NCBI GenBank assembly: GCA_017999915.1
Contig: JAGNKX010000005.1
Coordinates: 124,001-188,000 of the forward strand
DNA: 64,000 bases
Direction of reading: 5' to 3'
DNA from: Spirochaetota bacterium
Lineage (GTDB): Bacteria; Spirochaetota; UBA4802; UBA5550
How positions within the stretch are numbered: position 1 is the first letter of the stretch; each line of letters opens with the position of its first letter. This document shows, in pieces, positions 1-64,000 of the stretch. Under the pieces are notes generated by a model that was given only the letters and a program-made list of their open reading frames with translations, had not been told where the DNA came from and did not search any database. The position numbers and the translations under genes are program-made.

Positions 1-560
1 TATATGGCGGCGCCTCTGGAGGTGTTACGTTTACGCCATGAGTAACGGGCTATGCAGGCCATGATGGCGGCTGTTATGGCGATGGAGGCAAAGTATACAA
101 TGTGATGCCAGGTCATAAGGCGATTTCGCTCCGTTAATATAGAGATTAACAAGAAATCGATACTTGAGGTAAGCCCTGGCGGTATTCCATTGAACATGAG
201 TCTTATTCCAATGAAACACCTTCAGCTAGATACCCGCATTACGGCGGTTTTATGCTTAACTTACTACATATCTATCCATACAACATACAACATATTTCTC
301 CCGGCGGTCAGGTAATAGTAATGTATATAACATTTCGATTAAAGTCAATAGTTCCAAAGTTTAGCATCACTAAACCTTGGTGCTAAACAATCGACTTTTA
401 AGCCTAATGGATACAGGCAATAGACAGATATGTGCAGGTTCTTTTAAATCGACAATGTGATGATGCTTTAACAGGAAGGCTATTAATGCCCAGGGCAAGA
501 ATTGGGCAATGTCGGATGATCAAGATCGGAGTTCCTGGAAATACCAGGCATAAATATAAA
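1..560. other. Left-edge region without a recognisable gene
   Basis: No open reading frame here has a convincing ribosome binding site or recognisable protein. A 62-codon minus-strand frame near the left edge has no family features. The region is rather AT-rich and ends at the terminator of the acyl-CoA dehydrogenase gene. It may hold the promoter of a gene lying to the left of the window. Confidence 0.5.
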
Positions 561-589
561 AAAGGCCGCCGGATTACCCGGCGGCCTTT
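561..589 (-). terminator. Rho-independent terminator of the acyl-CoA dehydrogenase gene
   Basis: A perfect 12-bp stem (561-572 with 578-589) closes a 5-nt loop. On the minus strand it is followed by a T-rich stretch. It lies 24 bp past the stop codon of the acyl-CoA dehydrogenase gene, so it is a textbook intrinsic terminator for that leftward transcript. Confidence 0.85.
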
Positions 590-612
590 CAGTTTCTTCT
601 TTAACGTATCGC

Positions 613-2487
613 TTACTGCTCCGGCGCCCCGGAGAATATCGCCGATGTCGTTTTGACGACCGCGGCCTCTCCCTGAAGGATGTACTCGCACTTGCCGAAG
701 AACTTCTGGAATTCCGCGCCGATATAGAACTGGGCGGAAAGCATACGGCCGTAGTAGTAGGCGGCTTCCGCGTTGTCCGCGAGAAGCTTTTCGAGGTCCG
801 CGCCCTTCTTGTCGCCGACAAGCTCTTTCGCCTTCGGGTTTACCAGCGTCAGCGCCCAGAGGTGTATGAAGGCGTAGGACAGCATCGCGAAGGCCTGCTG
901 CATCGGCGTCGCGTTGGCGAAAATGTGCAGGTACTTGCCGCCGTCCATGAGGCCCTTCATGTACTTGACGACCTCGTCAATCTTGGCAAGGCCCTTTTCC
1001 ATAATGGAGAGGTACTTGTCGTCGACGGCGCCCTTGGCCTTCTTGATGGTCTCGTTGATTATTTTCACATAGGCCTTGTAGTTGTAGAAATCCTTGTCCA
1101 TAAGAAGCTTCCGCATCGCCAGGTCCATCGATTGGATGCCATTGGTCCCTTCATAGAGCGTGAGGATCTTGGCGTCGCGGGCGTACTGCTCGACCGGGTA
1201 GTCGGAGCAGAAACCATAGCCGCCGTAGCACTGGATGGCGTCAGCGGTGACTTCCCACGCGGTGTCGGTGTTGCCGGCCTTGTTGATAGGAATCAGGAAA
1301 TCAAGCATCGCCTGCGCTTCCTTCTTGGCCTCGTCCTTATGCACATGGGTAAGGTCCGTCAGGTAGCCGCAGTACAGGGTCAGGGTCCTCATGGCCTCGA
1401 CCCGGGCTTTCATGGAAAGGAGCATCCGCTTGACATCCGGGTGGTTCATGATGGTGGCGCTCTTCGCGTCGGGCTTCATCATGTCTTCGGGCCGCTTGCC
1501 CTGCACCCGGTTCCGGGCGTAAGTGACGGCGTGCATGTAGGCCGCGCTGGATACCGACGCGCCCTGGCCGCCGACATAGAGACGGGCCTCGTTCATCATC
1601 TGGAACATGATCTTCATTCCCTGACGGGCCTCGCCCATCAGGAATCCCTGGCACTTGCCTTCGTCGCCGAAGACCATGGTGCAGGTCGGGTTTCCGTGGA
1701 TCCCCATCTTGTGCTCGATGCCGGCGCACTGGACGTCATTGGGCTCGCCCATGGAGCCGTCATCCTTGATGCGGTACTTCGGCACAAGGAAGATCGATAT
1801 GCCCTTGGTCCCCTCGGGATCGCCTTCGATCCGGGCGAGGACGGGGTGAATGATGTTCTTTGAAAAATCGTTTTCGCCGGCGGATATGAATATCTTCTGG
1901 CCCTTGATCGAATAGGTGCCGTCGGCATTCTTGGTCGCCTTGGTCTTGAGGGCGCCCACATCGGATCCGGCGTCGGGCTCGGTGAGGCACATGGTGCCGC
2001 CCCATTCGCCGGTAAGCATCTTGTCGACGACCGCCTTCTTCCAGGGATGGTCGGGCAGGAACTTCATATACATGTTGCAGGCGCCGATGGACAGCATCGG
2101 GAACATGGTAAAGGCGCAGCTGGCCGCGGTGAAGTAATCGGTTACGGTATAGTATATGGATTCCGGCATTCCCATGCCGCCCCATTTGGGATCGGTGGCA
2201 ACGCTCATAAAACCCGCCTCATAGTAAGCCTTCAGGCCGGCGAAATATTCCTGGGGAATAGCGACCTTTTTCGTCGAGGCATCATACTTCGCGCCGCTCT
2301 TGTCGGCTGCGGCGTTGATGGGATAAACCTGCTCGACCGATATTGTTTCGGCAAGGTCAACGACGCTTTCCATGGTGTCTTTGTCAAAATCGGCAAACTT
2401 TTCGAACTTGGTCAGCTTATCGACTTCGAACAATTCAAATAATATGAACTTGGTGTCCCGTGAATCAACAATAGGATTTGCAGCCAT
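613..2487 (-). CDS. Acyl-CoA dehydrogenase, DmdC-like (about 620 aa)
   Basis: A 624-residue flavoprotein of the long acyl-CoA dehydrogenase family typified by DmdC (3-methylmercaptopropionyl-CoA dehydrogenase). Classical family members have about 380-400 residues. This one has an N-terminal extension of about 70 residues and a C-terminal helical domain after about residue 470, as DmdC-type proteins do. Visible motifs are LTEPDAGSD (about 168-176, FAD/substrate region), the KGQKIFISAG strand, and LYEGTNGIQ, in which Glu446 is the expected catalytic base. The start follows a strong GGAGGAGTG site. The enzyme should form a 2,3-double bond in an acyl-CoA and pass electrons to ETF; the substrate cannot be read from the sequence. 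It is monocistronic, with its own terminator. Confidence 0.92.
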   Translation of the reverse strand: MAANPIVDSRDTKFILFELFEVDKLTKFEKFADFDKDTMESVVDLAETISVEQVYPINAAADKSGAKYDASTKKVAIPQEYFAGLKAYYEAGFMSVATDPKWGGMGMPESIYYTVTDYFTAASCAFTMFPMLSIGACNMYMKFLPDHPWKKAVVDKMLTGEWGGTMCLTEPDAGSDVGALKTKATKNADGTYSIKGQKIFISAGENDFSKNIIHPVLARIEGDPEGTKGISIFLVPKYRIKDDGSMGEPNDVQCAGIEHKMGIHGNPTCTMVFGDEGKCQGFLMGEARQGMKIMFQMMNEARLYVGGQGASVSSAAYMHAVTYARNRVQGKRPEDMMKPDAKSATIMNHPDVKRMLLSMKARVEAMRTLTLYCGYLTDLTHVHKDEAKKEAQAMLDFLIPINKAGNTDTAWEVTADAIQCYGGYGFCSDYPVEQYARDAKILTLYEGTNGIQSMDLAMRKLLMDKDFYNYKAYVKIINETIKKAKGAVDDKYLSIMEKGLAKIDEVVKYMKGLMDGGKYLHIFANATPMQQAFAMLSYAFIHLWALTLVNPKAKELVGDKKGADLEKLLADNAEAAYYYGRMLSAQFYIGAEFQKFFGKCEYILQGEAAVVKTTSAIFSGAPEQ

Positions 2488-2510
2488 AAATCACTCCTCC
2501 GTATAAATAT

Positions 2511-2516
2511 AGTATA
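2511..2516 (-). promoter_or_regulatory. Possible -10 box (TATACT) of the acyl-CoA dehydrogenase gene
   Basis: On the minus strand TATACT lies about 24 bp before the start codon, just upstream of the GGAGGAG ribosome binding site. No good -35 hexamer is visible at 16-18 bp, so the assignment is weak. Confidence 0.3.
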
Positions 2517-2662
2517 CCATCCCCGAATGCGGATATATATGCACACACATTATAAGCCAAGGATTATTGGCGCCCCTTTTTTTGTCAAATAATATTGGCG
2601 CGAAACCAATACCTGATTTTTGTTATTTTGCACAGGATGTCAGATTTGTATATGGATTGATC

Positions 2663-2902
2663 AACCCTCACCCCGCCTCCCCTCGAAACGGCTCGGGACA
2701 GGCCGGCGCGCACTCTACATGGTTCGACCTCACCCGCGCTCCGCGCGCACTAAGCGACAGGATGTCGCGCATGCAGCATCGTACACGGATGTACAAGATG
2801 CTGCCTCCCATTAAGCTTTGATAAAAGGAGAGGGCTCATCGTCAATCCCCCCTTCTCCTTTCTTCAATTCTCAATGGGAGAAGGGGCTGGGGGATGAGGG
2901 TA
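2663..2902. repeat. Dispersed intergenic repeat, family R1, copy A
   Basis: The element begins ACCCTCACCCCGCC and ends with a near-complementary GGGGGATGAGGGT, giving imperfect terminal inverted repeats. Near its right end lie CCCATTAA, AAAGGAGAGGG and TTCTCCTTTCTT segments, which form a second nested inverted repeat. A related copy with the same order of blocks is at 30225-30482. No coding potential was seen. The gap between the acyl-CoA dehydrogenase and the oxidoreductase operon consists mostly of this element. It resembles a MITE or REP-like element, but no transposase is nearby. Confidence 0.65.
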
Positions 2903-2948
2903 AGCCTGATATATAAAATGACGGGGTGATGCGATATACAGCGGATAT

Positions 2949-3503
2949 TTACTTCTTCAGTTCTTTCGCAAGCTCTATGCCCCGCTCAATCGCCTTCAGG
3001 TTGTCAGGAATGGTTTCCTTGAGACGGGCGGGGATAACCCTGTCGATAACGGCCTTCAGGTCGTTAAAATCGAGGAACGGAAGCCCCTCGACGAAACAGC
3101 CCAGGGTGATCATGTTGGCCATTTTAGGATTGCCCATGGCCACGGCTTCCTCGTTGAACCTGACCTTTAAGACGGTGACGCCGTCTTTCGTTTTGATCAT
3201 GTCATCCGGGATGAGACTGGAGTTGGCGATCAGCACACTCCCCTTTTCCAGCATCCCCTGGTAGAAATCCAGGCCGATGGCGTCCAGCGCCAGCAGGGCC
3301 CTGGGATTGTTGGTTATGGGCGAGCCGATCTCCTCATCGGAGACGATAACGTACACATTGGTCCTGCCGCCGCGCTTTTCCACGCCGTAGGAAGGAAGGT
3401 AGGTCACCTCCAGGTTCTTTTCCATGGAGGCAAGGGCGACCATGAGGCTGATGGTCTGTATCCCCTGCCCGCCGAAGCCGGTCATTATCACGTCGTAGTA
3501 CAT
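2949..3503 (-). CDS. korC: 2-oxoacid:ferredoxin oxidoreductase, gamma subunit
   Basis: About 184 residues, the usual length for a separate gamma subunit of 2-oxoacid:ferredoxin oxidoreductases. The N-terminal GFGGQGIQ and the SYGVEKRGG segment are typical of the family. The start is placed at the ATG that begins MYYDVIMTG, because it follows CGGAG at proper spacing; a longer in-frame extension has no ribosome binding site and would run through a palindrome. It is the last gene of the operon and probably supports CoA binding and subunit assembly. Whether the complex prefers 2-oxoglutarate or branched-chain 2-oxoacids cannot be decided from sequence alone, so the kor name is provisional. Confidence 0.85.
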   Translation of the reverse strand: MYYDVIMTGFGGQGIQTISLMVALASMEKNLEVTYLPSYGVEKRGGRTNVYVIVSDEEIGSPITNNPRALLALDAIGLDFYQGMLEKGSVLIANSSLIPDDMIKTKDGVTVLKVRFNEEAVAMGNPKMANMITLGCFVEGLPFLDFNDLKAVIDRVIPARLKETIPDNLKAIERGIELAKELKK

Positions 3504-3523
3504 AAAATCTCCGTTTCTGTTAA

Positions 3524-3543
3524 CGTGGGGTTTAAACCCCACG
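3524..3543. promoter_or_regulatory. Perfect 20-bp palindrome between korB and korC
   Basis: A perfect inverted repeat centred on GGTTTAAACC lies between the korB stop codon and the korC ribosome binding site. In RNA it would form a 10-bp hairpin at the intercistronic junction. It has no T tail, so it is more likely an mRNA processing or stability element, or a repressor site, than a terminator. Confidence 0.6.
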
Positions 3544-4296
3544 CTATAAGAAATCCTTCCCGGTCCTTTCCTTGAACACGCCCAGCGGAAAGTAGGGGAT
3601 CATCTCGTTCTCTATCACGTCCAGGGCTTCCACCGGGGAAACCCGCCAGTTGGTATTGCATGTGGACAGGAGCTCGACCATCGAGAATCCCATCTGGTTG
3701 ATCTGCATCTCGAAGGCCTTGATGATGGCCTTCTTCGCCTGGATCACGTTCTTCGGCTTGTGGAGAGAGACCCGCGCCGAGTAGGCCACGCCTTCAAGGG
3801 TCGCCAGGAGCTCGGCCATCCTGATGGGATATCCCTCGGTCTGGAAATTCCTTCCGTAGGGGGACGTGGTGGTCTGCTGGCCCAGGAGCGTGGTGGGGGC
3901 CATCTGCCCCCCCGTCATGCCGTACACGGAGTTATTGATGAATATGACGGTAATGTTCTCCCCGCGGTTCGCGGCATGAATGATCTCCGACGTCCCGATG
4001 GCGGCCATGTCGCCGTCGCCCTGGTAATTGAAGATGATCTTGTCCGGCTGGGCGCGCTTCATCCCCGTGGCCACCGCCGGGGCCCTGCCGTGGGGCGCTT
4101 CGAGAACGTCGATGGAAAGATAATAATAGAGGAACACGCAGCAGCCCACGCCGGGCACGCCAATGGTCCGATCGGTGACGCCCAGCTCGTCCAGGGCCTC
4201 GGCCACCAGGCGGTGCGCTATGCCGTGGGTGCAGCCGGGACAGAAATGGGTCGGTCTATCGGTGAGGCACTCGCTCCTGCTGAATACTTTGTTCAT
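3544..4296 (-). CDS. korB: 2-oxoacid:ferredoxin oxidoreductase, beta (TPP-binding) subunit
   Basis: A 250-residue thiamine diphosphate-binding subunit. The N-terminal CPGCTHG binds part of the active site. YQGDGDMAAIG followed by INNSVYGMTGGQ is the TPP/Mg motif (GDGD...NN). Separate beta subunits usually have 250-290 residues, so it is full length. It starts 3 bp after the korA stop with GGAGTGA as ribosome binding site, so it is translationally coupled. With the alpha and gamma subunits and the ferredoxin it decarboxylates a 2-oxoacid to an acyl-CoA and reduces ferredoxin in the cytoplasm. Confidence 0.9.
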   Translation of the reverse strand: MNKVFSRSECLTDRPTHFCPGCTHGIAHRLVAEALDELGVTDRTIGVPGVGCCVFLYYYLSIDVLEAPHGRAPAVATGMKRAQPDKIIFNYQGDGDMAAIGTSEIIHAANRGENITVIFINNSVYGMTGGQMAPTTLLGQQTTTSPYGRNFQTEGYPIRMAELLATLEGVAYSARVSLHKPKNVIQAKKAIIKAFEMQINQMGFSMVELLSTCNTNWRVSPVEALDVIENEMIPYFPLGVFKERTGKDFL

Positions 4297-4299
4297 GGG

Positions 4300-5352
4300 T
4301 CACTCCAGGGCCTTTCTGATCTCCGCCAGCACCTCGTTGGGGAACGGGATGCCGCCGCCGGGCCTGCCGTAGAAGGATATCTTCGCGTCCTTGTGGGCGG
4401 CTATTTTCACGTCATAGAGCATCTGGCCGGTGTTCATTTCCACCACCAGTATGTTTTTTATCCTTTCCGAATGGCGGTATACCTGCTCGGCCGGGAAGGG
4501 GAAGAGCGTGATCGGCCGCAGCAGGCCGATCCTCATCCCCTGCTCCCTGGCCATCCCTATCGCCGTCTTGGCGATGCGGGACGGCGTGCCGAAGGCCACT
4601 ATCATGAGCTCGGCGTCATCGAGGTATTTTTCCTCCCAGAGGACCTCGTTGGCGCGGACCTCGTCATATTTTTTCTGAAGCACGAGGTTGTGCTGTTCCT
4701 GCTCGCCGGGCCCCAGGTAGAGCGACTTGAGGAGCTGCGGCTTCCGCCCTTCGCGTCCCTTCAGCGCCCACGGTTTTTCCGGTATCACGATGGGATGGTC
4801 CGGCGTGAGGCGGCACGGCTCCTGGAACTGGCCCACCATGGCGTCCGCCAGTATGACCGAGAGCATCCGGTACTTGTCGGCCAGCTCGAAGCCCCTGATG
4901 GTGAGATCGAACATCTCCTGGACCGACGCCGGCGCCAGCACGATGTTGCGGTAATCGCCATGGCCGCCGCCGTGGACCGCCTGGGTGTAGTCGCCCTGGG
5001 TGGGGGATATGCCGCCGAGACCGGGGCCGCACCTCATGATGTTGACCACCAGGCCCGGGATATCGGAACCGGCGATATAGGAGAACCCCTCCTGCATGAG
5101 GGAAATGCCGGGGCCTGACGATGATGTCATGGAGCGGGCCCCCGACGCGCCGGCGCCGAGGACCATGTTGATCGAGGCGATCTCGCTCTCCGCGGGGATG
5201 AAGGTGCCGCCGTACTTGGGAAGCTCCTTCGCGAGGTATTCGGGAATGTCATTCTGCGGCGTAATGGGGTATCCGAAATAGAACCGGCACCCCGCCTGTA
5301 TCGCCCCCTCGGCAAGGGCGATGTTGCCCTTGGTCAGCTTCTTCTCGGTCAT
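4300..5352 (-). CDS. korA: 2-oxoacid:ferredoxin oxidoreductase, alpha subunit
   Basis: A 350-residue alpha subunit. The family landmarks are YFGYPITPQND (about 25-35), the ESEIASINMVLGAGASGAR segment, and TSSSGPGISLMQEG, the pyrimidine-binding fold. The C-terminal half has the transketolase-C-like VEMNTGQM region. The start ATG overlaps the ferredoxin stop as ATGA, so the two genes are coupled. The length and gene order (ferredoxin-alpha-beta-gamma) match the KOR/VOR class rather than the fused pyruvate:ferredoxin oxidoreductases. Confidence 0.9.
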   Translation of the reverse strand: MTEKKLTKGNIALAEGAIQAGCRFYFGYPITPQNDIPEYLAKELPKYGGTFIPAESEIASINMVLGAGASGARSMTSSSGPGISLMQEGFSYIAGSDIPGLVVNIMRCGPGLGGISPTQGDYTQAVHGGGHGDYRNIVLAPASVQEMFDLTIRGFELADKYRMLSVILADAMVGQFQEPCRLTPDHPIVIPEKPWALKGREGRKPQLLKSLYLGPGEQEQHNLVLQKKYDEVRANEVLWEEKYLDDAELMIVAFGTPSRIAKTAIGMAREQGMRIGLLRPITLFPFPAEQVYRHSERIKNILVVEMNTGQMLYDVKIAAHKDAKISFYGRPGGGIPFPNEVLAEIRKALE

Positions 5353-5558
5353 TTGAACACCTCTATGGCGTTATCGGGGCACATGAGCGCGCAGGTCTTG
5401 CAGGCCGTACACTGTTCTTCCCCGCCCTCGGAAAATTGCGCCGGGAAATAACCCACCCGGTTATGCTTGTCGGAGACAATGATGATCTGCTTGGGACAGA
5501 ACTTGATGCAGAAATAACATCCCTTGCATCGGTCCGCGTCTATCGTAATGTGGGCCAT
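5349..5558 (-). CDS. korD: 2x[4Fe-4S] ferredoxin subunit of the oxidoreductase
   Basis: A 69-residue protein with two ferredoxin motifs, CKGCYFCIKFCP and CTACKTCALMCP, each CxxCxxCxxxCP, which should bind two [4Fe-4S] clusters. It opens the oxidoreductase operon and should be the delta subunit carrying electrons from the TPP centre. Its stop overlaps the korA start by 4 bp. The closest ribosome binding site is a weak AAGGA about 14 nt before the ATG. Confidence 0.88.
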   Translation of the reverse strand: MAHITIDADRCKGCYFCIKFCPKQIIIVSDKHNRVGYFPAQFSEGGEEQCTACKTCALMCPDNAIEVFK

Positions 5559-5939
5559 ACCGGCGTTTGACGATCCTTTTTAACTTTTTAGTCAGTATTA
5601 AAATATCTTACAGAATATTGAATACCTTACGCATCAATTTTAAACCCTTGCCCGGCCGCCGAAGGCGGCGGGGTAAAGGTCATTTACTACACGCAATTGA
5701 GTAAAATTTAATATAATTACAAATATTAGTCAAGTAAAACATTTTCATCCTCATATACACTCTATCGAAATTACCTTTTTTAAGTCAACAAAAACTGGCC
5801 GGATACTCAAAAAATTAGCCCCGGACGCGCCGCCAGTCATGCATGGCATCCAGGAATCATCGCCATGAGAAATTATATTTGACAGATAAACCTTCACACA
5901 TTTCATTAAATGTAACAGATAAAAGAGCAGAGAGGGAAC
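5559..5939. promoter_or_regulatory. Divergent promoter region between korDABC and the XRE-cupin regulator
   Basis: This 381-bp gap separates two divergent units and should hold both promoters. It is AT-rich apart from a GC hairpin at 5651-5673 (GCCGCC-GAA-GGCGGC core with flanking CCC/GGG). No clear promoter hexamers or operator repeats could be assigned. Confidence 0.4.
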
Positions 5940-6506
5940 ATGGACAACACCGACGTCAAAGTGGGAGAAAAGATAAAAAAATACCGCGAATCCATGGGCA
6001 TGTCCCTGGCGGACCTTGCCGAGCGCACCGGGTTTTCCCCCGCCTTCATATCCCAGCTCGAGAACCATCTCATCTCGCCGCCCCTTGGGGCGCTGATGAA
6101 AATCGCCCGCTCCATCGGCATTGAAATCGGCATGCTCTTTAACCAGAAGGGCACGGCGCCCTTCACCATCGTCCGCAAGGACGAGCGGGTGCCGACGTCC
6201 CGGGTCGCCTCAAAGGAAGGGGTCCGGTACGGCTATTCCTACGAATCGCTGGCGCCGGAAAAGATAAACCGCAAGATGGAGCCCTTCCTGGTCACCCTGG
6301 AGCCGGTCGCAAAAAAGGGCGTTCCTTACAGCCATGACGGGGAGGAATTTCTCTTTGTCCTTGAGGGGAAAGTGGAGATCCAGCTCGGCGCGCACACGGA
6401 CATCCTCGAGGCGGGGGACAGCATCTACTACGATTCAAAGCTCGACCATCGGGTCGCCTGCGCCGACGACAAGCCGGCGCGGATCATCGCCGTCATCTAC
6501 GCCTGA
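5940..6506 (+). CDS. XRE-family regulator with C-terminal cupin domain
   Basis: A 188-residue transcription factor. An N-terminal HTH (about 8-65) contains the MSLADLAERTGFSPAFISQL recognition segment. The C-terminal cupin (about 110-186) contains HDGEEFLFVLEGKVEI and LEAGDSIYYDS. The start follows GAGGGA. Proteins of this build usually sense a small ligand through the cupin and control catabolic or transport genes. It is divergent from korDABC, so control of that operon is a fair guess. It converges on the transducer gene downstream with only 12 bp between the stops. Confidence 0.88.
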   Translation: MDNTDVKVGEKIKKYRESMGMSLADLAERTGFSPAFISQLENHLISPPLGALMKIARSIGIEIGMLFNQKGTAPFTIVRKDERVPTSRVASKEGVRYGYSYESLAPEKINRKMEPFLVTLEPVAKKGVPYSHDGEEFLFVLEGKVEIQLGAHTDILEAGDSIYYDSKLDHRVACADDKPARIIAVIYA

Positions 6507-6518
6507 GTGACCGGCCCG

Positions 6519-8744
6519 TCATTCATCCTTCCTGCCGGCCATAACGATCTCCTTGAGGCCGTTGGCCTTGTCGGCTATCACGTGGGTGAACTCCTGGAGC
6601 CGGCGGCTCGTTTCAGCCACGTCCTGGGCCATTTCTGAGAGGCGCAGGACCGTCCTGGCGTTTTCCTCCATCGACTTTCTCTGTTCCGTGGTCGAGTTCT
6701 GGATCGTGTGGGACACCTTCTCCAGCGTCCGGGCCTGTTCGATGATATCGATGATGGTGACGCCAAGGTCCCCCATGGCGTCGGACACGGTGTCGACCTT
6801 GCCGGTGATCCCCTTGATCAGGGTGAAGATCGACTCCGCGGACTTACGGGTCTCGGAGAGCATGGTGATGCCGCTGGCTATATCGCCGGTGATCTTCGTC
6901 ACCTGGTCCGAAATGATTTTTGAATTCTCGGTGGTCCGCGCCGCCAGCTTGCCTATCTCGTCGGCGACGACGGCGAAACCCCGGCCATGCTCCCCGGCCC
7001 GCGCGGCCTCAATGGCGGCATTCAGGCTGAGAAGGTTGATCTTGTCGGATATGTCGTCGATGACCGATATGAAGTTGTTGATGGTCTGGCCGCCCTCGTT
7101 GATGATATGCATCATGGACATCATCTTCTCGTAGTTCTCGCCGGTGACGTCGGTGGTCTTTTCTATGTCGCTGATGCCGGAACGGACCGCCTCGCTCATG
7201 GCCTTCACGGACTGCTGGGTCCCCTTGAGGTTATCGACCATCGCCGAGACCTTCGCCCGCTCCTCCTCCTGGCTGAACACCGAATCCACGATCGACTCGA
7301 TGGCCGACGTCAGCTCCTCGAAGGAGGCGGACATCTCCTCGCCCAGGGAAGCCTGCTCCATCGAGGTTTCCTGGAGGCGCTTGCCCATCGCCTCCTCTTC
7401 CCGGCCGACGTTGAGGAGCTCGTTCGAGGCCATCTGCGCCTGTTCCATGATGCTCTCGAGGTTCCGGTTGCGCTCCTCGATGCTATCCTTGAGCTTGTAG
7501 ACCTCGATGTTCATGGTCCTGATCTTGTCCGCGAGCCCCAGGGAGAGGAGCACCATCTGGACGGCGCCGCCGAGGGGAACCCCCTGGTGGGTGATGAACG
7601 ACTCGGGGAGGACGCGCACGGCCTTGAGTATGTAGACGCAGGCGCCCAGTATCAGCGCGCCCCAGGCGATGAGGAAAAACCGGGCCGGCCTGCTCCCCTG
7701 GCGCCAGCGGATGACGCCCGTCACGATAAGGATGATGGCGAGCACGAAGGTTACGCCCATGGCCGGTATGACGATGAAGTAATAGGCGGAGTTCCCGAAG
7801 AAGGGCGTGAGGGCCCCGGTCAGCGCCAGGATCACGGCGCCCAGGACCGGAAAGACGACGATGGCGCGGTGAAGGCGGGGGACATGGATCTTCGTCTCAA
7901 GGAACTTCTGCATGAACAGGGAGCTGGACATCATGACCAGGGAGACGGCAAGGAGAATGCAGTTCATCGACATCCAGCTGAATTTTCGCCATACGAACTC
8001 ATTGCCGATGCCGTTCTCCGAGACGATGTAAAACAGGAACGAGAAAATGAAAAAGACCAGGTACAGGTAGCTCTCGTCGCGGGACATGAAAAAAATAAAG
8101 AAGTTGTAGATCATGATGATGATCATGGCGCCCAGGAGAAGGCCCAGCACGATCTGGTCCTTCCGCTCGCTCTTGATGAACTCGACGGGCGACATGAGGC
8201 GCAGGGGGAACACGATGCCGTCCCCGCTCTGGGCCCGCAGGTAATAATGGCGGGTTTCCCCCGCTTTCAGTCTCTGCTCGAACACAAAGGTGCGTCGCTT
8301 GACCTCTTTACCCGTAAAGGGCATGGCGCGCCCCTGCCGAAGCTCGGTGAAATCGCCTTTCGGGTCCATTGCGTAGAGCGACACATAATCTATGAGGGGA
8401 TGGTTCAGCTCAAGAAACCAGTCATTATCCTTCCCCGAGTCATTCTTTATGGCAAACCTTATCCACCAGGCGGATCTCGTCTGGCCGATGTTGGGGACTT
8501 CCTCTTTGCTGACGGCAAACCTGCCGCCGTAATCCGGCCCCGCAACCTGTTCAATCGTCAATTCCTTGCCCGGGTCTTCCAGCAGGGAGATATGGCGTCC
8601 CGGTATTTCATAGTAGTTACTTTTTGTTGTGATCGTAAAGGCTTCTTCGGCTGAAGCGGGCGCCGCGAGAATCAGCAACAGGGAAAATGCCATCAGCATT
8701 CCGGTGAGGGAAATGATGCTTCGCTTCACAGTACTGCGTCTCAT
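6519..8744 (-). CDS. 7TMR-DISM receptor fused to a methyl-accepting chemotaxis signalling domain
   Basis: A 741-residue membrane signal transducer. It has a cleavable signal peptide (1-32, ending APASAEE), an extracellular 7TMR-DISMED2-like beta domain (about 40-190), seven transmembrane segments (about 195-410), a coiled coil, and a cytoplasmic MCP signalling domain (about 450-735). The hairpin tip reads [20 protein letters not shown], the conserved CheA/CheW contact. 7TMR-DISM domains often sense carbohydrates or other periplasmic ligands, and the MCP output points to chemotaxis or a Che-like pathway. No che genes lie in this window. The start follows AGGGG. Confidence 0.88.
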
Positions 8745-8865
8745 AATAATAACCCCTGGAGGTGGGATGTGGTGTTACCCTATGCTACAGACTTGTTACT
8801 TTCTATATATTATCGAATCCTTCATCAGGCTCGGGAGCGGCCCCTTCGACCGGCCGCCGGACCGA

Positions 8866-9546
8866 TCAGCGCAGCAGGCGTTCCACGATAAAAAAGAAAA
8901 ACGCCGACGCTCCCAGGTAAAGGAGCATGACCAGGAACGCCACCGGTACTTTATACCAGTTCTTCTTTTCCTTAATCTGCATAAACGCATACAGGCATGA
9001 TATGCCCAGTATAATTTCAGGGATGACGATGTAGACGGCGACATGGCCCACCATGGCAACGTTTTGCGCGTACCAGGAGGGGAGCATCCACACGGTCTCC
9101 TCGGAACCGGCGAAAATCACCAGCGCCAGAAGGGCCGCGGCCAGGTATCCGGCCCGGGGCGACAGGCGCTCTCCGGCCCTGACGGAAACGTACACGATCA
9201 TGAAGACGGGGATGGCCCACAGCCCGGCCATGTAGCCGGACACGGTGCCGATTTTGAGAAAGCCGTCTTCCGGGAAAACCAGTATCCCCAGCTGGCGCGA
9301 AAGGAACCAGTCCGGGAAAACCTGGAAGACGCTCAGGATCAGGGCGAAAAGCCAGATGTTGATCCAGAGATCATGACCGCGGAGCTTTGCCGTGACCGGC
9401 AGGGCGACATTGTAAAGGACCACGAGCAAGAAGAGCTTGATGCCGACCTCCAGCCCCGGGACCAGGAGAACGGGAAGACAGATGACGGAATAGGCCGCGT
9501 GAAAGATTATGGCATCGAGCTCTTCGCGTGTTAATGACAGCTTCAT
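8866..9546 (-). CDS. Multi-spanning membrane protein of unknown function
   Basis: A 226-residue protein with about six hydrophobic segments, for example near residues 17-45, 63-80, 105-125, 133-150, 165-187 and 198-222. Charged loops contain FPDWFLSRQLG and FAGSEETVW. No catalytic motif or named family was recognised. The start follows AGGGAG. It lies 46 bp upstream of the next leftward stop and may share a transcript with the iron-sulfur and small membrane proteins upstream. Confidence 0.7.
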   Translation of the reverse strand: MKLSLTREELDAIIFHAAYSVICLPVLLVPGLEVGIKLFLLVVLYNVALPVTAKLRGHDLWINIWLFALILSVFQVFPDWFLSRQLGILVFPEDGFLKIGTVSGYMAGLWAIPVFMIVYVSVRAGERLSPRAGYLAAALLALVIFAGSEETVWMLPSWYAQNVAMVGHVAVYIVIPEIILGISCLYAFMQIKEKKNWYKVPVAFLVMLLYLGASAFFFFIVERLLR

Positions 9547-9592
9547 GATCGACTCCCTTGAATCATAATTTCAGACTTCTTCCCGAAAGCCC

Positions 9593-10420
9593 TTATTTCC
9601 CGATGCCGGGAATAACGGCAATCTCGCGAATCCGCTCCTCTATCTGCCTGAGGAGCTTTTTCTCGTCCGCCAGCTTCAAGGTTATCGCCTTACTCGGGCA
9701 CACCTCGACGCAGCGGCCGCACCCCTTGCAATCGGGACCGATGAGGGCTTTCCCGTTTTTCATGGTTATGGCGGCGACGAAGCATTTGTCCACGCAGACC
9801 TCGCAGCCGTCGCACTTCTTCGGCTCCACGCGGACGGTGATGCCCGGCAGCTTCTTGTAGGTCTTATCGAGGTTGGGCCCGCGGTCTTTCATGTGGGTCC
9901 GGTAAAGGCAATTGACGTCGTCGCAGAAGCATATGAACATCAGGTCCTTGAAGCTGAGCCAGTACGCCAGGGGGTCGATCCACACGTGGGCTATATTGGC
10001 GATAAGACCCATTTTTGCCGCGCGGCGGATATGGGCGACAGCTTCCTTTGTCGTTATCCTGCGCCCGTTGGAGGGATTGATCCTTTTTATCGCCGGTCCT
10101 AAAACCATGCAGCCGAGGGTGCGCTCCTCCATGGGCCGCTTGTTATGGTGCCGGCATATGCATTCATGAAGTACGAACTTGTCGTCGACTTTCGCCACCA
10201 GTTTTTCCAGGGTGGCTCGCGGAAGGGGCACCGACTTGGGAAGATTGATATTGACGCTGATAGGCACGGAAGTCACTTCGTTATAGGGCCTCCGGAAAAA
10301 GGGATTTATGATCCATTTCAGAACGGGAACATTGCTGTATTTCTTGCCGGCCTTTATGATCGGCCAGGAGAGCCAGACCATGAAACTCACCAGCTTTTTA
10401 CCGGGACCATATTTGAACAT
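9593..10420 (-). CDS. 4Fe-4S ferredoxin-domain protein with an N-terminal basic segment
   Basis: About 275 residues. The C-terminal part (about 190-245) has two ferredoxin motifs, CDGCEVCVDKCF and CKGCGRCVEVCP, so it should bind two [4Fe-4S] clusters. The first motif ends in F instead of P. The middle part carries further cysteines (ECICRHHNKRP, CFCDDVNCLY), possibly for another metal site. The start is placed at MFKYGPGK, preceded by GAGAGG at 6 nt; a longer in-frame extension has no ribosome site. The 92-residue membrane protein ends 17 bp upstream. The redox partner is unknown. Confidence 0.8.
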   Translation of the reverse strand: MFKYGPGKKLVSFMVWLSWPIIKAGKKYSNVPVLKWIINPFFRRPYNEVTSVPISVNINLPKSVPLPRATLEKLVAKVDDKFVLHECICRHHNKRPMEERTLGCMVLGPAIKRINPSNGRRITTKEAVAHIRRAAKMGLIANIAHVWIDPLAYWLSFKDLMFICFCDDVNCLYRTHMKDRGPNLDKTYKKLPGITVRVEPKKCDGCEVCVDKCFVAAITMKNGKALIGPDCKGCGRCVEVCPSKAITLKLADEKKLLRQIEERIREIAVIPGIGK

Positions 10421-10437
10421 GATAACCTCTCGGAGAA

Positions 10438-10716
10438 TTATTTGTCTATTATGCCTTTTTTTAGCGGCAGCCACCAGGTGAAGCCGTACAGGAGCGTATT
10501 TAACACGACGATCAATATGGGAATCCCCTTATCTCTTCCAATTTTCAATGATACGGTTGGGATCTCAACGATGTGAAGCGCGACAAGGCCGATAAAAAAA
10601 ATGTGGGACATGAGAAGATCGCCGGGGAACAGGTATCGCCCCAGCACAATGGACAGGGCGTAAAGGACTATTGCCCCGATCATCAGGAAATACCAGAACT
10701 TTTTATTTTGGATCAT
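10438..10716 (-). CDS. Small membrane protein, three predicted helices
   Basis: A 92-residue hydrophobic protein with segments at about 7-27, 36-55 and 66-83. It starts 9 nt after a strong GGAGG. It lies 17 bp upstream of the ferredoxin-domain gene, so the pair are probably co-transcribed and could form a small membrane redox unit. No family was recognised. Confidence 0.7.
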   Translation of the reverse strand: MIQNKKFWYFLMIGAIVLYALSIVLGRYLFPGDLLMSHIFFIGLVALHIVEIPTVSLKIGRDKGIPILIVVLNTLLYGFTWWLPLKKGIIDK

Positions 10717-11017
10717 ATATCCTCCATTCCAGTAGCTCTCTTATACTATACCCAAGGTACCCATAAAAGTCAAATTGGACAATCGACCAATCGTCATTAC
10801 CGGTCAACGGGACGGCACTGTCAAGAATTTACCGTATAATTATTCCGGAATCACCGGAAACCGGGGGTACCCATCAGAGGCGGGCCGAAGCAACCTGTAA
10901 CCATGAAGCTGAATGATAAGAGGTCAATGCCATGTTACCCTGACACCTTAAATTTTTACTCTGACACTATTATTTTCGGAAGCAATTACAAAAAAATATG
11001 ACAATAATAAATAGAAT
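10717..11017. other. Intergenic region with a CTGACAC direct repeat
   Basis: Between the small membrane protein and the hydrolase terminator no gene is visible. At 10935-10968 there are two copies of TTACyCTGACACy, 21 bp apart. Read on the other strand they are GTGTCAGRGTAA, similar to the GGGGTCAGA motif elsewhere in the window. The left part should contain the promoter of the leftward membrane/iron-sulfur pair. Confidence 0.45.
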
Positions 11018-11039
11018 GGCCCCCTCACAGGAGGGGGCC
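11018..11039 (-). terminator. Rho-independent terminator of the hydrolase gene
   Basis: A 9-bp GC-rich stem (GGCCCCCTC at 11018-11026 with 11031-11039) closes an ACAG loop. On the minus strand it is followed by an AT-rich stretch. It lies 29 bp beyond the stop of the secreted hydrolase gene. Confidence 0.8.
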
Positions 11040-11067
11040 GGAGCACGTTCCTATCTCCGCGCGGATT

Positions 11068-12084
11068 TTACGGGGCAAGCTGGGTAACGGCCTTGACCGG
11101 GGTGCCGTCGCTCCAGGTCCCCATGTCAAAGGAAAGGGTATCGCACCCGTCCAGGGCGGCGTCCAGGGCGGCCCAGAACACGCGGTAATCGAAGGTGTCC
11201 ACCTCGCCGTCGCCTCCCAGCATGTCCATGGCCCAGCTTGGCATCCACCCGTCGTCGCAGATGGGGGCCATATGATCGGCCTTCAGGGCCCTGGCGCCGT
11301 GATCATCCGTATTATACTGGTATATTACTTTTGAAGGGGAATTGACCAGGGCGTCACGGGCGTCAAATGCCGTTTCGGGCAGGGCGATGGTATCGTCGGA
11401 GCCGGTCAGTATGATGACCGGGGCCGTGGTCGATTTCGCCTTCTCTCTGAAATCGAGCTCCGTCACCGTGACAAATACATCGACAAAATCCGGAATATTG
11501 GAATAGAGGCAGGGATCGGCCGTAACGATCCTTTTAACGGCCGGGGCAACGGCGTCTCCCTCGTTATCGGACCAGCAGAGGCTGATCAGCCCTCCCAGGG
11601 AATGGCCGAAGAGCACCATGTTGCCCCGGTCGGCCTTTGATCCGATCTTATTCAGGGCGTCGTTGACAGAATCGATGGTCCGGTGCATCATGTTGTTCTG
11701 ATTGTTATCGGTGGCGAGGCCCACCAATCCACCCCTGTTAATCTGCGGGAACAGGACGATATACCCCTGCCTGCACAGGTGCTCGATATGGGCCATGTAG
11801 ATGTCCGGCGCCATCAGCATCATGCCATGGAGATAGATGACCACCGGCGCGGTGGAGCCGTTCTTCAGCCTGGCCGGGACATAGTACCAGCACCAGTAAC
11901 CGCTCCATGGATTATACCAGGCTCCCACCCTTCCCTCTGTATAGCTGCTGCATATGTAATTTTCCGCCGAGCCATAGCCGGAGGATGCCTGCCCCGGGGC
12001 GGTAATCCCGGCGGCATTGATGGAATCTGAATGCAGCAGAACTATAAGCGCCAATAATCCAAACCAGAGTAAATATTTCTTCAT
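11068..12084 (-). CDS. Secreted alpha/beta-hydrolase (lipase/esterase-like)
   Basis: A 338-residue exported hydrolase. A signal peptide spans about 1-25. The nucleophile elbow is GHSLGG with Ser162, the oxyanion region is HGMMLMAPDIY (about 87-97), and an acid residue is expected in TGSDDT. The catalytic His is probably in DHGARALKADHMAP. The core resembles chlorophyllase- or PET-hydrolase-like enzymes acting on esters. The N-terminal mature part is rich in Trp, Tyr and Cys (YNPWSGYWCWYY). The start follows GGGAGG. An inverted repeat at 12163-12174 suggests repressor control. Confidence 0.85.
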   Translation of the reverse strand: MKKYLLWFGLLALIVLLHSDSINAAGITAPGQASSGYGSAENYICSSYTEGRVGAWYNPWSGYWCWYYVPARLKNGSTAPVVIYLHGMMLMAPDIYMAHIEHLCRQGYIVLFPQINRGGLVGLATDNNQNNMMHRTIDSVNDALNKIGSKADRGNMVLFGHSLGGLISLCWSDNEGDAVAPAVKRIVTADPCLYSNIPDFVDVFVTVTELDFREKAKSTTAPVIILTGSDDTIALPETAFDARDALVNSPSKVIYQYNTDDHGARALKADHMAPICDDGWMPSWAMDMLGGDGEVDTFDYRVFWAALDAALDGCDTLSFDMGTWSDGTPVKAVTQLAP

Positions 12085-12162
12085 TTTAAATCCTCCCGAT
12101 CAATTTTTATCGGCCGATAACTATCCGCGCCACTCCGTATCCTGAAAATATTCTTTTTATAT

Positions 12163-12174
12163 GACCGTCCGGTC
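12163..12174. promoter_or_regulatory. TetR-operator-like inverted repeat upstream of the hydrolase gene
   Basis: GACCG-TC-CGGTC is a perfect inverted repeat about 80 bp upstream of the hydrolase start. The sequence resembles operators of AcrR/TetR-type repressors and matches in part the GACCGTTTGGT upstream of the TetR gene at 31 kb. Binding is inferred only. Confidence 0.35.
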
Positions 12175-12290
12175 GGTTTAATACGTTCATTGATATCATA
12201 CTCCCGAATACCAATGCCAATCAATATTTCAGATTCTGTAAATTTGACGGGGAAAATCAAGAGTCATTTAAAGAGGAGAGCTGCTGTCGA

Positions 12291-13862
12291 TTAGCCCATG
12301 GTCAATTCCGCCCGGTACTCGGTGGGTGTCTTGCCGCTGCAGCTCTTGAAGGCCCGGTTAAAGGTCGAGAGGCTGTCAAAGCCCGTTGCCAGGGCGACAT
12401 CGATGATCTTTACATGGCCCTGCTTTAAAAGCTCCATCGCCTCGCGGATCCTGAGCTCGTTGATGTAGTCATTGATCTTTTTCCCGGTGAACTCCTTGAA
12501 CTGGCTGCTGAAATAGTTGGGGTTCATGCCGACGGCCGCGGCCAGGCCCTCGCGGGAAATATCTGACCGGTAATTCTCGTTGATGAACGAAAGGATGCTC
12601 TTTAATTTTTCCCCGGTGGAATCGGTCACGACCCTCCGCCTGGCCTGATCGGCCTTCGGCTCCCGGACCTGGAGCTGATCGTAGAGGACCTTGAGGCCGA
12701 TCATCCTCCTCTGGTATTCCCTGGAGCCCAGGACCGCGAAGCCCAGTATCACGAAGGGCGAGACATAGGTCACGGTCAGGAAGGAATACCTGCTCCCGGA
12801 GAGGTATAATATCACCTCAAGGATTCCCCCGGCGGAGAGGAGCGACACCAGCGCCAGTATCGCGACGAGCTTGAACCGGTCGGGCCGCGCCCTGTTGATC
12901 CTCAGGGTCATGTAGATGGCATAGGGAATGAAAAGGACGATAACGGCCAGGCAATAGGCCGGGTTCAGAAAAAAATTGAGAACGAAATAATTCAGCACAA
13001 AGACCGAACCGGACAGTATCAGCACTCCCCCGTGGATGATCCAGGAATATTCATACAGCTCAGCGCGGTACAGGGACTGTATGATTAGCAGGAACAGGAC
13101 GGCAAAAAACGGGATCGCCATCGTCAGCATCGGCGAGATCATATCCATTGCCACTATTTTATAGGGGGAAAAGAGGGTGATGATATAGGCGGCGTTGAGG
13201 AGCTGCACGAGAATCTCGTAGAGAAAAAGCCTGTCGAAGCCATAGAAAAACGTCACGGCAGCCATGAGGAGGATGCTCCCCGCCAGGAGCAGCAGTATGC
13301 CGATGGGAAGCTGGTTGAACACCAGGTCATAGAAATTCTTCAACCTGCGGTATTCGACCTTCGGTTGGATATAGACTCCGTCCGGGAGTCCGCCGTATTC
13401 GTATCCGAAAACGCCCAGGTACAGGAATAATTCGTTCCTGCCTTTTTTGAGAAGGCCCCGTGGCATCATGAAGCTTTCCGGATAATGAAGATTGGCTATC
13501 TCCGCGGGTGTTTTAATATCGATCAGGTAATTATTGATATAAATCGTATAGGTATAATTAATCCTTCCAAGGGTGATACCGTAATACCTGGCGGGATCAT
13601 CCTCGATGATGAACTCCCCCCTGAGCCAGCAGTATTGGAAGGACCGCTTCGGCTTATAGGGAAGCTGGAATTTTAAGGGCATCCCGATGGATTGCCACCG
13701 GTCGCTTTCACGGGCCGCCTCAAGGGACGGGTCCTGGCTGAAAAGCGCTCTCCACTCCGTCACGGCTATCGACTCCGGAATGGCGGGGAAAGCATGAACA
13801 ATGGACGGTGAAAAAAGAATTATAAGCGCGGCGACTGGGAAAAGATATTTCATAGGACGCAC
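12291..13862 (-). CDS. Membrane-embedded AraC-family regulator: extracellular beta domain, 7 TM, HTH
   Basis: A 523-residue one-component receptor. It has a signal peptide (1-24), an extracellular beta-sandwich region (about 30-175) resembling 7TMR-DISM sensor or sugar-binding domains, about seven transmembrane helices (about 185-385), a short linker, and a C-terminal AraC double HTH (about 415-520) with GMNPNYFSSQFKEFTGKK and ATGFDSLSTFNRAFK. An extracellular signal should therefore be transmitted directly to DNA by a membrane-tethered factor. It lies 8 bp after the CoA-transferase/GNAT gene and is probably co-transcribed with it. The start is the GTG at 13862 or the ATG 9 nt later; neither has a good ribosome site. 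Confidence 0.85.
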   Translation of the reverse strand: MRPMKYLFPVAALIILFSPSIVHAFPAIPESIAVTEWRALFSQDPSLEAARESDRWQSIGMPLKFQLPYKPKRSFQYCWLRGEFIIEDDPARYYGITLGRINYTYTIYINNYLIDIKTPAEIANLHYPESFMMPRGLLKKGRNELFLYLGVFGYEYGGLPDGVYIQPKVEYRRLKNFYDLVFNQLPIGILLLLAGSILLMAAVTFFYGFDRLFLYEILVQLLNAAYIITLFSPYKIVAMDMISPMLTMAIPFFAVLFLLIIQSLYRAELYEYSWIIHGGVLILSGSVFVLNYFVLNFFLNPAYCLAVIVLFIPYAIYMTLRINRARPDRFKLVAILALVSLLSAGGILEVILYLSGSRYSFLTVTYVSPFVILGFAVLGSREYQRRMIGLKVLYDQLQVREPKADQARRRVVTDSTGEKLKSILSFINENYRSDISREGLAAAVGMNPNYFSSQFKEFTGKKINDYINELRIREAMELLKQGHVKIIDVALATGFDSLSTFNRAFKSCSGKTPTEYRAELTMG

Positions 13863-13870
13863 ATTATTCT

Positions 13871-15769
13871 CTACTCCGAGTCGCTGAAGCGCAGCACCAG
13901 CTCGAAAACGCCGTCATCCAGCTTCTTTTCGATATCGGGGAACATTTTCTCGAACACGTGGAGCATGGGACGGTTCTCCGCCAGCACCTCCGCCGTGAAC
14001 CCGAGGAGACCCTCGCGCTTCGCCAGGAGTATCAGGTACCCCAGGAGCTCCGACCCGATCCCGCGGTTGTGCATGTCGTCGCGGACGGCGAAGGCCACCT
14101 CCGCGGTGTGGCTCTTCTCGTCCTTGATCATCTGGCCCATGCCGGCGGCGATGTCCTTGCCGCCCTCCTCGACGAAGGCCAGGATGACCAGCTCCCTGGT
14201 GTAATCGATCACCACGAATTCCTGCCGCCGCTCGTGGGGCATGTCAAGGCGCGACGACATGAACCGACGCTGGAAACTCTGGTCCGAAAGGGAATAGAAC
14301 AGGTCCTTGATGATGGTCTCGTCGTTGATGTTCACGGGCCGCATCTTCAGCGCCGTGCCTGACCTGGTCGTCCGGAACGTGGCAAGGTGCTCCGGGTATT
14401 CCCCGCGCTTGCCCGGGATAAAGGCCTGGTCCTTGTAAATGAGGTTCTGCTTCTTCGCCTCGTCGATCAGCCAGGGCCTGAACTTCGGGTGGGCGATGGC
14501 GATGAGGTCCATGGCCCGCTCGCGGATGTTCTTGCCGTGGATGTAGGCGATGCCGTACTCGGTTACCACGTAATTGATGTCGCCGCGGTTCAGGGTCACG
14601 CCGGTGCCCGGATCGAGGAAGGGGACGATGCGCGAGACCTCGCCGCCCCGCGCCGTGGACTGGAGCACCAGGATGGTCTTCCCGCCCGGCGACAGGATCG
14701 CGCCGCGCATGAAATCGGCGCTCCCGCCGATACCGCTGAAGAACTGGTTTCCGATGGACTCCGCCGTGGCCTGCCCCGTGAGGTCGATCTGGAGGGCCGC
14801 GTTGATGGCCGTCATGTTGACGTTCTGCGCTATCACCAGGGGATTGTTGGTGTAGCTGATCCGCTTGAACTCGATGAACGGGTTGTCGTCGATGTATTCG
14901 TAGGTTTCCTTCACGCCCATGCAGAAGGCCGCCATGGTCTTGCCGCGGTCGGTGGTCTTTCTCGAATTGTCCACCACTCCTCTCTTAAGAAGGTCCATCA
15001 TGGGATGGGTGAAAAGCTCGCTGTGGACGCCCAGGTTGTTTTTTTCCACAAGGCTGGACATGATGGCGCTGGGCATGCTCCCGTATCCCACCTGGATCGT
15101 ATCGCCGTCATTGACGATGCTGGCGACGTAGCGGCCAATGGTGCGGGCGATCTCGTCGGGCACCTCCGGATTGTACTCCAGCAGCGGCTCATCCTGCATC
15201 ACGATGAAGCCGACATCCTTGATGCTGATGAAGGTATCGCCGTGAACACGGGGCATGCGAGGATTCATCTGGGCTATGACCAGCTTGGCGTTCTCGATGG
15301 CGTCCATGCAGATATCGACGCTGATGCCCAGGCTCACGTACCCGTTCTGGTCCGGGAGCGAGGTCTGGATAAGGGCCACGTCGATGGGGATCATCTTGTT
15401 GCGGAAGAGCTGGGGGATCCGCGAAAGGAAAATCGGGGTGTAATCAGCCAGTCCCGTGTTGACGGAGTCGCGGGTGTTATCGCCCACGAAAAAGGAATTG
15501 TGCCTGAAATTGGCCCCGAACTTCTGGTCCGAATAGGGCGCGACGCCGAGGGTCCATACCTGCATGAGCTCCGCGTCGACGATAGCCTTGGGGTGCGACT
15601 CGGCATACTTGACCAGGGAATGCACCAGGTACTGCGGCTCTCCGCAGGCCGTGCTGATGAACAGCCGGTCCCCCCGGTGGACATGGGAAAAGATCGTTTC
15701 CTCGGCTTCGAATTTCTCCGGATACCGCTCCTTCCACATCTGGAAGTAATCGCCTCGCCGTCTGTCCAT
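13871..15769 (-). CDS. Acetyl-CoA hydrolase/CoA-transferase fused to a GNAT acetyltransferase
   Basis: A 632-residue fusion. Residues about 1-440 form the two-lobed class I CoA-transferase/acetyl-CoA hydrolase fold (Cat1/4-hydroxybutyrate CoA-transferase type), with IQVGYGSMPSAIM, GIGGSADFMRGA, and VVTEYGIAYIHGKNIRERA near the C-terminal lobe. Residues about 470-630 form a GNAT domain with AFAVRDDMHNRGIGSELL, the acetyl-CoA binding loop. The CoA-transferase part should move CoA between acids; the GNAT part may acetylate a protein, possibly tying acyl-CoA status to lysine acetylation. The start follows AAGGA. Confidence 0.88.
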   Translation of the reverse strand: MDRRRGDYFQMWKERYPEKFEAEETIFSHVHRGDRLFISTACGEPQYLVHSLVKYAESHPKAIVDAELMQVWTLGVAPYSDQKFGANFRHNSFFVGDNTRDSVNTGLADYTPIFLSRIPQLFRNKMIPIDVALIQTSLPDQNGYVSLGISVDICMDAIENAKLVIAQMNPRMPRVHGDTFISIKDVGFIVMQDEPLLEYNPEVPDEIARTIGRYVASIVNDGDTIQVGYGSMPSAIMSSLVEKNNLGVHSELFTHPMMDLLKRGVVDNSRKTTDRGKTMAAFCMGVKETYEYIDDNPFIEFKRISYTNNPLVIAQNVNMTAINAALQIDLTGQATAESIGNQFFSGIGGSADFMRGAILSPGGKTILVLQSTARGGEVSRIVPFLDPGTGVTLNRGDINYVVTEYGIAYIHGKNIRERAMDLIAIAHPKFRPWLIDEAKKQNLIYKDQAFIPGKRGEYPEHLATFRTTRSGTALKMRPVNINDETIIKDLFYSLSDQSFQRRFMSSRLDMPHERRQEFVVIDYTRELVILAFVEEGGKDIAAGMGQMIKDEKSHTAEVAFAVRDDMHNRGIGSELLGYLILLAKREGLLGFTAEVLAENRPMLHVFEKMFPDIEKKLDDGVFELVLRFSDSE

Positions 15770-15864
15770 AGGGCCGTCCTTAGCGAATAATGATGCTTAC
15801 TATATAACAATATAATAGAAAATTTTCAATTATAATTTTTGGCAGGAAGGCCACACCAGACGAA

Positions 15865-16692
15865 TCAATGATAGGCGTGCTTTTCTTCAGGGAATTTTTT
15901 CCCTCTCACCTCGTCATGGTATTCCTGGATGGCTTTTTTGGATATATCAAAGAGGGAAGCGTAGGTTTTCAGGAATTTCGGCCTAAAAGACTCGTCCATG
16001 CCGAGCATGTCGTGAAGCACCAGGACCTGGCCGTCGCAGTAGCGGCCGGCGCCTATGCCGATGGTCGGCACCGGTATCATCTCCGATATCTCCTTTGCCA
16101 GCTCCTCCGGGACCTTTTCTAAAACCATGGAGCAAACGCCGCAATCCACCAGGATCCGGGCGTCCTCGATGATGGTCTTCCGCGCGTCTTCATCCTTTCC
16201 CTGCACCGAGTATCCGCCGAGCTTGTGCACCGACTGGGGGGTCAGGCCCAGGTGGCCCATCACCGGGATTGACGCCTTCACAAGGGCCGTAACGGTCGCG
16301 GCGAAATCCCTGCCCCCTTCGAGCTTGATGGCGTTCGCGCCGGTCTCCTTCATGACCCTGCCGGCGTTCCGCAGGGTATCTTCCACGGAAATATGATAGC
16401 TCATGAAGGGCATGTCAGCGATGAGAAACTTGGAGGGCACCCCGCGGCGCACGATCTCCGTGTGATAGATGATCTGGTCAAGGGTGACGGCGATGGTGTT
16501 CTGGTAACCGGCGATGACATTTCCCAGGGAATCGCCCACCAGGACCACGTCGATATCGGTCTGATCGATGATCTTCGCGAAGGGAAAATCATAACAGGTG
16601 ATCATCGATATGGGCGTGCCTGCTTCCTTGTATTTTTTAAAATCGTTGATGGTGAATCCCATTGGCGCGGCCGTGTTCGTGGTGCTGCTCAT
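15865..16692 (-). CDS. panB: 3-methyl-2-oxobutanoate hydroxymethyltransferase
   Basis: About 275 residues, the normal length for PanB. Typical segments are MITCYDFPFAKI, DVVLVGDSLGNV (metal-binding Asp), the ADMPFMSY loop, EGG, and MGHLGLTPQSVHKLGGY. It transfers a hydroxymethyl group from methylenetetrahydrofolate to 3-methyl-2-oxobutanoate, the first committed step to pantothenate and CoA. The start is placed at the ATG of MSSTTN, 6 nt after AAGGGGG; an upstream ATG lacks a ribosome site. No other pan genes are present. It is divergent from the Lrp-type regulator. Confidence 0.93.
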   Translation of the reverse strand: MSSTTNTAAPMGFTINDFKKYKEAGTPISMITCYDFPFAKIIDQTDIDVVLVGDSLGNVIAGYQNTIAVTLDQIIYHTEIVRRGVPSKFLIADMPFMSYHISVEDTLRNAGRVMKETGANAIKLEGGRDFAATVTALVKASIPVMGHLGLTPQSVHKLGGYSVQGKDEDARKTIIEDARILVDCGVCSMVLEKVPEELAKEISEMIPVPTIGIGAGRYCDGQVLVLHDMLGMDESFRPKFLKTYASLFDISKKAIQEYHDEVRGKKFPEEKHAYH

Positions 16693-16861
16693 ATCATGCC
16701 CCCTTGTGGTTTTATCACCCATAAAATAGGAATGGAAGGATTACTTGTCAATAAAAAATATACGATATTCAATAAAATTAATATTGATTTTTACGAATTA
16801 TGATATATATATGATATTTATATACGATTTACGAGATTCTAACTCAAAAAGGCATCAAAAA

Positions 16862-17347
16862 ATGAAAAAAAACGAACAGGACCCTGCAAAAAAAGAGATC
16901 GATAGCATCGATTCGCGGATCATCACCCTTCTCCAGAAAGACGGGAGGCTGTCAAATATCGATATCGCCAAGAAGCTGGATATTTCCGAGGCAACGGTGC
17001 GCTCCCGCATCAAGCGACTGATAGACAGCAGGCTCATCCAAATCGTGGCGGTCTGCGATCCGTACCTCCTGGGCTTCGAGATGACCGGCGACCTCTATAT
17101 CCATATCGAGATGAAGAAGCTGGATTCCGTCCTCAATGAGCTGAAGAAAATGAAAGAGCTCTGGTATATCATCATGACCAGCGGCGAATCGAACATCAAC
17201 GCGGAGTTTATCGTAAAGACCAGGGAGGAGCTGAGCGACCTGGTGTACAACCGGATCAGCAAGATCGACGGCGTCATCCGGATAGAAACCTCGCTGATTA
17301 TGAAGTACATCAAGCGGGATTACGGCTATGGAACGGCGTACGATTGA
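16862..17347 (+). CDS. Lrp/AsnC-family transcriptional regulator
   Basis: About 161 residues. An N-terminal winged HTH (about 15-70) contains IDSRIITLLQKDGRLSNIDI and ISEATVRSRIKRL. A C-terminal RAM ligand-binding domain (about 80-155) follows. The start is placed at MKKNEQ because AAAAGG lies about 9 nt before it; the 39 codons upstream are AT-rich and look like promoter sequence. It is divergent from panB. Lrp-type proteins respond to amino acids, and local targets could be panB or itself. Confidence 0.85.
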   Translation: MKKNEQDPAKKEIDSIDSRIITLLQKDGRLSNIDIAKKLDISEATVRSRIKRLIDSRLIQIVAVCDPYLLGFEMTGDLYIHIEMKKLDSVLNELKKMKELWYIIMTSGESNINAEFIVKTREELSDLVYNRISKIDGVIRIETSLIMKYIKRDYGYGTAYD

Positions 17348-17470
17348 CCACTGGATTACAACCTGGCAGACGCTGAAAAACAATCATTATTATCACTGGC
17401 ATTTCACACTCAGACAAAGATAGTTCAAAAAAGAGTTGCGCGACCGCAGTATTCGTGATTACGCTTGACC

Positions 17471-20400
17471 ATGCCCAAAACACTTGTTGTCGTAAACCGT
17501 TTCAACGGCTTTCAGGCGACTATTACCTCCATGGGAGCGACATTAGGGCTTCCCGTGAGTGAGTATATCGGTGTAAAGGGACTGGCTGCCGATCTGAACA
17601 GCAACGCCCTCCCGCCTGAGAATGTGGCCCTCCTGGTAATGACCGGTTTTCCGGAACAGCATGATCCGGAAAAATACCGGTTAACAATGAAGTTCATCAA
17701 TCAACTCCGGAACAAGCCAAAATACTCTGACATACCGGTTTTATTCTTGTCCAATCGGAATGACGATAACCTTGCTGCGGCATGTACCGGATGCGGGGCC
17801 ACGTACCTGTCCCTCCCGGCCAAAAGGAGTGAAATAGTGGCCTGCGTCAGGGGATTATGCCGGGGGTCAGAGCAAAATAATGACTCCGGACCGATAACTA
17901 TCGGTGAAAATGACCTGGAATCGGGGTCAGAGCAATCGGAAAGCCAGGCACCGATAACTATCGGCGAGAAAAAAACAACCCTCGAACCGATAACTATCGG
18001 TCCCGAAGCCCTAAAACCGGGGTCAGAGCAAGCATTAGAATCGTCACCGATAACTATCGAGCATAAAACAGACCCTTCCCGACCGATAACTATCGGCCCC
18101 ACCCCCCCAGTACCGGGGTCAGAGCAGCCTAAAAAGCAGTCCGCCGAGTCCGAGCGCCGCCTGGCCACGGTGATGTTCGCCGATATCTCCGGATTCACCG
18201 CCATGAGCGAAAAGATGGACCCGGAGCAGGTGACCGGGATCATGAACGGCGTCTTCCGGGAGATGGAAGATGTCATCAAGGCCCATGGCGGCACCATTGA
18301 CAAGTTCATCGGCGACTGCGTGATGGTCCTCTTCGGTGTTCCCAGGGCCCTTGAAAACGCCCCCCTCATGGCGGTAAATACAGCCATCGAAATGAGGAAC
18401 ACTCTGTATCGCTTTAATAAAGTAAACAACCTGGCCATACCTCTCGACATCCATATCGGCATGAACACCGGCCCGGTCATTGCCGGCCAGGTCGGGGGCA
18501 AAGACCGCACTGATTTCACCGTCATGGGAGATACGGTGAATCTCGCTTCTCGCATAGAGGGAGCGTCCGAGAAAGGTCAGATACTGATGGGTCCGGAGAC
18601 CTACCGTGCAACCCGGGATGACTTTGAATACAGGGCTCTGCCCCCTGTTTCGCTCAAGGGGAAATCCGAACCGGTGCCGACCTTTGAATTGTTATCGGTC
18701 ATGGAAAAAACGCGCCACACAAGAGGGGGTCAGAGACCTGCACAAACCCGGGGGTCAGAGCAAAAATCGAAAACCGGTCCCGACCGGATGATCTACTCCG
18801 AGCTGGTGGGCCGCGACGAGGAGATGAACGACCTCCGCTTCCAGGTAATGAAGCTCATCAAGGGCGAAGGCGGCATCGTCACCATCGTAGGCGAGGCAGG
18901 CATCGGCAAGTCGCGACTGATGGCGGAGCTCAAAGCCGATCCGGCCATGAAGCAGGTGACACTGCTGGAAGGACGTGCTGTTTCCATGGGTCGCAGCCTT
19001 TCCTTCCACCCCATCATCGACCTTCTGAAAAGCTGGGCCGGAATAGCCGAGGACGATGGCGAGACAGTTCAATTCACGAAGCTTGAAAAAGCCATACGAT
19101 CAATCCACCCCGACGAGGCGGAGGAGATCATTCCTTTTGCCGGAACCCTCATGGGCATGAAGCTCTCGGGGAAACACGCGGAGCGGGTGAAGGGGATCGA
19201 GGGCGAAGCCATGGAGAAACTCATTTTCAAGAATATACGGGAGCTTCTCATCAAGGGTTCAACATTAAGGCCAATGGTTGTATACATTGAGGATTTCCAC
19301 TGGGCCGATACCAGTTCCATTGAGCTCCTTAGCGCCCTTTTTAAGCTTGTCGATAACTATCGCATCCTCTATATCCTCGTATTCCGGCCCAACTACGTAG
19401 ATACCAGCGACCGTATCCTCACAACTCTCGCGTCCGATTTCCCTGACCGGTACATGCCAATCGTTATCGAGCCCCTTACGGAGCTGGAAACCCGCGCACT
19501 CATAGGCAACTTGATGAACATCAGGGGGCTTCCGCGCCAGATTGAGGAGCAGATCAAGGAACGTGCCGGAGGGAATCCATTCTTTGTCGAGGAGGTGGTG
19601 CGCTCCTTCATCGACGAGGGAGCGGTGATCAGGAAAGGTGACACCTTCGAGGTGACGGCGAGAATCCACAACGTCACGGTGCCCCTCACTATTAACGAGG
19701 TATTAATGGGACGCATCGACCGGCTCGACGAGGAGACGAAAATCCTGGTTAAGACAGCGTCGGTCATCGGCCGTAACTTTTTCCACAAGATAATTACCGA
19801 AGTTGCTCAAAACGTGTCTGATATCGACCGGAGGCTTTCCTATCTTGAGGATATTCAGCTCATCCGTAAACGGAAACGCCTGGACGAGATAGAGTATCTC
19901 TTCAAGCACGCCCTGGCCCAAGAGGCGGCTTACGAATCAATACTGATACAGAAGCGAAAGGAACTGCACCTGTATGTTGCGCATGCAATAGAGAGCGTGT
20001 TCACGGAGCGACTCCATGAGTTTTACGGTATGCTGGCTTACCATTATAGCAATGGCGACAACCCGGACAAGGCCGAAGAATACATGCTCAAAGCCGGCGA
20101 AGAGGCGATGAAGGCGTCAGCAAGCAGTGAGGCATTGGGCTACTATTCAAGGGCGCTTGAACTCTATCGAAATAAATATAAAAACAAATCCGATCCTGAA
20201 AAAATCGCAATGATAGAAAAGAATATTGCCCTTGCATATTTCTACCGATCAGACTGGAATGAGTCACTTAAATATTTTCGTCCCGCCCTTGAATTTTACT
20301 GGGGGAAATTTCCTCGCAGTCGCTTTGGCTCCGCCACGAAAACAGTTAACTGTATTGCCCATCACCTAATTAGTCTTTACATGCCTTTGGTCAAATGGAA

Positions 20401-21655
20401 ACGCGTTCCTTCGGAACACGATGTTGACAACATTCGTCTTTTCCATAAAATGCTCTATGCGGTTATGCTAACACAGCCCTGGCAATTCTTTATTAATACA
20501 TATTATTTCTGGAAATACTTCTCCCAATTTAATTTCAGGCTATTTGAATTTGGTGTTGGGATTCTTGCTACGAATAGTGTGCTTTTTTCTTATACGGGGA
20601 TTTCATTTTCAGTAAGCAAAATGAGTCTTAAGCTCGCCGAAAAAAATATTAATCCTGACAATACCATCAGTATTTTATATTATACATTGAGTTCAACCAT
20701 TTTTAATGTATTATCGGGAAATTGGATAGATTTACCTGCCACTGATGATTTGGTTAAAAATGGAAATGATATCGGTGAATATATCAATACTGCAAGCTTG
20801 TTATTTTTTGAATCATTGTTAAATGCTGAACGTGGTAATTTTAGTTGTTGTGATTCAAAAATAACAAAATTAGAAGAAATATATCTTCAATATTCTTTAA
20901 ATTCCGCAAAAGATGATCTGTTCTGGATCAAATCAAAATTACTACAAATAAAGAATAAAACAGGTGATTGTGCGATCATTAATGAAGGAATAAATCATAT
21001 TCGAAAACATGGATCCGAAATGAATTTTCTTATATCACTTTATTCAGCACAATCATATACATCTTTATTGAATGGGAAATTGCTCGACGCACAACGCCAT
21101 ATTACAGAAGCAGATTCAATTTATAATGAATATGAAACGGTTCCAATTATAACATCTGATTATTTCATTACTAAACTCATTATTGCACAGCAATTAATGG
21201 AGCATTATAATATTGTTGGTGATATTGATAGCTTTCGCAAGGAGAAACAGATGGCATCGAGATTTCTGAAAATAATGATCCGGCATGCACGCAAAAATGC
21301 TTTATGCAGAACGAGGGCTTATAGAGTTATTGGAACTCATTTCTGGCTGCTATGCAAAAAGAAGAAATCCATTCGCTGGTGGAAGAAAACTATTTACGAA
21401 GGCGAACGCCTCGGCGCCCGTCCCGAACTCTCCCGCACCTACTTCGAGGTCGGCAAGCGCCTCCTTGAAAAGCCCCTCACGGAAAAACACGCCCGCCTCC
21501 AGCCGAAGGCCCGCGTTCTGGCAAAAAAAATCATCGGCCTCACCCCGGAGGAATGCCTCGAAAGGGCCAGGACCATGTTCCAAGAAATGGACCTCCAGTG
21601 GGACCTGGAACAACTGGAGACATTGCTTAACAATATAAAAATGCAAAACCATTAA
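17471..21655 (+). CDS. Class III adenylate/guanylate cyclase with AAA ATPase and TPR-like tail
   Basis: About 1394 residues. The order is: a receiver-like domain (about 1-125), a repeat-rich linker (130-220), a class III cyclase domain (about 228-400) with metal Asp238 in FADISGF and Asp282 in FIGDCVMVLFG, a second short linker, an AAA/STAND-type ATPase (Walker A GEAGIGKS at 474-481, Walker B YIEDFHW about 603-610), and helical TPR-like repeats. KDRTDFTVMGDTVNLASR is the substrate/transition-state region of cyclases. No clear ribosome site is seen; ATG 17471 is preferred over TTG 17465. From about 20200 to 21370 base composition becomes markedly AT-rich and then returns to the local GC-rich pattern. 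Confidence 0.88.
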   Translation: MPKTLVVVNRFNGFQATITSMGATLGLPVSEYIGVKGLAADLNSNALPPENVALLVMTGFPEQHDPEKYRLTMKFINQLRNKPKYSDIPVLFLSNRNDDNLAAACTGCGATYLSLPAKRSEIVACVRGLCRGSEQNNDSGPITIGENDLESGSEQSESQAPITIGEKKTTLEPITIGPEALKPGSEQALESSPITIEHKTDPSRPITIGPTPPVPGSEQPKKQSAESERRLATVMFADISGFTAMSEKMDPEQVTGIMNGVFREMEDVIKAHGGTIDKFIGDCVMVLFGVPRALENAPLMAVNTAIEMRNTLYRFNKVNNLAIPLDIHIGMNTGPVIAGQVGGKDRTDFTVMGDTVNLASRIEGASEKGQILMGPETYRATRDDFEYRALPPVSLKGKSEPVPTFELLSVMEKTRHTRGGQRPAQTRGSEQKSKTGPDRMIYSELVGRDEEMNDLRFQVMKLIKGEGGIVTIVGEAGIGKSRLMAELKADPAMKQVTLLEGRAVSMGRSLSFHPIIDLLKSWAGIAEDDGETVQFTKLEKAIRSIHPDEAEEIIPFAGTLMGMKLSGKHAERVKGIEGEAMEKLIFKNIRELLIKGSTLRPMVVYIEDFHWADTSSIELLSALFKLVDNYRILYILVFRPNYVDTSDRILTTLASDFPDRYMPIVIEPLTELETRALIGNLMNIRGLPRQIEEQIKERAGGNPFFVEEVVRSFIDEGAVIRKGDTFEVTARIHNVTVPLTINEVLMGRIDRLDEETKILVKTASVIGRNFFHKIITEVAQNVSDIDRRLSYLEDIQLIRKRKRLDEIEYLFKHALAQEAAYESILIQKRKELHLYVAHAIESVFTERLHEFYGMLAYHYSNGDNPDKAEEYMLKAGEEAMKASASSEALGYYSRALELYRNKYKNKSDPEKIAMIEKNIALAYFYRSDWNESLKYFRPALEFYWGKFPRSRFGSATKTVNCIAHHLISLYMPLVKWKRVPSEHDVDNIRLFHKMLYAVMLTQPWQFFINTYYFWKYFSQFNFRLFEFGVGILATNSVLFSYTGISFSVSKMSLKLAEKNINPDNTISILYYTLSSTIFNVLSGNWIDLPATDDLVKNGNDIGEYINTASLLFFESLLNAERGNFSCCDSKITKLEEIYLQYSLNSAKDDLFWIKSKLLQIKNKTGDCAIINEGINHIRKHGSEMNFLISLYSAQSYTSLLNGKLLDAQRHITEADSIYNEYETVPIITSDYFITKLIIAQQLMEHYNIVGDIDSFRKEKQMASRFLKIMIRHARKNALCRTRAYRVIGTHFWLLCKKKKSIRWWKKTIYEGERLGARPELSRTYFEVGKRLLEKPLTEKHARLQPKARVLAKKIIGLTPEECLERARTMFQEMDLQWDLEQLETLLNNIKMQNH
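17863..18126 (+). repeat. 96-bp higher-order repeat in the cyclase linker (GGGGTCAGAGCA and CCGATAACTATCGG)
   Basis: GGGGTCAGAGCA starts at 17863, 17923, 18019 and 18115. The 14-nt palindrome CCGATA-AC-TATCGG starts at 17891, 17951, 17987, 18047 (last three bases altered) and 18083. The complete unit is 96 bp: motif at 0, palindromes at +28 and +64; the first unit lacks 36 bp. DNA between the motifs has diverged. The motifs encode GSEQ and PITIG in one frame. The element is coding yet strongly conserved at nucleotide level. Confidence 0.9.
18726..18763 (+). repeat. GGGGTCAGAG pair in the second cyclase linker
   Basis: GGGGTCAGAG occurs at 18726 and again at 18751, between the cyclase and ATPase domains. 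The second encodes GSEQ as in the first linker. The first is read in another frame, giving GGQR, which shows that the DNA motif and not the peptide is what recurs. Confidence 0.75.
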
Positions 21656-21670
21656 GAGGGGGATACCATC

Positions 21671-22072
21671 ATGAACAGATCAGCGTATTACAAGAACCTT
21701 TTTCTTATTGGCGGAATATGGAACATTGCAGCGGCATTCCCTGTCTGGCTGGGTGGCATTCTTATGCCGGAATTTTCCTTCGGCTTTTTCGGCATTAATC
21801 CTCCCGCGGTCCTCTTTCCCTACCACGCTATGTTCTGGTTTATCATAGCCTTTGGCATTGGCTACCTTATAGTAAGCCGTGACATCACAAAAAATCACGG
21901 GGTCGTAGTGATCGGAATTACGGCAAAAACATTGTTCTTTATCGATTGCGTCATAACCCTGGCTTTGAATCAGGCCAATGTACTGCTGCTCCTGGTTGGA
22001 ACCGTAGATATGATCTTTGTCAGTCTGTTCGTGGAATTTCTGCTTTCAGTGAGGAAAGGATTGGTGAAATAA
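21671..22072 (+). CDS. Small four-helix membrane protein
   Basis: A 133-residue protein with hydrophobic segments near 8-30, 45-68, 77-97 and 101-125. GAGGGGG precedes the start by about 7 nt, and the gene begins 15 bp after the cyclase stop, so it may be co-transcribed with it. No motif or family was recognised. Confidence 0.7.
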   Translation: MNRSAYYKNLFLIGGIWNIAAAFPVWLGGILMPEFSFGFFGINPPAVLFPYHAMFWFIIAFGIGYLIVSRDITKNHGVVVIGITAKTLFFIDCVITLALNQANVLLLLVGTVDMIFVSLFVEFLLSVRKGLVK

Positions 22073-22150
22073 TCACACATCAACGTATTCCCCGATCCCG
22101 CTGCGAAAAGGACCGGGTCCATGTTCCGCGAACAAATGAGGAGGTGACGG

Positions 22151-23863
22151 ATGAAATCAATCTTCATGAACCTGACCATCGATTGCGCCAATTGCCGCCT
22201 GCCCATGCCCGTCAACGGGGCTTATGAAACGATTCTATGCCCATCCTGTCTCAAGGAAACGGCGACACCGGTGGAATTCTGGCAGTACATAGTGAAATCC
22301 CAATTGATGCAGGCGCTTTCCATGAATGCTGAAACGGACACGGGTGCCACGGGCATGAGCGCGGGAGTCGGCTCCTTCAGCATGACCTACGGCAACCGGA
22401 ATCCCCGGTGCCAGAAATGCAATACCCCGTGGCGCATTGATGACCTTGTCAACATGTTCGAAAGCGGAAAAACGGAATTCCTATGCACCAGGTGCAATAC
22501 CGGCTGGAGCATCCGCAAGCCGCCGGAATGGTTCAACCGGGTCATGCTGTACGCGAGCTTTATAGTCGGGGAAACAGCGGATGAATCAGCGATACAATCC
22601 GCCCATGAAAACACGGGCATATCGATATTCTGCTACAATTGCGGGGGATCGCTCCCCCTCGACGGCTCGAGCCGGACCGTGAAGTGCAAAAACTGCGGAA
22701 GTGACTTCCTGGTGCCTGACGACGTGTGGCGGAGGCTTCACCCCGTCACCGTTTCCTATCCCTGGTTCATCCTTATCGATCTCAACGAAGGGGAAACGAT
22801 CCTTCCGTATGAAATCGGGGATTTCTACGATCTTGCGGGAATGCCTAATGATGATATCGTTTTATTGTACCAGGAAGGGGAGGATTATTGTCTCGGGAGG
22901 GCGGACCAGGTCGGCAAATTCCGATGGCTGGAAAAAAACTTTGAATGCAGGTCATCGGCTCGCCTTTTCTACGCGGAGAAGATGAACAGGCTCTGGGTCG
23001 TTGACCAGGACATCGAATCGGTTAACATCTTTGACGCGGAAACCGGAAAAAAGGAGCTCACTATTAATAATGAAGATCATGATCCGGACCTGATATCCGT
23101 AATAAAAAATTGGGACAACACAGCCCTGTGTCATGATAATACCATGCTCGTATATCGCCAGTGGATGGATGAACCTCCCCCCCAAAAGAGCCTGTGGCGG
23201 AAGCTGAAGCCCGGAAGCCGCACGTTAACCCCGGAAGAAATCGTCAAAGAAAACTTCGGAATTGCCGAAATCCGCCGTTTCAATTCCGAGGGAAAGCGAA
23301 TCCCCCTCTGGCCGGGCTTCAGGGATGAAGAACTTGATCATGAAATGCCTGATTGGGATACCCTCCATGATCAGCCGGCCCTTCCACCCCATGGCGCACA
23401 GATGGTGGCGGGTCCTGACGGCTCCCTCTACATGGTGGAAAAGGACGATATATTTTTCGCCAGGTTTGACAGTACTGGGAAATTCCTCGGAATGATGAAG
23501 CCTTCCCAGAAGGCGGTGGGCAGCATAGTGGACTGCGATGTCTCGGGAGACGGGTCTCTTTTCATTCTTTTTTATCACCGGAAAACAATCGGGGGATTGG
23601 ACTGGTCCCATGTGGCGAAGATCGGAACCGACGGTTCGTTCCAGGTGCTCGCCGGCCCCCATGCGCCGAAAAACAATTTCACCTTCGGATCAACGGTAAA
23701 AAAAATGTCCGTCACTGGCCGGGGAACCATACACCTGTGCGAAGAGGATTTCAATAATCTGCGAATATTGAATCCCGACGGATCTCTCCTGTGGCGAAGC
23801 CCCGGCACGATATTAAATGAAGAAGATATAATTAATGAATTAAAAGAAGCCCGCAAAGGATAG
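22151..23863 (+). CDS. Zinc-ribbon and propeller-like protein of unknown function
   Basis: A 570-residue protein starting after a perfect AGGAGGTGA site. The N-terminal third has three paired-cysteine units: CANCRLP with CPSC (about 15-36), CQKCNTPW with CTRCNTGW (about 85-120), and CYNCGGSL with CKNCGSDF (about 160-185), each suited to a zinc ribbon. The remaining 370 residues have recurring WD/NHL-like segments such as LWVVDQDIESVNIFD, GPDGSLYMVEKDD and LRILNPDGSLLWRSPG, suggesting a beta-propeller. No signal peptide was seen, so it is probably cytoplasmic. Confidence 0.75.
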   Translation: MKSIFMNLTIDCANCRLPMPVNGAYETILCPSCLKETATPVEFWQYIVKSQLMQALSMNAETDTGATGMSAGVGSFSMTYGNRNPRCQKCNTPWRIDDLVNMFESGKTEFLCTRCNTGWSIRKPPEWFNRVMLYASFIVGETADESAIQSAHENTGISIFCYNCGGSLPLDGSSRTVKCKNCGSDFLVPDDVWRRLHPVTVSYPWFILIDLNEGETILPYEIGDFYDLAGMPNDDIVLLYQEGEDYCLGRADQVGKFRWLEKNFECRSSARLFYAEKMNRLWVVDQDIESVNIFDAETGKKELTINNEDHDPDLISVIKNWDNTALCHDNTMLVYRQWMDEPPPQKSLWRKLKPGSRTLTPEEIVKENFGIAEIRRFNSEGKRIPLWPGFRDEELDHEMPDWDTLHDQPALPPHGAQMVAGPDGSLYMVEKDDIFFARFDSTGKFLGMMKPSQKAVGSIVDCDVSGDGSLFILFYHRKTIGGLDWSHVAKIGTDGSFQVLAGPHAPKNNFTFGSTVKKMSVTGRGTIHLCEEDFNNLRILNPDGSLLWRSPGTILNEEDIINELKEARKG

Positions 23864-23940
23864 ACTGATAAACCGTAAAGGGGTTGGGATGATTCAATTT
23901 ATTTATTGACGCCGCCGATCCTCTCTGATCAATTCCCCGC

Positions 23941-25173
23941 ATGTTCATTCTCGACATGATTCAGACCGTCGCCTTTGCCGGCCTGGTGGTATTCGCCGGG
24001 TACGGTATCAGGAAGATCGTCCCGGTACTGGCGCGGTACAACCTGCCGGCGCCGGTCCTGGGCGGGCTCGTCATCGCCCTGGTCAACCTGGCTGCGCGGG
24101 GCTTCGGCGGCAGCCCCTTCACCTTTGACACGTCCCTGCAGGCGCCCCTGATGACGGCCTTTTTCACCTCCATCGGCCTCGGGAGCAGCCTGAAACTCCT
24201 GCGTACCGGGGGAGTGAAAATCGTCACCTTCCTTATCATCGCCATATTCTTCACAATACTGCAGAACGCCATTGGCATCGCCGTGGCTGTGCCCCTGGGA
24301 CAGCACCCCCTCTTCGGCGTGTTCAACTCCTCGGTGACCCTGGTGGGAGGGCCCGCCACGGGACTCGCCTTCGCCCCCCTCTTTGAGAAGGCCGGCGTTC
24401 CCGGCGCGTCGTCCCTGGCGGTGGCCTCGGCCATGACCGGCATCATCTGCGGCGGCCTCATCGGCGCCCCCATCGGCACCTGGCTCATCGAGCGGTACCG
24501 CCTGCGCCACGGCGCCGACAGCCCCATTCCCGGCCGCGTGCCGGCTTCGACCGAGATCGTGGAAGAGCAGATTGCCGAGGCTGATGGGGAGTCGCCGTCC
24601 GGGGAGGACCCGTCGGCCTATGCGCTGTTGAAAAACCTGGTGGCCATCCTCGCTGCCATGTGGATTGGGTACTGGATAAGCCGGGGCTTCACCGCCCTGG
24701 GGATGACGCTTCCCGCTTATATCGGCGCCATGTTCGCCGGCGCCATCATCCGGAACCTGGCGGACTTCACCGGCGTCATCTCCCTTTCGCAGAAGTCGAT
24801 CGACGACATCGGCACCGTGGCCCTCACCCTCTTCATAGCCATGGCCATGATGACCCTGAAGCTCTGGGAGCTGGCGGACGTGGCCCTGCCGATGCTGGCG
24901 GTCGTGGCGGCGCAGGTCATCGTGGTCGGGGCAGCCTGCTTCTGGCCCCTCTTCAGGCTTTTCGGGAAGGATTACGACGGCGCGGTCACCTGCGCAGGCT
25001 TCTGCGGCTTCATGCTGGGGACCACGGCCAACGCCATGGCGAGCATGGAGTCCTTGGCCGAGCGGTACGGACCGGCGAAACGCGCCTTCCTGGTGGTCCC
25101 CATCGTGGGGGCCTTCTTCATCGACTTCGCCAACGCTATTATCATCACGGTGTTTCTGAATTTCTTTTCGTGA
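23941..25173 (+). CDS. gltS: Sodium/glutamate symporter
   Basis: A 410-residue transporter of the GltS family, the usual length. It has about ten to twelve hydrophobic segments in two halves, with FFTSIGLGSSLKLL, LVGGPATGLAFAPLFE and CGFMLGTTANAMASME as conserved family signatures; the last two are the inverted-repeat GxGTxxA-type motifs. It should import L-glutamate with Na+. No clear ribosome binding site precedes the ATG, and the next in-frame ATG is five codons later. It ends at the edge of a 50-bp palindrome. Confidence 0.92.
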   Translation: MFILDMIQTVAFAGLVVFAGYGIRKIVPVLARYNLPAPVLGGLVIALVNLAARGFGGSPFTFDTSLQAPLMTAFFTSIGLGSSLKLLRTGGVKIVTFLIIAIFFTILQNAIGIAVAVPLGQHPLFGVFNSSVTLVGGPATGLAFAPLFEKAGVPGASSLAVASAMTGIICGGLIGAPIGTWLIERYRLRHGADSPIPGRVPASTEIVEEQIAEADGESPSGEDPSAYALLKNLVAILAAMWIGYWISRGFTALGMTLPAYIGAMFAGAIIRNLADFTGVISLSQKSIDDIGTVALTLFIAMAMMTLKLWELADVALPMLAVVAAQVIVVGAACFWPLFRLFGKDYDGAVTCAGFCGFMLGTTANAMASMESLAERYGPAKRAFLVVPIVGAFFIDFANAIIITVFLNFFS

Positions 25174-25223
25174 CCGCAAACCTGATAGGCGCGCAAGCGC
25201 TTGCGCGCCTATCAGGTTTGCGG
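25174..25223. terminator. Perfect 50-bp palindrome serving as bidirectional terminator
   Basis: Each arm is 25 nt, 25174-25198 and 25199-25223, with no mismatch. It begins immediately after the gltS stop and ends 6 bp before the VOC gene stop on the other strand. It has no T run of useful length, but the hairpin would be very strong for both transcripts. Confidence 0.8.
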
Positions 25224-25229
25224 AGAATG

Positions 25230-25601
25230 TCACAGGTATTGTATCAGCTGTATGATTATGCCGTCCGGGTCGCGGATGAAGGCGATCTTCCGGTCCGGCC
25301 TGAACTGCGATACGGGCAGCATGAATTCAACGCCTTTATCCTTCAAGTCAGCGGCGGTTTTTTCTATATCATCCACCGTGAAGCAGAGGTGGTAAAGGCC
25401 TGAATGCTCCCTCATGTCCGCCTGTGTGTCCGCCGGCTTGCATGGCTCAATCTCGATGTTCACCGTGTCGTTGCCGACAAAATGATACATCTTCCCGAGC
25501 ACTTCAATCTCTTCCAGCTTGCGGAATCCCAGAACATCGCAGTAAAAACGGATGGATCGACCAAGATCCGCGGTCTTAATTCCCACATGGTTCCACTTCA
25601 T
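25230..25601 (-). CDS. VOC (glyoxalase/bleomycin-resistance) family protein
   Basis: A 123-residue single-module pair of beta-alpha-beta-beta-beta units. It begins MKWNHVGIKTADLGRSIRFY and ends FIRDPDGIIIQLIQYL, both signature VOC ends carrying metal ligands (His5 and a C-terminal Gln or Glu). It could be a lactoylglutathione lyase-like enzyme, a methylmalonyl-CoA epimerase relative, or another metal enzyme. It begins 1 bp after the aminotransferase stop, with GGGGG as ribosome site, so the two are coupled. Confidence 0.85.
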   Translation of the reverse strand: MKWNHVGIKTADLGRSIRFYCDVLGFRKLEEIEVLGKMYHFVGNDTVNIEIEPCKPADTQADMREHSGLYHLCFTVDDIEKTAADLKDKGVEFMLPVSQFRPDRKIAFIRDPDGIIIQLIQYL

Positions 25602-25602
25602 G

Positions 25603-26841
25603 TCAGCCCCCGAACTTCACTTTCGTCAGCTTGAAGCATTCCGCGGATACTTCTAGGGTTTTCCTGATATCGTCGTCGGTGATGGCTGCGCACACGAACC
25701 AGTTGTGGTGCGGGTGGAAGAAGATCCCCCGCCGGGACGCCTCGCCGCAGAAATACCGGTTCTTTTCGTGGCTGGCGTCGTTGTCGAAGTTCATGTAGGG
25801 CATCGCAGGCGGGCCCGAAAGGACCACCTTCATCCCCTCGGCTGCGGCAGCGTCGGCCAGGCCCTTAATGAGCTTCTTGCCCATGGCGTCGATCTTCTCA
25901 ATGGCGCCGCTGGCCCTGTTCTCCTCTATGGCGGCCAGGGCCGCGGCAAAGGGAACGCCGGAGAAAAAGTGGGTGCCGGTGAAGTAGACCTTCGTGGCCG
26001 CCTCCATGAGCTCCTTTTTCCCCATGCCCACGGCTATGGGATAGCCGTTCGCCATGGCCTTGCCGAAGCACTGGAGGTCGGCGTCGTAGCCGTACCACTT
26101 GGCGCTCCCGGCCAGGTGCAGCCTGAAGCCGCATCGCACGTCGTCGATGATGACCTTGAAGCCCTCGCTCTTCGCCAGGGAATTGACCGTATCGACGAAC
26201 TCCTTAGTGGGGAGCTCCTGGTCGACGAAGGCGTCGTGGCGGTGGGGGGTCAGCATGATTGCCGCGATCTTCCCTCTGTTCGCCTCGACCACGCTCTTCA
26301 ATGAAGCCGGATTGTTATATTCAATGTAATGAATGTGGGCTTTCCATTCCTCTGGCACGCCGGCGCCGTGGGGCTGGCACCAGAAGTGGGACCCGTGGTA
26401 AGAGCCCTTCGCCAGGATCACGCCCCATTTCCCGGTGGCGACGCGCGCCACGGTCATGCAGTACGACGTGACGTCTGAGCCGTTCTTCCCGAATACGCAC
26501 CAGTCGCCGTTGTGGATCGTCCCGGTCATCTTTTTCGCCAGGGGCACCCAGAGGTCGCTGGGCAGGGTGAAGCAGTCGGCGTTCTTCATCTGCTCCTGGA
26601 CGGCGGCCTCGACCTTTGGATTTTTCAGGCCCAGGAGGTTCGTGCCGAAGGAGCACATGTAGTCTATATACTCGTTGCCGTCCACGTCCCACACCCGGCA
26701 GCCATCGCCGTGCTTCAGGAAGGCCGGGTAGGACCCGAAGGTGAGGAACCGCGGCGTCCGCGGACCGTAGATCCCGCCGGGAACGTATTTCTGGGCCTCC
26801 TCAAAGAGTTCATAGGATTTTGTGAATTCATAGAGCTTCAT
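25603..26841 (-). CDS. Class III aminotransferase (glutamate-1-semialdehyde aminomutase-like)
   Basis: A 412-residue PLP enzyme. The characteristic segments are GGIYGPRTPRF near the N terminus, CFGKNGSDVTSYCMTVARVATGKW, the PLP-phosphate and Asp region VIIDDVRCGFR, and the PLP lysine in CFGKAMANGYPIA. It resembles HemL-like and 2-aminohexano-6-lactam racemase-type enzymes rather than a named biosynthetic enzyme. It follows a GGAGG site and lies between the DUF819 transporter and the VOC gene. The substrate is unknown; import of an amino compound by the neighbour is a fair guess. Confidence 0.85.
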   Translation of the reverse strand: MKLYEFTKSYELFEEAQKYVPGGIYGPRTPRFLTFGSYPAFLKHGDGCRVWDVDGNEYIDYMCSFGTNLLGLKNPKVEAAVQEQMKNADCFTLPSDLWVPLAKKMTGTIHNGDWCVFGKNGSDVTSYCMTVARVATGKWGVILAKGSYHGSHFWCQPHGAGVPEEWKAHIHYIEYNNPASLKSVVEANRGKIAAIMLTPHRHDAFVDQELPTKEFVDTVNSLAKSEGFKVIIDDVRCGFRLHLAGSAKWYGYDADLQCFGKAMANGYPIAVGMGKKELMEAATKVYFTGTHFFSGVPFAAALAAIEENRASGAIEKIDAMGKKLIKGLADAAAAEGMKVVLSGPPAMPYMNFDNDASHEKNRYFCGEASRRGIFFHPHHNWFVCAAITDDDIRKTLEVSAECFKLTKVKFGG

Positions 26842-26868
26842 GGACGATTCCTCCGCTTCGATGTAAGT

Positions 26869-28017
26869 TTAAAATGGCAGATTATGGAGCAGGTAGGCGA
26901 TGCCTATGCCGAGATAGGTCCCTACCACCCATCCGATGATACCTGTTACGACACCGGTGATGACGATCTCCCTGTTCTTGAGCGCCGACGCCACCATGGG
27001 CACCAGGGGCGGCGAGCAGATCCCAGCAACCGAGGTTATGATGACCGTATCTGCGTCGATCTTCAAAAAAGAAGCGAACATCACGTGCAGCAGCAGGCAT
27101 ACGAATATGGTAAAGGTCACATAGACCAGCATAACCGGCGCGGTTGTCAGGAGCTTGTTGATATTGGCCATGGAGCTCACCACCAGGCTGAACACCAGGA
27201 TGAAATAGTTGCCAAGCTGGTAGGTCATCTTGATGTTCCTGATCTTTGGCACAAATGAACATACGATGCCGAGAGTCGCAATGACCAGGATCGAGACCAC
27301 GAAGGCCGTGTCCTCGCTGAAAACCAGGAAAGCCGTCCCGCCGATGATAAAAATGAGTAATGCCAGCCCCAGCGCTCCGAGGAGGGGAACGGCTATGTCT
27401 TTCCTGAATATGCCGTCATAGGAATGGAAGTTGAAGGTCTCTTCCGGGGCGTTCACTCCGGCGGCCTTGAAGGGGGGCAGCACTTTAAGAAAAATCTTCT
27501 GCCCGATGGTCATGAGAAAGAGGAGGTACACCGCGGAAACAACCACGTCCGAAGTGTGGGCCGCCAGGTACAGGGTGCGGTCCGTCTGGAGGGCCGTGGC
27601 GATGGCCCCCAGGTTGACGGTGCCCCCGGTGTACACGCCGATAAACATGCCGGCTATCTTCCAGGTCTCGGGCCCCACATAGCTCATGAAAATAAAATAG
27701 CCGGCAGTGGCGACCGTCACAATGGCCAGGGCCTGCAGCGCGAAGGAGAGGATCGACTTACCCGCCAGCCTGGTCCAGCGCCTGACATCGAGTGAGAAGA
27801 ACATGAGAGGGAGGGCCAGGCAGATATTGATCAGCATCAGGGGGTTCTGCACCTTGTCGAAGTTCTCCGGGAGAATGCCCACGTTGCCGATCAGGGCGCC
27901 GACTATGTAGCAGACGACGACGGCGCCGAGCTTATCCACGAATGAGTACTTTTTGCAGAGATAGATCACCAGGGCGGGAAAAAGCAGAAAGAAGAGCACC
28001 AGAATTATCGCCATCAT
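26869..28017 (-). CDS. DUF819-family membrane transporter-like protein
   Basis: A 382-residue protein with about ten to twelve transmembrane segments and the DUF819 signature segments GTYTGGTVNLGA-like (here FIGVYTGGTVNLGAIATAL) and the GICSPPLVPMVA helix break. The two halves look related, as in sodium-coupled carriers. It is the first gene of a three-gene operon with an aminotransferase and a VOC protein, which suggests that it moves the aminotransferase substrate or product. The start follows GGAG. Confidence 0.8.
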   Translation of the reverse strand: MMAIILVLFFLLFPALVIYLCKKYSFVDKLGAVVVCYIVGALIGNVGILPENFDKVQNPLMLINICLALPLMFFSLDVRRWTRLAGKSILSFALQALAIVTVATAGYFIFMSYVGPETWKIAGMFIGVYTGGTVNLGAIATALQTDRTLYLAAHTSDVVVSAVYLLFLMTIGQKIFLKVLPPFKAAGVNAPEETFNFHSYDGIFRKDIAVPLLGALGLALLIFIIGGTAFLVFSEDTAFVVSILVIATLGIVCSFVPKIRNIKMTYQLGNYFILVFSLVVSSMANINKLLTTAPVMLVYVTFTIFVCLLLHVMFASFLKIDADTVIITSVAGICSPPLVPMVASALKNREIVITGVVTGIIGWVVGTYLGIGIAYLLHNLPF

Positions 28018-28134
28018 GGAAACACTCCTGTTGTCGGGATGCCGGCATTTTTTGCTAAAAAGCGTTCATCTACTGAACATAATTCAGCAACCAGCCCCGA
28101 TTGTCAAACAATTTTACTAAAAAGTTGATCCATG

Positions 28135-28146
28135 CCCGGGGTCAGA
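28135..28146 (+). repeat. Intergenic copy of the GGGGTCAGA motif
   Basis: CCCGGGGTCAGA lies in the divergent gap between the DUF819 gene and the SH3b gene. It matches the core of the repeats in the cyclase linkers. No partner inverted repeat is obvious within 50 bp. Confidence 0.45.
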
Positions 28147-28244
28147 TAAAAGCCGATTGACAAATCATCAATCGGAGTGAAATATCCATATCCAGCAAAA
28201 TACCAAAATGGCTTTCACCGAACGCGCCCAAAGGAGGATCAACC

Positions 28245-29003
28245 ATGAAAAAGACGCTTCTTATACCGCTTCTTGTGCTGATTCTATCTCTTCCGGTTTT
28301 GCCGGAAATACCGCTGGGCACATTCAGCAACATGGAGATGTCCCCGGAAACAGGAGACCTCACCGGGTCCGAGATCACCCTGAAAAAGGAGCGGGACGGA
28401 CTGTCCGGAGAATACACCGTCGCCATGGGAGAGAAAATGCCGCCGGCGCCGCTCCGCTCCATCAACTGCGACGAAAAAGCCGGGACCTGTTCCTTTGTTT
28501 TCAAGGAGAGCGGGATTAATAAAGAGTGCTCCCTGCTAAGGATAAAGGGAGGGGCTATTCTGACCTGCAAGGGAGAGCGGGCCTCCCTTCTCTTCGATAA
28601 CGGCAAGAGGATCGAGCTCCCCCCGGTCGACCGGCTCTGTTTCGCCAGCGGCCCCGTATACGGCACAAAAAGAGGCGATGGAGCGGTCCTCTATACCCTC
28701 GGTCAAAACACCCGGGTCACCCTGAAACGGCTGCCTGATGACGGCGATTCCCTCGCGGAAGTGGAGCACGGCGGGAAAAAGGTCTTCATACGGGGAGGGA
28801 ATTTATTCAGAACGCGTCCCGGGGTCATCACCGGCGACAACGTGCGCCTGAGGAAAAAGCCGTCCCTGGACGGTGAGATCATCACCGTGTTCAGGAAGGG
28901 CACCCTTGTGGGCTACATGTACATGGAGAATGAAAAATGGGTCCGCGTCACCTGCCGGGGGCAGATCGGCTATATCGCCTCGGAATTCATCGCGTCCGAT
29001 TGA
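28245..29003 (+). CDS. Exported SH3b-domain protein
   Basis: A 252-residue protein. A signal peptide spans 1-20, there is no lipobox, and a C-terminal bacterial SH3 domain occupies about 190-250 (GDNVRLRKKPSLDGEIITVF and GYIASEFI). Four cysteines in the middle (CDEKAGTCSF, CSLL, CKGE) may form disulfides. SH3b domains usually bind cell wall or peptides. AGGAGG precedes the start. The middle region was not recognised. Confidence 0.8.
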   Translation: MKKTLLIPLLVLILSLPVLPEIPLGTFSNMEMSPETGDLTGSEITLKKERDGLSGEYTVAMGEKMPPAPLRSINCDEKAGTCSFVFKESGINKECSLLRIKGGAILTCKGERASLLFDNGKRIELPPVDRLCFASGPVYGTKRGDGAVLYTLGQNTRVTLKRLPDDGDSLAEVEHGGKKVFIRGGNLFRTRPGVITGDNVRLRKKPSLDGEIITVFRKGTLVGYMYMENEKWVRVTCRGQIGYIASEFIASD

Positions 29004-29081
29004 TCCTCGATACGGGCCGGGCCGATCCTATCACAGATGGCGTGTCTTGCATTACTCCCCGAACGGGAATTGTTACGCTAT

Positions 29082-30203
29082 TCACGGACATCCGTCCAGC
29101 GCCGCCTCTATCTCCTCCTTCACCGGTCCGCTGCTTTTCCCATGGAAGGATCTGAGCGCCTCAATCGACACTGAGCCGCCGATCCGTCCCAGGGCCCAGG
29201 CGATCATCCCCAGGGTCCGCTCGTCCTCATTTTCGTCAAAGGCGCGGACCAGGTCGGGTACATAGCCTTCGTCCAGGCTGTTCCCCATGGCGCGGGCCGC
29301 GTTCATCTTCCACTTCCAGAGCCTGTCCGGCCTCATGTAGAACATGCGGGGCCATATCCTGGCTGTGAAATAATCGCGGTCCATGCGCAGGAGCGCCCTG
29401 AGCTCGAAATCACCGGCCCGGGCGGCCACGCGCGGATTCCCGGGGAGCTCCTTCGCAAGCCAGGGCCTGTTCCTCGGGCACACATTCTGGCAGATGTCGC
29501 AGCCGTACACGTACATTCCCATCGGCTCCCGCAGCTCCCGCGGCGTGATCTCGTCGCCATAATAGGTCATGTAGGATATGCACCGCCTCGGATCGATGGT
29601 CCCGTTCCCCTTCAGCGCCCTGGTGGGACATGCCGCGACGCAGGCGTTCCTGCACCAGTCGGGGCATTCTATCCGCACCGTGGGCTCGCCCGGCGCGAAC
29701 TCACGGTCCACCACAAGGGTGATGGGGAATACCCAGGAGCTCCGGCGGGCGGCACGGCCTGCGTAGAAAAGGCAGTTCTTTCCCAGTGTGCCGAGGCCTG
29801 CCCTCGCCGCCGCCACCCGGTGCGGCAGATTGAAGGGGACCTTCGAATCGACGCCGTTGTCGCGCAGAAAGGAGCGGAACGCCTTTATCCTGAGGGCGAG
29901 GCCGTCCTTCGTTACCCGGTCGTCGTCAAGGTAGCAGCGGCCGAAATTGCCCTCCAGGGAACGGGGGAAGGCCTCGCCGCAATAGCATTCGAGGAGAACG
30001 ATGATCGACTTCGCCCCGGGAAGGACCGTTTTGGGATCGGTTCCGTCCATGAGCGCCAGGCCGGACTTTTCGGCCCATCCATATTCTTCCTGTCGTTCGA
30101 GGAGGAACTGCCGGTGCGACTCGAAGGGCTCCGCCGTGGTGAAGCCGGCGTCAACGAAACCGAGATCGAGGGCCTTTTCGATTATATCATGTTCTTTTAT
30201 CAT
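29082..30203 (-). CDS. QueG-like epoxyqueuosine reductase family protein with HEAT repeat
   Basis: A 373-residue corrinoid/iron-sulfur protein of the QueG type. The N-terminal domain has VLPGAKSIIVLLECY and RAGLGTLGKNCLFY, typical for the cobalamin-binding part. Two Fe-S motifs follow: CPDWCRNACVAACP, with spacing CxxxCxxxCxxxCP instead of CxxCxxCxxxCP, and CDICQNVCPRNRP. The C terminus (about 280-370) is HEAT-like. True QueG completes queuosine in tRNA, but the altered cysteine spacing and HYLPEs unlike typical QueG advise caution. The start follows AAGGAG. Confidence 0.75.
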   Translation of the reverse strand: MIKEHDIIEKALDLGFVDAGFTTAEPFESHRQFLLERQEEYGWAEKSGLALMDGTDPKTVLPGAKSIIVLLECYCGEAFPRSLEGNFGRCYLDDDRVTKDGLALRIKAFRSFLRDNGVDSKVPFNLPHRVAAARAGLGTLGKNCLFYAGRAARRSSWVFPITLVVDREFAPGEPTVRIECPDWCRNACVAACPTRALKGNGTIDPRRCISYMTYYGDEITPRELREPMGMYVYGCDICQNVCPRNRPWLAKELPGNPRVAARAGDFELRALLRMDRDYFTARIWPRMFYMRPDRLWKWKMNAARAMGNSLDEGYVPDLVRAFDENEDERTLGMIAWALGRIGGSVSIEALRSFHGKSSGPVKEEIEAALDGCP

Positions 30204-30224
30204 TGTATTGCTCCTTTTAATTAA

Positions 30225-30482
30225 ACCCTCACCCGCCCCTCCAGGGCACGCCGAGCGCTTTTTGGCCGTCCTGGCCGCGCTGGGAGCGGTCAGGATGGCC
30301 GCCTGCAGACGCGGGACATGGATGTACCGAATGCGTCTGCCACTGAAACGTCCTGTTCGGCGCCTCTCCCATTAAACTCGGAAATAAGGAGAGGGTTTCT
30401 TTGCAACCCGGATTTTTCCGTGGACATCCCCCTCTCCTTTCTTCATCTTTTTATGGGAGAGGGGGATCGAGGGGGTGAGGGC
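30225..30482. repeat. Dispersed intergenic repeat, family R1, copy B
   Basis: It begins ACCCTCACCCGCCC and ends GAGGGGGTGAGGG, an imperfect terminal inverted repeat. Inside are CCCATTAA, AAGGAGAGGGT and CCCCCTCTCCTTTCTT in the same order as copy A at 2663-2902, plus GGGACATGGATGTAC near GGATGTAC of copy A. It fills the gap between the QueG-like and TetR genes. Confidence 0.65.
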
Positions 30483-30490
30483 ATCCAACA

Positions 30491-31072
30491 CTATTTAATC
30501 CCGATCAACTTCTCAATATATCCTATGCATTCAACAATAGGCTCTTCCCGCTTATACAGGCGCGCCATCATGATGCTTCCCTCCATGGCCGCGACGATGT
30601 GTCTCGCCATCGGCTCCGGCTTGATCCCGGGAGGGACCTGTCCCAACTTCCCGGCTTCGCGTAGATGCCGCGCCAGTATCTTTACCCAGCGATCGAAGAC
30701 CTCCCGCACCAGGACGGCGTATTCCTCGTCAGTGTCGCTCATTTCAAGGGCCGTGTTGCCGAAGAGACAGCCGCCGACAAATCCCCTTCCCCGGTGATAC
30801 CTGAGGACTGCGCCGAGGATATCCCCTATCTTCCCGAGGGGATCGCTCCTCGTGACGCTATCCGAGAGATATTCAAAGTACCGGTCCGCCGCTTCCCTCA
30901 GGAGGGCCCGCCCCAGCCCATCCTTGCTCGAAAAGTGGAAATAGAGGTTCCCCTTTTTCACCCCCGTTTCATCGATAATGTCCTGGACGCTGGTGTTCCG
31001 GAATCCCTTCCTGTTTATGAGGGCCACTGTAGCGTCCAGCACGCGGGCGCGGGTATCTTCACCTTTTGTCAT
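30491..31072 (-). CDS. TetR/AcrR-family transcriptional repressor
   Basis: A 193-residue regulator. The N-terminal HTH (about 8-55) reads VQDIIDETGVKKGNLYFHFS, and the rest is a ligand-binding helical domain. The start follows GGGGAG. An operator-like GACCGTTTGGT lies about 30 bp upstream, consistent with autoregulation. The neighbouring genes give no clear target; a similar site is found upstream of the hydrolase at 12 kb. Confidence 0.87.
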   Translation of the reverse strand: MTKGEDTRARVLDATVALINRKGFRNTSVQDIIDETGVKKGNLYFHFSSKDGLGRALLREAADRYFEYLSDSVTRSDPLGKIGDILGAVLRYHRGRGFVGGCLFGNTALEMSDTDEEYAVLVREVFDRWVKILARHLREAGKLGQVPPGIKPEPMARHIVAAMEGSIMMARLYKREEPIVECIGYIEKLIGIK

Positions 31073-31100
31073 CGGCTTAAGCTCCCCGATATTTTATACT

Positions 31101-31112
31101 GACCGTTTGGTA
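31101..31112. promoter_or_regulatory. Operator-like site upstream of the TetR gene
   Basis: GACCGTTTGGTA is an imperfect inverted repeat (ACC...GGT) about 30 bp upstream of the TetR start. It shares GACCGTnnGGT with the perfect inverted repeat at 12163. The assignment is by resemblance only. Confidence 0.35.
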
Positions 31113-31156
31113 CATTATTTTTCAGGCTGATTTCTGTCAAGGACAATACGACGACG

Positions 31157-31861
31157 TCAGCGATAGTCGTGAATGACGCGATAGATTTCCTTCGGATCGC
31201 GGCCGATCTCGGATTTTATCCCCGAGTTGCGCCTCGTCCTGCCGGCGTAATACTTGAAGATCGGCCCGGACCTGTCCTCGTCGCACCGGATGCAGTCGTT
31301 CAGGCTCCCGTCGGCCCTGTTCAGGGGCTCCCGCTTCATCCATGACAGGAGGCAGGTCCCCAGGCAATGACGGGCCGTGTTCCGTATATTGTAGTACCAT
31401 GTCAGTGCGCAGGGGCCCGTGAATCCCATTGACCCGAGGCACGACAGGATGCCGCACCGCGTCATCCTGAACGAACAGGACCGCACGGCATAGGTCATGT
31501 CCCGGCGCTCCAGGTACACGGCCAGGTCCTTCAGGGTCGAGCAGGTCCCGCAGTATCCCCGGTGGGTCACGGCGTAACCGGATCGGGCGGCGTCCGCCTC
31601 ATCCCGGAAGGTCCGGATGGAATATCTTTTCCGGCTGACGTCGGCGAACCTGAACCCGCATACGGCTGATTTCATGGTGTGATCGCCCGGGGGATCCGTT
31701 CCGTTCCGGTATGGGTCTTCTTCTATGGTAATCGGATTGACGATGGAGGTCTCCGCAAGGCGCCCCGGGAAATGAGCGGCGGGCACGTCACGGCCGCCGT
31801 ATGCTATCAGCGCCGCCGCCACGAGGGCCGATACGACACAGGCAAAAATTATTTTATACAT
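31157..31861 (-). CDS. Cysteine-rich exported protein of unknown function
   Basis: About 234 residues starting at MYKIIFACVV. The N terminus is a hydrophobic helix (about 3-22) acting as signal or anchor. The rest has more than ten cysteines, with GYCGTCSTLKDLAVYL, RCGILSC, GPCALTWYY, HCLGTCLLSWM and DCIRCDEDR, suggesting disulfides or a metal site outside the membrane. A longer in-frame extension would overlap the divergent GntR gene and is less likely. The ribosome site is very close to the ATG (AGGTGT). No family was recognised. Confidence 0.6.
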   Translation of the reverse strand: MYKIIFACVVSALVAAALIAYGGRDVPAAHFPGRLAETSIVNPITIEEDPYRNGTDPPGDHTMKSAVCGFRFADVSRKRYSIRTFRDEADAARSGYAVTHRGYCGTCSTLKDLAVYLERRDMTYAVRSCSFRMTRCGILSCLGSMGFTGPCALTWYYNIRNTARHCLGTCLLSWMKREPLNRADGSLNDCIRCDEDRSGPIFKYYAGRTRRNSGIKSEIGRDPKEIYRVIHDYR

Positions 31862-32023
31862 ACACCTAATTATCCCGTTGCCACGTTCCGCTCCAATGAG
31901 CGGTGTTATGCTGAGCCTGCGGAATAAAGCGGTCAACGCATATTTATGTTGACAATCGCCGACATTTAAAAAAAGGTTTACAAAAAATGAATAATGCATC
32001 TTCTCATTATCGGGGGGAAAATA

Positions 32024-32689
32024 ATGGATTTCAAACCGTCTAAGAACCTTGCAGAACAGATCGCGCAGTACCTGGGCGATAAAATAATCCTCTTTCAACT
32101 GAAGCCGGGCGAACGGCTTATCGAGGAAGACCTCGCCCGCGAGCTCGGCGTAAGCCGCAGTCCCCTGCGGGAGGCCCTTCGCATCCTCGAAAAAAAATGG
32201 CTGGTGGACCTTATCCCCCGCCGCGAGGCGCGCGTATCGGTCCTTAACGAAGAGATGCTCATGTCTACCGGCGACATTCTAAAAGAGCTGTACGGCCTGG
32301 TCGCGCGCAGGGCCGCTGAATTCGGCACCAAGGATGAGCTCGACCTGGTATCAAAAAAATTGACCATTTGCGAAGAATGCGCCAAAAACGACGACCGCCG
32401 CGGGTACTTTGACGCCCTCATGGAATTTGAGGCCGCCTGCCTGAAGGCGGCGAAGAATGTCGTCCTGAATATATTACTGAAAGACCTGTGGCCATCGACC
32501 CACCGCGTCCAGTACGCCACCATCAGGCTCAGGACCGAGAGTCTCACGGATTCCATCAAATACTTCCGCCAGGCCCTTCCATATATAATGGAGCGGAACG
32601 GGGACAAGGCCGCCGCCATCATCCGCGAGATCATCGCAATTGAAACGCGGTACAGCGTGAAATACTATTCCCAGTTCGGCACCCTCTAA
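32024..32689 (+). CDS. GntR-family (FadR/FCD-type) transcriptional regulator
   Basis: About 221 residues. The N-terminal winged HTH (about 8-75) contains ERLIEEDLARELGVSRSPLR and the C-terminal FCD ligand-binding domain follows (about 85-215). The start is placed at MDFKPSK, 8 nt after a GGGGGG stretch. It converges on the transducer gene downstream, with 15 bp between stops. FCD-type proteins usually sense organic acids and control catabolic genes. Confidence 0.87.
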   Translation: MDFKPSKNLAEQIAQYLGDKIILFQLKPGERLIEEDLARELGVSRSPLREALRILEKKWLVDLIPRREARVSVLNEEMLMSTGDILKELYGLVARRAAEFGTKDELDLVSKKLTICEECAKNDDRRGYFDALMEFEAACLKAAKNVVLNILLKDLWPSTHRVQYATIRLRTESLTDSIKYFRQALPYIMERNGDKAAAIIREIIAIETRYSVKYYSQFGTL

Positions 32690-32704
32690 AAACCGCGACG
32701 GGGA

Positions 32705-35017
32705 TCATGTCCTGAACTGCGCCACCAGCGCCATCAGCTCCTGCGCCTGCCGCATCATCTCTTCGCTCGCCGAAGCGGTTTCCTCAACCATCGAGGCGTT
32801 TTGCTGGGTCATCTGGTCCAGATCGGAGATCGCGGTATTAATCTGATCCATGCCCTGACGCTGCTCCACGGTGGCGTCCGTTATTTCCGACATGATGCGG
32901 GCCGACTCCTTGGCCGTGCCCGCGATATCGCCCAGGGCTTCGCCGGTGCGCAGCACCAGGTCGGTGCCCTTCTCCACCGTGCGAATCGTCTCCTTGATCA
33001 GATCCTCGATCTCCTTCGCCGCATTGCCGGAGCGCTGAGCCAGGTTCCGCACCTCTCCCGCGACAACGGCAAAACCGCGCCCCTGCTCCCCGGCCCGGGC
33101 CGCCTCGACCGCGGCATTGAGGGCCAGGAGGTTCGTCTGGAAGGCGATCTCGTTTATCATTGCGGTGATATCGGCGATGCGGCCGCTCGCACTGTTCATG
33201 TCGTTTATGGCGCCTATCGCGTCCTTGGCGACGGCGTTGCCATGCACCGATTTTTCCGCTCCCTGATCGGTAAGGGAGCGCGCCCTGATGGCGTTCTCGG
33301 CGTTCTGGTTGATGATGGAGGTCGCTTCCTCTATCGTTGAGGCGACCTCCTCCAGGGAGGAAGCCTGTTCCGCCGTGCGCTGGGACATGTTCTGGTTCCC
33401 ATTGGCTATCTGATCGACCACCTGCGAAAGATTCTGAGACGATGTGTTCACCGTAGCAATCATGCCGCGCACGTTTTCAATGGATTTATTGAGGGCCTCG
33501 ACCAGCAGGCCCATCTCATCCCTGACAATATCCTCGTACTTCCTTGTGAAGTCGCCTTGCGCGACGCGGTCAAGGACCGATATGGTATTCCTGATAGGAT
33601 CCGTGAAGCGCCTGGCAATGACGAACAGCGTGGCTACCGTAATGAAAAAGAGCACCACGAGCAGCACGATGACTTTGAGCAGGATACTATTGAACTCCGA
33701 ATAATAGGCGGACGGGTCGTTAAGTATTGTGATGGTGCCGTCAATAAGGGGGAACTTCGACGTCAGGGCAATCTTCTTCTTCCCGTTGAAGGTGATTTTG
33801 TAAGCATCATCTTTCGGCGCAACAAGGGCCGCCGTTGCCTCAAACTTCGTGCCGTCATCCTTGATCTCCTTGCCGACAATCTTGTTCAGCAACGCGGTGT
33901 CGGGGCACGCCACAACCACCCCCTTCTTTGATACCAGAACATACTCCACCTTGTTTTCCGCTCCCGCCTTGTTGAGGAATTCGCGCATCGAGTCAAGGGG
34001 GATCGTGACGCCGAAAGCGCCCTCGACCCGATCCTGCGCCATGACCGGCACCGCACCCACGATGACATCCTTATTTATCGCGCGGCTTTTTACCACGTCG
34101 GAAAAAACTGTTTTTTTCGTCTCAAGGAGCTCCTTGAAATATTCCCGGTCCGCCACATTGCCTAAAGTGCCGTTATGGACAACCGCCGAACCGTCGGCCC
34201 GGGCCGCGTAATACGCCTCGACAATGCCCTTGCGCTGCTGGAAAAGAGTGTTCAGAAGCGGCCGCACCTGGTCCGGGTTGACCGTCGCATATCCGCCTGT
34301 CTCGGCCAGGACCCGCAGGTCGTTGGTCAGGCTCCCCAGTATCTCCTCGGTGCCGCGGCCGGTCTTCTCCAGCATGAGCTTCATGGATGTTTTTGAAAGA
34401 GACAGGACGTTGTCCGCGGCAATCTGGTAAACGCCTATGCCGGTTGCGCAGAGCAGCAGCATCAGCATGGACACAATCGGCACCGAAAGCTTCATGAATA
34501 TTGACAGCGGCTTGTAATCAATGTACTGCCGGAGCGGATACAGCTCCATGCTGGAGATATAATAGAGGACCATCGCCACGACAAGGGCTGTAAACTGCCC
34601 CATGGTCATGAAGAGAAACGCCTGTTGAAAGGAGATCATGGTATTCATCATGATACCCAATATTCCGAAGAGGATCGGTCCGCACCAATTACCGAAGAAC
34701 AGAAACAGGGACATTTTCAAAGGATATGATTTTACAAGTTTCAATGCTTCGTTTCTATCAATGGTCAGGGAATTATTCTTGAGCTCCAGGATAATTGTCC
34801 GCAGCTTACGCGTAAGGAAATACAGATACAGGGATATGATGACGATGATCGGGGGCGCCAGCAGGGCGAGGATTTTGAGCACGGAAAGAAAACTATCCAT
34901 GCCGATCATGTATACCATGAAAACGCAGATCACGATAGGATCAGCAATGAAAAATACCAGCATTAAAAGGAATAGAAAATAAGGCACGTTTTCAACAGGG
35001 CGGGAATTGTTCGTCAT
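32705..35017 (-). CDS. Methyl-accepting transducer with five-helix N-terminus and Cache domain
   Basis: About 770 residues. Five hydrophobic helices come first (about 12-30, 45-65, 100-120, 130-150 and 175-200), followed by an extracellular double-Cache sensor (about 215-450), TM6 (about 455-475), a HAMP domain, and the MCP signalling domain (about 540-760) with the tip [20 protein letters not shown]. The start is ATG 35017 after GGAGGTG; an in-frame GTG overlaps that site. The extra four helices before the usual TM1 are unusual and may add a second, membrane-buried sensor. Confidence 0.88.
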
Positions 35018-35304
35018 TGCAGCCACCTCCGCACATTGGACATGAATTAAATCTCAATTAGATTCAGCTGACAAGCGATTCACATAAGAAACTCTGATAA
35101 GAATAATATACTATGTTTTCGATTAATGAGAAACACTTTTCCCCAATTATCCCAAAATTGGGAAATCCGTCATTTTCTCAGCCAGGATTTCATGGCATTG
35201 ATTGTGATCATAACAACGGCGGATTCATGTATTGACGCGATCCGTATAGTTCCGAAGCCGATTTCGGCGAGGAAAAGCCGACTAACAATGCGGGCAAACA
35301 AAAA

Positions 35305-35334
35305 CGAAGGCGAGGATGCGCATCCTCGCCTTCG
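35305..35334 (-). terminator. Terminator of the hydrogenase operon
   Basis: A perfect 30-bp palindrome centred on GCGC lies 22 bp past the large-subunit stop. On the minus strand it is followed by a short T run, as for an intrinsic terminator. Confidence 0.85.
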
Positions 35335-35356
35335 TGTCATTTCTTGAGAGTAAAGC

Positions 35357-36922
35357 CTAGCAGACCTTGAACGTGCCGAGATCCTTGTCTCCCTCGACAA
35401 CGTGGACCGCGCAGGCGATACACGGGTCAAAGGACCGCACCACGCGGGCGGCCTCGATGGGATTCTTCGGGTCGGAAATCGGTGTGCCGATGAGGGCCTG
35501 CTCGACGGGGCCCTTGACGCCGTCGTCGCCGCGTGGGCCGCAGAACCAGGTGGTGGGAACGACCGCCTGGTAGTTGGCGATCTTCTTGTCCTTCACCACG
35601 ATCCAGTGGCCCAGGGCGCCCCGGGACGCCTCGACGAGTCCCATGCCTTCGCCGGTGTCGGGGATGTCGAATGAGTTCCTCGGCTTGCCGTTCACGTCAA
35701 GCTCGTCGATCCACTTGTCCATCTCGGCGACGATGAGCTTCGCCTCGATGGCGCGGGCGGCGTGCCGTCCCAGGACCGAGAACACGGCGTTGATGTCGGC
35801 GTTAAAAACTTTCAACAGGTCATCGACTTCCTTCTTGACGGCGGCGTTGCCGGAGAGGTAGCTGATGACCACGCGGGCCAGGGGACCGACTTCCATGCCT
35901 TTCCCGTCGTACCGCGGCGCCTTGAGCCAGGTATAGGCCCCGCCCTTTCCGGGCTGCGGCTCGGTCTGTCCCTGGAAGGGGTGCAGGTTCGAACCGGAGC
36001 TGTAGCGGGAGTACTTGACCTGCTCCTTGATCTTCTCGGCGTCGAAGGTCTCGAGCTTGGTGCCGTAAGCCACGCCGCGCTGGAGGAAGAACTTCTTGTC
36101 GTCGACATCCTGCTCGAAGAGACCGTAGGAGAGGAAGTTCGTGAATGCCCCGATCTTGAAGTAGTCTTTAAAGGTTTTCGCCACGGCGATGACATGGTTC
36201 ATGTACACGTCGTTGACGAAGTTTTCGATCTCCTTGATGTGCTTCTTGTATTCCTTGATCATGGCGCGGGTCGGCACCTGGGTGACGCCGCCGGGAACCA
36301 GGCCGATGGCGTGGGGAGCGCGGCCGCCGATAGCCGCGACCATCTTATGGGCCTTCATCCTAATTTCAAGGGCCTTCACGTAGCCGGCAATCGCGTCGAT
36401 GTTGGTGTCGACGTCCTTGATGTAGAAGTTACCTTCGTAGCGGGGCAGGAAGGGCGCGCCGGCGGTAAGGGCGTCGGCCCGGCCTTTCTTGGTCTTGACT
36501 TCGTTCTCCACCCATGCCTTCAGGTTATTCATCTTGGAATCGCCGCCGTTGTATTTAAGCAGGGCGGTGATGTCCACAAAATCCAGGGCAGCCAGATGAT
36601 AGAAGTGAATCAGGTGAGAATGCATGTAGTTCGCCGCCAGCATCAGGTTCCGGAGAACCCGGCCGTTGTTGTTCGGCTTGATGCCGAAGGCGCCTTCAAG
36701 GCACTTGCTGGAAGCGATGCCGTGGGAAATGGGGCACACGCCGCAGATCCGCTGGGAAAGCTGGTTCGCGTCGAGAGGATTTCGCCCCTGGAATATCTTT
36801 TCGTAACCGCGGAACATGTCGCCGATGCTTTTCGCGTCGACGATCTTGCCGCCTTCAACGTCTATTTCTATTGAAAGATGACCTTCGATCCTTGTTATGG
36901 GATCAATTAATACCTTAGCCAT
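35357..36922 (-). CDS. [NiFe] hydrogenase large subunit
   Basis: A 521-residue catalytic subunit. The L1 motif RICGVCPISHG (Cys60, Cys63) and the L5 motif DPCIACAVH (Cys501, Cys504) supply the four Ni ligands; all are cysteines, with no selenocysteine. A 14-residue tail after His507 should be removed by the maturation protease encoded upstream. The L1/L5 form fits respiratory group 1 enzymes. It should cleave or form H2 in the periplasm after Tat co-export with the small subunit. GGAGGTG precedes the ATG and lies just after the small-subunit stop. Confidence 0.93.
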   Translation of the reverse strand: MAKVLIDPITRIEGHLSIEIDVEGGKIVDAKSIGDMFRGYEKIFQGRNPLDANQLSQRICGVCPISHGIASSKCLEGAFGIKPNNNGRVLRNLMLAANYMHSHLIHFYHLAALDFVDITALLKYNGGDSKMNNLKAWVENEVKTKKGRADALTAGAPFLPRYEGNFYIKDVDTNIDAIAGYVKALEIRMKAHKMVAAIGGRAPHAIGLVPGGVTQVPTRAMIKEYKKHIKEIENFVNDVYMNHVIAVAKTFKDYFKIGAFTNFLSYGLFEQDVDDKKFFLQRGVAYGTKLETFDAEKIKEQVKYSRYSSGSNLHPFQGQTEPQPGKGGAYTWLKAPRYDGKGMEVGPLARVVISYLSGNAAVKKEVDDLLKVFNADINAVFSVLGRHAARAIEAKLIVAEMDKWIDELDVNGKPRNSFDIPDTGEGMGLVEASRGALGHWIVVKDKKIANYQAVVPTTWFCGPRGDDGVKGPVEQALIGTPISDPKNPIEAARVVRSFDPCIACAVHVVEGDKDLGTFKVC

Positions 36923-36925
36923 GTG

Positions 36926-37912
36926 TTACACCTCCGTCCTGTGTTTGAAAACCGACACCCGGTGCTCAGGCTTGATGATACGCTCGTTCCGGGCGGTCAG
37001 GTGTTTGAAGACGCCCCGCTTGCCGTAATCCGGGAATACGTCCTCGGTGCAGCCGATGCAGCCCGCGCCGCACTGGGTGCAGGAATTGACGCCGCCGAGC
37101 CACTTCCGGGCGGGAATATCGCAGCATGAATCCATGCCGAGGCAGCCGACATTGTAGAGGCATCCTTCATCGCCCCAGTTTTTCGCGAACTGGCCGGCCT
37201 TGTAATAGCTCAGGCGCTCGCACTGCTCGTGCACCGTCTTGCCGTAATACATCTTCGGCCTGTTATACTCGTCAAGCTCGGGCATGCCCTTCAGAAGCAC
37301 GTGCAGGAGCGTGCCCACCATCCAGTCGGGATGGGGCGGACAGCCGGGGATATTCAACACGGTCTTGCCTTTCATAAGCTGGCCGAGGCTGACCGCGCCG
37401 GTGGGATTGCCGGTGCCGTTCCGCATTTCGCCGGCCGGTATGCCGCCGTAAGCGGCGCAGGTGCCGACGGAAACCAGGGCCTTGGCGTTGGCGCCGAGCT
37501 TTTCGATCCACTCGCGGGCGCCGATGAGCCTGCCGTCCATCTCGCCGATGGTGCAGTACTTGTCATCCTTGGTGGGGATGGAGCCCTCGACTATGAGCAC
37601 AAAATCCTTCCGGTTTTTCTTGACCGCTTCCTCCAGGACACTGATCGCCACGTGGCCGGTGCCTGCCATAAGCGTCTGGTGGTAATTCAGGCTGATGTAC
37701 TCCGTTATGACCGAGACGATGCTCGGGTCCATCTTGTTCAATATCGATACCGAACAACCGGAACAGGACTGGGCCTGTATCCATATGACCTGAGTCCGCT
37801 CAGCGGCTTTTTCAAGCGCCTTCTTGCATCCCTGTAGTATTACCGAGGGAAAGGCGAAAGCGGCTGTCGTTCCGCCCATAATCTTCAAGAAGTCCCTTCT
37901 GTTCAAAGACAT
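36926..37912 (-). CDS. [NiFe] hydrogenase small subunit with Tat signal
   Basis: About 328 residues. The start is placed at MSLNRRDFLK, where GAGGAGG precedes it, and SLNRRDFLKIMGG gives the twin-arginine signal. QSCSGCSVSILN starts the proximal cluster site, VGTCAAYGGIPA and NIPGCPPHPDWMVGTL follow, and the C-terminal GCLGMDSCCDIP with CTQCGAGCIGCTED supplies medial and distal Fe-S ligands. It wires the Ni-Fe site to an outside acceptor, here probably the c-type lipoproteins of the same operon. No C-terminal membrane anchor was seen. Confidence 0.92.
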   Translation of the reverse strand: MSLNRRDFLKIMGGTTAAFAFPSVILQGCKKALEKAAERTQVIWIQAQSCSGCSVSILNKMDPSIVSVITEYISLNYHQTLMAGTGHVAISVLEEAVKKNRKDFVLIVEGSIPTKDDKYCTIGEMDGRLIGAREWIEKLGANAKALVSVGTCAAYGGIPAGEMRNGTGNPTGAVSLGQLMKGKTVLNIPGCPPHPDWMVGTLLHVLLKGMPELDEYNRPKMYYGKTVHEQCERLSYYKAGQFAKNWGDEGCLYNVGCLGMDSCCDIPARKWLGGVNSCTQCGAGCIGCTEDVFPDYGKRGVFKHLTARNERIIKPEHRVSVFKHRTEV

Positions 37913-37990
37913 ACATATCCTCCTCTTTTTGTTTAATGAGTCGCGGCTTCCGGGATCAATCCCACCGCTCATTATTGAAATCGACTGAAA

Positions 37991-38374
37991 TCAATGACAT
38001 TCCTTGCATCGCTGCGGGCCTTCCTTTTTCTTTATGTGGCAATCCACACACAGGCCATGCATCGTCTCATAGCCATTGTCGCCCTTGTGGCAATACGCGC
38101 ATTGCTTTATCCTTTCAGGGTTAGCTTTTTTATGATGGCAATCATTACAATTCACTCCCATCTTTTCATGGGTCTTATGGGAAAACTTGACCGCACCGAC
38201 AGCGCTTTTCATCGGAGAAGATCCGTCGGCGGACTTGCCATATGCGGTTGTCTTTGAAATGGTTACCATATCGGGGTATTCTTTCCCCGCAACCCAGGGG
38301 TCAAGGCTGCAGGCGTTTACCATGAAAGCGGTCAATGCGGTAATAGATGTGATAAATACTTGCTTACACCTCAC
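37991..38374 (-). CDS. Tetraheme cytochrome c3-like lipoprotein
   Basis: About 127 residues with four CxxCH heme sites: CNDCHH, CAYCHK, CVDCHI and CKECH, the last close to the C terminus. Two SHKTHEK/HH segments provide distal His ligands, as in c3-type cytochromes. The start is placed at a GTG preceded by GGAG at 6 nt; the ATG four codons earlier has no ribosome site. The N terminus then reads as a signal peptide with a lipobox near VNAC. It lies between the protease and the small-subunit genes, so it should be an electron acceptor of the hydrogenase in the periplasm. Confidence 0.85.
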   Translation of the reverse strand: MRCKQVFITSITALTAFMVNACSLDPWVAGKEYPDMVTISKTTAYGKSADGSSPMKSAVGAVKFSHKTHEKMGVNCNDCHHKKANPERIKQCAYCHKGDNGYETMHGLCVDCHIKKKEGPQRCKECH

Positions 38375-38724
38375 GGCATTCTCCATATAATTATTTTACC
38401 TGTACAATCTGAAAGATTTTATTCAGGACATCTACATCCTTTCTGTTAATTTTAGCATACATGTCAACAAAAAAGTTCGTTTTTGAAATATTTTGTTATT
38501 TTTTGTTATAAAAAGAGATGGAGGGAGGGCAACAAAGAAGCTTAATCACTCGACCAATGGCTATAAAAGGATAATTATTAGAGTTGTTGCAAATCTGAAT
38601 CTTTTAATAGGGGTTAAGGGGCGAAGCCCCTTAAAAGCCCCCCGCAGGGTTATCCTGCGAGCGCGAGACGCAGTTTCGCAACAAGTCTATTGAATCAGTC
38701 ACGATATCTTGATACGTTGTGAAT
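38375..38724. other. Intercistronic region with hairpins inside the hydrogenase operon
   Basis: This 350-bp gap separates the maturation protease gene from the tetraheme gene. It contains a perfect 9-bp stem with GAA loop at 38614-38634 (TTAAGGGGC arms) and a 6-bp stem at 38643-38659 (CGCAGG arms). No gene is visible. The hairpins could attenuate or stabilise the transcript between the two genes, or they could mark a separate promoter. Confidence 0.5.
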
Positions 38725-39180
38725 TCAATGAGTAGCGGCATCCAGGATCACTTCAACCGCGCGGGGAATTGAATCCAGAACCGCCTGACTAATCGTCGTA
38801 TCCACGTCGCTTATATTCTCCGGGACAATCCCGACAAATTCAATCTCAGGATTGCTATCCATGATCCGAAGAGTTTTGATCACTTCCATTATCCCCACTT
38901 CATGCATCGAGATCTGCGCGCGACGCTCGACCGCATGTTCGGGAGAAAACCGGTATATGCTCCCCGGCCTGTCGTCGGTCTTGAGGGCGTCGACGATCAC
39001 GATCTTGTCATAACCGTCGATCAGGCCCAGCAGGTCAAAACCGGCCGTGCCGCCGTCGAGGAGCTCCACTCCCTCCGGAAGGGGCATTCCCGATACTTCC
39101 ATGTGTCTTACCAGATATACGCCGAGACCGTCATCACATCTCAACGTGTTGCCGATACCCAATATCAGTACTTTCCGCAT
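38725..39180 (-). CDS. Hydrogenase maturation protease (HyaD/HybD type)
   Basis: About 151 residues, the normal length. It begins RKVLILGIGNTLRCDDGLG, which carries the nickel-sensing Glu/Asp of the M52 family, and has DGGTAGFDLLGLIDGYD and the conserved SMHEVG His segment. It should cut the large-subunit tail after the L5 His. ATG 39180 is used; the GTG two codons earlier is an alternative. It sits between the triheme lipoprotein gene and the tetraheme gene. Confidence 0.88.
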   Translation of the reverse strand: MRKVLILGIGNTLRCDDGLGVYLVRHMEVSGMPLPEGVELLDGGTAGFDLLGLIDGYDKIVIVDALKTDDRPGSIYRFSPEHAVERRAQISMHEVGIMEVIKTLRIMDSNPEIEFVGIVPENISDVDTTISQAVLDSIPRAVEVILDAATH

Positions 39181-39206
39181 CGCCACCCGCTTTCACTGTC
39201 CAATAA

Positions 39207-39518
39207 TCACTGCTTGTCTGTTGCCGTGTGGCATTTAAGACAAGTGTCTTTGGTTATCTGGACAATATCCTTCTGGTGGCAGTTCGAGCAGTTTCTGATC
39301 CTGTCCGGATTCTCCCACTTGTGATGGCATTTATAGCAGTCAATACCCATTTTCTCGTGGGTCTTATGTACGATGTCCATTTCATCTTTGGTGCTTTGCG
39401 TGGACACAATGCGTGTCAACTCGGCCATGTCGGTTGGGCCTTTCTTTTTGCAGGAAAGAACAAAGGCGGGGATCATGAGGATTAAAACACAGGATGTTAA
39501 GGGGATTAGTCTTTTCAT
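39207..39518 (-). CDS. Triheme c-type cytochrome lipoprotein
   Basis: About 103 residues with three CxxCH sites: CYKCHH, CSNCHQ and CLKCHT. The start at MKRLIPL follows AAAGG and gives a signal peptide with lipobox VLSC. HKTHEKMG repeats the heme-ligating segment seen in the tetraheme protein, so the two cytochromes are related. It is the first gene of the hydrogenase operon. The periplasmic lipid anchor suggests attachment to the outer face of a membrane. Confidence 0.85.
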   Translation of the reverse strand: MKRLIPLTSCVLILMIPAFVLSCKKKGPTDMAELTRIVSTQSTKDEMDIVHKTHEKMGIDCYKCHHKWENPDRIRNCSNCHQKDIVQITKDTCLKCHTATDKQ

Positions 39519-39752
39519 ACTGCCTTTACTATGTATATCCGACAATATTGATCCTCATTATTCGTTTCTGTAACCATATTAATGATTACCGGGAATCTTT
39601 ATGAAACTCATTGATAACAATTCCCAATAGTCATCAAATAATTATCAATCAAATTCAAAGCAAATATAAGTTACGCCAACCTAACTTTTTGCGGCGGGGT
39701 GTCAACAGATTTTTCGAGATAGGATAAAAATAACAGTAAAAAAACGGAGGCG

Positions 39753-40610
39753 CTACTCCTTTGCGCCCGCGGCTTTAAGGAGATTGGCCACTTCCTCATG
39801 ACCGTACTGGAGCGCCTTTGTCAGGGCCGTCTGCCCGAAGTTGTCCCTGGCGTTCATATCGGCCTGGTGCTTGATCAAGAGCTTCACCACGCCTGCATGG
39901 CCGTTCAGGGACGCCAGCATCAGGGCCGTTATACCGTAGGAATCGGCAAGTGTTATTTTCGCATTGACACGGGCCCCTGCGCCGAGGAGCAGCGCAGCCG
40001 CGTCCCCATGGCCGGCATAGGCGGCCCTGAGGAGCGGTGTCCAGCCGCCGTTATCCGTCGCGTTCACGCCGGCGTTTTTCTTCAAGAGGAGCTTCACCGC
40101 ACCGTCATGCCCCGCGCCGGCCGCCATGAGGAGGGGGGTCCTGCCATGGTTGTCCCGGGCGTCGATCTGGGCGCCCACCCTGGTCAGGTAATCCATCACA
40201 TCGATGGAACCGTTTTCCGCAGCCCGCATAAGGGCCGATACGCCGTCGTTGTCTTTCGTGTTTACCGCCGCGCCACCGACAATAAGGGCTCTGACCGTCT
40301 CAACGGAACCGCTTTCCGCCGCAGCCATGACGGCGGTCCGGCCGTTGATATCTTTCATGTTAATATCGGCCTTTTTCCCAATCAGAAGTGTCACAATTTC
40401 GCTTTTCCCGGCTTCCGATGCGGCCATCAGGGCGGTCACACCGTCTCCATTCTTCGCATCCACGGGGGCGCCGGCTGCAAGGGCGGAACGGACTCCCTCC
40501 GCATCGCCCTCACGGGCAGCCCTGACGAGGTCTTCGTTGACTCCGCCATAGGCCAGCGACCAGACGCACAATTGGACAAGAAACAATGCGGCACCGATAT
40601 TCCGTCCCAT
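39753..40610 (-). CDS. Exported ankyrin-repeat protein
   Basis: About 285 residues. The start at MGRNIGA follows GAGGAGGG; a longer in-frame form has no ribosome site. A signal peptide (about 1-20) precedes about seven ankyrin repeats, each with a TALM/TPLL helix start and G-H/S-G pattern, for example GWTPLLRAAYAGHGDAAALL. Ankyrin arrays mediate protein binding. No enzymatic domain was seen. The gene stands alone between the hydrogenase operon and creB. Confidence 0.85.
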   Translation of the reverse strand: MGRNIGAALFLVQLCVWSLAYGGVNEDLVRAAREGDAEGVRSALAAGAPVDAKNGDGVTALMAASEAGKSEIVTLLIGKKADINMKDINGRTAVMAAAESGSVETVRALIVGGAAVNTKDNDGVSALMRAAENGSIDVMDYLTRVGAQIDARDNHGRTPLLMAAGAGHDGAVKLLLKKNAGVNATDNGGWTPLLRAAYAGHGDAAALLLGAGARVNAKITLADSYGITALMLASLNGHAGVVKLLIKHQADMNARDNFGQTALTKALQYGHEEVANLLKAAGAKE

Positions 40611-40873
40611 GGGTTCCCTCCTCGCATACCAGCCCCGAGCCTGACGGGGCGCTTTCGCCGCAGCCTGCGACATCACCGCGCCTAGTATCATCCTTATTTT
40701 ACGAATTGTCTATATTTTTTTGGCCCATCAGTGAAAATCGGAACGAAGAACCGGCGAGGCTTGCGGACGACGGAGACGGCAGGCCTTTCATCTCAATCCA
40801 GGAAATTGCACTTGACTGAGGCGCTTCGATCGGCCATTATCGCGGGGAACGAGCGCCTGTACTCTCATCGCCT

Positions 40874-41563
40874 ATGCCGGAAAAACAGACCATCCTCATC
40901 ATCGAAGACGAGCCGGGCATCGCCGACACCGTGACCTATGCCCTGGAGCGCGAAGGGTTCCTTCCCCTCTGGGCGCCCACCGGCGCCGAGGGCATGGCGC
41001 GCCTGGATAGCGGCGGCGTCGACCTGGTCATCCTGGACATCGGCCTCCCCGACATATCCGGCTTCGACCTGGTTAAGGCGATCAGGAAGCGATCCGCCAT
41101 GCCGCTCCTGGTGCTCACCGCGCGGTCCGGCGAGATCGACCGCGTCCTGGGCCTGGAGCTGGGCGCCGACGACTACATCGTCAAGCCCTTCAGCCCGCGG
41201 GAACTCGTGGCCAGGGTCAGGGCGGTGCTGCGGAGAAGCGGCGGCGATAATAACACGGCTGTTCCCGGGAGCGCGTCCTTCTCCATAGACGCCGAACGGA
41301 GGCAGATCACCTACCGCGGAGAGCGGCTGGACCTTGCCCGCTACGAGTACGAGATCCTCTGCCTCCTTATCAGGCGCCCCGGCTGGGTTTTCACGCGGGA
41401 AAAGATAATGGAGATGGTGTGGATCGAGCCTGACGAGAGCTTCGAGCGCACCGTGGACACGCACATCAAGACCATACGGGCGAAGCTGCGCGCCGTGGAC
41501 CCCGGCACCGACCCGATCATGACGCACCGCGGCGTGGGATACTCCCTCAGGGAGGGCCTGTGA
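40874..41563 (+). CDS. creB: Response regulator CreB, OmpR-type
   Basis: A 229-residue regulator. The receiver has acidic EDE near residues 11-13, phospho-acceptor Asp55 (VILDIGLPD) and the Lys in IVKPF. The C-terminal OmpR winged helix (about 130-228) has LDLARYEYEILCLL and RTVDTHIKTIRAKL. It is followed by creC with a 4-nt overlap. In Escherichia coli CreB binds cre tags, and one is visible upstream of creD here. No ribosome site is clear before the ATG. Confidence 0.88.
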   Translation: MPEKQTILIIEDEPGIADTVTYALEREGFLPLWAPTGAEGMARLDSGGVDLVILDIGLPDISGFDLVKAIRKRSAMPLLVLTARSGEIDRVLGLELGADDYIVKPFSPRELVARVRAVLRRSGGDNNTAVPGSASFSIDAERRQITYRGERLDLARYEYEILCLLIRRPGWVFTREKIMEMVWIEPDESFERTVDTHIKTIRAKLRAVDPGTDPIMTHRGVGYSLREGL

Positions 41564-42996
41564 GAATCCGCACGCGCATCCTCATCGGCTTCATCCTTCT
41601 TTACGCCGCCGGATCCTATTTCGTGTTCGACATGGTCGTCAGCGACATCCGGCCGCGCTACCTCGAGGCGGTGGAGGAATCCCTTAACGACACGGCGCAC
41701 CTGATGGCGGCGCTCATAGAATCGGACATGAGGAAGGGGAAATCCCCCTACGAATCCCTGGACGCCGTATTCGGCGCCGTGGCGGGCAAAAAAATCTCCT
41801 CCCGCATCTACGGCCTCACCAAGACCGATATCAACCTTCAGGTATACGTGACCGACGCGCGGGGCATTGTTCGCTATGATTCAAAGGGCGGTACAAGCGT
41901 GGGGAAGGATTTCTCCCGGTGGAACGACGTGCACCGGACCCTGGACGGTGTCTACGGCGCCCGGTCATCCCGCGCGGTGAAGAGCGATCCCTCGACGAAC
42001 GCGCTGTACGTGTCCGCGCCGGTTCGTCACGGAGGCGCGATAGCGGGCGTCGTCACCGTGGTGAAGCCGGAAAACAGCGTCACCCTCTTCATGGCCCTCG
42101 CCCGGAGAAAGATCATAATGGCGGCCGTCATCTCCTGCCTGGCCTTCGCGGCCCTGGGAGTGCTCCTTACCCTCTGGATCAACAGGCCCATCGCCAGGCT
42201 CTTCGGCTACGTGACGTCGCTGCGTGCCGGCGGGCGCCCGGCGTTCCCCCGCCTATCCGCGGCCGAGATCCGCGACCTGGGCGTCGCCTTTGACGAGATG
42301 CGCGCCGAGCTCGAGGGCAAGAACTACATCGAAGGCTACGTCCAGGCCCTCACCCACGAGCTCAAGAGCCCCCTCTCGTCGATCCGCGGCGCAGCCGAGC
42401 TCCTTGACGACGACATGACCGACGACCGTAGAAAAATTTTTCACCGGACCATCCGCGATGAAACGGGCCGCATCGACACCATCATCGAAAGACTTCTTCA
42501 GCTGACCGCCCTCGAGAAGCGGAAGCACTTGAACAATGTCGAGACCATCGATCTTGAAGGCGTCGCCGCCGAGGTCATGGCGAGCCTGGAGCCCCAGGTT
42601 CTCAAGGCGGGCATACAGATAAAGAATGCCGTGGACCCCGGCCACAGGGTCGCCGGGGAAAAATTCCTCATCACCCACGCGGTGCTGAACCTGGTCAAGA
42701 ACGCGGTCCAGTTCACCCCCGCCGGCGGCACGGTCACCCTTTCATCATCGGCGCAGCAAGAATTCACCCTGCTCACCGTAACTGATACCGGCAGCGGCAT
42801 CCCTGATTACGCGCTGGAGAGGGTCTTCGACCGTTTCTATTCCCTTCCGGGGAGGGACCGCACGCGGGGCACCGGCCTGGGCCTCCCCTTCGTGCGCGAG
42901 GTCGCCCTTCTCCATGGCGGATATGTCAAGGTGCGCAACAATGATGGCGGCCCCGGCGTTACCGCGACACTTTCGCTGCCGGCCAAGCGCTCCTGA
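41560..42996 (+). CDS. creC: Sensor histidine kinase CreC
   Basis: A 478-residue kinase with an N-terminal TM (about 5-25), a periplasmic CreC-like sensor (about 30-170), a second TM (about 185-207), HAMP-like linker, and a HisKA domain with His266 in ALTHELKSPLSSIRGA. The HATPase domain has NLVKNAVQFTP (N box), DTGSGIPDYA and GTGLGLPFVREV (G boxes). The GTG start overlaps the creB stop by 4 nt. The pair senses carbon/energy state in enterobacteria; the signal here is unknown. Confidence 0.88.
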   Translation: MRIRTRILIGFILLYAAGSYFVFDMVVSDIRPRYLEAVEESLNDTAHLMAALIESDMRKGKSPYESLDAVFGAVAGKKISSRIYGLTKTDINLQVYVTDARGIVRYDSKGGTSVGKDFSRWNDVHRTLDGVYGARSSRAVKSDPSTNALYVSAPVRHGGAIAGVVTVVKPENSVTLFMALARRKIIMAAVISCLAFAALGVLLTLWINRPIARLFGYVTSLRAGGRPAFPRLSAAEIRDLGVAFDEMRAELEGKNYIEGYVQALTHELKSPLSSIRGAAELLDDDMTDDRRKIFHRTIRDETGRIDTIIERLLQLTALEKRKHLNNVETIDLEGVAAEVMASLEPQVLKAGIQIKNAVDPGHRVAGEKFLITHAVLNLVKNAVQFTPAGGTVTLSSSAQQEFTLLTVTDTGSGIPDYALERVFDRFYSLPGRDRTRGTGLGLPFVREVALLHGGYVKVRNNDGGPGVTATLSLPAKRS

Positions 42997-43137
42997 CAGC
43001 GCATTAACACTATCACGAAATTTTTGGCATACTTAAATTAATTTCTCGATTTTTTTCCGGTGATTTTGTCTAATCTTCATCACGCGGTCGGCCATGGCCG
43101 CATCGCGAGAAATCCACATATCACATCGGAGAAGACC

Positions 43138-43797
43138 ATGAACTATTTAAAAAAGATGGCGGCTTACTGCCTCCTCCTGCTGGCGCCGTGCGCCGTTTTT
43201 GCTGACCAGACATCGGACATGATGGGGGAGTACATGAAAATGGGGGAGAACACCGCCAAGAACTTCCCCAAAGAGCTGGAGGCCCTGATGCCGAAAGGCG
43301 TGCCTGTTAAATCGAAGACCTTTGTTTACGCTGAGACCCAGAACATGTTCCTCTGCCTGGGCATCCAGGGGGAGAAAAACGACCAGCGCAAATTCCACCA
43401 CGCCCTGGAGCTGCAGGTCGGCGTCCTGGCTTACAATCCCCGGACCGCCTCCTACATGGCATCCACCTGGCCCACCATGGCCCAGCAGGCGAAGCAGTAC
43501 GGGAAGATGGACGGTCTCAAGAGCCACGCCAACTACGTTTACGAACCGGTTACCAAGACGACCATCAACGGCGCCGACGTGTACATCCAGAAGTGCACGG
43601 CGAAGGATGTCGAGATCGACGATTTCAAAAAGGTCGACTATGTGTATTATATCGCGGAGGCATCCCTTTACAAGAACAACACGGTGCTGACGATACGGAT
43701 CGTCAACATGCCGGATAAGATCGAAAATGTGACCAACGCCATTAAGGAGATAACGGCATTTTTTCTTGCCGTGAAATGGGATAAGTATATGAAATAG
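43138..43797 (+). CDS. Exported protein of unknown function within the cre locus
   Basis: A 219-residue protein. A signal peptide spans 1-22 (CAVFADQ). The mature part has no recognised domain. GGAGA precedes the ATG. It lies between creC and creD, a position not usual for cre operons, so it may be a target or accessory of the system. Its Met-rich N-terminal mature region and the two cysteines (CLGIQ, QKCTA) are the only notable features. Confidence 0.65.
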   Translation: MNYLKKMAAYCLLLLAPCAVFADQTSDMMGEYMKMGENTAKNFPKELEALMPKGVPVKSKTFVYAETQNMFLCLGIQGEKNDQRKFHHALELQVGVLAYNPRTASYMASTWPTMAQQAKQYGKMDGLKSHANYVYEPVTKTTINGADVYIQKCTAKDVEIDDFKKVDYVYYIAEASLYKNNTVLTIRIVNMPDKIENVTNAIKEITAFFLAVKWDKYMK

Positions 43798-44121
43798 TTA
43801 GCGATGAGGCTATCATTTCATTATTAAAAATTCTCCAGGTATCCGTCACAGGGATTTGAAATTTCTGCTTCTTCATTTTTAAGTGCCGCAGCGCCTTTTG
43901 GTAACACAACAAATCAAGAGTTTGTTATATGACAACACAAGCTCTTGTTTTGTACAATAATTTGCAAAATTTTAACGCCAAAGCTGACATCAGTACGGTT
44001 AGAAAGACAATAAACTTGATTTTAACAAATTAAGACCTTATAATTCAAGTATATAAAGATTAATATTTACACGCTACAAGTCTATAATCAGTATTTCAAA
44101 AATTGTTCGAGGAGGATAATT
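43798..44121. other. AT-rich intergenic region upstream of the small glycine-rich gene
   Basis: This 324-bp gap is clearly more AT-rich than its flanks and includes short repeats such as AACACAACAAATCAAGAG and ACAACACAAGCTCTTG. No gene or clear promoter was assigned. The strong ribosome site of the next gene lies at its right end. Confidence 0.4.
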
Positions 44122-44406
44122 ATGGAATCTTGGTTACCATGGGTCATCCAGTTGATCAGCGGAGCGGCAGGCGGTCTCGGCGCCGGCAAGGTATTAAAGA
44201 ATCAATCTCTCGGCACAATTGGCGATGCGATTTCAGGCGTTGTCGGCGGAGGAATTGGCGGGGTGATCATCAATGTGCTTGCCGGCATCTCGAACAGCGG
44301 CGGTCTTAGCGCCGCCAATATTGGCACGGATGTTGCAAGCGGAGGCGTGGGCGGGGCCGTAGTGATGGTTATTGTAGGCCTCATTAAAAAAGCCATGGGA
44401 AAATAA
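44122..44406 (+). CDS. Small glycine-rich hydrophobic protein
   Basis: A 94-residue protein, 25% or more glycine, with AGGLGAGK, VVGGGIGGVIINVL and GGVGGAVVMVIVGLIKKAMGK. Two helices with GxxxG-like spacing suggest a membrane-active or oligomeric membrane peptide, resembling holin- or bacteriocin-like proteins in composition only. The ribosome site GAGGAGG is excellent, so it is probably well translated. A strong hairpin follows. No family was recognised. Confidence 0.65.
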   Translation: MESWLPWVIQLISGAAGGLGAGKVLKNQSLGTIGDAISGVVGGGIGGVIINVLAGISNSGGLSAANIGTDVASGGVGGAVVMVIVGLIKKAMGK

Positions 44407-44440
44407 CGCACCGGTCCCCGGAATTATTCGGAGAAAGCCT

Positions 44441-44483
44441 CATCCTCGCGTCGTCGGGCTCGAGGCCCGGCGTCGCGAGGATG
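44441..44483. terminator. Hairpin after the glycine-rich gene
   Basis: Ten base pairs (CATCCTCGCG with CGCGAGGATG) enclose an inner 5-bp stem (CGGGC with GCCCG). It begins 34 bp after the stop. There is no T run, so it may be a stabilising structure or a factor-dependent terminator. Confidence 0.5.
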
Positions 44484-44514
44484 CCACAGGTGTTCCCGAC
44501 AGGGATGTCGCAAT

Positions 44515-44549
44515 GCCGGCTTCGCCACGGATGGCGAAAAGAAGCCGGC
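44515..44549. repeat. Nested inverted repeat
   Basis: GCCGGCTT pairs with AAGCCGGC, and an inner TCGCC pairs with GGCGA. It is the second of three stem-loops between the glycine-rich gene and creD. Confidence 0.45.
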
Positions 44550-44701
44550 GCGCTTCCGGAGCGAAAGGAGAAAAACACTTAAAGCCCTCGCCTTAAAACA
44601 ATAAACATACTCAAGCTTTCAAAAACAGATCAGCATAGAATAATAAAAGACATTAAAAAAGTAAGCCCCCGCCGGCGATTGAGGCGGCACGCGGGGGAAT
44701 T

Positions 44702-44734
44702 GATAGGGGGGCCTTCGTGCAAAGCCCCCCTATC
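44702..44734. terminator. Strong hairpin upstream of creD
   Basis: An 11-bp GC-rich stem (GATAGGGGGGC with GCCCCCCTATC) closes an 11-nt loop. It lies upstream of the cre-tag-like array, so it probably ends the upstream transcript and insulates creD. Confidence 0.5.
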
Positions 44735-44770
44735 TCCATGCCGACCCGCTCCGGGTCAAAAAAATCTGAC

Positions 44771-44797
44771 TTCACAGAAACTTCATAATCCCTTCAC
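44771..44797 (+). promoter_or_regulatory. cre-tag-like CreB binding site upstream of creD
   Basis: TTCAC, TTCAT and TTCAC start at 44771, 44782 and 44793, each separated by 6 nt, so the period is 11 bp. The known E. coli cre tag is TTCACnnnnnnTTCAC. A fourth TTCAC is at 44825. The array begins 71 bp before the creD start. Control of creD by CreB is inferred. Confidence 0.6.
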
Positions 44798-44841
44798 CAT
44801 CCCCCTCCATGTTTGTAGAAACACTTCACTGGAGGAAACAC

Positions 44842-46191
44842 ATGGTTCTCAAAAATCTATCAGATTCACTGATCTTCAAGATCGCCTTTACCGGCATAAT
44901 CTCCCTCGCCCTGCTGATCCCCCTCGCCATGGTGGGCAGCCTGGTGGCGGAGCGCGAGTCCCGCCGCGCCGAGGCGGTCGCGGAGGTGAGCGGCAAATGG
45001 GGCAACGAGCAGACGATCATAGGGCCGGTGCTCACGATCCCCTACCGCCAGTACTACAAGGATGAAAAGAACGTCACGAGGATGAACATCGAAAATGCCT
45101 ATTTCCTGCCGGACGCCCTGGCCATAGACGGCGATATCCTGCCGGAAAAACGCGCCCGGGGCCTCTACGAGGTGGTCCTCTACAGGATAGAGGGGCTTTC
45201 GATCCTGGGACGGTTCAGCGTTCCGGATTTCTCCAGGCTGCGCATCCCGGAGAAGGATATTCTCTGGGAAGAGGCCTGCGTCACCGTGGGGATCCCGGAC
45301 ACACGGGGCATACAGCGGCGCGTGTCCCTCACCTGGAACAAACAGGAGGTGCCGTTCCTGCCGGGAGTGCGGGGCAGCGGCATCTTCAAGTCAGGGATCC
45401 ACGCCTTCGTCAGGGACATCAGGTCGGGGGCCCGCGCCTTCGACTTCGCCATGAAGCTCTCGATCCAGGGAAGCTCGTCGCTCTCCTTCGCGCCCCTGGG
45501 ACAGGAAACCACGGTGCGCCTCCGGTCGTCCTGGCCCCATCCGAGCTTTACCGGCTCATACCTTCCCTCCGCGCGGAAGATAACGGCCAGGGGTTTCGAG
45601 GCGGGATGGAAAGTGTCCTACTTCGGCAGGAACTTTCCCCAGGAGCTGACGGACGCATCCAAGATAAACCCGGCAGAATCGGCCTTCGGCGTCCTCCTGT
45701 ACCAGCCCGTCGACTTCTACCAGAAATGCGTGCGCGCGGTCAAGTACGGATTCCTCTTCATCTTCCTCACGTTCCTCTGCTTCTTCCTGTTCGAGGTGTT
45801 CATGGGCCTGAAAATCCACCCGCTGCAGTACCTGATGGTGGGGTTCGCCCTCTGCCTGTTCTATCTCCTCTTCCTCTCCATGTCCGAATACATGAACTTC
45901 GTCGTGTCATACCTGATCGCCGGCGCCGGCGTAATCGCGTTGATCACCGGCTACAGCGTCAAGGTGCTTAAAACCAGGAAGCGCGGCGGCATCATGGCCG
46001 GACTCCTGGCCGGGCTCTACTCCTATCTCTTCATTTTATTGCAGAACGAGGACTACACCCTCCTGCTCGGATCGGTGGCGCTCTTCGTGATCCTCGGGGC
46101 CGTGATGTACATCACCAGGAACATAGACTGGTACCGGGTGAGCTTGAACGGAAAGGCGCAGTCGGTAGAGGCGGGTTCGGGAAAGGCTTGA
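44842..46191 (+). CDS. creD: Inner membrane protein CreD
   Basis: About 449 residues. An N-terminal TM (about 12-35) precedes a large periplasmic domain (about 40-300) and a C-terminal cluster of helices (about 305-430). VAERESRRAEAVAEVSGKWG, GPVLTIPY and NPAESAFGVLLYQPVDFYQK are CreD family signatures. ATG 44842 is chosen after GGAGG. In other bacteria CreD depends on CreBC and alters envelope stress and beta-lactam responses. It stands 1.8 kb from creC, with two unrelated genes between. Confidence 0.85.
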   Translation: MVLKNLSDSLIFKIAFTGIISLALLIPLAMVGSLVAERESRRAEAVAEVSGKWGNEQTIIGPVLTIPYRQYYKDEKNVTRMNIENAYFLPDALAIDGDILPEKRARGLYEVVLYRIEGLSILGRFSVPDFSRLRIPEKDILWEEACVTVGIPDTRGIQRRVSLTWNKQEVPFLPGVRGSGIFKSGIHAFVRDIRSGARAFDFAMKLSIQGSSSLSFAPLGQETTVRLRSSWPHPSFTGSYLPSARKITARGFEAGWKVSYFGRNFPQELTDASKINPAESAFGVLLYQPVDFYQKCVRAVKYGFLFIFLTFLCFFLFEVFMGLKIHPLQYLMVGFALCLFYLLFLSMSEYMNFVVSYLIAGAGVIALITGYSVKVLKTRKRGGIMAGLLAGLYSYLFILLQNEDYTLLLGSVALFVILGAVMYITRNIDWYRVSLNGKAQSVEAGSGKA

Positions 46192-46205
46192 TCGACGACC
46201 AAGGA

Positions 46206-47360
46206 CTACGGCAGGTTCACCGGCGCCACGTAGGCGGGGGCTTTCAGCAGGAAATGCTCGGCGATCTCGAAGATCACCAGGTCGGGCTTTTCGATCTCAA
46301 CCACGGCCGCGTCAAAGCGGCCGTAGCTCTGAAAGCAGACCATACGGCCCAGGTGCTCCGCGACGAAGGGCTTGAGGAAATTATAGAAGGAATCGTGAAA
46401 GACCAGGGCCTTCGGGCCCTGCCCTCCGGCCGTTTTAAAGGCCTCGGTGAAGCGGCTGAAGGGGGACGGGTACGCCATCGGCGTTATCTTGCATTTCCAC
46501 CCGGTCTTCGGGGTCAGGAGATAGACCTTCTCGGTATACCGCTCCTTCAGGCCGAGCATGTTCGCCAGGTCGCCGCCGGTGAAATCATGTATTTCCACCT
46601 TGTAATCATCCAGCGGACGCGGCTCTTTCCAGGCGAGGGACCCGGAGAGCTTGTTGATGATGGCTCGATAGGCGTAATAGGCGCCATACCCGTTCCAGTG
46701 CACGTCGTGCTTCAGGAACATGGGGTGATCCTTTTTCTCGGCGATCAGATCCGGTCCGAGATCGATCGCCTCGATATCGGTCCTCTCTTTCAGGTACCGC
46801 ATCATCTGGTCGAGGCGCGTCCCCTCCTGCACCGGCCGGAGGTAGGCGGGGACATATTCGGGATACACCCTCGGCTTCATGGGAACGAAGGCCACCAACA
46901 GGCGACACCCCTTCCGGTCAAGATACTTCTTTACATCGGCCAGGGGCTTCACCCACTGTGCCATCTCCTTCTCGGAAGAGTAAAGCGACAGCGACCGGTA
47001 GTAGTCGAGGGAATTGTTCCCCTCGTCGTCCTTGATGAGATAGAGCCAGCCCTCCCTGCCCACGAGGACCTTGGAGAACTGGTCGACCTTGAGGACGTTC
47101 AGCTTGAAGAGGCTGTTCCACCGGATGAGCACGTTGCGGAAGCCGAAATTATCCACGTAGTATTTCATGAACTTGCTCTGGAAATTGATGATGGACTTCC
47201 GGTCCAACTTCAATTCCGGCAGCTTCGTCATGGCGCGCTGCTCCGAGCTCTCCCCGGGCGCAATGCCGAAGATGCTCCCGATATTGGGGAGCCAGATGGC
47301 CAGGAGGAAGAGGCCTATCAGGATGCCGTTTGCCGCCGATTTCATTCTACTGTCCTTCAT
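46206..47360 (-). CDS. AlgJ/AlgX-like SGNH O-acetyltransferase partner
   Basis: A 384-residue protein with an N-terminal TM (about 10-30) and a periplasmic SGNH-like domain. Landmarks are LVGREGWLYLI, MFLKHDVHWNGYGAYYAYR (the Asp-x-His-Trp motif), and VFHDSFYNFLKPFVAEHL (the catalytic Ser block). These fit the AlgJ/AlgX/WssH-accessory family that transfers acetyl groups to a polysaccharide in the periplasm. The MBOAT partner gene ends 10 bp upstream. GAGG precedes the start. Confidence 0.82.
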   Translation of the reverse strand: MKDSRMKSAANGILIGLFLLAIWLPNIGSIFGIAPGESSEQRAMTKLPELKLDRKSIINFQSKFMKYYVDNFGFRNVLIRWNSLFKLNVLKVDQFSKVLVGREGWLYLIKDDEGNNSLDYYRSLSLYSSEKEMAQWVKPLADVKKYLDRKGCRLLVAFVPMKPRVYPEYVPAYLRPVQEGTRLDQMMRYLKERTDIEAIDLGPDLIAEKKDHPMFLKHDVHWNGYGAYYAYRAIINKLSGSLAWKEPRPLDDYKVEIHDFTGGDLANMLGLKERYTEKVYLLTPKTGWKCKITPMAYPSPFSRFTEAFKTAGGQGPKALVFHDSFYNFLKPFVAEHLGRMVCFQSYGRFDAAVVEIEKPDLVIFEIAEHFLLKAPAYVAPVNLP

Positions 47361-47370
47361 GGGCCGCGCC

Positions 47371-48822
47371 TCAGAACTGCCTGTACAGGAACGGAGTGTA
47401 GGTATCGCTCGCCAGGGCCATCGCCGAAAGGAGGAGCACCCCTCCGTAGAAAATGATCTGCACCGCCAGGTAGGCGATCGCCGCGGCGCTGTATGCGCTC
47501 CCTTCCCGGGTATCGACCAGGCCTTCGATCTTACCCTTCAGAAAGGGCAGCAGGGGCACCGAGCCTATCAGGGCGAGGGCAATGGCGATCACCGTGTCGG
47601 AATTGCTGATGAACTGGATAATGTCATAGCGGGCGACATCGGGCCTGACGATGCCGTACATGGTCCCGATGTACGTGCCCGCGGCCGCAAGGTCGCTGAC
47701 CCGGAAGAAGACCATGGTGGTGACGTGGAACAGGAGCAGGTAGAGATGACCCAGGGGCCTCCAGACCCGCTCGGTCGCCTTGTCCGTGGCCTTTTCAAAA
47801 GCGGAGAAGATGCCATGGCACATGCCCCAGACCACGAAGGACCAGGCCGCCCCGTGCCAGAGGCCCGAAATAAAGAAGATGATAATAACGTTAAAATAGG
47901 CCCGCCCCACGGGCACCCGGTTCCCGCCGAGGGGAATGTAGAGATATTCCCTGAACCAGGCGGTAAGCGTAATATGATTTCGCTGCCAGAATTGCCGCAC
48001 CGACCGCGCTATCAACGGGTAATTGAAGTTCTCCATGAAGTTGAAGCCGAACATCTTGCCCAGGCCGATGGCGATGTCGTTGTAGGCGATAAGGTCGAAG
48101 AGGATCTGGAGCACGTACAGGGCCGCGCCGAGCCAGGCCACGCCGGCCGAGAGGTTCTGGGCCGGAACGGCGAATATCTTGTCGACGGGACCGCCGAGGA
48201 CGTTGGCGATAAGGGCCTTTTTGCCGAGGCCCATGATCACCCGCCGCACCCCTTCGGCGAAATCGGCGCTGCTGACGCGGCGCTCCGCCAGCTGCGGCGC
48301 CATGTGGTGGTATGTCTCGATGGGACCCTGGAGCACCTTGGGGAACAGCGATATGAAAAGGCCTATCTTCACAGGGTCCTTTTCGGCCTCGACCTTCCGG
48401 CGGTACACGTCGATGCAGTAGGTCAGGATCTGGAAGGTGTAAAACGACAGGCCCACCGGCATCTTGAGGCGGGGCACCGGAAAGGGCGCCGCGCCGAACA
48501 GGGCGATGATCGAGTTGAAATTGCTCACGAAAAAGCCCGTGTACTTGAAAAACACCAGGGGGAGTATGTTGCACACCAGCGATATGATCAGGATCATCCT
48601 GCGCCGCTCGTTGGCGCGGGCGATGAGGATCCCGAAATAGTAGTTCATCACCATGAAAATGACGAGGAGCACCGTGTATATCTTCTCGTCCCAGAAATAG
48701 AACACCAGGCTCGCGATGAGAAGATACACGTTCCTCGCCATCGGCCTGTTCCTCAGGAAAAAGAAGAAGACCAGGGTGATGGGTAGAAAGAAAAATAGAA
48801 ATGTGACCGAGCTGAAAACCAT
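47371..48822 (-). CDS. MBOAT-family O-acyltransferase (AlgI-like)
   Basis: A 483-residue integral membrane enzyme with about ten or more helices. The catalytic core is FISGLWHGAAWSFVVWG with the conserved His, and the N-terminal part has FFLPITLVFFFFLRNR and a YFYF-like segment (SLVFYFWDEK). It should pass acetyl groups across the inner membrane to the SGNH partner encoded 10 bp downstream. No polymer synthase gene adjoins, so the substrate is unknown. Confidence 0.87.
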   Translation of the reverse strand: MVFSSVTFLFFFLPITLVFFFFLRNRPMARNVYLLIASLVFYFWDEKIYTVLLVIFMVMNYYFGILIARANERRRMILIISLVCNILPLVFFKYTGFFVSNFNSIIALFGAAPFPVPRLKMPVGLSFYTFQILTYCIDVYRRKVEAEKDPVKIGLFISLFPKVLQGPIETYHHMAPQLAERRVSSADFAEGVRRVIMGLGKKALIANVLGGPVDKIFAVPAQNLSAGVAWLGAALYVLQILFDLIAYNDIAIGLGKMFGFNFMENFNYPLIARSVRQFWQRNHITLTAWFREYLYIPLGGNRVPVGRAYFNVIIIFFISGLWHGAAWSFVVWGMCHGIFSAFEKATDKATERVWRPLGHLYLLLFHVTTMVFFRVSDLAAAGTYIGTMYGIVRPDVARYDIIQFISNSDTVIAIALALIGSVPLLPFLKGKIEGLVDTREGSAYSAAAIAYLAVQIIFYGGVLLLSAMALASDTYTPFLYRQF

Positions 48823-49294
48823 ATGCTATGTTATCGAGTGAACCTGACTAGTTTCTTCGCTGCCGCGCCATGAACCGGTATCCGCACCGGGCCACGACAC
48901 CATCCGGACGGAGAGATATCAATCAAAAAACTGTGCAATGCTAATCACCTTCCCGCACAAGTCAAGAAAAATATCGGACATCGTCCAATTGTCGGAATAA
49001 TTGTATTTTAGTATGGGGGTCGTGGCTATACAGGCGAGGCCGCTCTCGGGCATCCTTGCCCTTCGCGGCATTCCTGCCATCCTGGCAGAAAATGCGACCA
49101 GGATATTGGAAGATGTCGCCGATTCCGCCGAGTCAACAGGAGGTTATACGAGGCGGACGAGCCGGATAGCCCGACCCCCATATAAATCTTTCATCGCCAT
49201 CTCAAAGATTATTATTGATATGGATTGAGTCCCGATCCCATTACCATCAATAAACCAATATCAGGAATTGAAATAGTTTGCGGGAGGGAGACCC
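48823..49294. other. Intergenic region holding repeat R2, copy 1
   Basis: Between the MBOAT gene and the phosphodiesterase-like gene no coding frame is convincing. Most of the right half is the R2 element described separately (49012-49182). The rest may contain the promoter of the MBOAT/SGNH pair. Confidence 0.4.
49012..49182. repeat. Intergenic repeat R2, copy 1
   Basis: The ends are TATGGGGGTCG and CGACCCCCATA, a perfect 11-bp inverted repeat, continued as GGCTAT with ATAGCC after one extra base. The interior has a 27-bp block beginning GATGTCGCC (49112-49138) and a block starting TTATACGAGGCGGACGAGC (49144-49162), both shared with copy 2 near 59.9-60.1 kb. The outer arms differ from copy 2 yet pair within each copy. 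Confidence 0.7.
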
Positions 49295-51436
49295 CTAGAA
49301 GTCGTAGACAAGCTTCATCAGCAGGCCCGGGTTGTTGTTGATGAATTTCTTGATTTCGTCGCTCTTCATTGCATAGACCGCCACCGGCTCACGGTTTGAA
49401 AAGGTATAGTCGGACGGCTCTCCCAGGTGAAGCCTCTGGATGGAGCCGATGAGATCGCCCCGCTTCAGCAGGGCCACGCGCTTCCCTTCCTTCGTGACCT
49501 CCACTTCGCCGCTCCTCAGGATGTAGACATGCTGCATCGGCTCCCCTTCCCGGATGATGTCGCCCGGCTCCTGTATCTCCATCAGACTGAAGAGCGACTC
49601 GAGCCAGGTCTTCTGGGAAGAGGTGCAGTAGCGGAAGATATCGCTGGTGGAGAGGAGGTTCCACGTCTCGCTGTTCCGGATGCGGGCCAGGCGCTGGAGG
49701 GTCTTCTCGAATTCAGTCCCGACGATGAAGTTCTGGAACTTCTCCCTGCTGATGGTGTACACGACCAGGTCCGTTTCCGCGATGACGTCGGCGGCCCGTG
49801 TCTGCTCGGTGACCAGGGCCACCTCGCCGAAATAGTCGTAGGTGCCGTAGATCTTCTTCTGCTCGAGGCCGCCGCTGTCCACGGAGATGTTGCCGGAATA
49901 GATGATGAAGAACTTGTCGCCTGCCGTTCCTTTCTTGATGACGATGTCTCCCTTCCGGTAGCGCTCCTCCTCGACGATATCGAGGAACTCCTGGGCCTTT
50001 GACAGGGGAAGGGCCTCGAAGAAATCCAGGTTCTTTAATATCCCCATGATCTGGTACGCCGTCTCGAAGCGGGGATGGGACGTCTTGAAGTAGAGGGTGT
50101 TCTCTATGCCGAACTTCGCCAGGGTCAGGTTGGTTTTGGCCGGGAAATCCTTCTTGGCGATATGGTACACCACGATCTTCTTCCTGATCTTTTTCGGCAG
50201 CGAGTTCAGGTACGTTATGGGCGTATGGAGCGGGGCTATGCCCGATTCGTGGTAAATGACCTTGGAATCCCAGGGGAAATTGACGAGCTCGTCATAGCGC
50301 TCCCTGGTTATAAGTCCGTTGCCGAGGAGCTCCTGGTGGATCTTCGGGTCATTGTTGTGGTCAGATGAATACACGAAGGTCTGGTCCTGAAACTCCATCT
50401 TGAAGCCCATGGCGGGTATCGAATGGAGCGTGTAGAACATGTCGAACCTGCCGCCGTGGATGAAGGTCGGCTTCCCGACCCTGACCGGGTGGAAATCGAA
50501 GAGCCTCATCAGGTACGATATGGGCATGTCGCTCAGGGCGGAATACTTCCTCAAAAAGCTCATCATCACCGTTTCGGTGGTGTAGATGGTCACCCGCTGT
50601 TCCTGGAGGATCTTCTGGAAGGTCCCGGCGTCATGGTCCGCGTGGCAGTGGGTGAGGATGATGCTGTCGGTCAGCTTCGGATTGACGTTGGAGTCCACAA
50701 GCCATTCCGTAGAGTTCACCGGCGGGTCCACCATGATGCCGCTGTGGTTCAGCCAGATGATGAACCCGGACGTGTTCTCCTCCGGGTCAAAGCCGTGGCT
50801 CGGCCCCAGGCAGGTGACGCCGAAGAGGGGCGGCTTGTACGGCTCCGGGAGGCGCTTGCCGATGAGGTACTTCGGCTTGTACTCGACCCGCGACGGCACC
50901 GCTGCGATGACGTCGTCCCCCTGGCTGACGCGGAAACCGCCCTCCTCCATGATCTCGATGGTGACCCCCTGCAGGGTGAACCTGTCGTTCTTGAAGAAAC
51001 CGAAGGAGAGGAGATCTGAGAACTTCAGGCCCCTCCTGAAATAATCCATCTCCATCTTGATGTCCGGCACGGTGCGTCCGTCGGAAAGGTCAAAGTCCCC
51101 GGTTATATCGAACTCCCTGGGGCCGAACAGGGATTCCTGGAGAACCTCTTTCATCTGCTCAAACTGCTTCTCGCGGCAGATGATGGTGGTCCGTCTCTTC
51201 TTCAAAAAAAAGTTATAATAGATGGGGAACTCGATCTCGGCGATGCTGATACCCTTCAGCCAGTTGAAGAGCTCGTCGGTGAGGACGAAGATCTGCGGCA
51301 CGCCCTTGGGCATGGCCATGGTGTCCTTGATCGTCTCCGGCGGGGACCCGAACTGGATATACCCGGCAGGCGTATCCACCAGGTATCCACCCCGGGGGAG
51401 AACCGTAACGTTCTTCATGGGTTGTTGATCTGTCAT
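49295..51436 (-). CDS. MBL-fold protein with two C-terminal cyclic nucleotide-binding domains
   Basis: About 713 residues. A metallo-beta-lactamase domain has ILTHCHADHDAGTF (HxHxDH, about residue 265) and later His/Asp ligands in YSSDHNNDP and HESGIAPLHTP. The C-terminal half has two cNMP-binding domains (about 480-590 and 605-710) with GDKFFIIYSGNISV...GEVALVTEQTRAADV and HVYILRSGEVEVTKEGK. The build fits a cyclic nucleotide-regulated phosphodiesterase, closing a circuit with the cyclase at 17.5 kb. The start is uncertain: MTDQQP (51436), an upstream TTG and a downstream ATG all lack a good ribosome site. Confidence 0.75.
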   Translation of the reverse strand: MTDQQPMKNVTVLPRGGYLVDTPAGYIQFGSPPETIKDTMAMPKGVPQIFVLTDELFNWLKGISIAEIEFPIYYNFFLKKRRTTIICREKQFEQMKEVLQESLFGPREFDITGDFDLSDGRTVPDIKMEMDYFRRGLKFSDLLSFGFFKNDRFTLQGVTIEIMEEGGFRVSQGDDVIAAVPSRVEYKPKYLIGKRLPEPYKPPLFGVTCLGPSHGFDPEENTSGFIIWLNHSGIMVDPPVNSTEWLVDSNVNPKLTDSIILTHCHADHDAGTFQKILQEQRVTIYTTETVMMSFLRKYSALSDMPISYLMRLFDFHPVRVGKPTFIHGGRFDMFYTLHSIPAMGFKMEFQDQTFVYSSDHNNDPKIHQELLGNGLITRERYDELVNFPWDSKVIYHESGIAPLHTPITYLNSLPKKIRKKIVVYHIAKKDFPAKTNLTLAKFGIENTLYFKTSHPRFETAYQIMGILKNLDFFEALPLSKAQEFLDIVEEERYRKGDIVIKKGTAGDKFFIIYSGNISVDSGGLEQKKIYGTYDYFGEVALVTEQTRAADVIAETDLVVYTISREKFQNFIVGTEFEKTLQRLARIRNSETWNLLSTSDIFRYCTSSQKTWLESLFSLMEIQEPGDIIREGEPMQHVYILRSGEVEVTKEGKRVALLKRGDLIGSIQRLHLGEPSDYTFSNREPVAVYAMKSDEIKKFINNNPGLLMKLVYDF

Positions 51437-51517
51437 AATTGTTTGCCGATGATGCGATACGAGCCGGATGGCTGCCGGCTCGTTCAAATAATGTTCTGAT
51501 AATTCACCGCAAATAAA

Positions 51518-53563
51518 TCAAGTACTTTTTATCCCGAGGAGACGCAGCAGCTCCCCGGCATCGCGGGCCGGCGGATGGCACCGGTTTCCGCGGCACACAT
51601 AGGCAGCCGGGCCGCCGTCGGAGGACCCCATTGAAGCGGTAAAGGGTGCGATTCCCCTGATAACGCGGCCCTTCTCACCCCCGGGCCTGACAAGGACGGA
51701 GCAGTGAGGCAGGTAGTGACGCCGCAGGGACCGGACCATTTCCCGAAGGCCCGCGTCATCCTCATCGCCGGCCAGGACCACCTCGCAGGACTCGCCCGCC
51801 CCATACTGGAGGGCCGCCAGGAGCATCCCGTGACCGTGGGGATATTTCCCCGGCCCCTCCCCGGCGCCGTCGATGATCCTCCGGGCCGACGCCTCCCAGG
51901 AGGGGTCGCCGGTGATCCGCGACAGGCGGACGAGGTCATAGAAGGCGACGGAGTTTCCCGACGGATAGGCCCCGTCGTGGTATTCGACGGTCCCGGCGAT
52001 GAGCCGCTCGCCGTCCAGCGGCGCGAAGGTCAGGCCCCCTTCCCCGCCGTCGAAGAGCCTCAGCATCGAAGCGGCGAGGCGGAGGGCCAGCTCCAGGCGC
52101 CCGGGATCGAATCCCGCCTGGTAGAGCTCGATGAGGCCCCATATGAAGAAAGCGTAATCATCGAGATAAGCGGGCACCGACGCTTCCCCGCCGCGGTACC
52201 GGTGCAGGAGCCTGTCGCCGTTTACGAGCATTCTTGACTCTATGAAGGAAGCGGCGCCGGCGGCCATACCAAGGTACCGGTCGTCATCCAGGGCACTCGC
52301 GCCGACTGCCAGCGCCGCGATCATAAGGCCGTTCCAGTCGGTAAGGACCTTGTCGTCGCGGAAAGGCCTCCGGCGCAGCTCCCGCGCGGCAAAGAGCTTA
52401 TCGCGGAGGGAAGCGAGACGCTCGGCTTCTGCCGGCCATGACTTGAAGAGCAAAATGTTCTCCCCCGTGCTCCTGCCGGTCGCCTCTTCGGCGAAATTTC
52501 CTTCTTCAGTGGCCCCGTAGGCTCTCATGGCATACCCGGTGTCGGCCGCGCCCAGGATTTCCCCGATCTCCCCGGCGGTCCAGAGATAAAAGGCGCCTTC
52601 GCGCCCCTCGCTGTCCGCGTCCTCCGCGGAATAGAAGCACCCCTCCGGCGCCGACAGGTCGCGGGACACGTATTCGAATATCTCCCGCGCAGTCGAGGCG
52701 AAGAGCGGATCGCCGGAAGCCTGGTAGGCTTCGGCATAGGCCATGGCGAGCATGGCCTGGTCGTAGAGCATCTTCTCGAAATGGGGCACCATCCAAATTT
52801 CATCGGTAGAATAACGGTGAAATCCATACCCTATCTGGTCGTAGATGCCGCCCATGCGCATGCGCCGCAGCGTCTCCATCGCCATTGTTCCGGCCTTTTC
52901 GTCGCCGGCAAGCTTCCAGCGCCGCAGGAGGAAGAGCAGATTGTGGGCGGAGGGAAATTTCGGCACGCTCCCGAACCCGCCGTGGGCGTCATCATACAGC
53001 GAAGCGAACACCGACGACGCCCGGCCGAGAAACGCCCCGTCAATGGCCGCTGCGGGACGGGACGGCGCCGGTCCTCCCAGTGCCCTGGCCACGGCGTCGG
53101 CCGAGGAGTCGATGTCGCCGCGCCGCTCCCGCCAGAGGTCCCTCACCCGGCCGAGAGTCTCGACCAGACCCTGCCTGCCGTAGATGCTCCGGCGGGGCAG
53201 ATAGGTGGCGGCGTAAAAGGGCTTCCCCTCCGGGGTCATGAAAATGGTGAGGGGCCAGCCGCCTGTCCCGGTCATCATCTGGCACGCGGTCATGTAGACC
53301 CTGTCCACATCGGGCCGCTCCTCCCGGTCGACCTTTATCGATACGAAGGAATCGTTCAGCAGGGCCGCCACGTCTTCGCTCTCGAAGGACTCCCTTTCCA
53401 TCACGTGGCACCAGTGGCAGGTGGAATACCCGATCGAGAGGAATATGGGCCTGTCCCCGGACCGCGCGCGGCCAAAGGCCTCCTCGCCCCAGGGATACCA
53501 GTCAACGGGATTGCCGGCATGCTGGAGAAGGTAGGGACTCTTCTCTCCTGCGAGGCGATTCAT
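51518..53563 (-). CDS. DUF255 (thioredoxin-domain, YyaL/SPATA20) family protein
   Basis: A 681-residue protein, full family length. The N-terminal thioredoxin-like domain has [16 protein letters not shown] with the CxxC pair (about 49-52) and [15 protein letters not shown]. The rest is an alpha/alpha toroid (about 180-600) with glycan-epimerase-like repeats. A role in redox or sugar metabolism has been proposed for the family, without a firm function. The start follows GGAGGAATT. Confidence 0.87.
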
Positions 53564-53736
53564 AGAATTCCTCCATGGCGCAGTAACATATTCCTGTTAC
53601 CGGATAAATTATAATAATATAATCATGATTATTCGGATAATCAATGGAATATTTAAGATTTTTAGATATTTCTTAATAATCTGGCAGAATCAGGGAAATC
53701 ATTTGACAGGGGGGATCTCAGGCAATCCAATATGCC

Positions 53737-54132
53737 ATGCTTGATCTTCTCGACCGCTTCTTCCTCGTCTTCCACGCGCTCTTCACCCTCTTCAACATGA
53801 CCGGGTGGATATGGGAAAAGACGAGGAGAATTCACCTTATTACCGTCACCGTCACGGCTTTTTCATGGTTTGTCATCGGCATCTGGTACGGGTGGGGGTT
53901 CTGCTTCTGCACGGACTGGCACTGGAAGGTGCGGTCCGCCCTGGGAAGGCCCATAACCTCCGACTCCTACATACACTTTCTCATTCTCGAAATAACGGGG
54001 ATCAACCTTCCCGCGCACCTGGTGGATAACGCCACAATGGCCGTATTCATCGCCTGTTGCGTCATGACCGTCGCGCTGAACCTGAGGGACTTCCTGTTGT
54101 GTAGGAAAAAAAAGAAGGGTATCGCAGGCTGA
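53737..54132 (+). CDS. DUF2784-family membrane protein
   Basis: A 131-residue protein with about four helices (about 4-25, 33-55, 80-95, 100-118). The LFNMTGWIWEKTRRIHLIT segment and the CFCTDWHWKVR loop are typical of DUF2784. No enzymatic motif. The ribosome site is weak (GGGGG about 20 nt upstream). It is the only plus-strand gene among the 46-57 kb group. Confidence 0.75.
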   Translation: MLDLLDRFFLVFHALFTLFNMTGWIWEKTRRIHLITVTVTAFSWFVIGIWYGWGFCFCTDWHWKVRSALGRPITSDSYIHFLILEITGINLPAHLVDNATMAVFIACCVMTVALNLRDFLLCRKKKKGIAG

Positions 54133-54159
54133 CGCACCCGCTCACCGGGCCCAACCCGG

Positions 54160-55224
54160 TCAGTCCCATATCGCCTTGAGGCACTTGGCGCAGTTCGGAT
54201 TGAGCGCCTTTTTCCGCGCCTGGTACTCCGGAACAGTCTCCTTCACGTAAGCCGCCGCCTGCGCCTTCGTCACCAGCCTGCCGAATTCAGCCGGCGCATC
54301 CCCCGGCGCGTTGAGCATTTTGGCGGCCATCATTTTACCGACGGACTTGCGGTAATGGGTGAAATCGACGAAATTGAACATGTTCTCGGTGACGGCCGTG
54401 GGCCGGGTAAAATCCCAGAAGTCGGTGACGTCGGCGAACCGCTCGCGGACCCTGTTGAGGAAGGCGATATCGTCGCAGAGATAGTTCATGGCGTATTCCG
54501 GGTTGATAAAAAAGACCGTCTCGATGTTGTTGGCCCGGCAGAACTCGATGATTTGCCTGATCTCGTTCAGGGTCTTTTCAAGGCGGTCGCTGCAGACCGT
54601 AAAGATGGGAGCGCTGAAGCGTTCCCGGTGCTTCGCCGGGTCCTTGTCCATGTTCCTCTCTTTTCGCACGAAGGTATATTCGCCGGTGCCGAAAATATCA
54701 TAGACGATATCCTTGTTGTCGAACCTCAGCTCAAAAAAATTGCTGCTGTCGATGGGAAGAAAGAGATAGGCCAGGTATTGCTTCATCCGCGCCCAGGGAT
54801 CGTCCAGGTACATGATGCCGCGGTGAAACTGCTTGGGCGTCGCGCCTTCAAAGGAATAATAGTCGAGGCCGATAATGACTTTCTTGACGGACACCCCGTG
54901 CTTCTTGAGCATGGCCAGGATCTGGATATAGTCCGTCGGGACGCCCGCCATCAGGGTCATGTTGTAATAGCGCCTGCCGGAGACCCTGTTCATATAGTCG
55001 ATCGGGACCTGGCTCACCCGGGATGATCCGAGGAGCAGCGCGTCGTACTTGCCCGGATTGTTCAGCAGGTGCCGGGTCTTCACCCAGCGCTCGTTAGGCA
55101 GTATGCGCATCGACTGCACGTCGTGCCTCAGGACAAAATACGGATCATAGATGAAATTATACAGCACCAGCGGCAGCAGCGACAGCGCCGAAATGAGGAT
55201 TATTTTTCCGATCAATCGTTTCAA
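54160..55224 (-). CDS. SGNH-like acyltransferase partner, second pair
   Basis: A 354-residue protein with one N-terminal TM (about 7-27). LLLGSSRVSQ (about 62-71) is the Ser block and DFTHYRKSVGKMM the C-terminal Asp/His pair of an SGNH fold. The TTG start lies 9 nt after the MBOAT stop, with AGGGTG as ribosome site, so the pair is coupled. It should work outside the membrane with the second MBOAT, acylating an unknown polymer. It is only weakly like the AlgJ-type protein at 46-47 kb. Confidence 0.75.
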   Translation of the reverse strand: MKRLIGKIILISALSLLPLVLYNFIYDPYFVLRHDVQSMRILPNERWVKTRHLLNNPGKYDALLLGSSRVSQVPIDYMNRVSGRRYYNMTLMAGVPTDYIQILAMLKKHGVSVKKVIIGLDYYSFEGATPKQFHRGIMYLDDPWARMKQYLAYLFLPIDSSNFFELRFDNKDIVYDIFGTGEYTFVRKERNMDKDPAKHRERFSAPIFTVCSDRLEKTLNEIRQIIEFCRANNIETVFFINPEYAMNYLCDDIAFLNRVRERFADVTDFWDFTRPTAVTENMFNFVDFTHYRKSVGKMMAAKMLNAPGDAPAEFGRLVTKAQAAAYVKETVPEYQARKKALNPNCAKCLKAIWD

Positions 55225-55233
55225 AGAGACACC

Positions 55234-56853
55234 CTAAAACTTGAAGTATATGAACTGCTTGGCCCCGCGGACCCCTATCAGCAGTATGCTCGAGCATAGC
55301 AGGGCGTACAGCAGCCACCGCATCCACGCCGGTCTCGGACGGATCAGGTCCCGTATGCTACCGCGGTATTCCTGGACATACTGGATCGCCATGTATATCG
55401 CGACGAGGATGAACATCATCCATGTCTTGAAGGGATCGTACGTGAGCGGCTCCGTATTGATCGTCCTGGCAAAGCAGTGGGTGATCATGTACACGCCGTC
55501 CTTCACGGTCCTGACGCCGAAGAATATGCCGCTGTAGGCGAAGAGGTGGAACACCACGAGCATCATCCAGAACTTCTTGAGCCCGCCGGTCCAGCGTCCG
55601 TAAAGCTCTTCGCTTTTTATTCGAACGATACCGAAGGCGAAGGCTGCCGCTCCGCAGGCGCCGACGGCGATCTTCCCGCCGGTCCCCATCCTGATCCCAG
55701 CCTTCCCTAAAAAGAAGGCCGCCGCGACAAGGGCGACGGCAAGCGCAAAATGCGCGGCCGCCGGCATCCCGCCGATTCCCCTGAAGATGTTCTCCCTGGT
55801 CCAGTCCCGGAGCCTCTGGGTCATGCGGCTAATGATGATGAAGAGGCCGTTAAGGGAGCCCCAGAGAACGAAGGTCCACTGCGCCCCGTGCCAGAGACCG
55901 GAAAGGGCGAAGATTATCATCAGGTTGAGATACTGCCGCCACCTGGCAACCCGGTTCCCCCCGAGAGGGATATAGAGGTAGTCCCTGAACCAGGAGATGA
56001 GGGATATGTGCCACCGTCTCCACATGTCGTTGAGGGACAACGCCAGGAAGGGCCTGCGAAAATTGGGCGTCAGCTTGTATCCCAGGATCTGGGCCGCGCC
56101 GATGGCCATGTCGGTGTATCCCGAGAAATCGCACAGCACCTGGAACGGGTACAGGTAGATGGCCACCAGAATCGGAAGGCCGGAAAAGGCCTCGGGATTG
56201 GCCTGTACCTGGGAAATGTACTCGCCCAACCGGTCCGCGATGACAAGCTTCTGAAAATAGCCCCACGCCATGAGCTTGAGGCCGTCCGTGACCCGGTCGT
56301 AATCGTACTCCATCTCCTTGTAGAGCTGCGGCAGGAGCGTGGTGGACCGCTCGATGGGCCCGCAAAGGAGCACGGGGAAGAAGCTGACATAGAGGGCGAA
56401 GATGCCGAAATGCCGCTCCGGCTTCCTCGTGCCCCGATAGATATCGATGGTGTAGCTCAACGCCTGGAAAGTATAGAAGGAGATGCCGATGCCCATGAGT
56501 ATATTAAAGGAAGGCACCGTGTAGGAGGCGCCGAAGAGGGTAAAAAGGTCCTTCAGGCTGTCATTGACAAAATTGAAGTATTTGACCGATGCCAGGATCG
56601 ACAGGTTGATGATTACGCTCAGGGCAACAAGGAGCTTTTTCACTCCCTGCGACCTCCCTTCCATCAGGAGCGCCGTGGCGTAGACGACCACGGTGGTGGT
56701 CATGATGAGGATCCCGTATTTCAGGTCCCAGTACATGTAATAGAAATAGCTCGCGCCGAGCATGAAGATCCAGCGGAACCTGTGGGGAAGGAGAAAAAAA
56801 ACGAGAACGACGACCGACAGGAAAACGAAAAATTGATATGTATTAAAAAGCAT
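55234..56853 (-). CDS. MBOAT-family O-acyltransferase, second copy
   Basis: A 539-residue membrane enzyme. The catalytic core is FALSGLWHGAQWTFVLWG with the conserved His. MWRRWHISLISWFRDYLYIP is typical of AlgI/DltB-like proteins. It is 56 residues longer than the first copy, mainly in the C-terminal half. GGAGCATA precedes the ATG. The two MBOAT copies have diverged and each has its own SGNH partner. Confidence 0.87.
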   Translation of the reverse strand: MLFNTYQFFVFLSVVVLVFFLLPHRFRWIFMLGASYFYYMYWDLKYGILIMTTTVVVYATALLMEGRSQGVKKLLVALSVIINLSILASVKYFNFVNDSLKDLFTLFGASYTVPSFNILMGIGISFYTFQALSYTIDIYRGTRKPERHFGIFALYVSFFPVLLCGPIERSTTLLPQLYKEMEYDYDRVTDGLKLMAWGYFQKLVIADRLGEYISQVQANPEAFSGLPILVAIYLYPFQVLCDFSGYTDMAIGAAQILGYKLTPNFRRPFLALSLNDMWRRWHISLISWFRDYLYIPLGGNRVARWRQYLNLMIIFALSGLWHGAQWTFVLWGSLNGLFIIISRMTQRLRDWTRENIFRGIGGMPAAAHFALAVALVAAAFFLGKAGIRMGTGGKIAVGACGAAAFAFGIVRIKSEELYGRWTGGLKKFWMMLVVFHLFAYSGIFFGVRTVKDGVYMITHCFARTINTEPLTYDPFKTWMMFILVAIYMAIQYVQEYRGSIRDLIRPRPAWMRWLLYALLCSSILLIGVRGAKQFIYFKF

Positions 56854-56959
56854 TATGCTCCGCGTGCGTCATTATGATAAAGTATGGCCCGTCTTCGAAA
56901 GTATCAACCAGAGGTTTTTTCAGGCAAAATGTCAAGTAAATTGTTTTTTTGGCCGGCGA

Positions 56960-57409
56960 TTAAAAACCGATCTTTTCTTTTTTCATGTCAGGGACCGGGA
57001 TGTTCTTAATGCCGCGGTACGGTCCGGCCGGCAGTGAGCCGCCCCAGGGGCGCTCAGCCACGGTGAGGCGATGGAGCTGCTCGTTATACCGGACGATGAC
57101 CTCCTGGCCCCTTCCCCTGTTGACCGTGACAAAGCCCGACAGGGTGCCGCCGGTCATTTCCGGGTTGATCTCCGCTGCGCTCAGAATCCTTCTCACCTTT
57201 CCATAGAACACGCCGACCCGGTGCCTGTGCTGCAGGCTCCCGTTGACGATCAGGGTCGCTTCGGTCCAGGGCTCACCGTCCCGGTCCACGGCGGCGAACT
57301 CCCAGGTCACGAACAGCCCCTCCTGCGGCTCTTCCCGGACCGTTGTGGCGCAACCGGCCATCAACACTGCGGCAGCGGCGATACAGATCGCAATCCTATT
57401 TTTTGTCAT
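56960..57409 (-). CDS. Small lipoprotein of unknown function
   Basis: A 149-residue protein with a signal peptide and lipobox VLMAGC (Cys20). The mature part begins TTVREEPQEGLFVTWEF and has no cysteine or known motif. GAGGCGCGCC precedes the ATG. It lies 36 bp after moaA and may be co-transcribed with it. Confidence 0.72.
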   Translation of the reverse strand: MTKNRIAICIAAAAVLMAGCATTVREEPQEGLFVTWEFAAVDRDGEPWTEATLIVNGSLQHRHRVGVFYGKVRRILSAAEINPEMTGGTLSGFVTVNRGRGQEVIVRYNEQLHRLTVAERPWGGSLPAGPYRGIKNIPVPDMKKEKIGF

Positions 57410-57445
57410 GGCGCGCCTCGTACATGGTGATATTTGATAATGCGG

Positions 57446-58444
57446 TCAACCGCCGATTTTCGACATGAACCCGGACCTTACCAGGGCGGAGCATCCGCCA
57501 TCTTCGGAAACGCAGTCAAGACTGTGCCCCTTCCCCTTCATCGAAACGGCCTTCAGTATTTCCTGCCTGATAGTCTCATCGTCAGCCCCTTCCGTGAGAA
57601 GCCGCTTCAAATTATAATTGGCATCCGAATGGAGGCACGTTTTGAGGAATCCGTCCGAGGTGATCCTGAGGCGGTTGCAGGAGGAGCAGAACTTATGGGT
57701 CATGGGCGGTATCACGCCGATCCGCATGGGATATTTCCCCCGGTATTTGAAGTCATACATGACGGCGACATTGGTGTCAAAGGCGGAATTGCGGACCAGG
57801 TCCCCCCGTAAGCTCAACTCCTTGACAAAGACGTCCGAGGAAAGAAATGAACCGCCGCCGTCGCCGGTGACGAAGGGCATCTTTTCAATGAAGCGAAGGG
57901 CCACGTCCCGTTCCCGGAAAAAATCGAGAAACCGGTCCAGCTCCGGGATCGTCTCCCCGAAGAGCACGGCGTTGATCTTGATATCGAAAAAGCCGAAGGC
58001 CAGGGCGCGGTCTATGGCGGCGGTGACATCGTCGAGCTTGTCCCTCATCGTAATGGCCAGGTACCGCTCCCGCGAGAGCGTGTCGAGGCTGATGTTCAGC
58101 TTTTTCAGGGAAAGGCGGCGCAGGTCGTCGATATAATCGCCGAGAAGGATGCCGTTCGTGGTGAGGCAGAGCTCCAGATCCGGGAAGAGCGAACGGGTCT
58201 GTGAAACGATATCAATGAACCCTTTCCGCACAAGGGGCTCGCCGCCGGTAAAACGCACCTTCACCACGCCCATGGAAGCGAATATGCCGATGAGACGGAT
58301 GAACTCCTCGTTTCTCAGGATCTTTTCATGGGGCAGCAGCTCCACTCCTTCGGGGGGCATGCAGTAGCGGCATCGCAGGTTGCATTTGTCGGTTATGGAA
58401 ACGCGCAGGTAATCGTGCTTGCGCAGATAGGCATCGGTAAGCAT
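57446..58444 (-). CDS. moaA: GTP 3',8-cyclase MoaA
   Basis: A 332-residue radical SAM enzyme, the normal length. The N-terminal CNLRCRYC binds the SAM [4Fe-4S] cluster; GGEPLVRKGF follows. The C-terminal CSSCNRLRITSDGFLKTCL binds the second cluster, and the protein ends in GG, as required for activity in this family. It makes the first intermediate of molybdenum cofactor. No other moa gene is in the window. No clear ribosome site precedes the ATG. Confidence 0.93.
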   Translation of the reverse strand: MLTDAYLRKHDYLRVSITDKCNLRCRYCMPPEGVELLPHEKILRNEEFIRLIGIFASMGVVKVRFTGGEPLVRKGFIDIVSQTRSLFPDLELCLTTNGILLGDYIDDLRRLSLKKLNISLDTLSRERYLAITMRDKLDDVTAAIDRALAFGFFDIKINAVLFGETIPELDRFLDFFRERDVALRFIEKMPFVTGDGGGSFLSSDVFVKELSLRGDLVRNSAFDTNVAVMYDFKYRGKYPMRIGVIPPMTHKFCSSCNRLRITSDGFLKTCLHSDANYNLKRLLTEGADDETIRQEILKAVSMKGKGHSLDCVSEDGGCSALVRSGFMSKIGG

Positions 58445-58519
58445 AGTGGAAGGGTCAAGGAACGATTATTGTTGTCAATAAAAAAATAATTCCGCCCATG
58501 ACAGGGGCTTGCCGGGGCA

Positions 58520-59806
58520 TCAAAACCGCTCCGGGATCCTCATGGCGTCGCAATAGAGAGGGATTATCCGCTCGTCGAAATCCAGCTTCGTTATGGCGTA
58601 CTCCCGGGCGATCCTGCCGCCGCGCTTCAAGAAATCGCGGTTATTGTAGAGCCAGAGAACCTTTTCCGCGATGAGCCTCACGTCATCTTCGCCGTTGGGG
58701 ATCTTGATCGCGAATTCATCCGGAAAGGCACGGTACTGCTCGAAATCCGACACGAGTATGACCTTCCCCTTTTCTATGAAGCTGATCGTGGGACCCGAAT
58801 GCTCCCCCAGGTTTTCCGACCTCAGGTTGACCCCCACATCGGCGATGGAGAGGTAGTCGAGCCAGTCCTCGTTCGAGAGCCACCCGGTTATCCTCACACG
58901 GCTCTCAAGGCCGAACTTCTCTATGAGCGACTCGATATAATGCTCTCCCAGGACGCTCTGGCCGGCCAGCACGTACAGGAGATCGGGCGTTTCCGCCTTC
59001 AGGCGCGCCACCGCCTCTATGACCCGGTCGATCTTTTTGATCGAGTTGATCAGGCCTGCGGACACCAGGACAAAGGCGCTCTTCCCTATCTTCATGCGGC
59101 GGCGGATCGCGGCCTTCTCGGATTCCGACGGCAGCTTCCGGATATCGATCCCGTGGGTGATGATCCTGGTTTTCCGCGCCGGGAGCCTGAAATGATTCCG
59201 CATGAAGTCATCATGGACGATGACCATGGCGGCCTTTCGCACCATCATCGACTTCCGGTAGAGGTGCCTGTCAAGGAAGGCGTTCTTTTCACGGAACGGC
59301 CGGATTAACTTGTACCAGAGAAAAAAACGGAGCTCCGGGTAGACGGCGACGGTTGTGATGAACCGGAGGAGCCGCAGCTTTTTCAGATGGCCCGCCAGAT
59401 CCTTGATGATCTTCGCGTATATGCCGCTCGTGTTGACGTCATGGAACTCCACGATGCCCCCGCAGGCATGGATGTACGGAAGCATGTAGGAGTGAAATTC
59501 ATAATTGTTCCCGACCTCATAGAGCACCGCGTGATAGAGGTCCCTGTTCTCATGGAAAAGCCGGTGATTGAGAAGCCTGACGGCATCGGACACGATCTCA
59601 TCGGGCGCATATCCGTCATCGATGTATACGTCGATGGCCACGCCAGGACGCTTCTTTACCAGCCCCTGGATGATTTTGAGCGAATACCAGGCCACTCCCG
59701 ACTTGAGTGGTTCCATGGGGGAAAAAAGGGCGATCCGTATCGACCCGGCGCGGTCCCTGCCGGCGGCAGCGGATCGATGTGAGGATTCTTTTATTTTCTT
59801 CGGCAT
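58520..59806 (-). CDS. Family 4-type glycosyltransferase
   Basis: About 428 residues. The N-terminal half has IRIALFSPMEPLKSGVAWYS, typical of GT-B enzymes, and the C-terminal half has LVSAGLINSIKKIDRVIEA and LGEHSGPTISFIEKGK near the nucleotide-sugar site. It should transfer a sugar from a nucleotide donor to a surface glycan or lipid. MPKKIKESS is taken as start; two other in-frame ATGs upstream cannot be excluded because none has a clear ribosome site. Confidence 0.83.
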   Translation of the reverse strand: MPKKIKESSHRSAAAGRDRAGSIRIALFSPMEPLKSGVAWYSLKIIQGLVKKRPGVAIDVYIDDGYAPDEIVSDAVRLLNHRLFHENRDLYHAVLYEVGNNYEFHSYMLPYIHACGGIVEFHDVNTSGIYAKIIKDLAGHLKKLRLLRFITTVAVYPELRFFLWYKLIRPFREKNAFLDRHLYRKSMMVRKAAMVIVHDDFMRNHFRLPARKTRIITHGIDIRKLPSESEKAAIRRRMKIGKSAFVLVSAGLINSIKKIDRVIEAVARLKAETPDLLYVLAGQSVLGEHYIESLIEKFGLESRVRITGWLSNEDWLDYLSIADVGVNLRSENLGEHSGPTISFIEKGKVILVSDFEQYRAFPDEFAIKIPNGEDDVRLIAEKVLWLYNNRDFLKRGGRIAREYAITKLDFDERIIPLYCDAMRIPERF

Positions 59807-59922
59807 GGTTACCAGACGATTGTCATTATCCGGCATTGATGCGCCGGCGGGCATTTCAGTAAAGAATTCATTATCGTGCTTGGTGTCAATATCTTTTTAC
59901 CTTAAGCTTTCTCATAAGTCAA

Positions 59923-60078
59923 GGCCACAAGCCATCCCGGCGAGTAGGCGACACGGATGTCGCCGTTTCCGCCGAGTCAACATGGTGCGCTGGCCAGGAG
60001 GGCCGAGTGCAGAGCCGCGACAGGAGGTCGCATTTGGCTCTGCTTATACGAGGCGGACGAGCGGGATGGCTTGCGGCC
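59923..60078. repeat. Intergenic repeat R2, copy 2
   Basis: The ends GGCCACAAGCCATCCCG and CGGGATGGCTTGCGGCC are inverted repeats with one mismatch over 17 bp. The interior has the GATGTCGCC block (59956-59982) and the TTATACGAGGCGGACGAGC block (60044-60062) shared with copy 1 at 49 kb. Between these blocks copy 2 has about 40 extra bases with their own hairpin (CAGAGCC with GGCTCTG). Confidence 0.7.
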
Positions 60079-60088
60079 GCTTACCGAG

Positions 60089-60541
60089 TCATTCCCTGTG
60101 GCCGGCGAAGGTCCGGTAATTGGCCCTGAAGACGCCGTTGCGCGGGTCGAGGCGGTACGCCTCCATGTACATCCTGAACGCCTCGTTCCTGTTGCCGGTC
60201 AATTCGCAGATGATCCCCAGGTTGTTGTACGCGGCGGGGTCACGGCCGTCCTCGGACAGCGCCTCCCGGAAAAGAATATCCGCCTCGCCATAGCGGCCCT
60301 CCAGGGCGCTATCGACGGCCCTGTTGTTGATGACCGCCGCCGGGGACAGGGATATCCTTCGGGCAAAGACCCTTTCGACGGCAACGCGGTACCGGAACGT
60401 CCGCTTCCCCGCGGCGCTTTCGTCCGCTCCGCCGGAGCCGTGCAGGCCGTACCTGCGCTCCGACGGTATTGAATGGTAACGGTAGCACGAATCCATGAAC
60501 AGGGTCGACATCACGGCAAGGATCAGCATACAACGCGCCAC
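60089..60541 (-). CDS. Small exported TPR-like protein
   Basis: A 150-residue protein. The start is the GTG at 60541, preceded by GAGGAGGGG at 4-5 nt. The N terminus is a signal-like helix ending MDSC, a weak lipobox. The C-terminal half (about 85-145) has one to two TPR units, DPAAYNNLGIICELTGNRNEAFRMYMEAYRLDP. Such proteins usually scaffold envelope complexes. Confidence 0.7.
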   Translation of the reverse strand: MARCMLILAVMSTLFMDSCYRYHSIPSERRYGLHGSGGADESAAGKRTFRYRVAVERVFARRISLSPAAVINNRAVDSALEGRYGEADILFREALSEDGRDPAAYNNLGIICELTGNRNEAFRMYMEAYRLDPRNGVFRANYRTFAGHRE

Positions 60542-60775
60542 GGCACCCCTCCTCTCACGCTCCGGAAAACTCCTTTACCATCAGACACACCCGGAACCGG
60601 GCGATGTCAATACAAAAAAGGCGGGCCCTCCGGGGACCGTACGCGGCGAAGGAACCATCGCCCCGCCGAATCCTCATTATCCTGTAACCATTGCAAATAA
60701 TAATTGACTAATTACTTTAATTGCTTTTTCTTGTGATTCTATAAGATCAGATCTTTCACTCCGGAGATACAACCA

Positions 60776-62722
60776 ATGTCGAAAAAGTACCTTGTCCTGA
60801 TCGCGACCTTCGCGATCGTCCTTTCCTGCTTCAAAAATTCCGAGGGGCTCAAAAAAAACGACGTTCCCAACCTGGTGAACCAGTTCCTCGCCATGCATGT
60901 GCAGTACCATTCCCTGAACGACGACCTGTCGGAGCGGATCCTGGAAAACCTGATAACGTCCCTGGATTACGGCAAGTATTACTTCTACAAGAAGGACATC
61001 GAAGGTTTCAACAAGTACCGCCACAAGATAGACGACAACATCCGGAACAACCAGTTCGACTTCCTGGATGACATCTATTCGGTGTACAAGAAGCGCTTCA
61101 TGGAAAGCAACAAGCTCATCAACGACCTCATCACGAGCAAGTTCGATTTCACTGTGGACGAAAAGATCACGGTGGACCGCGACAAGGTGGAGTACGCGGA
61201 AACCCGGAAGGAAATGCGGGACCGCTGGCGCAAGAACGTCAAGCTCCAGCTCCTCAACTACCTCTCGTCGGGACAGAGCCTGGAGGAAGCCAAGAAGAAG
61301 CTCGCCAAGAAATACAACCTGCTCAACAAGCGCGTGGACGAGATCGACGAGGAAAAGCTCCTTGACCGTTTCATGAACGCCTTTTCGATGGCCCTTGACC
61401 CGCACTCCAACTACCTCAGCCAGGAGGAAAACGAGGACTTCAGCATATCCATGAAGCTGAAACTTGAAGGGATCGGCGTTCGCCTCAAATCTGAGGACGG
61501 CTTCGTCATCGTCGAGTCGATCATAGCCGGCGGGGCGGCCGACAAGCTGCCGGAAAAGCTGAAGCTGAAGCCGGGCGACAAGATCATAGCCGTGGCCCAG
61601 GCCGACGGTGAAGCGGTCGACGTCGTCGACATGGACCTCCGGGACGTGGTGAAAAAGATCCGCGGCACCAAGGGAACCGAGGTGCGCCTGACCATACTGC
61701 GCAAATCCGGCGAGGACAACAAGCCCCTCCGCATGATGATACCCATCGTCCGAGAGGAGATCAGCCTGAAGGACAGCGCCGCGGAATCGCAGATCCTTCT
61801 TCTCAACAACGACAAGAACCGCAGGGTGGGATACATCAAGCTCCCTTCCTTCTATTACGACAAGGAGCGGGGAAAAAGCTCCTCCGGCGACATGCGTGAC
61901 ATTCTAATGAAGCTGAAGGCGGAAAAGGTGAAGGGAATCATCCTCGATCTGCGGGGCAATCCCGGCGGCCTCCTGAACGAGGCCATCGACATCGCGGGGT
62001 TCTTCATCGCCGGCGGCCCGGTCCTCCAGATCGTCGACGGCAGGAACCGGCCCCACGTGGTCAACGACAACGACGAAAGCATCCTGTACGACGGGCCGAT
62101 GGTGGTGCTCATCGACAAGTTCAGCGCCAGCGCGTCGGAGATCCTCGCCGGCGCCATCAGGGACTATAACCGCGGGCTCATCGTGGGCCCCGACAGCACC
62201 TTCGGCAAGGGGACCGTGCAGTCGTACAACGAGCTCCCCTTCAAGAAGGGAGCCATCAAGATCACCATATCGATCTTCTATCAGCCGGACGGCCTGTCGA
62301 ACCAGCTCACCGGCATCGCGCCGGACATCCGGGTTCCGGACCTCTCCTCGATATGGGACATCGGCGAAAACAAGAACCGCTATCCCCTGAAGTGGAAAAA
62401 GATCCCCGCGGCCGAGCACAAGAAATTCGGCCTGGTGACCCAGGGCGTGGTATCCCAGCTGAGCGGCAAATCGACGGCGCGGATCAACGAGAACGAGAAG
62501 TACCGCAAGCTCATAGACAAGATCAGGAAATACAAGGAGCAGGTCAACAGCAAGACCATCAGCCTGAAGGAGGAGTCGACCCTCGAGAAGCAGAAGCAGA
62601 AAGAGCTGGAGAAGACCTTCAACAAGGATAGCGGCAAAAAGCTGATCGACCTGGAGAACGACCTCTTCCTCGGCGAGGCCTTCAAGATAACCGGGGATTA
62701 CATCGACATGGTTGGAAAATAA
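60776..62722 (+). CDS. prc: Tail-specific protease (S41), Prc-type lipoprotein
   Basis: A 648-residue exported protease. A lipobox-like VLSC (Cys18) follows a short signal peptide. A helical N domain (about 25-210) precedes a PDZ domain (about 225-320) and the S41 protease (about 340-520) with catalytic Ser452 in FSASASEILAGAI and Lys478 in STFGKGTVQ. The basic C-terminal tail (from about 555) is like the Prc C domain. It should degrade or process envelope proteins in the periplasm. It is followed by a 46-bp palindrome. GGAG precedes the ATG. Confidence 0.9.
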   Translation: MSKKYLVLIATFAIVLSCFKNSEGLKKNDVPNLVNQFLAMHVQYHSLNDDLSERILENLITSLDYGKYYFYKKDIEGFNKYRHKIDDNIRNNQFDFLDDIYSVYKKRFMESNKLINDLITSKFDFTVDEKITVDRDKVEYAETRKEMRDRWRKNVKLQLLNYLSSGQSLEEAKKKLAKKYNLLNKRVDEIDEEKLLDRFMNAFSMALDPHSNYLSQEENEDFSISMKLKLEGIGVRLKSEDGFVIVESIIAGGAADKLPEKLKLKPGDKIIAVAQADGEAVDVVDMDLRDVVKKIRGTKGTEVRLTILRKSGEDNKPLRMMIPIVREEISLKDSAAESQILLLNNDKNRRVGYIKLPSFYYDKERGKSSSGDMRDILMKLKAEKVKGIILDLRGNPGGLLNEAIDIAGFFIAGGPVLQIVDGRNRPHVVNDNDESILYDGPMVVLIDKFSASASEILAGAIRDYNRGLIVGPDSTFGKGTVQSYNELPFKKGAIKITISIFYQPDGLSNQLTGIAPDIRVPDLSSIWDIGENKNRYPLKWKKIPAAEHKKFGLVTQGVVSQLSGKSTARINENEKYRKLIDKIRKYKEQVNSKTISLKEESTLEKQKQKELEKTFNKDSGKKLIDLENDLFLGEAFKITGDYIDMVGK

Positions 62723-62767
62723 TAAATCATGAAGGCGGGGTCACGTGACCCCGCCTTCATGATTTAT
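62722..62767. terminator. Perfect 46-bp palindrome after prc
   Basis: Arms 62722-62744 and 62745-62767 are perfectly complementary; the left end overlaps the last base of the prc stop. It lies between two converging genes, 4 bp from the stop of the dehydratase-like gene. A bidirectional terminator is likely. Confidence 0.8.
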
Positions 62768-62771
62768 ACCC

Positions 62772-63824
62772 TCACGTCCTCCCGACATACTCCCGCACCT
62801 TTTCAGCCGCGTCCGACGATGTCACCACCAGGGGATCGACGCCGTAGCGCATAAGGCGCACGCGCAGCGCCTCGATGTCCCTCATACGGGAGGGGCAGCA
62901 GAGGTCCCTTATGAAGATGACCGTCTCGATGCCCTGGCCCTTCATCATCGAGTAAAACAGCGCGTTCCGCTCCTCCACGGTTCGCACCGATGGACAGCGG
63001 GGACGGTACGAGAAGGCGTCAAGGATCTCGCGGTACAGCTCAGCCGATTCGTAATTATAGGACATGTCGTACTGCCGCCTGCCGCCGCAGGCGTCATCCT
63101 CGACGAGAAGCAACCCCGCCTCCTCGATCCGGTCAAGGACCCCGTCGCCGCATCCAAAGGCGGCATAGACCAGGGCCGGCACCATGGCCCCGGCCCCGGG
63201 GCTCTCAGCGCGGTTCAGCCCGTCCAGGACCGCGGCGAGATACTCCGCCGTGACGGACGGGGGAAACACCATGACAGCGTCAAGGACGGACCCCAGGTCG
63301 CGGCAGGAGAGCAGATCCGGCTTTTCGCGGCGTGCCGACAGTATGCCCCGCACCATCCTCCGCACAGCGTTATAGCCCGCGGTGACCGCGGCGAGATTCC
63401 CGGGATCGATCGCTGAAAGGGCCGGCGCTCCCGCAGCCTCAAGGAGCTTCTCCAGGGAAGACTCCATGATGCGGCACGATTCCTCTCCCCAGCCGGGGGG
63501 GCAGGGGAACTCGTGGACCCGGATGCCCGCCTCGGGGAGATGGTCCCTGCCGGCGCAGCCGCGCGGCGCCACCAGGATATCGTACAATCCCCCGAGGGCC
63601 CCGATCTCCGCCGCTCCGGCCGCCGTGCAGTGCCCGGTCACCGGGGAGGGTATCCGGAGGGGGACCAGCCCCAGGGACGCGGTTATCTCCGGGGGAAACA
63701 TGTCGCAGGTGACGCCGGCGACGCGGGCGCCGCTCTCCTCGCGGAACCTGCCGATCACCATGGCAGGCTGATAGAGCATTTCCCTCAGGGGGTCGACGAG
63801 ATGTGAAAGCTTCGATTCCAGCAT
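62772..63824 (-). CDS. 2-hydroxyacyl-CoA dehydratase D-component-like protein
   Basis: About 350 residues. Visible family features are RVAGVTCDMFPPEITASLG, EDDACGGRRQYD and LCCPSRMRDIEALRVRL, whose cysteines should bind a [4Fe-4S] cluster as in HgdB/FldC/BcrB-type subunits. The expected partner subunit and the ATP-dependent activator are absent nearby. The start is placed at MLESKLSH; a longer frame would run through a palindrome-like repeat at 63841-63913. The role may be dehydration of a 2-hydroxyacyl-CoA or a ligand reduction. Confidence 0.75.
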   Translation of the reverse strand: MLESKLSHLVDPLREMLYQPAMVIGRFREESGARVAGVTCDMFPPEITASLGLVPLRIPSPVTGHCTAAGAAEIGALGGLYDILVAPRGCAGRDHLPEAGIRVHEFPCPPGWGEESCRIMESSLEKLLEAAGAPALSAIDPGNLAAVTAGYNAVRRMVRGILSARREKPDLLSCRDLGSVLDAVMVFPPSVTAEYLAAVLDGLNRAESPGAGAMVPALVYAAFGCGDGVLDRIEEAGLLLVEDDACGGRRQYDMSYNYESAELYREILDAFSYRPRCPSVRTVEERNALFYSMMKGQGIETVIFIRDLCCPSRMRDIEALRVRLMRYGVDPLVVTSSDAAEKVREYVGRT

Positions 63825-63840
63825 AGCTTCAGCCTTATCA

Positions 63841-63913
63841 TCACGCCCTTCGACCGAGCCCAGAACAAGCCTGCCGAACTGTCGAGGCACGGTTGCCGAG
63901 CATAGTCGAGGCA
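63841..63913. repeat. Short repeat sequence upstream of the dehydratase-like gene
   Basis: CCTTCGACCGAGC and GTCGAGG arms with the direct repeat GTCGAGGCA (63881 and 63905, 24 bp apart). Similar CTTCGAC...GTCGAG segments are common as dispersed intergenic repeats in many bacterial genomes; the family is not assigned here. Confidence 0.45.
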
Positions 63914-64000
63914 TAATTTAAAAAAATGTTTGTATTTATGCAGATACCTCATTATTGTTGCTTTTTGCAAGAAGAAAACAGGCGCGCTGAAATATGCGCT
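63914..64000. other. Right-edge region, no gene seen
   Basis: The last bases are AT-rich and contain no convincing reading frame or structure. They may hold the promoter of the dehydratase-like gene. Confidence 0.4.

Follow-up and report, generated by a model that had tools for sequence, protein, structure and literature searches.

How a DNA-binding domain anchored by seven membrane helices could regulate genes is the question raised by the receptor gene at 12291-13862 (minus strand) of the window, i.e. the whole 64,000-nucleotide stretch of spirochaetal DNA analysed here. The original prediction described its product as an extracellular beta domain and seven helices joined to a C-terminal AraC helix-turn-helix (HTH) domain without kinase or cyclase, and reasoned that such a protein must either act from the membrane or be released from it. 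Taken as a whole, the data are best explained by a transmembrane one-component regulator that would sense a periplasmic ligand, bind DNA in situ and act on the hydrolase gene lying downstream, a reading to which we assign a probability of roughly 0.7.

Domain layout and membrane topology

The open reading frame starts with GTG and encodes 523 amino acids without an internal stop. Hydropathy analysis revealed one N-terminal hydrophobic segment (residues 7-25) and exactly seven more at 185-379. An AlphaFold model drawing on an alignment of 17 homologues reached a mean pLDDT of 82. In it, a signal helix (residues 7-22) precedes a beta domain (35-167), after which come seven long helices (168-398), a linker predicted as disordered (about 399-413) and, at the C-terminus, an AraC domain made up entirely of helices (414-522). 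The gene was accordingly divided, all on the minus strand, into a signal peptide or N-terminal hydrophobic helix (residues 1-25; 13788-13862), recognised by hydropathy and the model; an extracytoplasmic jelly-roll with a short helix leading into TM1 (residues 26-178; 13329-13787), from profile and fold matches; seven transmembrane helices (residues 179-385; 12708-13328), from hydropathy, the model and loop charges; and, beyond the TM7 extension and linker described below, the AraC-type DNA-binding domain (residues 414-519; 12306-12623).

This last domain, of about 100 residues with two HTH motifs as in the AraC/XylS family and the sole part of the receptor recognised by Pfam, was matched by the Pfam models HTH_18 (residues 440-518; E 9.8e-22, 77.5 bits, cut-off 33.6) and HTH_AraC (E 1.5e-14, 54.1 bits, cut-off 26.6) and by solved AraC-type structures (Z 13-14.4). 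Kinase, cyclase, GGDEF and MCP domains were all absent from the Pfam scan of the receptor. Both the predicted layout and the lack of kinase and cyclase were borne out by these analyses.

Averaged over 17 homologues, the inside loops carry charges of +1.5 (L1-2), +0.5 (L3-4) and +3.1 (L5-6), with +1.2 on the C-terminal helix, and the outside loops 0.0, -0.2 and +0.2. This distribution fits an N-out/C-in orientation and therefore a cytoplasmic HTH; a position outside the cytoplasm, which would have undermined the original prediction, was not predicted. With a recognised DNA-binding domain and at least one TM region, the protein has the sequence features of a transmembrane transcription regulator (TTR), and the best reading of its architecture is a one-component regulator of this kind acting in situ.

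Conservation of the fusion

The simplest objection would be that a sequence or assembly error, or gene decay, has placed part of a receptor and an AraC gene in one frame. When 148 related genomes were searched and the window's own copies counted in, 17 close full-length members (the focal protein included) with the same domain order were recovered from 10 genomes of one order, and their adjoining genes were tabulated, as had been proposed. Two more distant members were found in a 'Spirochaetales' MAG (L140) and in a MAG labelled Proteobacteria (L139); beyond Spirochaetota the distribution was sampled through HTH patterns only, with the full alignment as query. The L139 copy (5890-7494, plus strand) may reflect transfer or a mislabelled bin. 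It should be added that one genome carries two core family members in tandem (L065:7579-10776, minus strand).

Sensor and HTH distances within the family are correlated (Mantel r 0.67, a value reached in 0 of 2000 permutations), with mean identities of 27% for the sensors and 56% for the HTHs; judged by these values, the sensors of the family diverge fast, and the output to which they are attached is conserved. Relative to the orthologue in genome G003 (75% identical), dN/dS was 0.16 overall (0.15 in the ectodomain, 0.17 in the 7TM part and 0.04 in the HTH), and both halves of the receptor evolve together and are under purifying selection. Since the layout recurs in 10 genomes, the distances correlate and dN/dS is low, the gene is no chimera of two genes. 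The same order in independent assemblies, purifying selection on every domain and the lack of stops leave the probability of error or decay negligible, and no support for it was found in these data.

Ectodomain and kinship to 7TMR-DISM receptors

The profile of the ectodomain matched the jelly-roll of sialate O-acetylesterases (7kmm, E 2.5e-11; also 9ega and 9h4u) and, more weakly, beta-galactosidases. Folded alone (pLDDT 91), it resembled N-terminal domains of GH2 enzymes, with beta-glucuronidase at Z 13.7 over 134 residues (rmsd 2.8). Given this homology, a glycan-type sensor is likely, and one would naturally suppose the ligand to be a sugar or one of its derivatives. The invariant residues (W37, W56, G95, N110, G141 and N143) look structural, so that the ligand is not readable from sequence. 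In 11 of the 17 family members, but not in the focal receptor, the signal peptide has a lipobox-like cysteine close to its end.

The original prediction had considered the protein a 7TMR-DISM receptor. Its seven helices do follow an extracytoplasmic N-terminus and lead to a cytoplasmic C-terminus, as in that superfamily. Direct Pfam assignment of the 7TM part failed, with no match of the receptor to 7TMR-DISM_7TM (PF07695) and the gene absent among the 27 PF07695 matches in its own genome, and profile comparison was used instead. Nor did DISMED2 (PF07696) match the receptor, the ectodomain being of sialate-esterase/GH2 type.

When the phylum was searched with the sensor profile (A3), 124 of 393 genomes proved to encode related sensors, many of them within frames of 650-900 aa. 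Seven such proteins (set A6) were scanned: the output was a SpoIIE phosphatase in six and GGDEF in one, and three exceeded the PF07695 cut-off over the helices. Alignment of the A3 and A6 profiles with hhalign gave 99.8% probability (E 2.2e-29) over profile columns 24-401, i.e. from the ectodomain through TM7, and via these proteins the sensor is homologous to ones that match PF07695. Direct comparison of A3 with profile A4 gave only 79.7% (E 1.5e-5). One 695-aa frame in the same genome matched both A3, on the ectodomain side, and PF07695, and scanning of 60 AraC-fused proteins at E 0.01 found PF07695 in 17 and DISMED2 in four.

The Pfam model missed the receptor, yet the A3-A6 link is strong, and by these profiles the focal sensor is an outlying, divergent relative of the 7TMR-DISM superfamily, outside its Pfam definitions. 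The original assignment is thus supported through profile comparison, but not by PF07695, DISMED2 or the type of ectodomain. Similarity of the helix bundle to rhodopsins and GPCRs (Z about 15) was set aside, as such scores may reflect mere helical-bundle arrangement. Elsewhere in the genome, a short segment (L213, about 1725-1979; G000:C14:32224-32478) matches the final sensor helices, contains two in-frame stops and adjoins a PAS-SpoIIE gene; it is a probable remnant of a decayed paralogue.

Proposed signal transfer and action at the membrane

The cytoplasmic juxtamembrane extension of TM7 (residues 380-398; 12669-12725, minus strand), delimited from the family alignment and the model, carries an LYxxL motif in which Y394 and L397 are invariant and L393 nearly so, across 17 homologues whose helices otherwise differ widely. 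In enzyme-linked relatives the segment aligned to it continues into the helix preceding the output. This extension is likely the coupling, or transmission, helix and is the best candidate for that role. It is followed by a linker (residues 399-413; 12624-12668, minus strand) that the model represents as flexible, with pLDDT under 50 at 401-412.

Being predicted as disordered, the linker would be accessible to proteases, and signal-triggered cleavage, by regulated intramembrane or juxtamembrane proteolysis, might free the AraC domain as a soluble regulator; regulated intramembrane proteolysis is known for membrane regulators such as TcpP (PMC11323476). We consider such release unlikely. The linker is variable in both length and sequence among homologues, some of which have few residues between helix and HTH, and the 17-homologue alignment gave no sign of a conserved cleavage or release site. 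Furthermore, no dedicated protease gene recurs among the family-locus neighbours listed, a seven-helix anchor would be unusual, and proteolysis of TcpP switches that regulator off, not on (PMC11323476).

We therefore favour DNA binding by the membrane-embedded receptor. The jelly-roll, perhaps together with the helix bundle, would sense a ligand in the periplasm, probably a glycan or a derivative of a sugar, and the signal would pass along the LYxxL helix, changing how the AraC domains are arranged in the dimer or how accessible they are. That such sensors transmit a signal inward is indicated by the SpoIIE and GGDEF enzyme outputs of their homologues. The AraC domains would then bind DNA without the receptor leaving the membrane, capturing the chromosome as it diffuses. 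CadC regulates from the membrane through such diffusion and capture (PMC6320335, PMC7888679). The choice originally posed between action in the membrane and release was logically right; the CadC route works without proteolysis (PMC6320335, PMC7888679), and the receptor showed no release site.

Alternatively, the receptor might act mainly through mixed dimers, formed via the HTH or the helix bundle, with related membrane AraC or 7TM proteins that it would modulate. Related membrane AraC proteins are indeed numerous in the genome, which also encodes about 27 7TMR-DISM proteins, and tandem members occur in one genome (L065). However, most family loci hold a single copy, and conservation is strongest in the HTH, where the AraC pattern is complete, as expected for direct DNA binding, which makes a role chiefly in mixed dimers quite improbable.

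Genomic neighbourhood and candidate target

Under the in situ reading, the most likely target would be the gene just downstream, a secreted alpha/beta-hydrolase (11068-12084, minus strand), with the 206-bp intergenic region (12085-12290, minus strand), partly conserved with the orthologous locus, as candidate promoter. The hydrolase adjoins the receptor in both orthologue-carrying genomes, with a gap of 206 bp in the window and 276 bp in G003, and the two loci are also syntenic for the following Fe-S, DUF6989 and MCP genes, a synteny based on the sole orthologue pair. At 14 of 16 family loci the receptor gene and the gene that follows it are co-oriented, 30-381 bp apart. Downstream of paralogues are genes for PD40-OmpA proteins (three), proteins with an HxxxDG-like motif (three), another lipase-like hydrolase and an AMP-dependent ligase. 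This pattern, drawn from few loci, fits local regulation of envelope or acyl-metabolism genes. As the downstream neighbours differ among paralogues, naming a target amounts to a guess, and on gene order the adjacent hydrolase gene is probably the one. The HxxxDG-like-motif proteins form a family without Pfam match (L068:9037-10623, L069:4952-6403 and L071:8283-9890).

Eight bp upstream of the receptor gene lies a gene for an acetyl-CoA hydrolase/CoA-transferase with a C-terminal GNAT acetyltransferase domain (13871-15769, minus strand). The case for an operon with it is weak, a radical-SAM/B12 gene intervening in the orthologous locus. Dispersed CCGATAA/TTATCGG palindromes near the hydrolase promoter, which footprinting had brought up, were considered as a specific operator and rejected, because CCGATANNTATCGG is repeated genome-wide, at 130 exact sites that partly form tandem arrays of about 22 bp. 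At 17891-18096 of the window, several ACCGATAACTATCGG palindromes alternate with GGGGTCAGAGCA, in frame inside the ORF 17465-21655 (cyclase-STAND), where they encode a linker of repeated PITIG and GSEQ. By its distribution, the palindromic repeat looks like a REP-type element that also sits inside a coding region.

Predicted membrane AraC proteins

The original prediction had treated a DNA-binding output on such a receptor as an oddity. This does not hold: about 22 of the 27 AraC-domain proteins in the window's genome (G000) have at least four hydrophobic segments and four have none (approximate counts, from simple hydropathy), many relatives are built alike, TTRs are common in Spirochaetota (PMC10269533), and a 7TMR-DISM-ChiS fusion has been published (PMC8092284). 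On predicted hydrophobic segments, membrane AraC proteins apparently predominate in this genome. Many of its polytopic AraC proteins (e.g. L016, L018, L021 and L222) have 340-425 aa and lack a large ectodomain; by length and layout they constitute a second, simpler class.

In a tree of HTH domains (90 sequences, 108 columns; unrooted, with many forks unresolved), the focal HTH grouped with those of the core family, and this group fell within a larger set of mostly spirochaetal sequences. Members of that larger set carry their AraC domain on DISMED2-7TM, DISMED2-7TM-GAF, HisKA_7TM-GAF and protein kinase-STAND-GAF modules. Proteins of about 1550 aa combine protein kinase, AAA_16/STAND ATPase, TPR and GAF domains, as scanned in L101, with the same AraC clade (L101:3672-8342, minus strand; L076:8410-18521, plus strand), and two proteins of this size stand in tandem in G005. 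One AraC clade may serve as a plug-in output in this spirochaete order, placed directly on membrane sensors of several unrelated kinds (7TM of the sialate-esterase type, DISMED2-7TM alone or followed by GAF, HisKA_7TM-GAF) and on the kinase-STAND-GAF scaffold in place of kinases, phosphatases or cyclases; most AraC regulation would then proceed from the membrane and chromosome-membrane contact would be routine. We give this broader proposal slightly less than even odds.

DISMED2-7TM is also fused directly to AraC in L111 and L152 (Ca. Marispirochaeta associata), and single chains of DISMED2-7TM-HisKA-HATPase-REC-AraC occur in SAR324 (L161:3280-6366, plus strand) and in an uncultured spirochaete (L153:153-3170, plus strand). 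By domain order, the latter are possible intermediates between kinase-coupled and direct AraC output. L111 and L152 fall in a supported HTH group with L161, which retains kinase and receiver; a direct fusion may hence derive from a kinase-containing chain that lost this module, or the kinase-containing chain from a direct fusion, the unrooted tree giving no direction.

Comparison with known systems

Among membrane transcription regulators, most of those studied cross the membrane only once. ToxR and CadC carry an N-terminal winged HTH and one TM helix, whereas the receptor has a C-terminal AraC HTH and seven TM helices and is not of the ToxR/CadC type. With transmembrane regulators, including ToxR, CadC and TcpP (PMC10269533), it shares the union of DNA-binding and membrane parts in a single chain. 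The census in that work counted 50,302 TTRs in 9,673 genomes, with enrichment in Spirochaetota and Leptospirae and an average of three or more TM regions in Leptospirae (PMC10269533).

A seven-helix receptor family with a short link to AraC and many diverged copies represents a natural system for studying how a receptor is coupled to DNA binding, and lets one ask whether a polytopic receptor can find a chromosomal site. Moreover, homologous sensors with SpoIIE or GGDEF outputs permit swaps that would address whether one receptor movement drives different outputs.

In common with RetS, LadS, NicD and RgsP (PF07695/PF07696), the receptor begins with a signal peptide and combines a beta-rich periplasmic sensor and seven helices with a cytoplasmic output; it differs from them in matching neither PF07695 nor DISMED2, in its sialate-esterase/GH2 ectodomain and in its DNA-binding rather than enzymatic output. 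Bacteroides hybrid two-component systems with an AraC C-terminus likewise unite a membrane receptor and a DNA-binding output in one chain, but signal via a histidine kinase and receiver, neither of which appeared in the Pfam scan of the receptor. The DISMED2-7TM-AraC and DISMED2-7TM-HisKA-HATPase-REC-AraC proteins (L152, L161, L153) are bona fide Pfam 7TMR-DISM with AraC output; the focal ectodomain differs from theirs and its HTH lies in another branch of the AraC tree. The published 7TMR-DISM-ChiS protein, compared by its description, also has a sensor and a C-terminal DNA-binding domain in one chain, but is proteobacterial with a cryptic HTH (PMC8092284, Fig. 5), whereas the present receptor is spirochaetal and AraC-type. 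Among open-licence papers, none describing a 7TMR-DISM fusion with AraC was found.

Transmembrane regulators are thus known to be widespread and a 7TMR-DISM-ChiS fusion is on record, so that the receptor is less exceptional than first thought. What is new is that a sialate-esterase-type ectodomain, a divergent 7TM part and an AraC output are combined in a family conserved within a single spirochaete order, and that the AraC proteins of this genome seem to be mostly membrane-bound.
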